The notes beneath the pieces were generated by a model that saw only the letters and a list, made by a program, of their open reading frames with translations, had not been told where the DNA came from and searched no databases. The translations under genes and the position numbers were made by a program. Below are positions 1 through 39,831 of a stretch of DNA of 39,831 bases, in pieces. Positions within the stretch are counted from its first letter, which is position 1. Each line of letters opens with the position of its first letter. The stretch comes from Desulfovibrio sp. (GTDB lineage Bacteria; Desulfobacterota; Desulfovibrionia; Desulfovibrionales; Desulfovibrionaceae), in assembly GCA_031279825.1 (NCBI GenBank), contig JAITHT010000032.1:1-39831 (forward strand), read 5' to 3'.

Positions 1-366
1 TTTTACGTGTAAAACTGAATGAGCATCGCCAGAGCACCCGGACAGGCCCACACAGACCCAGCAGAGAGCGCACGAAGTTCCCGATGTGAATAGTTAAGCG
101 GAGTAAGGAATTTTGCGGACAGAGATTGTCCTAGAGGGCTTCCCTTGGTCAGTTCATATTTTGACCGAAAAGGAAAGGGAGGGAACACATTTCAGCTTTC
201 GGACTGGTCAAAACCTTTCAGTGTACCAAGGCCAAGTCCGAAAAGTGAACATGTAAAAAAGTATGGCAGAATAAGGATTTTTGCGGATTGCAGAAACGAG
301 AAAAGGGAGTTTACTTTCGCAAACGCCCTTTGGGGTATCTCATAACATATTGAAATTATTTGAAAA
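1..366. other. Unassigned left-end region, no supported gene
   Basis: No open frame in this stretch has a recognisable protein family, a convincing ribosome-binding site or the GC-rich third positions of the neighbouring genes. The two short frames at 3-188 (minus) and 145-345 (plus) overlap each other and look incidental. The DNA is less GC-rich than the coding parts of the window. It could be the far end of an intergenic region or decayed DNA next to the tRNA-Pro gene. Confidence 0.4.
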
Positions 367-443
367 TGGTCGTGATGAAAGGATTTGAACCTTCGACCCC
401 CTGAACCCCATTCAGGTGCGCTCCCAGACTGCGCTACATCCCG
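367..443 (-). tRNA. tRNA-Pro (anticodon GGG)
   Basis: Read on the minus strand this is a 77-nt tRNA. The D arm pairs GCGC with GCGC, the anticodon arm is CCTGA-ATGGGGT-TCAGG giving anticodon GGG (reads CCC, and CCU by wobble), the T arm is GAAGG-TTCAAAT-CCTTT, and the 3' CCA is encoded (367-369). The body is nearly the same as standard proteobacterial tRNA-Pro(GGG). The acceptor stem is CGGGATG with CATCACG, which leaves one G-A mismatch at the third pair; a normal tRNA-Pro would pair there. A functional tRNA is still likely, but the mismatch is real in this sequence. Confidence 0.9.
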
Positions 444-541
444 ATTTCCAACAATTTCAACTAGTTCTTTCTTTCTGGATGTGCGTTGGAGTCAATTTTT
501 TTTGCTCCTGCCTTGGTGCTTCCTGAGTGGGTAGAACTAGT

Positions 542-580
542 ACCCCATTCAGGTGCGCTTCCAAGCTGCGCTACATCCCG
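542..580 (-). pseudogene. Truncated tRNA-Pro copy (5' half only)
   Basis: About 100 bp upstream of the tRNA-Pro gene, on the same strand, lies a second copy of its 5' half: acceptor strand CGGGATG, D arm GCGC..GCGC and the 5' side of the anticodon arm up to GGGGT. The similarity ends inside the anticodon loop and no T arm follows. It differs from the intact gene in the D loop (AGCTTGGAA against AGTCTGGGA). It could be a decayed tandem duplicate or a scar of site-specific recombination at the anticodon loop. Confidence 0.75.
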
Positions 581-832
581 ACAAGGGGGAATATCTACTC
601 AGATAATAGTCCGAAGTCAACCCTCATGTGGATTTTTCCCGAAAAATAACCGCTTACCGAAATTTTCACCTTATAGCCCGCACGCTTTATTTGAGAAAAG
701 ATCAACCGCAAAAAAGGAAGGGGAATACGCCGGGGGAAAATACTCTAGATATAGTATAAAATTTTACTAGACTTTCTGTAACGGATACTATATCCTTTGC
801 AGCACAAGCATGGTATATTCAGGAGGATAGTT

Positions 833-1369
833 ATGAGACTGCGCGTTATGTTCTCCGTCGCTCTGATGCTGGTCGCGTCGGCGTCTCTTGCCTTTGCTGA
901 ACCCGCCACTTCCGTAAACGCGGATATAGCCGGGGGTGACAGCGATTCCATGGCCTATTCCTTGAATATAGCCCAAAAATATGCTCCATGGTTTTCCAAC
1001 GGCGCTTTCGAATGCGGCCCTGTTGCGGAAATCGGCGGTCATGCCTGGATAGACAATACATCGCATGAGGATACCGTATGGGGAGCCCATATTTCTCCCG
1101 GCATCTACTTCACGCTCTTTACCGACGCGTCCATCCGTCCCTTTATGTCCGTCAAAGTGGGAGGAGCGCTGAACAGCCGGGATCACATGGATGATCGCAA
1201 CTTCGGCAGCCATTTGCTGTTCAGAACCCGGGGGAGCGTCGGGGCGTCCTTCGGCGAAAATTACCGACATACGCTCCAGGGCAGCTATACTCATTATTCC
1301 ACCTGGGGAATTACCAGAACCAATGACGGATACGGCACTTACGGCGTCTCATACGGCTATTCTTTCTAG
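833..1369 (+). CDS. PagL-like outer membrane protein (acyloxyacyl hydrolase family)
   Basis: A 178-residue protein with a signal peptide (residues 1-22, cleavage after AFA) followed by alternating hydrophobic beta-strand segments ending in an aromatic residue (GYSF), the usual end of an outer membrane barrel. The C-terminal HYSTWGI (His154, Ser156) matches the HxS motif of PagL lipid A 3-O-deacylases (PF09411), and the spacing to the C terminus also fits. The glutamate that completes the PagL catalytic triad about 12 residues later is not present in the expected place (Gly-rich NDGYGTYG instead), so activity is uncertain. The start is ATG 833, placed 7 nt after a perfect AGGAGG (821-826); an upstream TTG at 797 in the same frame lacks such support. 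A family A repeat begins directly after the stop. Confidence 0.65.
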   Translation: MRLRVMFSVALMLVASASLAFAEPATSVNADIAGGDSDSMAYSLNIAQKYAPWFSNGAFECGPVAEIGGHAWIDNTSHEDTVWGAHISPGIYFTLFTDASIRPFMSVKVGGALNSRDHMDDRNFGSHLLFRTRGSVGASFGENYRHTLQGSYTHYSTWGITRTNDGYGTYGVSYGYSF

Positions 1370-1495
1370 AGCGGACTAACTTTGAAACGTTGCACTCGTC
1401 GCCCTCGGCGAAAACAAGTTTCGCCTGTTCCTCGTGCACGAGAGCCGGCGCTTACGCTGTCGGTTGCCAGAGCATTTTCAAAGTGAAAATACTCC
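1370..1495 (+). repeat. Family A hairpin repeat, copy 1
   Basis: Starts directly behind the stop codon of the PagL-like gene. It contains the central hairpin GGCGAAAACAAGTTTCGCC, a GC-rich middle and the palindrome GAGCATTTTCAAAGTGAAAATACTC. It is nearly identical over more than 100 bp to the copy behind fliD (6152-6277) and to inverted copies at 10106, 29408 and 39711. The hairpins could act as a transcription terminator or protect the mRNA 3' end. Confidence 0.85.
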
Positions 1496-1602
1496 GGGGC
1501 CGGCGCCATATCTTTAAAAATTATGCATTTCGCCTGTGCCTGCGGGCGCGCGGAACTGTCGCCGCGAGAGCGATTTATTTCACCCCCCACCCGACGGTCT
1601 CT

Positions 1603-2733
1603 TCACAGATGGGCGGCATCCTCCCCCAGATTCCAGCCGGGCATGTCAAGGGCTGAAAATCCGGGAAAGGTTACCTTAGCGTGATGCAGATAAAAAAAAG
1701 ACGCGCTCTTTTCCCGTAGCGCCGCCCGGGGAGAATACAGCCGATCGCCCACCAGAGGAAAACCCGCGGCGGCCAAATGTGCGCGAATCTGATGGCGCGC
1801 GCCGCGCGCAATCTGCACATGGGCCAGGGTGGCCGCGATTCCGGATGCTCCCTCTCGGCATCCCGCCGCGGAAGAAGCGTCCACCGGTCCATCCTCCCCA
1901 ACTCCCCCCCTGCCTTCCACCGCCGCCAGAGGGCTTACCCTGGTATGCCGGGCGCCGTCGGATTCCTCTTCGTCCAGCACCCGCGTCACCCGGGCATCCG
2001 TCGCCAGACGTTTCGTGATCACGATGGGATACGGCAAACTTCCCCGCAGTACGGCGAAATAGTGCTTACACGCCAGTCCTTGCCGCTCCGCCACGCGAAA
2101 ACGTCCGGCCGCCTCGCCGTTCATAGCGCCCAGTACAATGCCGGAAGTATCCCTGTCCAGACGGGTAAGCAGGACGGGCAAAGAAGACGCGCCGCCGCAA
2201 AACGCCTCCGTCAATCGACAATCTTTCCAGAGGCGCTCCCAATAAACGGGCAGAAGCGCTTCCAGACTCGCCGCCCGGCCGCCCGCGATATGAGCGCTAT
2301 GCAGGCCGCGAGGCTTGTGCAGAGCGACAAAGTCTTTACTTGCGGCCACAAGGCGCACAGCGGCGACAAAAGACGCTTCCGGCACAGCCTCCTGCCGTAA
2401 ATCGAACTGCCGGTCGTTCCGGAGACACGGCCACGGGAGGGAAAGAAAGGCGTCGGGAAAAGAGGCGCCCGCGCATGCCTTTGCTATGACCTTCGTCAGA
2501 TCTTCCACTCCGGCGCGGCCGTCAACGGGGACAATCCGGACGCAATCCCCTGCAAGCACGGCAAAACCCGGCGCCCGATCACGGCCGTTCACCATAACCC
2601 GGCACCATGTCCATAAACGCCTGCGCCCCCGCAAGCCCATGCCCGGCAGAAAAAAAGCCAGTGCGGCGTCCAGGCGCATCCCCCGACCTTCAGGGGGAAC
2701 CAGGAACGACGGAGCAAGGCCGCGGCTATGCAT
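1603..2733 (-). CDS. RluA-family 23S rRNA pseudouridine synthase
   Basis: A 376-residue protein that would convert uridine to pseudouridine in RNA. An S4-like RNA-binding segment (residues about 18-70) precedes the RluA catalytic domain. The catalytic motif RLDRDTSG (191-198, nucleophile Asp193) is intact, KPRGLHS precedes it, and the C-terminal GARHQIRAHLAAAGFPLVGDRLY is typical of the RluA/RluC/RluD group. The open frame extends upstream to 2952, but that part is read through a family B repeat and is Arg-rich in an unlikely way. ATG 2733 is chosen because the S4 segment starts right after it. No good Shine-Dalgarno is seen, so translation may be coupled to the lipoprotein that ends 8 bp upstream. 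Which uridine is modified cannot be said; a low-complexity insertion lies around residues 255-290. Confidence 0.85.
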   Translation of the reverse strand: MHSRGLAPSFLVPPEGRGMRLDAALAFFLPGMGLRGRRRLWTWCRVMVNGRDRAPGFAVLAGDCVRIVPVDGRAGVEDLTKVIAKACAGASFPDAFLSLPWPCLRNDRQFDLRQEAVPEASFVAAVRLVAASKDFVALHKPRGLHSAHIAGGRAASLEALLPVYWERLWKDCRLTEAFCGGASSLPVLLTRLDRDTSGIVLGAMNGEAAGRFRVAERQGLACKHYFAVLRGSLPYPIVITKRLATDARVTRVLDEEESDGARHTRVSPLAAVEGRGGVGEDGPVDASSAAGCREGASGIAATLAHVQIARGARHQIRAHLAAAGFPLVGDRLYSPRAALREKSASFFYLHHAKVTFPGFSALDMPGWNLGEDAAHL

Positions 2734-2741
2734 GGCAACGG

Positions 2742-2891
2742 CTAATGCCGGACGCCGCCGACGGCGACATCGTACTGGCCGCGAACCTGCGTCCGCGCGC
2801 AGGCGCTGAGTCCGACGCACAGCAGCAGAACGCAGAAGACGCGCAACCATACGCCTGAGGAAAAGTATCGTGTATTTTTTGCATGCATCAT
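2742..2891 (-). CDS. Small lipoprotein
   Basis: A 49-residue protein with a basic N terminus, a hydrophobic stretch (residues about 16-30) and a lipobox LSAC with Cys31 as the lipidation site, leaving a mature peptide of only 19 residues. It would be anchored in a membrane by the lipid. The start is ATG 2891 or the adjacent ATG 2888; both are preceded by AAGGAAG, which belongs to the family B repeat, so the repeat supplies the ribosome-binding site. It ends 8 bp before the pseudouridine synthase start and the two are probably cotranscribed. Very small lipoproteins are common in Desulfovibrio, but no function can be assigned. Confidence 0.6.
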   Translation of the reverse strand: MMHAKNTRYFSSGVWLRVFCVLLLCVGLSACARTQVRGQYDVAVGGVRH

Positions 2892-2978
2892 CAGAACTTC
2901 CTTTGTGGTCTGAAACCCCTGCCGCAAGGCCATATAGCCCCGACCCCGCCATGAAGGCCTTCGCTACCTCATTTGGAT
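2890..2978 (-). repeat. Family B mobile repeat, copy 1 (short form, 89 bp)
   Basis: On the minus strand it begins ATCCAAATGAGGTAGCGAAG and ends GGAAGTTCTGAT, the same borders as the copies at 18166, 21540 and 29151. It lacks the internal segment found in the longer copies. Its 3' end provides the Shine-Dalgarno and the start region of the small lipoprotein. Confidence 0.8.
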
Positions 2979-3426
2979 GCAGCGCTCCTTACGCGAATAC
3001 AGTATCAGCGACGCGACGTGAGTATCCTGCACAGGCAAAGCCGTCCCTGACACATACCCCGAATCCTTCCGTCACTCAAGCCATCTTCAAGTTCTACGTA
3101 CAGACCTCGTCCGCCGTACGGCAAAAAACGCCTTCCGCGCCTTGCGCCCCGCGAAATGCTCCGGCGGCGCCGAATAAAGCGCGGCGGCGCTCGCGAAATT
3201 GGCGCAGACGGGCTTTGCTCGCCGTGAAACGGCAATTCCATGGCGAAAACGCTCTCAACGACGCTAAATATTTCCGCCGCCGTGCCGATATAACAGGCAG
3301 GCGGAAGACTGCCGCGTCGGTACGGGTTACGCGCTCAGTCATGTTGGCATCAAGCTTGCTTGCAGGCCACAAAGACTCCTGAACAGAACACCATACCGGG
3401 CAATTTTTTCCCACCGGAGAATCTCC
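2979..3426. other. Intergenic region upstream of fliD
   Basis: A 448-bp gap between the family B repeat and fliD. Apart from the doubtful minus-strand frames noted at 3094-3342, it holds the fliD Shine-Dalgarno GGAG at about 3416. No convincing sigma-70, sigma-54 or sigma-28 promoter was found by eye. Confidence 0.4.
3094..3342 (-). CDS. Possible small hypothetical protein (weak)
   Basis: An 82-residue frame starting MTERVTRTDAAVFRLP and ending in a Cys-containing tail. It is Arg- and Ala-rich, has no recognised domain and no clear Shine-Dalgarno. Another minus frame (3005-3241) overlaps it and looks equally plausible by codon use, so this 450-bp stretch between the lipoprotein and fliD may hold a frameshifted or decayed gene. 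No known function is offered. Confidence 0.22.
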   Translation of the reverse strand: MTERVTRTDAAVFRLPVISARRRKYLASLRAFSPWNCRFTASKARLRQFRERRRALFGAAGAFRGAQGAEGVFCRTADEVCT

Positions 3427-6150
3427 ATGGTACAATACGCATCCGGCAGCATAAAATTCAGCGGACTCGGCAGCGACACCGACTGGCAGGACGTGATCAA
3501 CAAGCTGTATTCCATAGAATCCCGCCACGCCAATCAACTACTCAAATGGAAAGAGGACTGGCAACAGCGCCTTGAGGCCTTCCGGCTGATCCGTACGGAA
3601 ATGCTCAACATGCAGACCGCCCTGAGCAGCATAAACTCCGTCAACAAATTTCTGGTGAAGACCGCCGCCAGTTCCAACGACAAGGTCGCCACCGCCGTCG
3701 CCGGCGCCGATGCCCTGAACGGCACCTATACCCTGGAGGTGAACAGCCTCGCCTCCCAGTACTCCTGGAGCATGAACACCAACCTGTTCGACAAAAACGA
3801 CGTGATCTGCACCGATCCCGGCGGCGGGACGTTCCAGTACAGCTACCAGGGCGCGCAGCGCACCCTGCACATACCGCCGGGCACCACCCTTGAGGGTCTG
3901 AAGAACACCATCAACAACGACTCCCTGAACCGCGGCGTCAGAGCGCAGCTCATCACCACCCAGACCGGCATCGTCTTTCAGTTGAACAGCAAGGACACCG
4001 GCAGCGCCAACACCCTGATCCTGCAAAATACCGACAACATACTCCCCTTCGGCCCCATGAGCTTCAGCAGCCAAAAGTATGACGAGCAGCCGGGCAGGGT
4101 CTCCCTGACGACTCCCTTCTCATCGATGACTGACTTCATCAACAGCACCGGCTCCACCCAGACCTTCGTCTTCACCATCGACGGAAAAAAGGCGAGCATA
4201 GCCGTGCCCGACGGCGCGACCATCCAGGATCTCGTGGACGACATCAACGCTTGGGGCGCGGCCAACGTCCCCTCCCATAACGGCGAACCGATCGCCTCCC
4301 TGACCGGCACCGGACCGTATACCTTCACTCTGGCGAAAAGGGATTCCGTCTACGGCGCGGGCACGTACAGCGACGATTTGCTGAACGCGCTCACCACGAG
4401 CTACGCGAGCGCCGGCGATCCGATCGCCGCAGGCGCCGCCGGCGACTACGACTTTGAGATCATCGGTCCGACTGGCGCTCCTATGACCGTCTCCACCGGC
4501 GCCTTCGGCGGCGGGACGCTTAGCGCTCTGCGCAATTTCCTGCAAGGGGAGGCTGACGCCGTCACCTCAGGCATGGGCGTCAGCACCACCGTCAGCATCA
4601 TCGACGATCCCGCAAATCCCGGCAAGGTCAAGTTGAGCTTCGGTCCGGTGGTCAACGACACGTTGCGAGGCATCATGACCAACCCGTACGGCGCCGTTAC
4701 CGATGTCGTCGATACAAGCTCCGGCCCCCTGCAGATCCAGCTCACTCTCACCAATTCCGATCTGCCGGGACAGGCCGGAGACACTATGACCATCAACATA
4801 CCCCAAAACGCGCCGCTCACCATCGGACAACTGTGCGACACCCTCAATCAGGGGCTGGGGAGGAGGGGCACGGCCAAGCTGGTGTCCATCGGCGGCGGGC
4901 AATTCGAGATGGTCATCGAGACCAAAAGCGCCGGCCACAGCGTCACCGTGAACAAGGGCACCTTGAGTTCCATGTCGTACGAACTCCCGGTGAACTCAAG
5001 CGGCTGGCTGGCCGTAGAAGGCGTGAACGCGGAAATCCGGGTGAACGGCTGGCCCGCCCCGCCGGAGTACGTGGAATCGGCCAGCAACAGCATCGCCGCG
5101 GGCGACATCATCGAAGGCCTGAGCCTGACCCTGCGTTCGGTGGGCAGCACCGTCATCACCGTCGCCAACGATATGCAGAAAATAGCCGACAACGTCACCA
5201 CCTTTGTTTCGGCCGTCAACAGCTTCCGTACGCTGCTGCAAAGTCTGACGCAGGTTACCGAAGACAAAAAAACTCTGGACCCCGGATATTCCGACTCGCT
5301 TTTTGAAATGCAAAAAGGGTCTATCCTGACGGGCAACTACGGCGTCCAGCTTATCAGTTCGCGCATGAAGTCGGCCGTGGCCCAAGCCGCCCTGGGCTTC
5401 GTGCGCCAGAGCAAGGATCCACTCACCGGCTACGTGAGCGGCGACGTCTTCTCCTCTCTGGCGGAAATAGGCATCACCACCAACGCCTCTCAGGGGAACG
5501 CCAACTACGGCCTGCTGGACATCAACACCATCCCCGGACTCCATGGACTGAGGACTCTGGAGGAGGCCCTGACGCAAAATGCGGAGGCGGTGGCCAAATA
5601 CTTTTCCACCGCAGGCGAAGGAGTGAGCAACACCCCGCATCTCTTTCAGTACAGTTCCCATCTCATGGGTGTGGCCCAGCCGGGCACCTATGACGTGCAG
5701 TATGCCATCGACTCCGCCGGCGACATCATATCCGCCTCTATCAACGGCAAGGCGGCCAGTATAGATAACAGCAACAGACAAATAACGCTGCTCGCTCCCG
5801 CCGGCGACCCGGCCCGAAGCATAGCGCTGAACATTTACGACCTGAACACCGGCACGCACCAGGGCTCCGTAAGCATCAAGGAAGGCAAGGTCAACGAACT
5901 CCTTTCCATGATGAACGGCTCCGAGGGTATGCTCGGCACCAACGGAACGCTGGCCAATCTTGAAAAGAACTACCAGACGATCATTGATAATATAGACAAA
6001 AAAATCGAGCAGGAAGACGCCCGCCTGAGCAAATGGCAGCGGACCATGAACATGAAGTTCTCCCGCCTTGAAACCCTTTTGGGCACATATAACAGGCTCA
6101 ATGAAGGTCTGAAGAGCCAAATTACCCAGCTCAACAAGAGCGACAACTAA
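3427..6150 (+). CDS. fliD: Flagellar filament-capping protein FliD (HAP2)
   Basis: A 907-residue FliD, the cap at the tip of the flagellar filament under which flagellin polymerises. The N-terminal FliD_N region (residues about 10-110, with FSGLGSDTDWQDVINKLYSIE and a helix rich in coiled-coil character) and the C-terminal FliD_C region (about 540-890, ending in a long coiled coil TLLGTYNRLNEGLKSQITQL) are clear. The middle (about 110-540) is an expanded Thr/Gly/Ser-rich domain; typical FliD proteins have 450-700 residues, so this is a large version with extra surface domains. ATG 3427 follows CCGGAG with good spacing. fliS lies downstream, as in most flagellar clusters, separated by a family A repeat beginning 2 nt after the stop. 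Confidence 0.95.
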   Translation: MVQYASGSIKFSGLGSDTDWQDVINKLYSIESRHANQLLKWKEDWQQRLEAFRLIRTEMLNMQTALSSINSVNKFLVKTAASSNDKVATAVAGADALNGTYTLEVNSLASQYSWSMNTNLFDKNDVICTDPGGGTFQYSYQGAQRTLHIPPGTTLEGLKNTINNDSLNRGVRAQLITTQTGIVFQLNSKDTGSANTLILQNTDNILPFGPMSFSSQKYDEQPGRVSLTTPFSSMTDFINSTGSTQTFVFTIDGKKASIAVPDGATIQDLVDDINAWGAANVPSHNGEPIASLTGTGPYTFTLAKRDSVYGAGTYSDDLLNALTTSYASAGDPIAAGAAGDYDFEIIGPTGAPMTVSTGAFGGGTLSALRNFLQGEADAVTSGMGVSTTVSIIDDPANPGKVKLSFGPVVNDTLRGIMTNPYGAVTDVVDTSSGPLQIQLTLTNSDLPGQAGDTMTINIPQNAPLTIGQLCDTLNQGLGRRGTAKLVSIGGGQFEMVIETKSAGHSVTVNKGTLSSMSYELPVNSSGWLAVEGVNAEIRVNGWPAPPEYVESASNSIAAGDIIEGLSLTLRSVGSTVITVANDMQKIADNVTTFVSAVNSFRTLLQSLTQVTEDKKTLDPGYSDSLFEMQKGSILTGNYGVQLISSRMKSAVAQAALGFVRQSKDPLTGYVSGDVFSSLAEIGITTNASQGNANYGLLDINTIPGLHGLRTLEEALTQNAEAVAKYFSTAGEGVSNTPHLFQYSSHLMGVAQPGTYDVQYAIDSAGDIISASINGKAASIDNSNRQITLLAPAGDPARSIALNIYDLNTGTHQGSVSIKEGKVNELLSMMNGSEGMLGTNGTLANLEKNYQTIIDNIDKKIEQEDARLSKWQRTMNMKFSRLETLLGTYNRLNEGLKSQITQLNKSDN

Positions 6151-6151
6151 T

Positions 6152-6277
6152 GCGGATTGACTTTGAAACGTTGCACTCGTCGCCCTCGGCGAAAACAAGT
6201 TTCGCCTACTCCTCGTGCATGGGAGCCGGCTCTTACGCCGCCGGTTGACAGAGCATTTTCAAAATGAAAATGCTCTT
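6152..6277 (+). repeat. Family A hairpin repeat, copy 2
   Basis: Begins 2 nt after the fliD stop codon. It has the core hairpin GGCGAAAACAAGTTTCGCC and a perfect terminal palindrome AGAGCATTTTCAAAATGAAAATGCTCT (6250-6276). It sits between fliD and fliS, two genes usually transcribed together, so if it terminates transcription it would separate their levels. Confidence 0.88.
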
Positions 6278-6295
6278 AGGTAAGGGAAAACAACC

Positions 6296-6343
6296 ATGAA
6301 AACCACATCAGCATATCGGAGCCCCCATGCAACGCGCCGCTAA
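6296..6343 (+). other. Possible 15-codon upstream reading frame overlapping the fliS start
   Basis: ATG 6296 is preceded by AAGGGA at suitable spacing and encodes MKTTSAYRSPHATRR before a TAA at 6341-6343. The frame overlaps the first codons of fliS in a different phase. It may be incidental or may couple translation of fliS to upstream initiation. Confidence 0.2.
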
Positions 6344-7037
6344 CGCCTATTTACAGACGCAGGTGACCACCACGTCTCCGGGAAATGTTCTCATCCTCCT
6401 CTATGACGGGGCCATCACCTTTCTCAACCAGGCAAAAGCGAATCTGACCGCCAATGACATGGCCGGAAAAGGCATCTCCATTTCCAAGGCTCTGGACATC
6501 CTCAACGAGTTGGACAGCGCCCTGAATATGGAAAAAGGAGGAGATCTCGCGGCCAATTTGCATAATCTTTACTTTTTCTGCAGCAGCCACCTGGTCATGG
6601 CCAACATCAAAAAAGACGCAAAGCGCATTGACGAAGTCATCAAAATCCTCAACGGACTGCGCAACGCCTACAGCGAAATCCTTTCCTCTCCCGAAGCGCA
6701 GGCCGCCGCCCAAACAGCGGCCGCCGCTATGCGCCCCACAGCCTGCCTGTCTCCCCGCGCCCAAGCGGGCGTAAGTCCGTCGGGAGGCAGCGCGCCGACG
6801 CCCGGCGCGAGTGCGCGCATACGCTACATGCACGCCGTTAACCGGCAAAATATGACAGCGGAACGAGCCTCCCCGGACGAAACCGCAAAGGCCGACCCCG
6901 AGCATAGTCAAAATACCGCCGCCGCTCCGGCGGCACCGCCGCCGGCACAGATGATCTCCACGCCGCAAAGCTTGGGAGACGCTCCCTTCATGAAAAAAAC
7001 CGGAACGGACATGTATCGTAAATTTGCGGAAAGATAA
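6327..7037 (+). CDS. fliS: Flagellar export chaperone FliS
   Basis: A 236-residue protein. Residues 1-125 match FliS, the cytoplasmic chaperone that keeps flagellin from polymerising early: ANAYLQTQVTTTSPGNVLILLYDGAITFL is the classic start, followed by the helical bundle containing LDILNELDSALNMEKGGDLAANLHNLYFF. FliS normally ends near residue 130; here an Ala/Pro/Thr-rich, probably disordered tail of about 105 residues follows. ATG 6327 has CGGAG six nt upstream. It is placed behind fliD as in other flagellar loci. Confidence 0.93.
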   Translation: MQRAANAYLQTQVTTTSPGNVLILLYDGAITFLNQAKANLTANDMAGKGISISKALDILNELDSALNMEKGGDLAANLHNLYFFCSSHLVMANIKKDAKRIDEVIKILNGLRNAYSEILSSPEAQAAAQTAAAAMRPTACLSPRAQAGVSPSGGSAPTPGASARIRYMHAVNRQNMTAERASPDETAKADPEHSQNTAAAPAAPPPAQMISTPQSLGDAPFMKKTGTDMYRKFAER

Positions 7038-7120
7038 GTGAAAAGCTTCCGGCTCCTATAGAAAAACACGGACTGACGCAGAAACACGGCAAACTGACGC
7101 GCCGCCCTGCTATTGTCGGC

Positions 7121-7149
7121 TTGATTTACATACTTCTTCAGTATACGAT
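7121..7149 (+). promoter_or_regulatory. Candidate sigma-70 promoter
   Basis: TTGATT (7121-7126) and TACGAT (7144-7149) are separated by exactly 17 bp. The downstream gene starts at 7311. A terminator-like hairpin directly follows, so this promoter would give either an attenuated or a very short transcript; it may also be chance. Confidence 0.3.
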
Positions 7150-7150
7150 A

Positions 7151-7186
7151 AAAGGGCTATCCCGGCGAGGGGCAACCCTTTTTTTC
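7151..7186 (+). terminator. Rho-independent terminator behind fliS
   Basis: AAAGGG (7151-7156) pairs with CCCTTT (7176-7181), with an inner CCC-GGCGA-GGG stem, followed by a run of T residues to 7185. It lies about 115 bp after the fliS stop and before the zinc-ribbon gene. Confidence 0.6.
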
Positions 7187-7212
7187 ATTCAGCCTTTGCT
7201 TCTTTCCAATTG

Positions 7213-7239
7213 AGAGCATTTCACATTGCACAATGCTCT
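7213..7239. repeat. Family A remnant (terminal palindrome only)
   Basis: AGAGCATT (7213-7220) and AATGCTCT (7232-7239) form an inverted repeat like the terminal palindrome of family A, but the rest of the element is missing. Confidence 0.5.
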
Positions 7240-7310
7240 ACATCCTAAGCAAGCGTTGAGCACCGTCGGACGGCAATCCAGCACGTAAACCGCCCCGGGG
7301 ACAATCACTC

Positions 7311-8648
7311 ATGATTATTCGTTGCCCGCAATGCGAGCACTCCCGCAGTGTGAACGAAAGCCATATCCCCCCTACAGCGGAACTAGCCACCTGTCCCAAG
7401 TGCAAACATCGCTTTCGTTTTCGCACCATCAGCAACACTGCCGCATGTATGGAAACTGCCGATGCTTCACTTGCCGACGCAAAAAAAAATGCCCCGGCAA
7501 GGCGCGTGGGCCGTACAGCCTCAGCCTCCACCATCCCGGAGGGAACGGTGCAGCGGCCTCAGAGCGCCATACGCGAAGCCGCCGCCATGCGCGGTGACGC
7601 CCACGATGCCGTTGACGGCTTGCGCCGCCACTGGCAAAGGCAATTGGACCAGCAGGTGGCGGAATTGCCCTTCTCCTACCCCTTGGATACGTCGCATGAG
7701 AAGGATTCCGCAAAAGCGGACAGCCGGAAAGAAACTCCCCGCTCCAGGGAAAACGCGGACGCTCTTGCCGACAGACAAGACGAAACACCTGCGGCCATGC
7801 AAAAAAACGCCGCCGGACGCACAGCGCAGCACACAATATCTTCCGCTCCCGAAAAAACGCCTGCCTCCCGCGATGAAGACGCCTCGTGTCCGGAAGAGCG
7901 CGTAGATCGGGGTCTCCGCCTGCTGCGTGACGCTCCGGATGCCAGGCCTGTTCGCAACCTCGGGAGCTTGCAGGATTTTCCGGACATTGCACTCCCGGCA
8001 CCCGACGAAAAAAGAAGCCTTTTCCATGCGCAAAAGGCGATGGAAGGCGATGCCGGCCTGGATGCGGACCCGCCGGAACATCCCGTCCCCTGGGAAAATC
8101 CGGCCGCCCATGGCTGGCTCAAAGCATTCACGCACACCCTGCACGGGGCGCTGTTTCAAACCCCATACTTTTTTTCCCGTCTTTCAGCGAGCGCTTCCCT
8201 CGGATTGAGCTACCTTTTTTTTCTCATCATGGGCTATGTAGCCATTCTCAGTGCCCATCTATGGACCCAGGCGCTTGCCGTCCTGCTGCCCGGCACGATT
8301 CAGGATCCCGCCAGCCACATCGCTCTGCCGGTTTTGCTGCTCCTTGCCCCCATCGCCCTTGGCCTGACGCTCCTGTTTATCACCGCCTGCATCCGAATAT
8401 TTTTACTTCTTTTTACCCCGGAAAAATCAGATTTTTTTTTAGTATACAAGATTGTCAGTTACGCAACAGCGCCTTTCATACTCAGCTTGGTCCCCTTTAT
8501 CGGTCCGGCCATCGGAGCCGCATGGTTCGTCATGATCCTCATTGTCGGCTGCCGCAACGCTCTCAATCTTTCCTGGAAACTCGCCGTCCTTGCCCCCCTG
8601 CCCCCTACCGCCACACTCCTGAGCGGGCTGGCATGGTATTTCCTGTGA
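7311..8648 (+). CDS. Zinc-ribbon membrane protein (MJ0042-type ribbon, Yip1-like C terminus)
   Basis: A 445-residue protein in three parts. Residues 1-40 form a zinc ribbon (CPQC at 5-8 and CPKC at 28-31, with HRFRFR after), of the MJ0042 type common in Desulfovibrio and myxobacteria. Residues about 45-265 are polar, charged and low in complexity. Residues about 280-445 hold five or so hydrophobic segments (FFLIMGYVAILSA, LPVLLLLAPIALGLTLLFI, FILSLVPFIGPAIGAAWFVMILIV and a last one ending WYFL), resembling a Yip1-family membrane domain. It probably sits in the inner membrane with the ribbon in the cytoplasm. The role is unknown. It lies 25 bp before the DUF3179 gene and may be cotranscribed with it. 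Confidence 0.75.
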   Translation: MIIRCPQCEHSRSVNESHIPPTAELATCPKCKHRFRFRTISNTAACMETADASLADAKKNAPARRVGRTASASTIPEGTVQRPQSAIREAAAMRGDAHDAVDGLRRHWQRQLDQQVAELPFSYPLDTSHEKDSAKADSRKETPRSRENADALADRQDETPAAMQKNAAGRTAQHTISSAPEKTPASRDEDASCPEERVDRGLRLLRDAPDARPVRNLGSLQDFPDIALPAPDEKRSLFHAQKAMEGDAGLDADPPEHPVPWENPAAHGWLKAFTHTLHGALFQTPYFFSRLSASASLGLSYLFFLIMGYVAILSAHLWTQALAVLLPGTIQDPASHIALPVLLLLAPIALGLTLLFITACIRIFLLLFTPEKSDFFLVYKIVSYATAPFILSLVPFIGPAIGAAWFVMILIVGCRNALNLSWKLAVLAPLPPTATLLSGLAWYFL

Positions 8649-8673
8649 ACACCCTCCATCAGGAGCTTTTCGT

Positions 8674-9855
8674 ATGTCTCTCACAATCCGTCGATGCATC
8701 CTCCTCATATGCGTATTGCCTCTCTTCTTCCTTTGCCTGCCGGCTTCGGCGGCTGAGGAGGCAAACCCCGATACCCTGCCCAGCGACTACCCAGGTTTTT
8801 CCATGGGCGATTTGCGCCGTCTTGCGGATGCCGTGCAGCGCACGGGCCTTGGGCCGGATAAAATCCCGGCCGTCAACAAACCGGAATTTTCCTCCATCTC
8901 CGACGCCAATCTGTCCATGGACAACAACGAATTCGTCTTCGTGGTCAATTATAAGGACGATCTGGTGCACATCTACCCACAACGCATTCTGGTCTGGCAC
9001 GAAGTGGTGAACTATACGCCGCCGGACGCCGGGAACAATCCGCCAGCCCCGGAAGATGACGGCGCCCGTACGCCGCGCGGAGCAGACTACAGCATCACGT
9101 ATTGTCCCCTTACCGGATCGGTGGCGGCCTTTCGTTCCATGGCCGGCAAATATCCGTCCTCCTTCGGGGTATCCGGCAATATTCTCAACGGCAACACGGT
9201 GTTGTACGATCGTGTCAGCCACAGCCTCTGGAACCAACTGCTGGGAGTTTGCATTGAAGGCCCCTTTCGCGGCAAGCGTCTTGAACGCATCCCCGCCCTT
9301 TGGGCGCGCTGGGGCGGCGTCAAAGAGCGCTATGCCGAAACAGGCAAGGTGCTGACGAGCGCCACCGGCTTCAAACGTTCGTACGGCAAGGACCCGTACG
9401 GCAATTATCAGAGTCCCGGCACTTACTATGACGATACCCGCCTGCCGTTTCCCGTCAACTATCTCGATCCGCGCCTGCCTCCCAAAAAACATATCCTGGG
9501 TCTTGAAGCGGACGCCACTCGCGGCGCATTGATCAAAAGCGCCGTCAAAGCAAGAAAAATCATCAATTTTACTCTGGGCATCGTTCCCATGGCCGCCATT
9601 TACGATGAGCAGATGGACGCCGTCCGCGTCTTTGACCGCCGCCTGAGCGACTGGAAAACCCCTCTCTCCTTCACTTTCATCGACAACAAACTGCTTGACG
9701 AGCAAACCCGCAGCGAATGGACCCTCGCAGGGAACAGTACGTACGGCCGCCTGCGTGAAAAGCAATTAACCGAAGTTATAGCCATTGACTCCATGTGGTT
9801 TGCCTGGGCATCCTTTCACAGAGGTACGCAGATCATTCCCGCTGAAGAGCCGTAA
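8674..9855 (+). CDS. DUF3179 domain-containing secreted protein
   Basis: A 393-residue protein with a signal peptide (residues 1-26, cleavage near ASA). The mature part carries the DUF3179 hallmarks: HEVVNY, then YCPLTGSVAAF with the conserved Cys, FGVSGNILNGNTVLYDR and the region ending in SYGKDPYGNY. It should be periplasmic or exported. The biochemical role of DUF3179 is not established. ATG 8674 has CAGGAG (8659-8664) upstream. Rubredoxin follows after 27 bp, suggesting an operon of the zinc-ribbon protein, this protein and rubredoxin. Confidence 0.88.
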   Translation: MSLTIRRCILLICVLPLFFLCLPASAAEEANPDTLPSDYPGFSMGDLRRLADAVQRTGLGPDKIPAVNKPEFSSISDANLSMDNNEFVFVVNYKDDLVHIYPQRILVWHEVVNYTPPDAGNNPPAPEDDGARTPRGADYSITYCPLTGSVAAFRSMAGKYPSSFGVSGNILNGNTVLYDRVSHSLWNQLLGVCIEGPFRGKRLERIPALWARWGGVKERYAETGKVLTSATGFKRSYGKDPYGNYQSPGTYYDDTRLPFPVNYLDPRLPPKKHILGLEADATRGALIKSAVKARKIINFTLGIVPMAAIYDEQMDAVRVFDRRLSDWKTPLSFTFIDNKLLDEQTRSEWTLAGNSTYGRLREKQLTEVIAIDSMWFAWASFHRGTQIIPAEEP

Positions 9856-9882
9856 GTCCGCCCGGCGGACAAAGGAGCGTAT

Positions 9883-10074
9883 ATGAGTGAACCTTACGAT
9901 ATGTGGCGTTGCCCGATAACGAACTGCGGCTATACCTACGATCCTGATCGCGGTGATCGCAAGGGAAAAATCCCCAAAGGAACCTCTTTTGAGAGCCTGC
10001 CTGACACGTGGGTGTGCCCGATCTGCGGCGGAAGCAAGGACAAATTCGTTCGTATGGTCGAACCGCCGGCGTGA
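9883..10074 (+). CDS. Rubredoxin (CX4C type)
   Basis: A 63-residue small iron protein that carries single electrons in the cytoplasm. The second knuckle is the usual CPICGGSK, and the aromatic core (Tyr, Trp, Phe) is present. The first knuckle is CPITNC, four residues between the cysteines instead of the usual two (CPxC). This unusual spacing is known from rubredoxin-2 of Desulfovibrio desulfuricans and supports the assignment of the window to that group. ATG 9883 is preceded by AAAGGAG. In sulfate reducers rubredoxins serve rubredoxin:oxygen oxidoreductase and superoxide reductase systems; neither lies nearby here. A family A repeat follows the stop by 31 bp. Confidence 0.93.
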
Positions 10075-10105
10075 CGGCCGCCCCGACGATCTCGTTTGCC
10101 CGGCC

Positions 10106-10232
10106 AGAGCATTTTCACTTTGAAAATGCTCTGGCAACCAACAACGTGAGCGCCGGCTCTCGTGCGCGAGGAGTAGGTGAAACTTGTTTTCGCCGAGGGC
10201 GACGAGTGCAACGTTTCAAAGTTAATCCGCTC
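10106..10232 (-). repeat. Family A hairpin repeat, copy 3 (inverted)
   Basis: Reads as family A on the minus strand: on the plus strand the palindrome AGAGCATTTTCACTTTGAAAATGCTCT comes first and the GGCGAAAAC-type hairpin follows, ending CAAAGTTAATCCGC. It lies behind the rubredoxin stop and next to a family C unit. Confidence 0.87.
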
Positions 10233-10236
10233 CAGG

Positions 10237-10380
10237 GCGTGTTAACACTATAGAATTTTTGCTCTCCGGCAAGGAAGATGAGTCTGCCATGAGGGAATAT
10301 ACTCTTACGGTATTTGACCGGGATGGCAGACACAATCTGGCGCAGCCAGAAGGCAAAAAGGCATAGCGTTAACAGACCCT
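10237..10380 (+). repeat. Family C unit, copy 1 (uninterrupted)
   Basis: A unit of about 143 bp bounded by GCGTGTTAACAC and GCGTTAACAGACC. It is nearly identical to 29099-29406, which carries a family B element inside it. Within it ATG 10289 to TAG 10366 encodes 25 residues starting MREYTLTVFDRD. The same frame is open upstream to the unit's left border, so the peptide may be the end of a lost gene. The GTTAAC borders suggest a short mobile unit or an insertion-sequence remnant. Confidence 0.7.
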
Positions 10381-10422
10381 GAGGGAGCGTCCCGCATACG
10401 AAACGCGTTACAGGACACCCCC

Positions 10423-12621
10423 TCAGCGGCCCGCATGAAACCTTCCGGCGGCTTCTGAAACGCCGGGAACGACCATGCGGGAAACCTCGAGCACCTTGTC
10501 GATTTTGCGGAGCTTGTCCTGGACAAAGATGAGTTGGACGAGGTTGGAAACCTCGATAAGCAACTCCATCTCGGTACGGCCGTCCACATGGGAGCGGATG
10601 GATCCGGAGTCGATGTTGACTCCGCCCGCGTCAAGGGTGGCGGCTATTCTGGCGAGCATGCCGCGTGTATTGCGGCACAGGATGTGTATACGGGCGGGGA
10701 AGGGGATATCTTCCTGGCTGCCTTCCCAATGCACGGGCAAAAGGCGTTCCGGTTCCATCTGATTGATGGTGGGGCAGTCGGCGGTATGTACGGTCACGCC
10801 GCGCCCCCGGCTGGTGTAGCCGATGATGGGATCGCCGGGAACGGGATTACAGCAGTTGGCAAAGCGAATCAGGATATCGTCAACCCCTTTGACCACAACG
10901 CTGTCTGCCGTGGCGGGTTTTGATGCGGGCGTCCTGGAGGCTGGGGTCTGCTCCGCTTCCGGAACGGGCGCGGCTTCTTCCGCCGGTTTGGGCAAAAGAA
11001 ATCCCAAGATCTTGCGAGGGGTGATACGGGCGTAGCCCACGGCCGACATAAGCTCTTCCACGCCGGCGAACTTCAACTCCTGCGCAACCAGCAGCAAGCT
11101 CCCGTCCTTGACGTGCTTCTGGATATTGACGCCGGCGCGGCGGCCCTGTTTTTCCAGCATTTCCCTGCCAAGAGAAATGCTTCTCTCCCGTTCCTCGGTA
11201 CGGATGAAGTATTGGACGCGCGTTCTGGCCTTGGCGGTTTTGACGAATTTGAGCCAGTCCCGGCTGGGCCTGCGGTTGGGCGCGGTGATAATCTCCACCG
11301 TGTCTCCGCTTTTCAGGATGCTGGACAAGGGCATGAGCTTGCCGTTAATTTTGCTGCCGGCGCAACGATCCCCCACTTCAGTATGGATTTGGTAAGCGAA
11401 ATCCACCGGAGTGGCGTTTTCCGGCAGTTCTTTTACGGCACCGCGCGGCGTGAAGACATATATTTCGTCTTTAAAAAGATCGAAACGGAGGGAACGCAAA
11501 AATTCACGCGAATCGCTCTCCATCTTCGTCCAGTCAAGCATCTCGCGCAGCCATGTAAATTGGCGCACATCCTTGGCCCTGACCCGGCCGCCTTCCTTGT
11601 ACAGCCAATGCGAGGCAAGGCCGTGTTCAGCCAGGCGATCCATCTCCTCGGTGCGTATCTGCACTTCCATACGCTCGCCCTTCGGCCCGATGACCGTGGT
11701 GTGCAGGCTCTGGTACATGTTGCGCTTGGGCATGGAGATGTAATCCTTGAAACGCCCGGGCACGGGCTTCCAGGTGGCATGCACCAAACCGAGAGCGGCG
11801 TAACAGTCCTTGAGATCATCCACTATGGCCCGAAAGGCGATAATGTCGTGCATTTCGTCCAACGAAATGTTCAACGAGGTCATTTTACGGTAAATGCTGT
11901 AAATATGCTTGATCCTGCCCTTAACCCGGGAGTTGATGCCGTTCTTGTCCAACGTTTCCTGCAAGGAGGAAATGACCGTGTCTATGTACTCGGCATCGTC
12001 AGCCTTATGCCGCTCAATCCATTCGGCCACATGATCATACGCGTCGGGCGAGGTATACCGGAAACTCAGGTCTTCCAGGGCGAGCTTGATCCGGTGCAAC
12101 CCCAACCTGTTGGACAAAGGCGCATAAATATCCATGGTTTCCCGGGCGATGCGGCGTTGCTTTTCCGGCTTCATGAATTCAAGGGTGCGCATATTATGCA
12201 AACGATCCGCCAGTTTGACGAAGAGCACACGCATATCTTCGTTCATGGCCAGGAGCATCTTGCGGATGTTCTCGGCCTGCTGGGCCTCTTTACTGTCAAA
12301 GGCCAGCAGGCTGATTTTGGTCACGCCGTCCACGATATCCGCCACATCCTCGCCGAAGGATTCGTCTATTTCCTCTATGGTCGCCTTGGTGTCCTCCACA
12401 GTGTCATGCAGCAGCCCGGCCGCCACGGTGGCGCCGTCCAGGCGCATGTCCGCAAGGGTATCCGCCACGGCCAACGGATGGGAAAGATAGGGCTCGCCGG
12501 AAAGACGCACCTGGCCGGCATGGGCGGCGGCGGCATAGACATAGGCCTTGCGCACCAGTTCCACATCTTCCGGCTTCTGGTATCTTTCGACTTTATCGAG
12601 AACGTCCTGAATACGAATCAT
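10423..12621 (-). CDS. Bifunctional (p)ppGpp synthetase/hydrolase (RelA/SpoT, Rsh type)
   Basis: A 732-residue enzyme that makes and degrades the alarmone (p)ppGpp. In order: HD hydrolase domain with LLHDTVED (His72, Asp73), synthetase domain with RFKDYISMPKRNMYQSLHT, TGS domain (about 395-455, DEIYVFTPRGAVKELP), and a C-terminal ACT domain (about 650-720). Both the HD motif and the RxKD signature (RFKD) of bifunctional enzymes are intact, so both activities are expected. A Pro/Ala-rich stretch around 560-585 separates the helical part from the zinc-finger/ACT region. The gene follows the peptide-binding protein by 53 bp on the same strand and may be cotranscribed with it. The stop codon lies in a weak inverted repeat (CTGAGGG..CCCTCAG) that could terminate transcription. 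Confidence 0.95.
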   Translation of the reverse strand: MIRIQDVLDKVERYQKPEDVELVRKAYVYAAAAHAGQVRLSGEPYLSHPLAVADTLADMRLDGATVAAGLLHDTVEDTKATIEEIDESFGEDVADIVDGVTKISLLAFDSKEAQQAENIRKMLLAMNEDMRVLFVKLADRLHNMRTLEFMKPEKQRRIARETMDIYAPLSNRLGLHRIKLALEDLSFRYTSPDAYDHVAEWIERHKADDAEYIDTVISSLQETLDKNGINSRVKGRIKHIYSIYRKMTSLNISLDEMHDIIAFRAIVDDLKDCYAALGLVHATWKPVPGRFKDYISMPKRNMYQSLHTTVIGPKGERMEVQIRTEEMDRLAEHGLASHWLYKEGGRVRAKDVRQFTWLREMLDWTKMESDSREFLRSLRFDLFKDEIYVFTPRGAVKELPENATPVDFAYQIHTEVGDRCAGSKINGKLMPLSSILKSGDTVEIITAPNRRPSRDWLKFVKTAKARTRVQYFIRTEERERSISLGREMLEKQGRRAGVNIQKHVKDGSLLLVAQELKFAGVEELMSAVGYARITPRKILGFLLPKPAEEAAPVPEAEQTPASRTPASKPATADSVVVKGVDDILIRFANCCNPVPGDPIIGYTSRGRGVTVHTADCPTINQMEPERLLPVHWEGSQEDIPFPARIHILCRNTRGMLARIAATLDAGGVNIDSGSIRSHVDGRTEMELLIEVSNLVQLIFVQDKLRKIDKVLEVSRMVVPGVSEAAGRFHAGR

Positions 12622-12674
12622 CAGCCTGCACCCGGATCATTGTGGCGTTGCCACGTTCCATTCCCGACATCTGT

Positions 12675-14309
12675 TTATCGAACGAAAACAGTCTGATAGC
12701 GCTGTTTATCCAACGGCGCCCACCATTGATTGGTATTATGAAAAATACCCGCCGGCGCGGATTCAACTCCTCGAAAACGCTTGTGTACAGCGGAAAGCGT
12801 GTAGGGAACATACAGGAAACAATACGGTTGGTCGCGATGCAGAATTTCTTGAAAACGGTCATAACGCTTTTTACGCTCAATCTGATCAAAGGTAGAACGG
12901 GCGGCATCCAGGCAGGCGTCAGCCTCTTTGTCCGCATAGCCGACAAAGTTAAGGCCGCCGCCGATGCGAGAGGAATGCCACACCTCAAAGCCGTCGGGAT
13001 CCTGGGGAATGGTCCAGCCCAAAATAACGGCGTCAAAGTAGCCCGGCGAGACAAACTGCTGTATCAGGGCCGCCCACTCCACCGTGCGTATTTTTACTTC
13101 AATGCCCAGGGGCTGCAGTTGGCTCTGGATGACGACAGCGGTTTTGATACGCTGCTCGTTACCCTGGTTGGTCAGAAGGGTGAAGGAAAAACGCCTGCCG
13201 TCTTTTTCAAGCAGGCCGCCGGCGCTTTTACTCCAACCCGCCTCTTCCAGCAACAGCAGGGCCTTCGCCGGGTCGTGCGGATAATCCTCGATCCCGGTGT
13301 TATAGGCCCAACTATCCGGCTTGTACGGACCGATAGTGGATACGCCCTGCCCGAGCAAGGCGGCTTTGACAATGTCCCCTTTGTTCACGGCATACGCTAA
13401 AGCCCGGCGCACGCGCGCATCGGAAAAAAGCGGGCTTTTCAGATTATACCCCATATAGACGTAGGAAGACGCCAGGGAACGATACGTGTTATATTGCGCG
13501 GTAAAAAACGGATCCTTGGCCTGATACAGATATTGCTGGGCGGTCATGCTCGACATGACGTCTATCTTACCGGCCTTGAGTTCCAGGAACATGGTGGTCA
13601 GGTCGGGAATAATCCGGTATACAACACGATCTATATACGGCCTGCCCTCGAAATAGTCGGGATTGGCGGCAAGGCTCAGGCTCGCCCCCGCTTCCCATTG
13701 CTCCATCAGGTACGGACCGCAGCTTAACGGAGAACGCGCCTGGGAAACGCCGCGCAAATCCAGTCCTGCAAGGATATGTCCGGGCATAAGAGAACCCATC
13801 CAGGTATTTATCGAACGGGGAAAAGGCTTTTCGTACTCCACTTCAAAGCTGTAACGGTCCAGACGGCGAAAGACCTTAATCGCCTTGAAGTCGCCGGCGT
13901 AGGCCGTGGGCGTGTTCGGATCCACCATAGTCCTGTAGGTAAATTCCGCATCATCGGCCGTAAGTTCAACGCCGTCCTGCCAATGGACGCCTTTTCGCAA
14001 CGTAAAGCGCAAACGCAGGCCACCGTCCAGAACGGAATAGTCCTCCGCCGCCCATTTCACTACGTTAAAATCCTTGTCATACTTAAGAGGAGCCACATAA
14101 AACTGGCCGGCCACTTCGCTTGAAGCGCTGTCGGACGATAAATACGGCAGCAGATTACTTGGTTCGCCAAGCATACCGTAAACCAGGATATCGCCGGATT
14201 CGGGCTGCCCGTTTCCGGCGTCCGCATTGCCCTCGGCAGCGGCGCAGAAGAAAAAGGCCGTCGCCAAAATCCACAGGACGACGAACGTACGCTGACTTTT
14301 CACGATCAT
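12675..14309 (-). CDS. ABC transporter peptide-binding protein (SBP_bac_5)
   Basis: A 544-residue periplasmic solute-binding protein with a signal peptide (residues 1-24). It belongs to the DppA/OppA group, SBP family 5: GEPSNLLPYLSSDSAS near the start of the mature protein, FTLRKGVHWQDGVELTADDAEFTYR, FRRLDRYSFEVEYEKPFP and the C-terminal YDRFQEILHRDQPYCFLYVPY are typical. It would capture peptides or a similar ligand for an ABC importer. No permease or ATPase genes are nearby, so it is an orphan. The start is ATG 14309 with a short-spaced AGGAA; the signal peptide begins there. Confidence 0.92.
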   Translation of the reverse strand: MIVKSQRTFVVLWILATAFFFCAAAEGNADAGNGQPESGDILVYGMLGEPSNLLPYLSSDSASSEVAGQFYVAPLKYDKDFNVVKWAAEDYSVLDGGLRLRFTLRKGVHWQDGVELTADDAEFTYRTMVDPNTPTAYAGDFKAIKVFRRLDRYSFEVEYEKPFPRSINTWMGSLMPGHILAGLDLRGVSQARSPLSCGPYLMEQWEAGASLSLAANPDYFEGRPYIDRVVYRIIPDLTTMFLELKAGKIDVMSSMTAQQYLYQAKDPFFTAQYNTYRSLASSYVYMGYNLKSPLFSDARVRRALAYAVNKGDIVKAALLGQGVSTIGPYKPDSWAYNTGIEDYPHDPAKALLLLEEAGWSKSAGGLLEKDGRRFSFTLLTNQGNEQRIKTAVVIQSQLQPLGIEVKIRTVEWAALIQQFVSPGYFDAVILGWTIPQDPDGFEVWHSSRIGGGLNFVGYADKEADACLDAARSTFDQIERKKRYDRFQEILHRDQPYCFLYVPYTLSAVHKRFRGVESAPAGIFHNTNQWWAPLDKQRYQTVFVR

Positions 14310-14606
14310 TTCCTAATGAGTATGTTAGCAAGGATTTGCAAACAAATCCCCGGAAATACTCTAGCATCCCGGCGGAAAAAGCGCAATCGGCCGATCGCAG
14401 CGCGTGCGGCGCGGCGTTTTCATCCCTTACGTGTGTATGCTATTTTCTACATGCTTCTTCTCCGGATTATCCTGTAAATGGCTTGTATAATGTTTCGACT
14501 TGACGTACTAACATATAGTATATGACGTTCCGTCCCAGAAATCGTTTGTCTTACGCTGATTCACCCATCAGGACGGGAGCGATCATTTGCCTGCCGGCAG
14601 GAAAGC
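14310..14606. promoter_or_regulatory. Divergent spacer between the peptide-binding gene and the helicase gene
   Basis: A 297-bp AT-richer spacer between two divergent genes, so it should hold promoters for both. On the plus strand there is a perfect TATAAT (14486-14491), though the -35 position is weak. The helicase Shine-Dalgarno CAGGAAAG lies just before ATG 14607. No repeat element is present. Confidence 0.4.
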
Positions 14607-17600
14607 ATGGACGAAGCTTTAGCCAGAAAAATTCTTCAGGAGTTTATCCACGACTCCGTTCCCGAATATATCGTTGATGCCGCCCGCCATTTATTCAATG
14701 AAAACAGCGTGCAAAAAATTACGCTCAAAAAAGGGCCTTCTTTCTGGGAAATAAAAAGCAACATCCAGGGAGAGGATTTTCAGATTTACAACCCCAGGCT
14801 GACCCTTGCGCTCAATGAGGAAACGGCCAGTTACCTATGCAACTGTTCCGACTCTTTCTCCGGCGCCTGCCGGCATGTGGCGGCCACCGCCCTGAAACTG
14901 CTCGAGAATCTTGCCTCCCGCGAAGGCGACGAAGCCGCGCCCGGCAAGCCCCGCGCCGACTGGAGGCAGACCTTCCGCTCCTTTTTCAGTAATGACATAG
15001 AACCGGAAACGGGCCGCCATTATCTCATATTACGCTTTTACCCCGAACGGGACAGGCTCCAGATAGCCTTTTTCCGCGGCAGACAGAACAAATCCGGTCT
15101 TTCCGCCGTGCATAACGAAATCACCCTGCAGCACATCATCGCTTCTCCGGACATATGCGATCTGTCGCCCAACCTGCCGCACGTCGCGGCCCTCATCGCC
15201 CGGCATGAGGAATATGGCGGGCACCGCATCACAATTCCCGACGGGCTGCTTACCTGGTTTCTCTGGGCCGTGCGCAAGGAACATTATCTGTTCTGGCGGG
15301 ATACGGACAGTCCCTGCCGCATTCAGCAACGCACCATGCACTTGAAGTTTCGTCCGGATTTTCAGGAGGATGTGGGGCTGACCTTTGAAGTCCTGCTGTA
15401 CAGGGAAGGCAAAGCTCCCATACCCATTACCGACACCGACGCTTCCTTTCACGGCCAGATGCCTCTCTGGGTCTGTTGGAAACAGAACTTTTATCCCGTC
15501 TATTCCTCTGTTGATTCGCGTCTGGCGCAAGAGATGTCCGGCACTCCCCCGGTTGTGCCCCAGGAAGATATCTCTGAATTCCTTGACCGTGTCTGGAGCC
15601 GCCTGCCTTTTTCCGCCCTCCACGGGCAGGAAGACTTTCTGCAGCGCATGGAGCCGTATTTCATTCCGGCAAACTACGCTCCCAAACTCTTTCTCGGCGA
15701 GGAAGGCAGCCTGCTTACCCTGCATATCCAGAACATCTACGAAACCGCGCACGGCGAATTCATCATGCCCGGCCCCAATCCCGATTTCCAGACAGGCAGC
15801 TATTCGTATGAAGGCAAAACCTTCCTCGTGCGACGCCACCAAGAAAAAGAAGCCGCCCTTATCCAGACACTCATGGAAATCAAATTCCAGCCGAGAAACC
15901 CCCACTTCTGGTTTCTCGAACCTGAGGAGGCCATCTCTTTCTTTTTCGACGTGTACCCCAAGCTGATAGAAAATTACCGGGTATACGGCGAAGGCACGCT
16001 TTCCCGCTACAAGGTGCGCCTGTCCCCGCCGGCAATCAACGCCGTGATTCGTTCCAACGAAAAAGAAAAATGGTTCTCCCTTGATATCGACGTCCAGTAC
16101 GAGGGGCAAAGCGTCTCCCTGGAAAAAATCTGGAAAGCCTGGATCCAGGGTAAACGCTACGTGCAGTTAAAGGACGGCTCATACAGCAGCCTGCCCGAAT
16201 CCTGGCTGAAACGCGTTTCCCACAAACTGCAGGCCCTCGGCCTTGATCCCTCAAAGCCGCCCAAGCAACAGTTCTCCCAGTTCGAGACCCCCGTGCTTGA
16301 CAGTTTGCTTGACGATCTGCCTCATGTGGAGACGGATTCCTTCTGGGATACCTTACGCGAAAAAATCCATTCCTTCAAAGAAATCAGCCCGCTGCCTCCT
16401 CCCAGGGGGCTGAAGGCAAAACTGCGCGGTTACCAGAAGCAGGGCCTGGCCTATCTGAATTTTCTCAGGGAATATCATTTCGGCGGCATTCTAGCTGACG
16501 AGATGGGGCTCGGCAAAACAGTACAGACTCTTTCCTTCATCCAGCATATGATCGAACACGGCAGCACCGCCCCCAACCTCATTGTCGTGCCGACTTCAGT
16601 GCTGCCCAACTGGGAGCGCGAAGCGGAAAAATTCGTTCCCTCCTTACGCCGCCTGACTATTTACGGCACCCGACGCGAAGGCATGTTCAACAAGATCAAA
16701 AAATCGGATCTTGTCCTTACCACTTACGCCCTGCTCCGCCGCGATCTGGGAGAACTGCAAAAATACGAATTCAACTCGCTTATTCTCGACGAAGCCCAAA
16801 ACATTAAAAATCCCAATACAATAACCGCGAGAGCCGTCAGATATCTTAAAGCGGACATGCGCCTGTGTCTCTCCGGTACGCCCATTGAAAACAATCTTTT
16901 TGAACTCTGGTCCCTGTTCGAGTTCCTCATGCCGGGCTTTCTCGGCGCCCAGCACGCCTTTAAAAGCGGCGTGGTCAAGCCCATCAGGGAAGGCGACGAC
17001 GATACCCTGACCTTTCTGCGCACCAGGGTCCGCCCCTTTATCCTGCGACGCACCAAATCCGAAGTCGCCAAGGAACTGCCCCCCAAGATCGAAAACATCT
17101 ATTACTGCGCCCTTGCGGAAGAACAGACGGAGCTTTACGCCATACTGGCCAAAAAGCTCAAGGAACAGGTTCTGAGCAACGTGGACAAAAACGGCATAGC
17201 CAAAAGCCAGATGTCCATTCTGGACGCCCTGCTCAAATTGCGGCAGATCTGCTGCCATCCGCGCCTGCTTAAACTTGATATGCCGGGGGTATCCACCAAT
17301 CTGCCCTCGGGAAAATTCGACGCCTTCAAGGATATGGTCGCGGATATCATTGAAGGGGGCCACCGGGTGCTGGTTTTCTCCCAATTTGTGCAGATGCTGC
17401 ATATCATCCGCGCCTGGTTGCAAATGAGCAACAAAGCATTCTGCTATCTGGACGGCGCCAGCAAAGATCGCTTCGACCAGGTGGAACGCTTCAACAGCCA
17501 TCCGGAGATTCCCATTTTTCTCATCTCTCTTAAAGCCGGCGGAACAGGCCTCAACCTTACCAGCGCCGACTACGTCATCCACTACGATCCGTGGTGGAAC

Positions 17601-17813
17601 CCGGCGGTGGAAAATCAGGCCACGGACCGGACTCACCGCATCGGGCAAACGCAGCAGGTCTTTTCCTACAAACTGATCTGCCAAAACACGGTGGAAGAAA
17701 AAATCCTCCGCCTCCAGGATGCTAAAAAAGGGGTGGCGGAATCCATTATTCCCGGCGCCGAAGCATGGAAGTCGCTATCCCGCGAAGATCTGGAAATGCT
17801 GTTCGCCGTCTAG
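14607..17813 (+). CDS. SWIM zinc-finger SNF2-family helicase
   Basis: A 1068-residue SNF2-type DNA-dependent ATPase. The N-terminal part carries a SWIM zinc finger ([18 protein letters not shown], residues about 72-89). A long middle region of the SNF2 helicase-associated type follows. The ATPase core begins near residue 600: Walker A DEMGLGKT (about 631-638), the DEAQ motif II in [10 protein letters not shown], motif III [9 protein letters not shown], and the C-terminal helicase half with [25 protein letters not shown] and [10 protein letters not shown]. All motifs needed for ATP hydrolysis are intact. Bacterial proteins of this type resemble RapA and chromatin remodellers and may move RNA polymerase or DNA-bound proteins. 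ATG 14607 follows CAGGAAAG. The stop TAG lies inside the left terminal repeat of a tiny element at 17810-17853. Confidence 0.93.
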   Translation: [1068 protein letters not shown]

Positions 17814-17853
17814 TGTCCTGAGTCATAAATTCGCATTACAATCAGGGCACTAG
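17810..17853. repeat. 44-bp mini-element with CTAGTG(T/C)CCTGA terminal repeats
   Basis: CTAGTGTCCTGA (17810-17821) and TCAGGGCACTAG (17842-17853) are inverted copies with one mismatch. The terminal CTAG resembles the ends of the IS630-like elements nearby. The TAG in the left repeat is the stop codon of the helicase. Confidence 0.5.
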
Positions 17854-17961
17854 CCGCCGGGCCGTATTGCCCGGCGCGCCGCCGCAGGCGGCGGGAGCAA
17901 GCCGAAAATCACGTTTTTCGGCTTGCGATCTTCTCAGAAATTTGTAAGCAAATTTCTGAGA
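17854..17961. repeat. Family D multi-hairpin repeat, copy 1, plus a 13-bp inverted repeat
   Basis: Three hairpins in a row: a GC-rich GCCGCCGGGC/GCCCGGCGC and CGCCGCAGGCGGCG region, then CAAGCCGAAAA..TTTTTCGGCTTG (17898-17925), then TCTCAGAAATTTG-taag-CAAATTTCTGAGA (17932-17961). The first part is similar, in inverted orientation, to 21797-21870. No protein is encoded. It could terminate transcription behind the helicase gene. Confidence 0.6.
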
Positions 17962-17968
17962 CACCACG

Positions 17969-18165
17969 CTAGTGTCATGTCACCCTTGATATGTCGCCGT
18001 ATAAATTGAGGTAGCCTTTCCTCCAAGCAGGGGAGGAAATTATGCCGAGAGTTTTATACCGAGTGACGTTGACGCAAGAAGAGCGGGTCTTGCTCCAAGA
18101 AGTATCGACGAGGGGTAAGCATAGTAGTCAAAAGGTACTCAATGCTCTCATTGTATTGGGATGTG
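17969..18165 (+). mobile_element. Truncated IS630-family insertion sequence (left end)
   Basis: Starts with CTAGTGTCATGTCA, the same terminal repeat as the internally deleted element at 19084-19332, and continues with the start of an IS630-type transposase. The right part is missing; a family B repeat joins at 18166. Confidence 0.7.
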
Positions 18166-18191
18166 ATCCAAATGAGGTAGCGAAGCCCTGA
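18042..18191 (+). pseudogene. IS630-type transposase fragment, N-terminal end
   Basis: ATG 18042 is preceded by GGGGAGGAAAT. It encodes MPRVLYRVTLTQEERVLLQEV and about 20 further residues that look like the N-terminal helix-turn-helix start of an IS630 transposase, and then runs into the family B repeat, where it stops at 18189-18191. It has no catalytic DDE part, so it is not functional. Confidence 0.7.
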
Positions 18192-18226
18192 AGGGCGGGG
18201 TCTCAGACCACAAAGGAAGTTCTGAT
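18166..18226 (+). repeat. Family B mobile repeat, copy 2 (shortest form, 61 bp)
   Basis: ATCCAAATGAGGTAGCGAAG at the left and GGAAGTTCTGAT at the right, with most of the interior missing. It truncates the transposase fragment. It is followed by GAAATGACTTCTA, a short sequence also seen at 20334 and in the inverted repeat at 21872-21909. Confidence 0.75.
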
Positions 18227-18301
18227 GAAATGACTTCTATTGATGCTATACGAAAAGCCGCCGTCGCAAAGGCGTTTGCCGCGGGCGACTGAAAGAAACA
18301 G

Positions 18302-18919
18302 TCATGCGAAAACGGAATCAAGGTCACATGCCAGAATCAGTGCGTTTTCCCCGCTGTCTGTATAATACTTTTTTCTACTTCCGCAAATTGCAAAGCCCAT
18401 GGAAGCGTATAGGGCAAGCGCAGGGGTATTGCTTGGTCTGACTTCCAGTAAAGCCCGCCGGATGCCGCAATGTGACGCCGCTTGCAGCGCATATGACAAA
18501 AGCCGTCTCCCCAGCCCTTGCCGTCTGAATGGAGCGCGGACAGCAATGGTATAAATTTCAGCCTCTTGTATCGCCAAGGATATGCTGCAACAAATATAGG
18601 CCGCAAGTTCTCCATTCGTCGATCGCATACCGAATACCGGCATGGCGGGGGGGCAGGATCGAAAAACATCTGGAGACGCCGATACGGCGCCATAAGCGGA
18701 GAAAAAAGAGGGAGTTTGCTCCGGGAGGAAGGAGGATGCCGTAAGGCCGCCGGCATGTGAAACGGCGTGTGTGATTGACGGAGTGTTCCGACTCAGGAGT
18801 ATTTTATATTGCGCTTCACTCCAGGGTGTAGAAAAACATGCCGCTTCAAGGGCGGCGAGTTCAGAGGCGTCTTTTTCTTGCGGCAGAAAAATAATATAAT
18901 TATCGTGCGTATGTTGCAT
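18302..18919 (-). CDS. rimI: Ribosomal protein S18-alanine N-acetyltransferase RimI
   Basis: A 205-residue GNAT-fold acetyltransferase that uses acetyl-CoA to modify an N-terminal alanine, on S18 in model bacteria. N-terminal LEAACFSTPWSEAQY is typical of RimI, the acetyl-CoA-binding loop is RRQGLGRRLL (motif A), and ALLEVRPSNTPALALYASMGF is the conserved C-terminal motif B. Usual RimI proteins have about 150 residues; here an insertion of about 50 residues (approximately 54-103, rich in Ser, Pro and Phe) sits before the central beta sheet. No strong Shine-Dalgarno precedes ATG 18919. It is surrounded by repeats and insertion-sequence debris. Confidence 0.85.
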   Translation of the reverse strand: MQHTHDNYIIFLPQEKDASELAALEAACFSTPWSEAQYKILLSRNTPSITHAVSHAGGLTASSFLPEQTPSFFSAYGAVSASPDVFRSCPPAMPVFGMRSTNGELAAYICCSISLAIQEAEIYTIAVRAPFRRQGLGRRLLSYALQAASHCGIRRALLEVRPSNTPALALYASMGFAICGSRKKYYTDSGENALILACDLDSVFA

Positions 18920-19083
18920 AGAGCAAAGACTCTAGTGTCTAATTGCAAAAATTACAAGTATATTTTTTGCGGATATTTTTGCAGGATCGTAGGCTGAAAA
19001 ACATGGCTTTCAGACTACTTATGCCGCCTTCGGCGGCGCAAAGCCCTCCAGGATTTTATAGTGTTTACTTTTGCAAGTAAACA
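18920..19083. other. Repeat-rich spacer with hairpins upstream of the deleted IS630 element
   Basis: AT-rich DNA that holds GCCGCC-ttc-GGCGGC near 19023 and the inverted repeat GTGTTTACTT-ttgc-AAGTAAACAC (19061-19084), which abuts the element at 19084. The first IS630 remnant is likewise preceded by a hairpin (17932-17961). No gene is seen. Confidence 0.45.
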
Positions 19084-19332
19084 CTAGTGTCATGTCATCA
19101 TTGATATGTCGTATACATTGAACTAGACTTTCCTCCAAGCAGGGGAGAAGTTATGCCGAGAGTTTTATACCGAGTCACGTTGACGCAAGAAGAGAGACTC
19201 TTGCTCCAAGAAGTATCGACGAGGGGTAAAGCATACTATGGGTGCCAAGATTGACTGGCAATTTACTACAGAAAATGCCAGGATAAAGCTCGAACGGCTT
19301 TATCCGATATTTGATAAATGACATGACACTAG
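19084..19332 (+). mobile_element. Internally deleted IS630-family element (MITE-like)
   Basis: Perfect 15-bp terminal inverted repeats CTAGTGTCATGTCAT (19084-19098) and ATGACATGACACTAG (19318-19332), with TA at the expected target-duplication positions. Inside, ATG 19153 starts MPRVLYRVTLTQEERLLLQEV, nearly the same transposase start as at 18042, but after about 25 codons the sequence jumps to the last 26 codons of an IS630 transposase (GAKIDWQFTTENARIKLERL and so on, stop at 19319). The two parts are in different frames. The element cannot make transposase but keeps both ends, so it could be moved by a full copy elsewhere. Confidence 0.85.
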
Positions 19333-19429
19333 CGCGTTGACGGAAATTTGAAAACCAGGAAAATGCGCATTCGTTTTCTATTTGATCTGTAGACCTTGAA
19401 GCGTTGATCGCTTACGAAGAAGGCTGAAT

Positions 19430-20122
19430 ATGGGAGGAGATAGGGAGTTTTCTCTAAAAAAGCGCGTGGATCGCGCGCATTCGGGTATCATTCAGGCCGG
19501 CGAAAAACTGCTTGATGTGACACGACGGTCGTTGCCCGCAGCGAAACATTCTGTTGCTCCGAGTAAACAATCCGCAGGAAGTCGTCATCTGTCTGCATTC
19601 CCCCTGTATGCGCCATGTGGTGCGAACGAGCAGGAAAAGCTGGTGGAAATCGTTGACAGCCATGATCGGCCTTTACTGTGCATGCCTCCGGAAGAAGCGT
19701 TGCGCCAGGGCTTATCGGTGCGTATGGTGGCTGTTGCCTTGTTTTCCCGGCAAGGCCGATTGATTGTGCACAAGCGACCGGACGATCCGGGTTTTACGGG
19801 ACGATGGGATATAGAGGCCGGTTTTGTTTTGGCGGGCGAAGCGCGCGAAGATGCGGCACTTCGCTTGATCGCATCCTGCATGAATTTGCACGGGCTATCC
19901 GTTACTCCTTTGTCTGGCGGCGACGGGTATGGGCGGCTCTCCCCGCTTTTTTCACTTTTTATCGTGAGATTGCCCTCGGGATTGTATCCAAAATATGCGG
20001 CACAAGACATGATGATGGTGGACGCAGACGAACTGACCGGGCTTATTCGTGATGTGCCGGAACTGCTTAGTCCCGAATTGCTCAAAGCCGCGACCGTGCC
20101 GGGTTTGTTTTACGCACGGTGA
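19430..20122 (+). CDS. Nudix-like protein with a degenerate Nudix box
   Basis: A 230-residue protein. Residues about 70-215 follow the pattern of IPP isomerase-like Nudix proteins: EKLVEIVDSHDRPL, MVAVALFSRQGRLIVHKRPDD, GFTGRWDIEAGFVLAGEAREDAALRL. The Nudix box should read G-x5-E-x7-R-E-U-x-E-E-x-G-U; here it is GFVLAGEAREDAALRLIASC, so the first G, E and the R are kept but the metal-binding E-U-x-E-E is replaced by LIAS. Hydrolase activity is therefore doubtful. The first 70 residues are unlike the family and may be partly spurious; ATG 19430 has GAAGAAGG upstream. A family A repeat follows. Confidence 0.65.
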   Translation: MGGDREFSLKKRVDRAHSGIIQAGEKLLDVTRRSLPAAKHSVAPSKQSAGSRHLSAFPLYAPCGANEQEKLVEIVDSHDRPLLCMPPEEALRQGLSVRMVAVALFSRQGRLIVHKRPDDPGFTGRWDIEAGFVLAGEAREDAALRLIASCMNLHGLSVTPLSGGDGYGRLSPLFSLFIVRLPSGLYPKYAAQDMMMVDADELTGLIRDVPELLSPELLKAATVPGLFYAR

Positions 20123-20143
20123 CGGGCGATGTAGCGGTAATAC

Positions 20144-20262
20144 TAACTTTGCAACGCTGCACTCGTCGTTGACGGCGAAAAGAATTTTCGCCTGCTCCTC
20201 GTGCGCGTAAGGCAGCGCTTACGCTGCCGGTTGACGAGCATTTTCAAAATGAAAATGCTCTA
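20144..20262 (+). repeat. Family A hairpin repeat, copy 4
   Basis: Starts about 20 bp after the Nudix-like gene. It is more diverged than copies 1-3: the core hairpin is GGCGAAAAGAATTTTCGCC and the terminal palindrome is GAGCATTTTCAAAATGAAAATGCTC. The changes in the two hairpin arms compensate each other, which argues that the structure matters. Confidence 0.85.
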
Positions 20263-20371
20263 CAATCAGGTAATCTCTGGTATTTGCTCATGAATCTCGA
20301 TTATCAGATTTTTATGACTTTTTCTGGAACGATGAAATGACTTCTAATCAACCGTATGGAGGGACGCTCTG

Positions 20372-21124
20372 ATGAAAACGCTGATGGCTGCCAACTGGAA
20401 AATGTATAAAAACAAAGAGGAGGCATCCGCGACTTTGGCTGATCTGGCGCTACGCCTCACGGCCCTGCCCCAAAATCGGGAAGTCGTGGTATTTGCCCCG
20501 TTCACCGCTCTTTCGGCGTGCTCAAGCGCCCTTGCGGACAATTCGCACATCGCCCTCGGCGGACAGAACTGCTATCCGGCGGCAGAGGGCGCCTTCACCG
20601 GCGAAATCTCGCCGACTATGCTTTTGAACTGCGGCTGCGCCTGGGTACTTGCCGGACATTCTGAACGCCGTTCGCTTATTGGCGAAACGGATGTCTTTGT
20701 GGGGAAAAAAACCGCCTATGCCCTGAATGCGGGGCTTAACGTGGTGCTTTGCATAGGAGAAACGTCGGGCGAACGGGACAGCGGCAAATTAACCGACGTG
20801 CTGGTCAGACAGTTGGAGGCGGGCCTTGCCGATATCTCTACGGATATTGCAGCGGAACGCATTGCCCTCGCCTATGAACCTGTTTGGGCCATTGGGACAG
20901 GCCGGGTTGCCGGACCGACGGAGATTGCGGAATCTCATGCTGTTGTCCGTAATTTTCTCAAAAAACGCCTGCCACGGCAAAGCCAAGATATTCGCATCCT
21001 CTATGGCGGAAGCGTCAAGCCTGAAAATACGAAAGAGATCATGACACTTGACAATGTCAATGGAGTGCTGGTAGGCGGAGCTTCATTGCAAGCGGAAAGT
21101 TTCAGCCGCATTGTCCTTGCCTGA
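20372..21124 (+). CDS. tpiA: Triosephosphate isomerase
   Basis: A 250-residue glycolytic enzyme interconverting dihydroxyacetone phosphate and glyceraldehyde 3-phosphate in the cytoplasm. Catalytic residues are present: Lys10 in AANWKMYKN, the histidine in GHSERR, the glutamate in AYEPVWAIGTG with the mobile loop following, and the phosphate-binding YGGSVKPEN near the C terminus. Length and motifs are standard. ATG 20372 follows TGGAGGGA with good spacing. secG follows closely (49 bp) and is probably cotranscribed, a gene order also seen in other proteobacteria. Confidence 0.97.
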   Translation: MKTLMAANWKMYKNKEEASATLADLALRLTALPQNREVVVFAPFTALSACSSALADNSHIALGGQNCYPAAEGAFTGEISPTMLLNCGCAWVLAGHSERRSLIGETDVFVGKKTAYALNAGLNVVLCIGETSGERDSGKLTDVLVRQLEAGLADISTDIAAERIALAYEPVWAIGTGRVAGPTEIAESHAVVRNFLKKRLPRQSQDIRILYGGSVKPENTKEIMTLDNVNGVLVGGASLQAESFSRIVLA

Positions 21125-21172
21125 TTCTCGTAAAATCCTTACTGCCGATCTTAATATGTGAGGAGGGTCGCT

Positions 21173-21514
21173 TTGGAAAAAATGATCTTAACCCTGCACC
21201 TCGGTGTATGCGTAATTCTTGTAATCCTGGTACTTCTTCAGTCCGGCAAAGAAGGCATGGGAGTCATTTTCGGCGGAGGCTCCTCTTCGCTTTTCGGCAG
21301 TACGGGCGCTGGCGGCATTCTGGTGAAATTGACCACCTTTGTAGCCGTAATTTTTCTGGCGACCTCCCTCGGTTATAATATGCTCACCGCAGTGAAGCAC
21401 AATAAGGAATCCACCATTCTTGACATCTCTGTGGACGATCCCTCCGCTCCGGCCACACCCGTCCCGCCGGCGTCGGTCAACGCCACTGTTCCCACAGACG
21501 CATTGCAACAATAA
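21173..21514 (+). CDS. secG: Preprotein translocase subunit SecG
   Basis: A 113-residue inner membrane protein that assists the SecYEG channel. Two hydrophobic segments (LTLHLGVCVILVILVLLQ and LVKLTTFVAVIFLATSLGYNML) flank the signature GKEGMGVIFGGGSSSLFGSTGAGG. A polar Pro/Ala/Thr tail follows. The start is taken as TTG 21173, placed 5 nt after a strong GAGGAGGG; ATG 21182, three codons later, is a second possibility with poorer spacing (14 nt). Confidence 0.93.
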   Translation: MEKMILTLHLGVCVILVILVLLQSGKEGMGVIFGGGSSSLFGSTGAGGILVKLTTFVAVIFLATSLGYNMLTAVKHNKESTILDISVDDPSAPATPVPPASVNATVPTDALQQ

Positions 21515-21539
21515 CCCAAAAGCTTGAGACCCTGTTTTC

Positions 21540-21692
21540 ATCCAAATGAGGTAGCGAAGCCCTTCAGGGCTTCGCGTCTCGTTTTTACCCCTCCCGAGCT
21601 TTCCTCCCCGGAAAGAAACCCCGCCCTTCATGGCGGGGTCGGGGCTATATGGCCTTTCGGCCGGGGTTTCAGACCACAAAGGAAGTTCTGAT
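21540..21692 (+). repeat. Family B mobile repeat, copy 3 (long form, 153 bp)
   Basis: Bounded by ATCCAAATGAGGTAGCGAAG and GGAAGTTCTGAT. It contains hairpins at 21554-21575 and further on (CCGCC..GGCGG; GGCCTTTCGGCC). The final GGAAGTTCTGATG offers a ribosome-binding site and an ATG for a frame encoding 16 residues (MTKQPKNTHVSPAAYC) in the DNA behind. Confidence 0.85.
21554..21586 (+). terminator. Terminator-like hairpin within family B copy 3
   Basis: GCGAAGCCC (21554-21562) and GGGCTTCGC (21567-21575) form a perfect 9-bp stem with a TTCA loop, followed by GTCTCG and five T residues. It lies 40 bp after the secG stop and could end the tpiA-secG transcript. Confidence 0.5.
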
Positions 21693-21760
21693 GACAAAGC
21701 AGCCGAAAAACACTCATGTGTCACCGGCTGCTTATTGCTGATGCAAGGCCTTGCGGCTAC

Positions 21761-21909
21761 AAGTGATTTCATACATAGGCCATTGGCCTATGTATGAGGG
21801 CTTCGCCGAAAAACGCGGTTTTCGGCTTGCTCACGCCGCTTGTGGCGGCGCGCCGGACGTTCGTCCGGCGTTAGAAGTCATTTCATAGTGAATTATGAAA
21901 TGACTTCTA
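21761..21909. repeat. Family D multi-hairpin repeat, copy 2, with flanking inverted repeats
   Basis: In order: a perfect 13-bp inverted repeat CATACATAGGCCA-t-TGGCCTATGTATG (21770-21796), a hairpin GCCGAAAA..TTTTCGGC with GCTTGCTC, a CGCCGC/GCGGCG stem, CGCCGGACG/CGTCCGGCG, and a perfect 16-bp inverted repeat TAGAAGTCATTTCATA..TATGAAATGACTTCTA (21872-21887 and 21894-21909). The middle part matches 17854-17925 in inverted orientation. No gene is visible in 21693-22069. Confidence 0.65.
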
Positions 21910-22069
21910 TTCGAAAGACCTGACTGCCTTTCAGTTTGTTTTCTTGCATAAGAAAACTGATTATATTATAAAAAGTTGCAAGAACGATTTGTGAAATAAG
22001 GTCCAAGCTGACAGGAGAATCCATGAGGCATCTGTCCCTTTGTCCCTGTGTCCATATTGAGATGGCGAC

Positions 22070-23110
22070 ATGACCCTTAGTGATATTCAGCAAAGTTTCT
22101 ACTCGCGTTCTTTTGATATAGAAGCTGTGGAAACGTGGTTTTTAGGTTTAGGGATCGTTATTGCCGCCATCGCCATTTACCTGACGATTATGGCGATCAA
22201 GGCAAGACGCCTCCGTTATTTTCCGCACGGCAGCATCACAGATGCCAGAATAATCCAAAAAGTCATCCGCCAGGCCTTTGATCAACGCCGTTCATTTGAA
22301 GTGCAGATACGGATGAGTTCCGGGCAACGCCGTCCCACTTTACGTTGCGCGCCGGAATATATCGGTAAAACTTCTTTTACCGTGGAAATCAGCGGCCTTA
22401 AATCACTTTCGGATAAATGGCTCGGTCGGGAAATTGCGGTATTTTTCCGCATTCAAATCGATAAGGAATTCACATACTATACCTTTGCCTCTCATATTGA
22501 CGGTATCCACCACCCCCAGCCGGGTATATGTCACATTACCCTCCCTCTACCCACATCCCTGGAAAATCGGCAGAAGCGCTCCTTTTTGCGTATGGCTCCC
22601 CCCCAAGAATTTCTTATGGGCGCCGCCCTATGGCACGGGGATTGCCTGCCGTCGCCGCAATATCTCAGCGACGTGACTCTGTGGCCGAGACCGCGATTAC
22701 TGCTTATACCGGAACGTATGGATCAGTTTCGAATTCTTGATCTGTCGGCCGGCGGGATGCGCCTCAGCGTTCCCAGTAAAATCGTGCGAACCCAGCAGTT
22801 GCACTTTACCTCATCGGACCAGTTTATTACAATGCTTGATCTGTTCGATCCCGAAAACAACAAGCGCTTGCGCTTTTGGATGCAGTGCCGTGCCCAGAAC
22901 GTCTGGCTCGAACACGGCACTCACGATGTGCATATGGGACTGCAATTCCAGTCCTGGGCCCGCCCTAAAGAAGAAGACAAACTTGAACACTCCAACGGAG
23001 TGGAATGGCTGCGCCTCTCCGCCACGCAGGAAGTTGAACCCATCGGCAACTGGATCATGCGCAGACATCTGGAAATATTCAGAGAAACCCCTGCCGAAGC
23101 CCTCGAATAA
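22070..23110 (+). CDS. PilZ-domain membrane-anchored protein (c-di-GMP receptor candidate)
   Basis: A 346-residue protein. A transmembrane helix near the N terminus (FLGLGIVIAAIAIYLTIMAI, residues 25-44) anchors it, and an YcgR-like N-terminal domain is followed by a PilZ domain with the c-di-GMP-binding signature RQKRSFLR (RxxxR) and DLSAGGMRL (D/NxSxxG). Both binding motifs are intact, so cyclic di-GMP binding is likely. Such proteins often control flagellar motility or surface polysaccharide. It starts the tightly packed run that continues through corC-like, lnt and prfB. The Shine-Dalgarno is weak (GAGATGG). Confidence 0.85.
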   Translation: MTLSDIQQSFYSRSFDIEAVETWFLGLGIVIAAIAIYLTIMAIKARRLRYFPHGSITDARIIQKVIRQAFDQRRSFEVQIRMSSGQRRPTLRCAPEYIGKTSFTVEISGLKSLSDKWLGREIAVFFRIQIDKEFTYYTFASHIDGIHHPQPGICHITLPLPTSLENRQKRSFLRMAPPQEFLMGAALWHGDCLPSPQYLSDVTLWPRPRLLLIPERMDQFRILDLSAGGMRLSVPSKIVRTQQLHFTSSDQFITMLDLFDPENNKRLRFWMQCRAQNVWLEHGTHDVHMGLQFQSWARPKEEDKLEHSNGVEWLRLSATQEVEPIGNWIMRRHLEIFRETPAEALE

Positions 23111-23183
23111 TCTCCGCACAACTCCTTGACCCTTAACCCTTAAGCGCATATTTTTGAATTTACCATGCGTATGGAGGCTCCCT

Positions 23184-24344
23184 TTGGACGAAGACTTAGA
23201 CGGTAGCAGCACTCTCTGGCAACGTCTGACCAGAGTGTTTCACAGTAAACATACAGATAGCGTGGAACAAGCTATTCGTGACGCCAGCGAAGAAGGAGAA
23301 CTGGATAAAGAAGAAGGCTCTATGCTGCTCAGCGTCCTGACGCTTGACGACCTGCAAGTACAGGACATCATGACTCCCCGAACCGACATCGCCTGTTCCT
23401 CCACTGAAGACGCCATTCGACAGGTGGCAGAACTCATCATCTCGTCGGGCCATTCGCGAATCCCTATTTTTTCCGGCAACAGGGACAATATTATAGGTAT
23501 CGTTCATGCCAAGGATTTGCTGCGCCATACGATTGATCCCAGCGGCCAAAATCTGCCGGCCACAGCCATTATGCGCGAGCCCTTTTTCGTTCCTGAAACT
23601 AAAAATGTCCTGGATCTTTTACAGGAATTCCGTGCCAGAAAACTTCATTTAGCTGTTATTCTTGATGAATATGGCGGCACAGCCGGGCTGGTGAGTATTG
23701 AAGACGTGCTGGAGCAAATTGTAGGCGATATTGAAGATGAACACGATGCGCCCCGTGAACAGTCAATCGTTGCCCAGGCTGACGGCAGTTGCCTGATCGC
23801 CGGACGCACCTATCTTGATGAGATTGCTGAAACGTTAACCGTTAGTATTACATCTGAAGAAGTGGACACACTCGGCGGTTACTTGACCCATCTGGCTGGG
23901 AGAGTGCCCAAAGCGGGTGAAGAATTTGCCGTTGATGGACGAGTGTTTCGCATCGTCTCTTCCGACGTCAAACAGATTCACAGGGTGCGCATGCTGCCTG
24001 CGGACTATGCCGGCACATCTGCCGTCTCCAGGGAAGCGTCTGCCGAAAAAAGCGCCATCCTGTCGCATCAGAAAGCAGGTCCGCCTCAAACAGAAAATAC
24101 GGGGACGCCCGCCTCTTCAGTTCACACACGCACCGGTTTTGCAACAACCGTATCCGAACAACATGAAACGGAATCGGATACTGTCGTTGTGGAGCAAAAC
24201 CAGCTCAATGATGCCGATATCGGACTAACGAAAGAATGTTTTACCGATCACTTGCAACTTCCACAGATACCTGCCGGGCAGGAACAACAAAGAGCAAAAC
24301 GACATGAGACTGCCGAGCGGCAAACGGCGGCCTCGGAAATCTGA
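23184..24344 (+). CDS. CorC/HlyC-type CBS-domain protein
   Basis: A 386-residue cytoplasmic protein of the CorC group, linked to magnesium and cobalt efflux in enterobacteria. A tandem CBS pair (residues about 55-180; DIMTPRTDIACSS, SGHSRIPIFSGNRDNIIGIVHAKDLL, FVPETKNVLDLLQEFRARKLHLAVILDEYGG) leads to the hallmark AGLVSIEDVLEQIVGDIEDEHD, and a CorC/HlyC transporter-associated domain follows (about 190-275). A further 100-residue polar tail is not part of the family. The start is TTG 23184 with GGAGG seven nt upstream; an in-frame upstream start at 23154 has no such site. It lies 6 bp before lnt, as corC commonly precedes lnt in proteobacteria. Confidence 0.9.
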   Translation: MDEDLDGSSTLWQRLTRVFHSKHTDSVEQAIRDASEEGELDKEEGSMLLSVLTLDDLQVQDIMTPRTDIACSSTEDAIRQVAELIISSGHSRIPIFSGNRDNIIGIVHAKDLLRHTIDPSGQNLPATAIMREPFFVPETKNVLDLLQEFRARKLHLAVILDEYGGTAGLVSIEDVLEQIVGDIEDEHDAPREQSIVAQADGSCLIAGRTYLDEIAETLTVSITSEEVDTLGGYLTHLAGRVPKAGEEFAVDGRVFRIVSSDVKQIHRVRMLPADYAGTSAVSREASAEKSAILSHQKAGPPQTENTGTPASSVHTRTGFATTVSEQHETESDTVVVEQNQLNDADIGLTKECFTDHLQLPQIPAGQEQQRAKRHETAERQTAASEI

Positions 24345-24350
24345 AAGGCT

Positions 24351-26285
24351 ATGCCGTTTTTTCTTCGTTCAGTCGCAGATCTCTTCGCTCGCCGCAGTTC
24401 GCGGCATGTACCGCCGCTTATCGTCTTCGGCGCTCTGGGGCTGTTCTTCGGTCAGCCTAATTCCGCCTTTCACTTTCCTGCGCTTGTCCTGGCCTTCCCC
24501 TTTTCCCTGTATCTGCTCTCGGCTCTGGCCCCTTCGGATATAAGCGCTTTTTTCCGTTGCTGGCTGCTTAGCCTTGTCGGGCACTCAGCCGGCCTGTACT
24601 GGCTGGTTAATCCCATACATGACGTGGGCGGCCTGCACTATTCCTTGGCCGCGCCGCTCGTGCTTCTGGCCGCAACCTATCTGGCGTGTTATTCCGCCCT
24701 GGCGGGTCTCGGCATGCGCTGGATTCGCCGGCTTTTCGGCCTCGACAAGCCCGAATCCCCACAGACATCCGCCGGCATTGCAGCATCATCCCCAATCGGC
24801 ATGCGCTCGAGCGTATGTACCCAGGAGTATTGTAACTTTGAGGCGCTCCATTCGGCATTGCCGGCGAAAATGACTTTCGCCTGCACGTCATGGGCGCGCG
24901 GCGCACTTCGCTTTGCACCACGAGAGCAATTTCATTCTCAAATTGCTCTCGGCGCTTTTCTGGCGGCTTCTTTTCTCGCCGGACTTATATATGCCGGATT
25001 TGAAACCTTATGCGGTACCCTGTTCACCGGCTTTCCCTGGTTTACTTTGGCGAGTTCCTTCGTTCCATGGCCGGCTTGGATCCAGATGGCTTCCCTTATC
25101 GGCAACCATGGATTGACCGCCTGTTTCGCCGCTTCCGCGTGTCTTGGCGCAGCCGCCTTCATCGCCTCCTCCCGGCGCGAACGTATCACGGCGGCAATAG
25201 TGAGCTTGCTCCTGGCAGGGATTCCACCCGTCTACGGCGAACTCCGGCTTGCCGAACCTCCGCCTGATCTCTCTGGCCCGCCCGTATCGATCATTATGAT
25301 ACAAGGCAATATTGATCAAAATCAAAAATGGGACCCGCAATTTCAAAAAAGCACCATAAACCATTACCTGCAAATGTCCTTGTCGGCACTCAACAGACTG
25401 CGCGCGACACAGCCGGACATCATTCCGGATCTCGTTCTCTGGCCGGAAACCTCCATGCCTTTTTACTTTCATGCCCATCCGGAATACTCCGCCCGTCTGC
25501 GTCGTTTCGCCGCTGAACATACCGTCAATCTGGCCTTCGGGGCATTAGGGGCAACCCTTGACGCGCGTAACGAGACGACTTTCGGCCCCTTGTACAACAG
25601 GCTCTATTTGCTCTCGTCCAAGGGCGAACTCAACGGAATTTACGATAAACAGCACCTTGTACCCTTCGGCGAATATATCCCCTTTGCCGCTTTCTTGCCT
25701 TTTTTACAAAATATAGCGCAAGGGTTGGATTTTTCCCCAGGAAGTATTACCGCTCCTCTCCCGCTCTCCGGGCATCAAACGCAGCCGCCTCCACCGGTCG
25801 ACGCGCCACCGCCCTCTTCAGACCACGCGATCCTTCCGCCCTCCCACGAACAACGACCGACACTCCTCGGGGTTCTCATCTGTTATGAAGCCATTTTCCC
25901 TTCCCTTGCTCAGGAACGTGTGAGAAACGGTGCCACTGTCATCATAAACATCAGTAATGACGGCTGGTTCGGCGAAAGCTCCGCTCCATTGCAACATCTT
26001 TATCTCACTGCCATGCGCGCTGTCGAGCAGGCCCGCCCCATTGCGCGGGCGACGAATACGGGCTATACTGCGGCAATAGATGCCAGAGGACGTATCAAAA
26101 CGCGCAGCGCTCGTTTGTTCACCGATGAAACGCTGCTTGCCCAGGTGCAGCCGTCTCGTGAAATCACGTTGTATCATCGTATGCATCCCATGCCGGAAGT
26201 GCTGCTGATTGCGCTGGCGGTTCTGTCATTCTTGGCCTATACCTTACCCCGTGCTTTACGCGGTCTCACAATCAATACGCTCTAA
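24351..26285 (+). CDS. lnt: Apolipoprotein N-acyltransferase Lnt, with repeat-derived insertion
   Basis: A 644-residue inner membrane enzyme that adds the third acyl chain to lipoproteins. The N-terminal part holds several membrane segments; the periplasmic nitrilase-like domain carries the catalytic triad Glu366 (WPETSMP), Lys433 (YDKQHLVPFGEYIPF) and Cys511 (LICYEAIFPSL). The usual length is about 500-510, so this protein is about 130 longer. About 65 extra residues lie between membrane segments around 130-200, and 24835-24951 within them is a diverged family A repeat read in frame (residues about 162-200). A second Pro-rich insertion of some 26 residues (about 472-500) lies between Lys433 and Cys511. 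The catalytic parts look intact. Confidence 0.93.
   Translation: MPFFLRSVADLFARRSSRHVPPLIVFGALGLFFGQPNSAFHFPALVLAFPFSLYLLSALAPSDISAFFRCWLLSLVGHSAGLYWLVNPIHDVGGLHYSLAAPLVLLAATYLACYSALAGLGMRWIRRLFGLDKPESPQTSAGIAASSPIGMRSSVCTQEYCNFEALHSALPAKMTFACTSWARGALRFAPREQFHSQIALGAFLAASFLAGLIYAGFETLCGTLFTGFPWFTLASSFVPWPAWIQMASLIGNHGLTACFAASACLGAAAFIASSRRERITAAIVSLLLAGIPPVYGELRLAEPPPDLSGPPVSIIMIQGNIDQNQKWDPQFQKSTINHYLQMSLSALNRLRATQPDIIPDLVLWPETSMPFYFHAHPEYSARLRRFAAEHTVNLAFGALGATLDARNETTFGPLYNRLYLLSSKGELNGIYDKQHLVPFGEYIPFAAFLPFLQNIAQGLDFSPGSITAPLPLSGHQTQPPPPVDAPPPSSDHAILPPSHEQRPTLLGVLICYEAIFPSLAQERVRNGATVIINISNDGWFGESSAPLQHLYLTAMRAVEQARPIARATNTGYTAAIDARGRIKTRSARLFTDETLLAQVQPSREITLYHRMHPMPEVLLIALAVLSFLAYTLPRALRGLTINTL
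24835..24951 (+). repeat. Family A hairpin repeat inside lnt, in frame
   Basis: ACTTTGA at the left, core hairpin GGCGAAAATGACTTTCGCC, GC-rich middle, and terminal palindrome GAGAGCAATTT..AAATTGCTCTC (24922-24950). Both the order and spacing match the intergenic copies although the bases have diverged. It is read through without a stop as CNFEALHSALPAKMTFACTS and further residues, in a loop between membrane segments of Lnt. Confidence 0.75.
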
Positions 26286-26300
26286 CAGGATCGTATCCCT

Positions 26301-27417
26301 ATGTACCAGCTTGCCGAACTGAAATCCGCCTCCGTCGCTCTTCGCGAACAATTTTTTTCCTTACGAGGGCGCCTTTGACTTGGAAAGTACGACACGCCGC
26401 CTGGAAGAAATTGAAAAACAGTTCTCAGCGCCCGATACCTGGAAGCAACCGGATGCCCTGACTCCCGTACTGCGGGAAAAAAGCCGTTTGGAGGGGGAAC
26501 GGGAGCGCTTTTCCCGTCTGCTGCATGCCGGGAACAATATGGAAGACTGGTTGGCCCTAGCGGGAGAAGAGCCTTCCGACGAAGCTCTCGCCGGCCTGAA
26601 TGACGCCGTGAACGTCCTGCGCGCGCTTCTGGAGCAGGCGGAAATGGATATGCTCCTGCCGGAAGAAGAAGATAGCCATCCGGCTATTCTGGATATTCAT
26701 CCCGGAGCGGGCGGCACCGAAGCCCAGGACTGGGCGGCCATGTTGTTGCGCATGTATCTGCGCTGGGCGGACAGCCACGGGTGCAAAAGCGAATACCTAG
26801 ATTACCAGAGCGGCGACGAAGCCGGAATCAAGAATACAACCTTTCGCATAACCGGCCCTAACGCTTACGGCTTGCTTAAAGGAGAAAAAGGCATACATCG
26901 CCTGATTCGCCTTTCTCCTTTCGATTCTTCAGGCCGGCGGCACACATCCTTTGCCTCAGTGGACGTATTACCTGACGCCGGACAAGAAATTTCCATCGCC
27001 ATTGAAGAAAACGATTTGCGCATCGACGTTTTCAGAGCGGGCGGTTCCGGCGGCCAGCATGTGAACAAGACCAACTCCGCAGTACGCATAACGCACCTGC
27101 CCACCGGCATTGTCGTGCAATGCCAGAACGAAAAATCGCAGCACAGCAACAAAGATTCCGCCATGTCCGTATTGCGCGCCCGCCTTTATGAAAGGGAATT
27201 ACAAAAACTGGCCGATGAAAAAAAATCACAGTACTATGATAAGGAAGCCATTAACTTCGGCAGCCAGATACGCACCTATACCCTGCAACCTTACCGTCTA
27301 GTCAAAGATCACCGGACAGGAATCGAGGTATCGGATGTGGAAGCCGTGCTTGACGGCAATCTCGACAAACTTATACGATCTCTGTTATTATACCGGCATG
27401 CCAATGGATCGTCATAA
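26301..27417 (+). CDS. prfB: Peptide chain release factor 2, programmed +1 frameshift
   Basis: RF2 recognises UGA and UAA stop codons. It is read as 26301-26375 joined to 26377-27417, giving 371 residues (E. coli 365). The first 25 codons end CTT, followed by an in-frame TGA (26376-26378); skipping one T continues in the +1 frame as GAC TTG GAA. The second part carries the anticodon-mimic SPF (RLSPFDSSGRRHTS) and the peptidyl-hydrolase GGQ (AGGSGGQHVNKTNSAVRITH). ATG 26301 lies 15 bp behind lnt. The next gene overlaps its 3' end. Confidence 0.96.
26366..26379 (+). promoter_or_regulatory. RF2 autoregulatory frameshift site
   Basis: GAGGG (Shine-Dalgarno-like), CGC, CTT TGA C. The three-base spacing between the GAGGG and the slippery CTT and the UGA-C context are those known from E. 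coli prfB. When RF2 is scarce, the pause at UGA permits the +1 shift and full-length RF2 is made. Confidence 0.93.
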
Positions 27418-28270
27418 TCCCTTACAGTCCGCACCACACCCTCTCGACTCTAACCTTATTGAATCATTGGTAAAAATAGCAAAGCTTGTGCAGGAAAAAA
27501 AATCTCCGCCGGATGAATGCGCCAAAGTCCTGGCCTTGATGCGCGTGCTTACCGGTGTCGAACTGACGGACTGGGAACGATTCGCATCCTCCAACGCTCT
27601 TGAAAATTGGATTGGCATACCTTTAGATTGCCCGCCGACGAACGCTCTTTCTCAAACCCTCTCTCTTCACATATGCCCCGTTTGCGGGCAGGAACGCGAC
27701 GCTCTCACAGGCACAGGCAACTACAACCTGTTTAAACGGCTATTTACGGCTGAATGCGATCGGGCTCTTCGTTCCTGCACGGATATCAGCCTGCTTATGC
27801 TGGAAATGAGCGACTTTACGCGAATACACCATACCTGCGATCACACCTGCGGTATTCAGGCACTCCGGCGTTTCGGCACGCTCCTGAAAACACATCTCCG
27901 CCATTACGATACCCCGGTTCATCTCGACGGCGAAAAATTCGCCGTTATCTTGCCGAGCACATCCTGCTGGACAGCTATAGTCCTCGGCAATCGCCTCCTT
28001 GATTCCTTTCGGCGGGAAAAATTCATCTCCAATGAAACCGAGTTCTCCATGAATTTTTCAGGAGGAGCGGCCAGTTTAGCTCTTTTGGAGAGTGATACAA
28101 ACTGCGCCGATCAATTGATAAAAAATGCTCAGGAAGCCTTGGATAAGGCCAAACAGCAGGGAGAGAACCATATTACCCTTATAGAATCCCACAAACTTGC
28201 CCGTGATCGAAGCAGCTTGGTTCTTTCGCAGGAAAAACAATTCCTTTTTTCCTGCCTTGGCTCGGAGTGA
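27398..28270 (+). CDS. Degenerate GGDEF-domain protein
   Basis: A 290-residue protein. Residues 1-100 are helical with a CPVCGQERDALTG linker; residues about 105-285 have the GGDEF fold pattern (DALTGTGNYNLFKRLFTAECDRALR at the start, AQEALDKAKQQGENHI at the end). The active-site signature that should be GG(D/E)EF reads DGEKF (VHLDGEKFAVILPS), so cyclase activity is unlikely; it may bind nucleotides or serve as a regulator. ATG 27398 or ATG 27404 is the start, overlapping prfB by 20 or 14 bp; the frame is open further upstream but that part only mirrors prfB. It ends 5 bp before the MinD/FlhG-like gene, suggesting coupled expression. Confidence 0.7.
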   Translation: MPMDRHNPLQSAPHPLDSNLIESLVKIAKLVQEKKSPPDECAKVLALMRVLTGVELTDWERFASSNALENWIGIPLDCPPTNALSQTLSLHICPVCGQERDALTGTGNYNLFKRLFTAECDRALRSCTDISLLMLEMSDFTRIHHTCDHTCGIQALRRFGTLLKTHLRHYDTPVHLDGEKFAVILPSTSCWTAIVLGNRLLDSFRREKFISNETEFSMNFSGGAASLALLESDTNCADQLIKNAQEALDKAKQQGENHITLIESHKLARDRSSLVLSQEKQFLFSCLGSE

Positions 28271-28275
28271 GTGTT

Positions 28276-29097
28276 ATGAGCGACAATAAAACCATCAGCT
28301 TCTCCGTTCTCAGCGGCAAAGGAGGTGTGGGCAAAAGCAATCTCGCCCTTAATCTTTGTTGCGCTTTGCATCAAATGGGCCATTCCGTGCTGCTGATGGA
28401 TTGCGACATGGGGCTTGCCAACATGGATGTCTTGCTCGGCATAGCCCCGCAATCCGATATACAGGATATCCTTATCAACAACCGGGATCCTTCCAGCGTA
28501 CTTGTTCCCATCGATCCCGCCGGAAAGACCGGCTTCGACCTTTTGCCCGCCAACTCCGGCATGGCTGAATTCGTCGATCTGGATACGGGCGCGCGGGCTC
28601 TTTTGCGCGACAGGCTTAATCCTCTGGCTGCGCGCTATGATTTTCTCTGCCTTGATATAGGGGCAGGCATATCGTCAACCGCCCTCGGTTTTGGAGCTAT
28701 GACCTCCCTGCGCCTGGTGGTGGTGACGCCCGAACCCACCTCTCTCACCGACAGTTACGCCATGATCAAGGTAATGATGACGCGCCATTCCGTGCAAGAT
28801 TTTTTTATTCTTGTGAACCAAGTGGAATCAGACGCGGAAGCAAAACAAACCTATAATCGCTTGGCCGGGGTATGTCAGCGTTTTCTCAATTTTGCCCCGG
28901 CCTATCTCGGTCAAGTGCGCTTTGACCGTACCTTGGTTGAAGCCGTGCGCAAACAAATCCCCTTAATGCAATTGGCGCCCCGTTCTCCCGCCTCCGTGGA
29001 TTGCGCCAATTTGGCATCACTTCTGCGCCGGCAACGCGAAATGATGCTCAAGCAGGGGCATGGGAATCTCCCCTTAACTCCCAGAAAGCTTTCTTAG
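28276..29097 (+). CDS. MinD/ParA-family ATPase, FlhG (FleN/YlxH)-like
   Basis: A 273-residue P-loop ATPase. The deviant Walker A GKGGVGKSN (about residues 11-19) and the switch-like DCDMGLANMDVLLGI are typical of the MinD/FlhG group. The C-terminal VEAVRKQIPLMQLAPRSPASVDCANLA resembles FlhG, which sets flagellar number and place, and DQANK-like MinD membrane helices are not obvious. Since the window holds fliD, fliS and a PilZ protein, a flagellar role is reasonable, but a ParA-like role cannot be excluded. ATG 28276 follows CGGAG; a GTG three codons upstream is less likely. The degenerate GGDEF gene lies immediately upstream. Confidence 0.82.
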   Translation: MSDNKTISFSVLSGKGGVGKSNLALNLCCALHQMGHSVLLMDCDMGLANMDVLLGIAPQSDIQDILINNRDPSSVLVPIDPAGKTGFDLLPANSGMAEFVDLDTGARALLRDRLNPLAARYDFLCLDIGAGISSTALGFGAMTSLRLVVVTPEPTSLTDSYAMIKVMMTRHSVQDFFILVNQVESDAEAKQTYNRLAGVCQRFLNFAPAYLGQVRFDRTLVEAVRKQIPLMQLAPRSPASVDCANLASLLRRQREMMLKQGHGNLPLTPRKLS

Positions 29098-29098
29098 G

Positions 29099-29406
29099 AC
29101 GTGTTAACACTATAGAATTTTTGTTCTCTGGCAAGGAAGATGAGTCTGCCATCCAAACGAGGTAGCGAAGCCCTGAAGGGCTTCGCGTCTCGCGCTTAGG
29201 AAGGATTTGGACCCCTCCCAAGCTTCCGCCCCGGAGAGAAACCGAAGCCCTTCAGGGCGGGATCGGGGCTATATGGCCTTGAGGCCGGGGTTTCAGACCA
29301 CAAAGGAAGTTCTGATGAGGGAATATACTCTTACGGTATTTGACCGAGATGACAGACACAATCTGACGCAGCCAGAGGGCAAAAAGGCATAGCGTTAACA
29401 GACCTT
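29099..29406 (+). repeat. Family C unit, copy 2 (interrupted by family B)
   Basis: Begins 2 nt after the MinD-like stop with ACGTGTTAACAC and ends GCGTTAACAGACC, the same borders as 10237-10380. Outside the inserted family B element the two copies differ at only a few bases. The 25-residue frame is kept here too (MREYTLTVFDRDDRHNLTQP and so on, 29317 region to 29391), now with the family B Shine-Dalgarno in front. Confidence 0.72.
29151..29316 (+). repeat. Family B mobile repeat, copy 4 (166 bp, inserted in family C)
   Basis: Starts ATCCAAACGAGGTAGCGAAG and ends GGAAGTTCTGAT. In family C copy 1 the same place reads GCCATGAGGG without any insert, so the element occupies a clean insertion between CCAT and GAGGG, with AT as the possible 2-bp target duplication. 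Confidence 0.85.
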
Positions 29407-29407
29407 G

Positions 29408-29527
29408 GAGCATTTTCACTTTGAAAATGCTCTGTCAACCGGTTGCGTAAACGCCTGCCCAAACGCACGAGGGGCAGACAAAACGTGTTTTCGCCGAGGA
29501 CGACAAGTGTAGCGTTTCAACGTTACT
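29408..29527 (-). repeat. Family A hairpin repeat, copy 5 (inverted)
   Basis: On the plus strand the palindrome GAGCATTTTCACTTTGAAAATGCTC comes first and the GGCGAAAAC-type hairpin later. It directly abuts the family C unit and lies downstream of the minus-strand dual-CXXC gene. Confidence 0.85.
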
Positions 29528-29542
29528 CTCTCCGAGAAAGCT

Positions 29543-29743
29543 TCAAATACGATCGCAATTTATGGATTCAAGAAACTCTTCCAAGGCCGGATCCATATCC
29601 TTTATATATTCTTGGAGAGGAAAATCCTTTTCGCAGCATTCACAGCGCAGATAGGCGCTGTAGCAGGTACGACGAACCACGAGTTTTTTTTTGCATATCG
29701 CGCACAGGATGCTGGTCTGTGCTATCGAGGGGACGGCTTCCAC
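29543..29743 (-). CDS. Small dual-CXXC zinc-binding protein
   Basis: A 66-residue protein with CAIC (residues 14-17) and CECC (residues 34-37), which together should bind one zinc or iron ion. An acidic C-terminal helix (LQEYIKDMDPALEEFLESI) follows. Small dual-CXXC proteins of this size recur in sulfate-reducing deltaproteobacteria. The start is GTG 29743, with AGGAG at suitable spacing; the ATG two bases upstream is out of frame. It is divergent from ferritin with about 150 bp between, so the two may share regulation. The function is unknown. Confidence 0.7.
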   Translation of the reverse strand: MEAVPSIAQTSILCAICKKKLVVRRTCYSAYLRCECCEKDFPLQEYIKDMDPALEEFLESINCDRI

Positions 29744-29892
29744 ATGGAGGCTCCTATTTTACCTTGCATGAAAAACATATTCTGAGATACAAACAGCAAG
29801 GCCACACATACTTGGCTCCTTTAAAGCGTTTGTCAAGCAAGTCCATTGATCGTGAATCACTATGTTCTGAATCGAGAAAAAAGGGAAAACAT

Positions 29893-30408
29893 ATGCCAAA
29901 TGCAAAAATGTTCAAAGCCCTCAACGAACAAATAACTTTTGAATACTACTCCAGCTATATGTATTTATCCATGTCCGCGTTTTTTGCGGATCTAGGCCTT
30001 CCCGGCTGCAGCCACTGGATGCGCTTGCAAGCGGACGAAGAGCTCCTGCATGCCCATAAATTCTTTGATTTCCTCCTGAACCGCGGAGAAAAAGTCATAC
30101 TGCAGGGCATTGAAACACCGCCCAATACTTGGAAAGATGCCCTTGATGCCTTTCAAGCGACTCTCAAACATGAACAGCTTGTCACCAGCCGTATCAATGC
30201 ACTTGTCGAACTGGCCTTCACTTCCAAGGATTATGCCAGTCACACTTTTCTGCAGTGGTTCATCTCAGAGCAAGTTGAAGAAGAAAGTACCGTTACCAAT
30301 ATCATTAGCCAACTTAAATTGATTAAAGGAGATGGCCATGGCCTGTTGTTGATAGACCGCGACCTCGGGTTGCGCCAGGCGGGCACCACGACTGATACGC
30401 CTGCCTGA
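29893..30408 (+). CDS. ftnA: Ferritin (FtnA type)
   Basis: A 171-residue iron-storage protein; 24 subunits form a shell that oxidises and stores iron. The ferroxidase ligands are visible in EQITFEYYSSYMY (Glu17), ADEELLHAHKF (Glu and His of the ExxH motif) and SEQVEEE (Glu near 127-130). The start is ATG 29893, with AAGGGA just upstream; the open frame runs further upstream to 29443 but that part crosses a repeat and the minus-strand gene and is not coding. A rho-independent terminator lies about 180 bp behind. Ferritin in anaerobes helps against oxygen stress, in line with the rubredoxin in this window. Confidence 0.94.
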   Translation: MPNAKMFKALNEQITFEYYSSYMYLSMSAFFADLGLPGCSHWMRLQADEELLHAHKFFDFLLNRGEKVILQGIETPPNTWKDALDAFQATLKHEQLVTSRINALVELAFTSKDYASHTFLQWFISEQVEEESTVTNIISQLKLIKGDGHGLLLIDRDLGLRQAGTTTDTPA

Positions 30409-30414
30409 ATGTCA

Positions 30415-30580
30415 GGTTGTTCACACACTCTCTCCATGCAGCGCAGACTGCGAAAATAACCCTGACTCGGCCCGGGGCTCTCGCCCCTCCGGCAGGTGAA
30501 AGCGGATGCTTTACCTGCTATCACGCAGGATAGCGGGAGAGCAGCCTGTACCTCATGCGCGGCGCGGAACACTTTTGAAA
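30415..30580. other. Structured intergenic segment behind ferritin (RNA candidate)
   Basis: A chain of hairpins: GGGGC-tctc-GCCCC, CAGGTgaAAGC-ggat-GCTTtACCTG, CTATC-acgcag-GATAG, with outer CTCTCTCC and GGGAGAG sides that can pair, as can TGTTC and GAACA at the edges. No protein frame fits. It could be a non-coding RNA ending at the terminator at 30586, or a ferritin 3' UTR. It does not match 6S, tmRNA, RNase P or common riboswitch consensus sequences known to me. Confidence 0.35.
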
Positions 30581-30585
30581 TAAAC

Positions 30586-30619
30586 GCCTTTTACCGGATA
30601 GAAAGGCTTGCTTTTTTTC
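30586..30619 (+). terminator. Rho-independent terminator
   Basis: GCCTTTT (30586-30592) pairs with GAAAGGC (30601-30607) across an 8-nt loop, followed by TTGC and seven T residues. It closes the ferritin transcript or the structured segment behind it. Confidence 0.7.
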
Positions 30620-30733
30620 AATTCATCGGCTATATCTATTTTTTTATCAAATACAATTAAACTGCTGCTGTAAATCGGGCTGTACATTGCTGGTCCCCTT
30701 TGCCACACACTAGTAACTCATGATGGTCAAGCC

Positions 30734-30847
30734 GGGCGCTGTTTTTCGTGCGCCCTCTTGGCGTTTTTTCTGCATGAGGGGCGATTGCGCTGTGAAGAGG
30801 CAGCCCCTTACTTTTTCCTCCCGAAAGGACTCCTCGTTCTTTCGGGG
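30734..30847 (+). promoter_or_regulatory. Structured rpoB leader
   Basis: Three inverted repeats lie between the terminator and rpoB: GGGCGC-tgtttttcgt-GCGCCC (30734-30755) followed by T-rich DNA, GGGGC..GCCCC (about 30778-30806), and the perfect CCCGAAAG..CTTTCGGG (30820-30827 and 30839-30846). Such structures could attenuate transcription of rpoBC. No clear promoter was found; TTGCTT-17-TATATC (30608-30636) is a candidate that overlaps the terminator. Confidence 0.4.
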
Positions 30848-30886
30848 TGTACAGGAATCGTTGCCCCTTGACCTTGAGGTGAAATC

Positions 30887-35371
<4,485 letters not shown>

Positions 35372-35418
35372 AGGGGCGGCCGCCGGGCAGGATGCCCTCC
35401 ATACTCTGGTAAATGTCC

Positions 35419-35442
35419 GACGGTTCGGGAAAAAGAACCGTC
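35419..35442 (+). other. Hairpin between rpoB and rpoC
   Basis: GACGGTTC (35419-35426) and GAACCGTC (35435-35442) form a perfect 8-bp stem, without a T run. It could be an RNA processing or stability signal between the two genes. Confidence 0.5.
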
Positions 35443-35541
35443 CCGTCCCCTGATCCCGGCGCCATATGCGTACGCCGCTCGGAGCGTTGCGGGACGATGT
35501 GAAATTATACTTACTTCAGACAAAAACAGACAGGTGTACCT

Positions 35542-38500
35542 ATGACTCTTGACGATCTTTTCACCGTCAGAGGTTCTTCAGCCACAGTCTCCAATATAAA
35601 AAACCTGAAATCCATTCAGGTTTCCATTGCCGCCCCCGAATCCATTCGCGAATGGTCGTACGGTGAAGTAAAAAAACCTGAAACCATCAACTACCGCACC
35701 TTCAAGCCGGAGCGGGACGGGTTGTTCTGCGCCAAAATATTCGGGCCTGTCAGAGACTACGAGTGCAATTGCGGCAAATACAAACGGATGAAACACCGCG
35801 GTATTGTCTGCGAGAAATGTGGCGTTGAAGTCATTGCCTCCAAGGTACGCCGCGAGCGCATGGGGCATATAGAATTGGCCGCTCCCGTGGCTCACATCTG
35901 GTTTTTGAAAACTCTGCCGTCGAAAATAGGCACTCTGCTTGACATTACCATGGCGGATCTTGAAAAGGTTCTCTATTTCGACTCGTATATCGTTCTTGAT
36001 CCGGGCAATACCAATCTGACCAAATTGCAGATTATTTCCGAAGATCAATACCTGCAGGTACTTGATCACTACGGGGAAGATGCCATGACGGTGGGAATGG
36101 GTGCCGAGGCGATACGCTCGCTGCTTGAAGAGCTCAACCTGGAAGAATTACGGACGGTTTTGCGCGAAGAATCTCATACCACCCGCTCCCTGACGAAAAA
36201 GAAAAAGCTCACGAAACGCCTGAAAATTGTCGAAGCCTTTATGGAATCAGGCAATAAACCGGAATGGATGATCTTGGAGGTTATTCCGGTTATTCCGCCC
36301 GAACTTCGCCCTTTGGTGCCGCTGGACGGCGGGCGCTTCGCCACCTCGGATCTCAACGACCTCTACCGCCGTGTCATCAACAGGAACAACCGCCTGAAGC
36401 GCCTTATGGAGCTTGGAGCCCCCGACATTATCATTCGTAACGAAAAACGTATGCTCCAGGAGGCTGTGGACGCACTTTTCGACAACGGCAGACGGGGCCG
36501 CGCCATTACCGGCACCAACGGACGCCCGTTAAAGTCTTTGTCCGATATGATTAAAGGCAAACAAGGACGTTTTCGTCAGAATCTTTTGGGCAAACGGGTA
36601 GACTATTCCGGCCGTTCAGTCATTGTGGTCGGCCCAAAACTCAAGCTCCACCAATGCGGGCTGCCAAAAAAAATGGCCCTTGAGCTCTTTAAGCCCTTCA
36701 TTTACGCGAAACTTGAAGAACGCGGCCTGGCCTCCACCATTAAAAGCGCGAAAAAAATGGTTGAGCGCGAGGAACTGGTGGTCTGGGATATTCTTGAAGA
36801 AGTGGTGCGGGAGTATCCTATCATGCTTAACCGGGCTCCCACCTTGCACCGTCTCGGCATCCAGGCATTTGAGCCTCTTCTGGTGGAAGGAAAAGCCATC
36901 CAACTGCATCCCCTGGTCTGTTCCGCGTATAACGCGGACTTCGACGGCGACCAGATGGCCGTTCACCTGCCGCTTTCTCTGGAAGCGCAAATTGAATGCC
37001 GCGTACTGATGATGAGTACCAACAACATACTGTCTCCGGCCAACGGCGCTCCGGTCATCGTGCCCAGCCAGGATATCGTGCTGGGTTTATACTATATGAC
37101 CCTGGATCGCGACTTTGAAAAAGGAGAAGGAAAGTTTTTTTGCGCCCCTTGGGAGGTGATTGCCGCTTATGATGCCGGGGAGTTGGCTCTGCATGCCAAA
37201 ATTACCGTGCGCATCAACGGAGAGATGATTCCCAGCACCGCAGGCCGCATACTGGTGCGCGATATTTTGCCCGAAGGCATTCCCTTTGAATTGACTAACT
37301 GCGTATTGACCAAAAAGAATATTGCCCGACTGGTCGGTTCAGCCTATCGCGATGCAGGCACCAAAGCGACAGTCATTCTGTGCGATCGCCTTAAAGATCT
37401 CGGCTACGAATACGCCACTCGCGCCGGAGTAACCATCGGCGTCAAGGATCTGAAAATTCCCGAGGCAAAAAAACGCATCATCAGCACCGCCAAAGAAGAG
37501 GTGGAAGATATTGAACGTCAGTATCGCGACGGCATCATCACCCGCACGGAAAAATACAACAAGGTTGTGGATGTCTGGACCAAAGCCACGCAAGACGTAT
37601 CGTCGGAAATGATTAAGGTCATTGCCCACGAGGAGGTCGTCAACGCAAAAACCGGAGAATCCAAAATCAATCAGAGTTTCAACCCTATCTACATGATGTC
37701 CACCTCCGGAGCGCGGGGCAACCAGGATCAAATGCGCCAGCTCGCGGGCATGCGCGGCCTTATGGCCAAGCCATCAGGGGAAATTATTGAAACTCCCATC
37801 ATTTCCAGTTTCCGCGAAGGACTAGACGTATCGCAGTACTTTAACTCGACCCACGGCGCGCGCAAAGGTCTTGCGGATACCGCCCTTAAAACGGCCAATT
37901 CCGGCTATCTTACCCGCCGTCTCGTAGATGTCGTTCAAGATGTCATCATCAGCGAACATGATTGCGGTACGGTAGACGGCATTGAACTTACACATCTGGT
38001 TAAAGGCGGCGATATCAAAATGCGTCTGGCTGAACGGGCCTTAGGGCGTGTGGCCCTGTATCCCGTGCATCATCCGGAAAGCGGCGCATTGCTTTATCCG
38101 GCTAATACCTTGATAGATGAGCGCGTTGCCGAGGCTCTCGACAAGGCGGGCATCAATTCTCTGACCATGCGCTCGGCCCTTACATGCCAGTCGGAACGCG
38201 GCGTCTGCTCCAATTGTTACGGCCGGGACCTTGCCCGAGGACATCTGGTGAATATCGGGGAAACCGTGGGGATTATAGCGGCTCAATCCATCGGCGAACC
38301 GGGCACGCAGTTGACCATGCGCACCTTTCATATCGGCGGCACGGCTTCGCGTGAAATCGAGCGTTCCAGCATTACGGCCCAGCACGCCGGCCGAGTGATC
38401 TTTTCCAGAGTTAAGGCCGTGCTCAACCGCGAAGGGCAAAGCATGATTCTGGGCAAAAGCGGCCAACTCAGCATAGTGGATGAACAAGGTCGCGAACGGG

Positions 38501-39702
38501 AAAAATATATCCTGCCCAATGGTTCGAAATTGCTGGTCAAAGAAAATGAGGACGTCAAAAAAGGCGCTTTGCTCGCTGAATGGGATCCCTTCAACGAACC
38601 CTTTGTGTCGGAAATAGACGGCGTGCTCAAATTCACCGATCTTCTGGAAGGCAAAACCTATCAGGAAAAAGTGGATGAAGCCACGCACATGGCCACCCAG
38701 ATCGTTATCGAATACAGAACCACCAACTTCAGACCCTCTATTTCCGTGTGCGATAGTAACGGCGAAGTGAAAACCCGGCCGGGTTCCGCTATTCCCGCTA
38801 CATACCACCTTCCTGTAGGCGCCCTGCTTATGGTCCGGGACGGACAGGAAATTCAGGCCGGCGATATAGTGGCCCGCAAGCCGCGTGAATCTTCCAAGAC
38901 TAAAGATATTGTGGGCGGCTTGCCCCGAGTGGCGGAACTTTTTGAAGTGCGTAAACCCAAAGACATGGCCGTGGTATCGGAAATAGACGGCAATATAACC
39001 TTTGCCGGCGAAGCCAAAGGCAAACGCAAGATTATTGTCACCCCTGAAGCCGGAGAAGCCAAAGAATATCTGGTGCCTAAAGGCAAGCATATTACGGTAA
39101 GCGACGGCGATTTTGTGGAAGCAGGCGAACTGCTTACCGAAGGGCATCCCGAACTGCACGATATTTTGCGCACCAAAGGAGAAAAGTATCTGGCAGCATA
39201 TTTAGTGGATGAAATCCAGGACGTATACCGATTCCAAGGTGTGGGCATTGACGACAAACACATAGAAGTGATCGTACGCCAGATGTTGCGCAAAGTGCAG
39301 GTAATTGATCCCGGCATGACCAGCTTTTTGGTCGGCGAACAAGTGGACAAACAGGAGTTCAAGGAAGAAAACGCCAGATCTGTTGCCGAAGGCCGATCTC
39401 CGGCCACGGCGGAACCCCTGGTGCTGGGCATTACCCAGGCATCCCTGACGACTTCAAGCTTCATCTCCGCGGCTTCCTTCCAGGAGACCACCAAGGTGCT
39501 TACCGAAGCGGCGTTGCGCGGTAAATCCGATCCTCTGCGCGGTCTTAAAGAAAACGTCATCGTCGGCCGTTTGATCCCGGCAGGCACCGGTTACCGCGAG
39601 TATGTCCATTCAGAAATCGTGGTGCCTGAACAAAAAGAACGACCTGACAAATTCCTGGAAGATCTGGAAGACAGCCCGCTTTTAGTGGATATTCACCAAT
39701 AA
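35542..39702 (+). CDS. rpoC: DNA-directed RNA polymerase subunit beta'
   Basis: A 1386-residue beta' subunit of RNA polymerase. The N-terminal zinc finger [20 protein letters not shown], the catalytic [12 protein letters not shown] (Asp466, Asp468, Asp470 holding the Mg ion), the bridge helix/trigger loop region ([22 protein letters not shown] and further) and the second zinc site ([19 protein letters not shown]) are all present, as is the C-terminal [16 protein letters not shown]. The length is normal and no acidic tail like that of RpoB is present. ATG 35542 follows CAGGTG. A family A repeat begins 9 bp behind the stop. Confidence 0.98.
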
Positions 39703-39710
39703 ATGCGCTT

Positions 39711-39831
39711 AGGGCATTTTCAAAGCGAAAATGCCCTGTCAACTGACAGCGTAAGCATCGGCTCTCGTGCACGAGAAGTGGGCGAAACTTGTTTTCGCCG
39801 AGGGCGACGAGTGTGGCGTTTCAAAGTTAAT
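39711..39831 (-). repeat. Family A hairpin repeat, copy 6 (inverted), reaching the window end
   Basis: AGGGCATTTTCAAAGCGAAAATGCCCT comes first on the plus strand, with compensating changes in both arms compared with other copies. The GGCGAAAC-type hairpin and the CAAAGTTAAT end follow up to the last base of the window. It lies behind rpoC. Confidence 0.85.

Follow-up and report, generated by a model that had tools for sequence, protein, structure and literature searches.

The stretch of DNA considered here (the window, 39,831 nucleotides from a Desulfovibrio sp. contig) contains an open reading frame of 644 codons without a stop, the product of which is a true apolipoprotein N-acyltransferase (Lnt) of 644 amino acids. 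The NCBIfam model TIGR00546 gives 264.9 bits against a cut-off of 132.9, the Pfam LNT_N and CN_hydrolase domains are both found and E. coli-type Lnt structures are matched with an E-value of 2e-32. Glu366, Lys433 and Cys511, which an earlier note on this DNA had named as the catalytic residues, were confirmed by codon numbering; they are intact and all lie outside a palindromic repeat located within the gene. The ORF that follows lnt (window 26302-27417, from an ATG at 26302) is presumably prfB, for release factor 2, and we take the motif cgcctttgac near 26370-26380 to be its programmed frameshift site. The gene and the parts of its repeat are as follows.

24351..26285, forward strand: lnt, apolipoprotein N-acyltransferase, with the repeat inside (TIGR00546, Pfam and structure matches)
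24824..24950, forward strand: full-length repeat copy of the lnt-type subfamily (ungapped match to all 127 positions of covariance model R1, 122.2 bits)
24863-24869 / 24875-24881, forward strand: internal GGCGAAA / TTTCGCC arms (from the sequence; letters common to both subfamilies)
24922-24932 / 24940-24950, forward strand: terminal palindrome GAGAGCAATTT...AAATTGCTCTC (from the sequence)

The repeat is 127 nt long, complete and ungapped, and extends from the third base of Lnt codon 158 through codon 200, which amounts to about 42 extra residues; the predicted peptide SSVCTQEYCNFEALHSALPAK would span the left border into the repeat. The earlier note had described a repeat at 24835..24951 that lies in frame and free of stops within lnt. 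The locus was right and the 644-aa frame bears out the reading, but the true start is 11 nt earlier. The order of parts that it gave is likewise kept, with ACTTTGA (24835-24841), GGCGAAA...TTTCGCC and the terminal palindrome all present. Two covariance models of 127 positions each were used: R1, from 14 lnt-type copies with lnt left out, and R2, based on 23 members of the subfamily predominant in the window (the majority subfamily). The R1 score of the lnt copy corresponds to E-values of 1.8e-27 in the window and 1.0e-25 in the genome and ranks it 8th among at least 149 R1 matches in the genome, while R2 finds the same site at 24827-24951 with 58.9 bits (E 6.7e-12). Five of the window's six other copies were aligned locally with 24824-24950; their scores of 31-47 were reached, for each of the five references, by 0 of 1000 dinucleotide shuffles (best shuffle 23.5), so that the resemblance to the family, on which both covariance models agree, is better than that of shuffled sequence. 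The description of the segment as a diverged copy of the window's intergenic family stood in part: it is a member of the family, but it belongs to a sister subfamily of those intergenic copies. Its nine best full-length relatives, all from its own genome, are 78-83% identical to it, and weaker matches follow below these. The six further copies in the window, all of the majority subfamily, are listed here.

1368..1497, forward strand: majority-subfamily copy (R2 149.9 bits, 1371-1497; R1 71.2 bits, 1368-1496)
6149..6278, forward strand: majority-subfamily copy (R2 147.6 bits, 6152-6278; R1 74.4 bits, 6149-6277)
10104..10233, reverse strand: majority-subfamily copy (R2 142.8 bits, 10104-10230; R1 70.4 bits, 10105-10233)
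20135..20263, forward strand: majority-subfamily copy (R2 128.9 bits, 20138-20263; R1 72.9 bits, 20135-20262)
29405..29534, reverse strand: majority-subfamily copy (R2 113.4 bits, 29405-29531; R1 52.9 bits, 29406-29534)
39709..39831, reverse strand: majority-subfamily copy, cut by the contig end (R2 118.7 bits, 39709-39831)

A second dispersed repeat family, different in sequence, is also present in the window (2888-2979, 18165-18228, 21539-21694 and 29150-29318).

The genome from which the window derives (G000) is a draft of 2,226,111 bases in 94 contigs, 83% complete. At E ≤ 0.01 it yields at least 149 matches to R1 and at least 146 to R2, with the best 150 candidates scored for each model, and the union, from which the weakest R2 matches are left out, comes to at least about 183 copies. 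A search of the same genome with a single window copy, in which 40 of 189 candidates were scored, gave at least 52 matches, 40 of them long (at least 112 of 132 nt) and 12 single hairpins. When 36 genomes were searched with R1 at E ≤ 1e-4, matches were found in 13, comprising 12 of the 15 from the genus and one from another genus of the family (G017, 24 copies). The numbers per same-genus genome are at least 96 in G000, at least 96 in G013, 73 in G009, 51 in G006, 41 in G004 and 1-12 in the others; in G002, G005 and G010, also of the genus, no copy was found at this threshold. No Rfam family matches the repeat at the gathering threshold, the one match being a tRNA.

Both subfamilies are built of an outer stem, the GGCGAAA/TTTCGCC arms, a GC-rich hairpin and the terminal palindrome, and they differ in length and open frame. 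The arms pair with each other in the majority-subfamily consensus fold and are unpaired in that of the lnt type. In the latter, 5 of the 23 predicted pairs change on both sides, as do 3 of 10 pairs of the terminal hairpin in the subfamily alignment, and the covariation term for the whole fold is unfavourable (+0.36). Conservation across copies has dropped to background level by 3-4 nt beyond each end, and for this reason the repeat can be regarded as a discrete unit. Its ends read YT-RGAGC and GCTCY-RR and carry terminal inverted repeats, 5' RGAGCA and 3' TGCTCY, each position of which is found in about 80% or more of copies. Among the 121 copies with R1 scores of at least 50 bits, TA is the commonest end dinucleotide (55 at the 5' end, 51 at the 3' end), and both ends agree in 30, against 30.0 expected from independent ends; with agreement no greater than expected, a TA duplication is possible at most. 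Of 343 layouts compared with mispaired flanks, none gave a target-site duplication of 2-8 nt that stood out clearly (best z 2.4), and no long autonomous element sharing the repeat's ends was found in the fetched stretches, which represent part of the genome. Two matches to Y1_Tnp lie above the cut-off in G000.

C53:15692-16015: gene for a Y1-type (IS200/RAYT-like) transposase; the frame is open over 220 amino acids
C80:40031-40225: short fragment of a Y1-type transposase gene, with a stop

No clear support was found for a RAYT flanked by the repeat: near the C53 gene there are just two weak, overlapping repeat matches, 1.1-1.2 kb away, at a solitary hairpin. Solitary terminal palindromes of 29 nt without the rest of the repeat are found in G000 at C19:54376, C26:24061, C89:3286, C53:14523 and elsewhere. 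There are also head-to-tail pairs with almost no spacer (C80:51599-51862, C85:29072-29314 and C81:1532-1762); in the C80 and C85 pairs the lnt-type copy comes first, and in a few places it is a majority-type copy that follows the lnt-type one. The pairs look as if one end of the repeat were a preferred target for the next copy.

An Lnt match was obtained in 57 of the 59 genomes searched (G000 included), with 30 loci returned, that of G000 among them. The alignment comprised 29 Lnts, 12 of the same genus, 11 from other genera of the family and six from the order. Two of them are incomplete, that of G012 with 410 aa and that of G008, near a contig end, with 478 aa. The repeat segment is absent from all 29, including the 12 of the genus, and no repeat-free genome was seen to carry the same Lnt segment: G005, in which no copy is found at E ≤ 1e-4, lacks it. 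The window's Lnt has 74 residues in the span 128-203, where the 12 same-genus proteins have 0-26 and the other 17 have 1-2. The clean borders anticipated for such an alignment were found in part. On the right, homology restarts in most rows at residue 202, two past the repeat's last codon at 200, but the borders are not fully clean. The left one falls in a loop of variable length. Without the 42 repeat residues this loop would have about 32, and as this exceeds the 0-26 of the genus, the repeat by itself does not account for the left side, and the loop holds other additions. The alignment also places unrelated loop residues within the repeat region, about ten from G005 and two from G007; pairwise Lnt matches begin at residue 188 for G005 and at 186 for G013. 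No exact empty site was found among the Lnt relatives, the best of which is 55% identical. A wider contig search for Lnt returned five loci, the best 39-41% identical, from Desulfovibrionaceae and Deltaproteobacteria MAGs, and the insert is absent in all four of these that were aligned. Lnt had also been called unusually long, to which the repeat does add residues, but part of the length is accounted for by a separate proline-rich stretch at residues ~468-508 (window 25752-25875) of variable length, with 39 residues here as against 10-58 in the same-genus Lnts and 10-16 in those of other genera.

The placement of the repeat in a loop between membrane segments, away from the catalytic residues, agrees with the alignment to E. 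coli Lnt, which puts it in the H4-H5 loop. The counterpart of Lnt residue 206 in 5vrg is chain position 126, approximately E. coli residue 124, because Cys387 is chain position 389. Arg123 of E. coli Lnt is described as lying on the cytoplasmic end of H5, with both termini of the protein cytoplasmic (PMC5500888), so the insertion site is, by alignment, predicted to be the cytoplasmic H4-H5 loop.

We consider it very probable (about 0.9) that the segment 24824-24950 represents a palindromic repeat, MITE-like and non-autonomous, which was inserted in lnt and is tolerated there. The repeat would have been moved by a transposase acting in trans on its ends and would have entered a permissive loop of lnt, where it was presumably kept because the added codons brought neither a stop nor a net frameshift. 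The whole ORF would be translated through the insert, as suggested by the open frame and the collinear flanks, and the ~42 added residues may form a tolerated cytoplasmic loop between H4 and H5. The periplasmic active site should keep working, with little effect on acyl transfer, and the insert would thus be neutral or close to it. Under a parse of the ends as TA-GAGC...GCTC-TA, the net addition to lnt would be 126 nt, or exactly 42 codons. This parse, which fits somewhat under half of copies at each end, is hypothetical because the lnt copy has AG and TC at those places.

The genome was also searched with the covariance models for other copies inside genes. Of the 183 copies, 46 lie within an ORF that is 60 aa or longer and runs on for 15 codons or more beyond both ends of the repeat; 31 of these ORFs were scanned with Pfam, 15 among the shorter ones being left out, and a Pfam family was found in seven. 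Two more proteins emerged in which the repeat stretch is absent from relatives, making three in-frame insertions that relatives support: Lnt, a CI/S24-type repressor and a ferredoxin-type membrane protein.

C34:743-867: copy in the CI/S24-type repressor (R1 63.6 bits, R2 107.1 bits)
C50:2489-2615: copy in the ferredoxin-type membrane protein (R1 45.8 bits)

For each of the two additional proteins, 10 of 15 fetched loci were aligned. The copy in the repressor is of the majority type and sits between the HTH (8-71) and S24 (169-287) domains. A relative of 253 aa in G004 matches residues 2-85 and 145-296 with nothing between, and the borders are not clean, because several relatives carry short linkers of their own at this place. 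The membrane protein has its one close ortholog in G005, in which query residue 305 is followed by 370 and the two matches abut in the DNA; one stop is flagged in this G005 match, for which the aligned open frame is 504 aa. Several other candidates were set aside. The copies in a methyltransferase (C16:16222) and in RimM (C16:131095) are N-terminal, where the true start may be downstream; that of an EF-hand protein is upstream of the likely start; and that of a DUF4911 protein forms an extension at the 3' end and scores weakly (26.9 bits). The ORFs at C16:16222 and C56:20967 gave no homolog in 25 relatives at E ≤ 1e-6; for the former just the repeat part was matched, in G013. A G013 copy (L310) in an open frame of 386 aa likewise lies upstream of a likely start.

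In all three proteins the repeat is read in its +1 frame. This is the sole open frame of the six in the lnt-type consensus, and in the majority consensus it contains a stop. Among the 183 copies, +1 is open in 68 (8 of 16 lnt-type and 60 of 167 others), +2 in 60 and -2 in 63, and since +1 is open about as often as the other two, the shared frame can at most be called suggestive. The lnt-type net length with TA-like ends is most commonly 126 nt (4 of 16 copies), and it is a multiple of three in 7 of 16 lnt-type copies, compared with 16 of the 105 copies that form the next class by score. It is tempting, though in our judgment doubtful, to extend this to a repeat family of the genus that seeds peptides into unrelated proteins via +1, with the lnt-type branch being frame-compatible; as the repressor copy is of the majority type, Lnt alone is clearly a case of such a branch.

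The same data bear on the strongest alternative, in which the insert is a functional module that positive or purifying selection has maintained as a regulatory or binding loop. A frame that is open over all codons and read alike in three unrelated proteins would fit, as would the finding that 10 of the 20 differences between the lnt copy and the R1 consensus fall at third codon positions (119 of 346 in the other copies, pooled). That excess is not significant (p 0.10), however, and so gives no significant sign of codon-level constraint on the lnt insert; the +1 counts above set this frame little apart from +2 and -2, and the loop is highly variable within the genus, so we regard selection for a function as improbable. 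Still less probable is that the lnt ORF is decaying or disrupted, open by luck, with the real Lnt elsewhere. The insert is large and an 83% complete draft leaves room for a further gene, but the catalytic Glu, Lys and Cys, the domains and the 644 stop-free codons speak against it, and there is no second Lnt among the own-genome matches listed, the best 3 of 15, which are lnt itself and two repeat copies, the remainder being weaker. It is barely conceivable that the sequence arose in lnt and that the gene was the source of the subfamily: the lnt copy is full-length and ranks 8th of at least 149, but copies are present in genomes whose Lnt lacks it, such as G004 and G013. Chance resemblance, with GC-rich loop DNA happening to form hairpins, was raised as a caution in the earlier note, which favoured insertion, and it can be dismissed on the match to an lnt-free model (E 1e-25) and the 0/1000 shuffles.

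The insertion of a tolerated mobile repeat has known counterparts, and the repeat in lnt represents a new family in a new lineage, of a kind known from the Rickettsia palindromic elements (RPEs) and intragenic ERIC. The comparison with RPEs, already drawn from the sequence, is apt for the manner of working: they are fused in frame in protein genes (PMC2229807, PMC10969869; Ogata et al. 2000, 2002), are likewise dispersed palindromic units of ~105-150 bp that occur both intergenically and, in frame, within conserved proteins, and carry an open frame, which here is seen in the lnt-type consensus and in 68 of the 183 copies. An RPE-bearing guanylate kinase is described as staying active with changed substrate affinity (PMC2229807). 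In contrast to the 3 of ~183 copies here, nearly half of the first-reported R. conorii RPEs are given as lying in proteins (PMC10969869); the host lineage is different and the genome here larger. The two are likened by kind. The intragenic ERIC/RU-1 described by Delihas (2007, PMC2759123) is also a 127-bp unit, mostly intergenic, with open frames and occasional in-frame fusions, and ERIC shares the TA at its termini and short terminal inverted repeats (PMC2229807), but a target-site duplication is listed for ERIC and none was detected for this repeat. The Correia/NEMIS elements of Neisseria have two size classes that differ in open frames, as here, and also in their frequency inside genes, whereas their terminal inverted repeats are longer (24 bp) and their host is another (PMC2229807); no subfamily contrast in gene insertion is apparent for this repeat, because the Lnt copy is lnt-type and the repressor copy majority-type. 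The REP/REPIN-RAYT systems resemble it in high copy number and palindromic structure (PMC3116915, PMC2817692, PMC3733652), and the solitary terminal hairpins and one Y1-type transposase gene of G000 are further likenesses, but REPs are 20-40 bp long (PMC3733652) and the repeat here is 127 nt. Among the literature matches listed, none dealt with translated palindromic elements in Desulfovibrio and none joined such elements with Lnt.

Translated palindromic repeats are best known in Rickettsia and less so in enterobacteria and Neisseria. This Desulfovibrionaceae-like genus adds a further case, with a separate family and three in-frame insertions backed by relatives, and allows one to ask how repeat length and open frame decide which insertions survive. 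There is a warning here for annotation as well, in that such inserts show up as unexplained loops in conserved proteins. The copy number of the family is very uneven across the 12 of 15 genomes of the genus that hold it.
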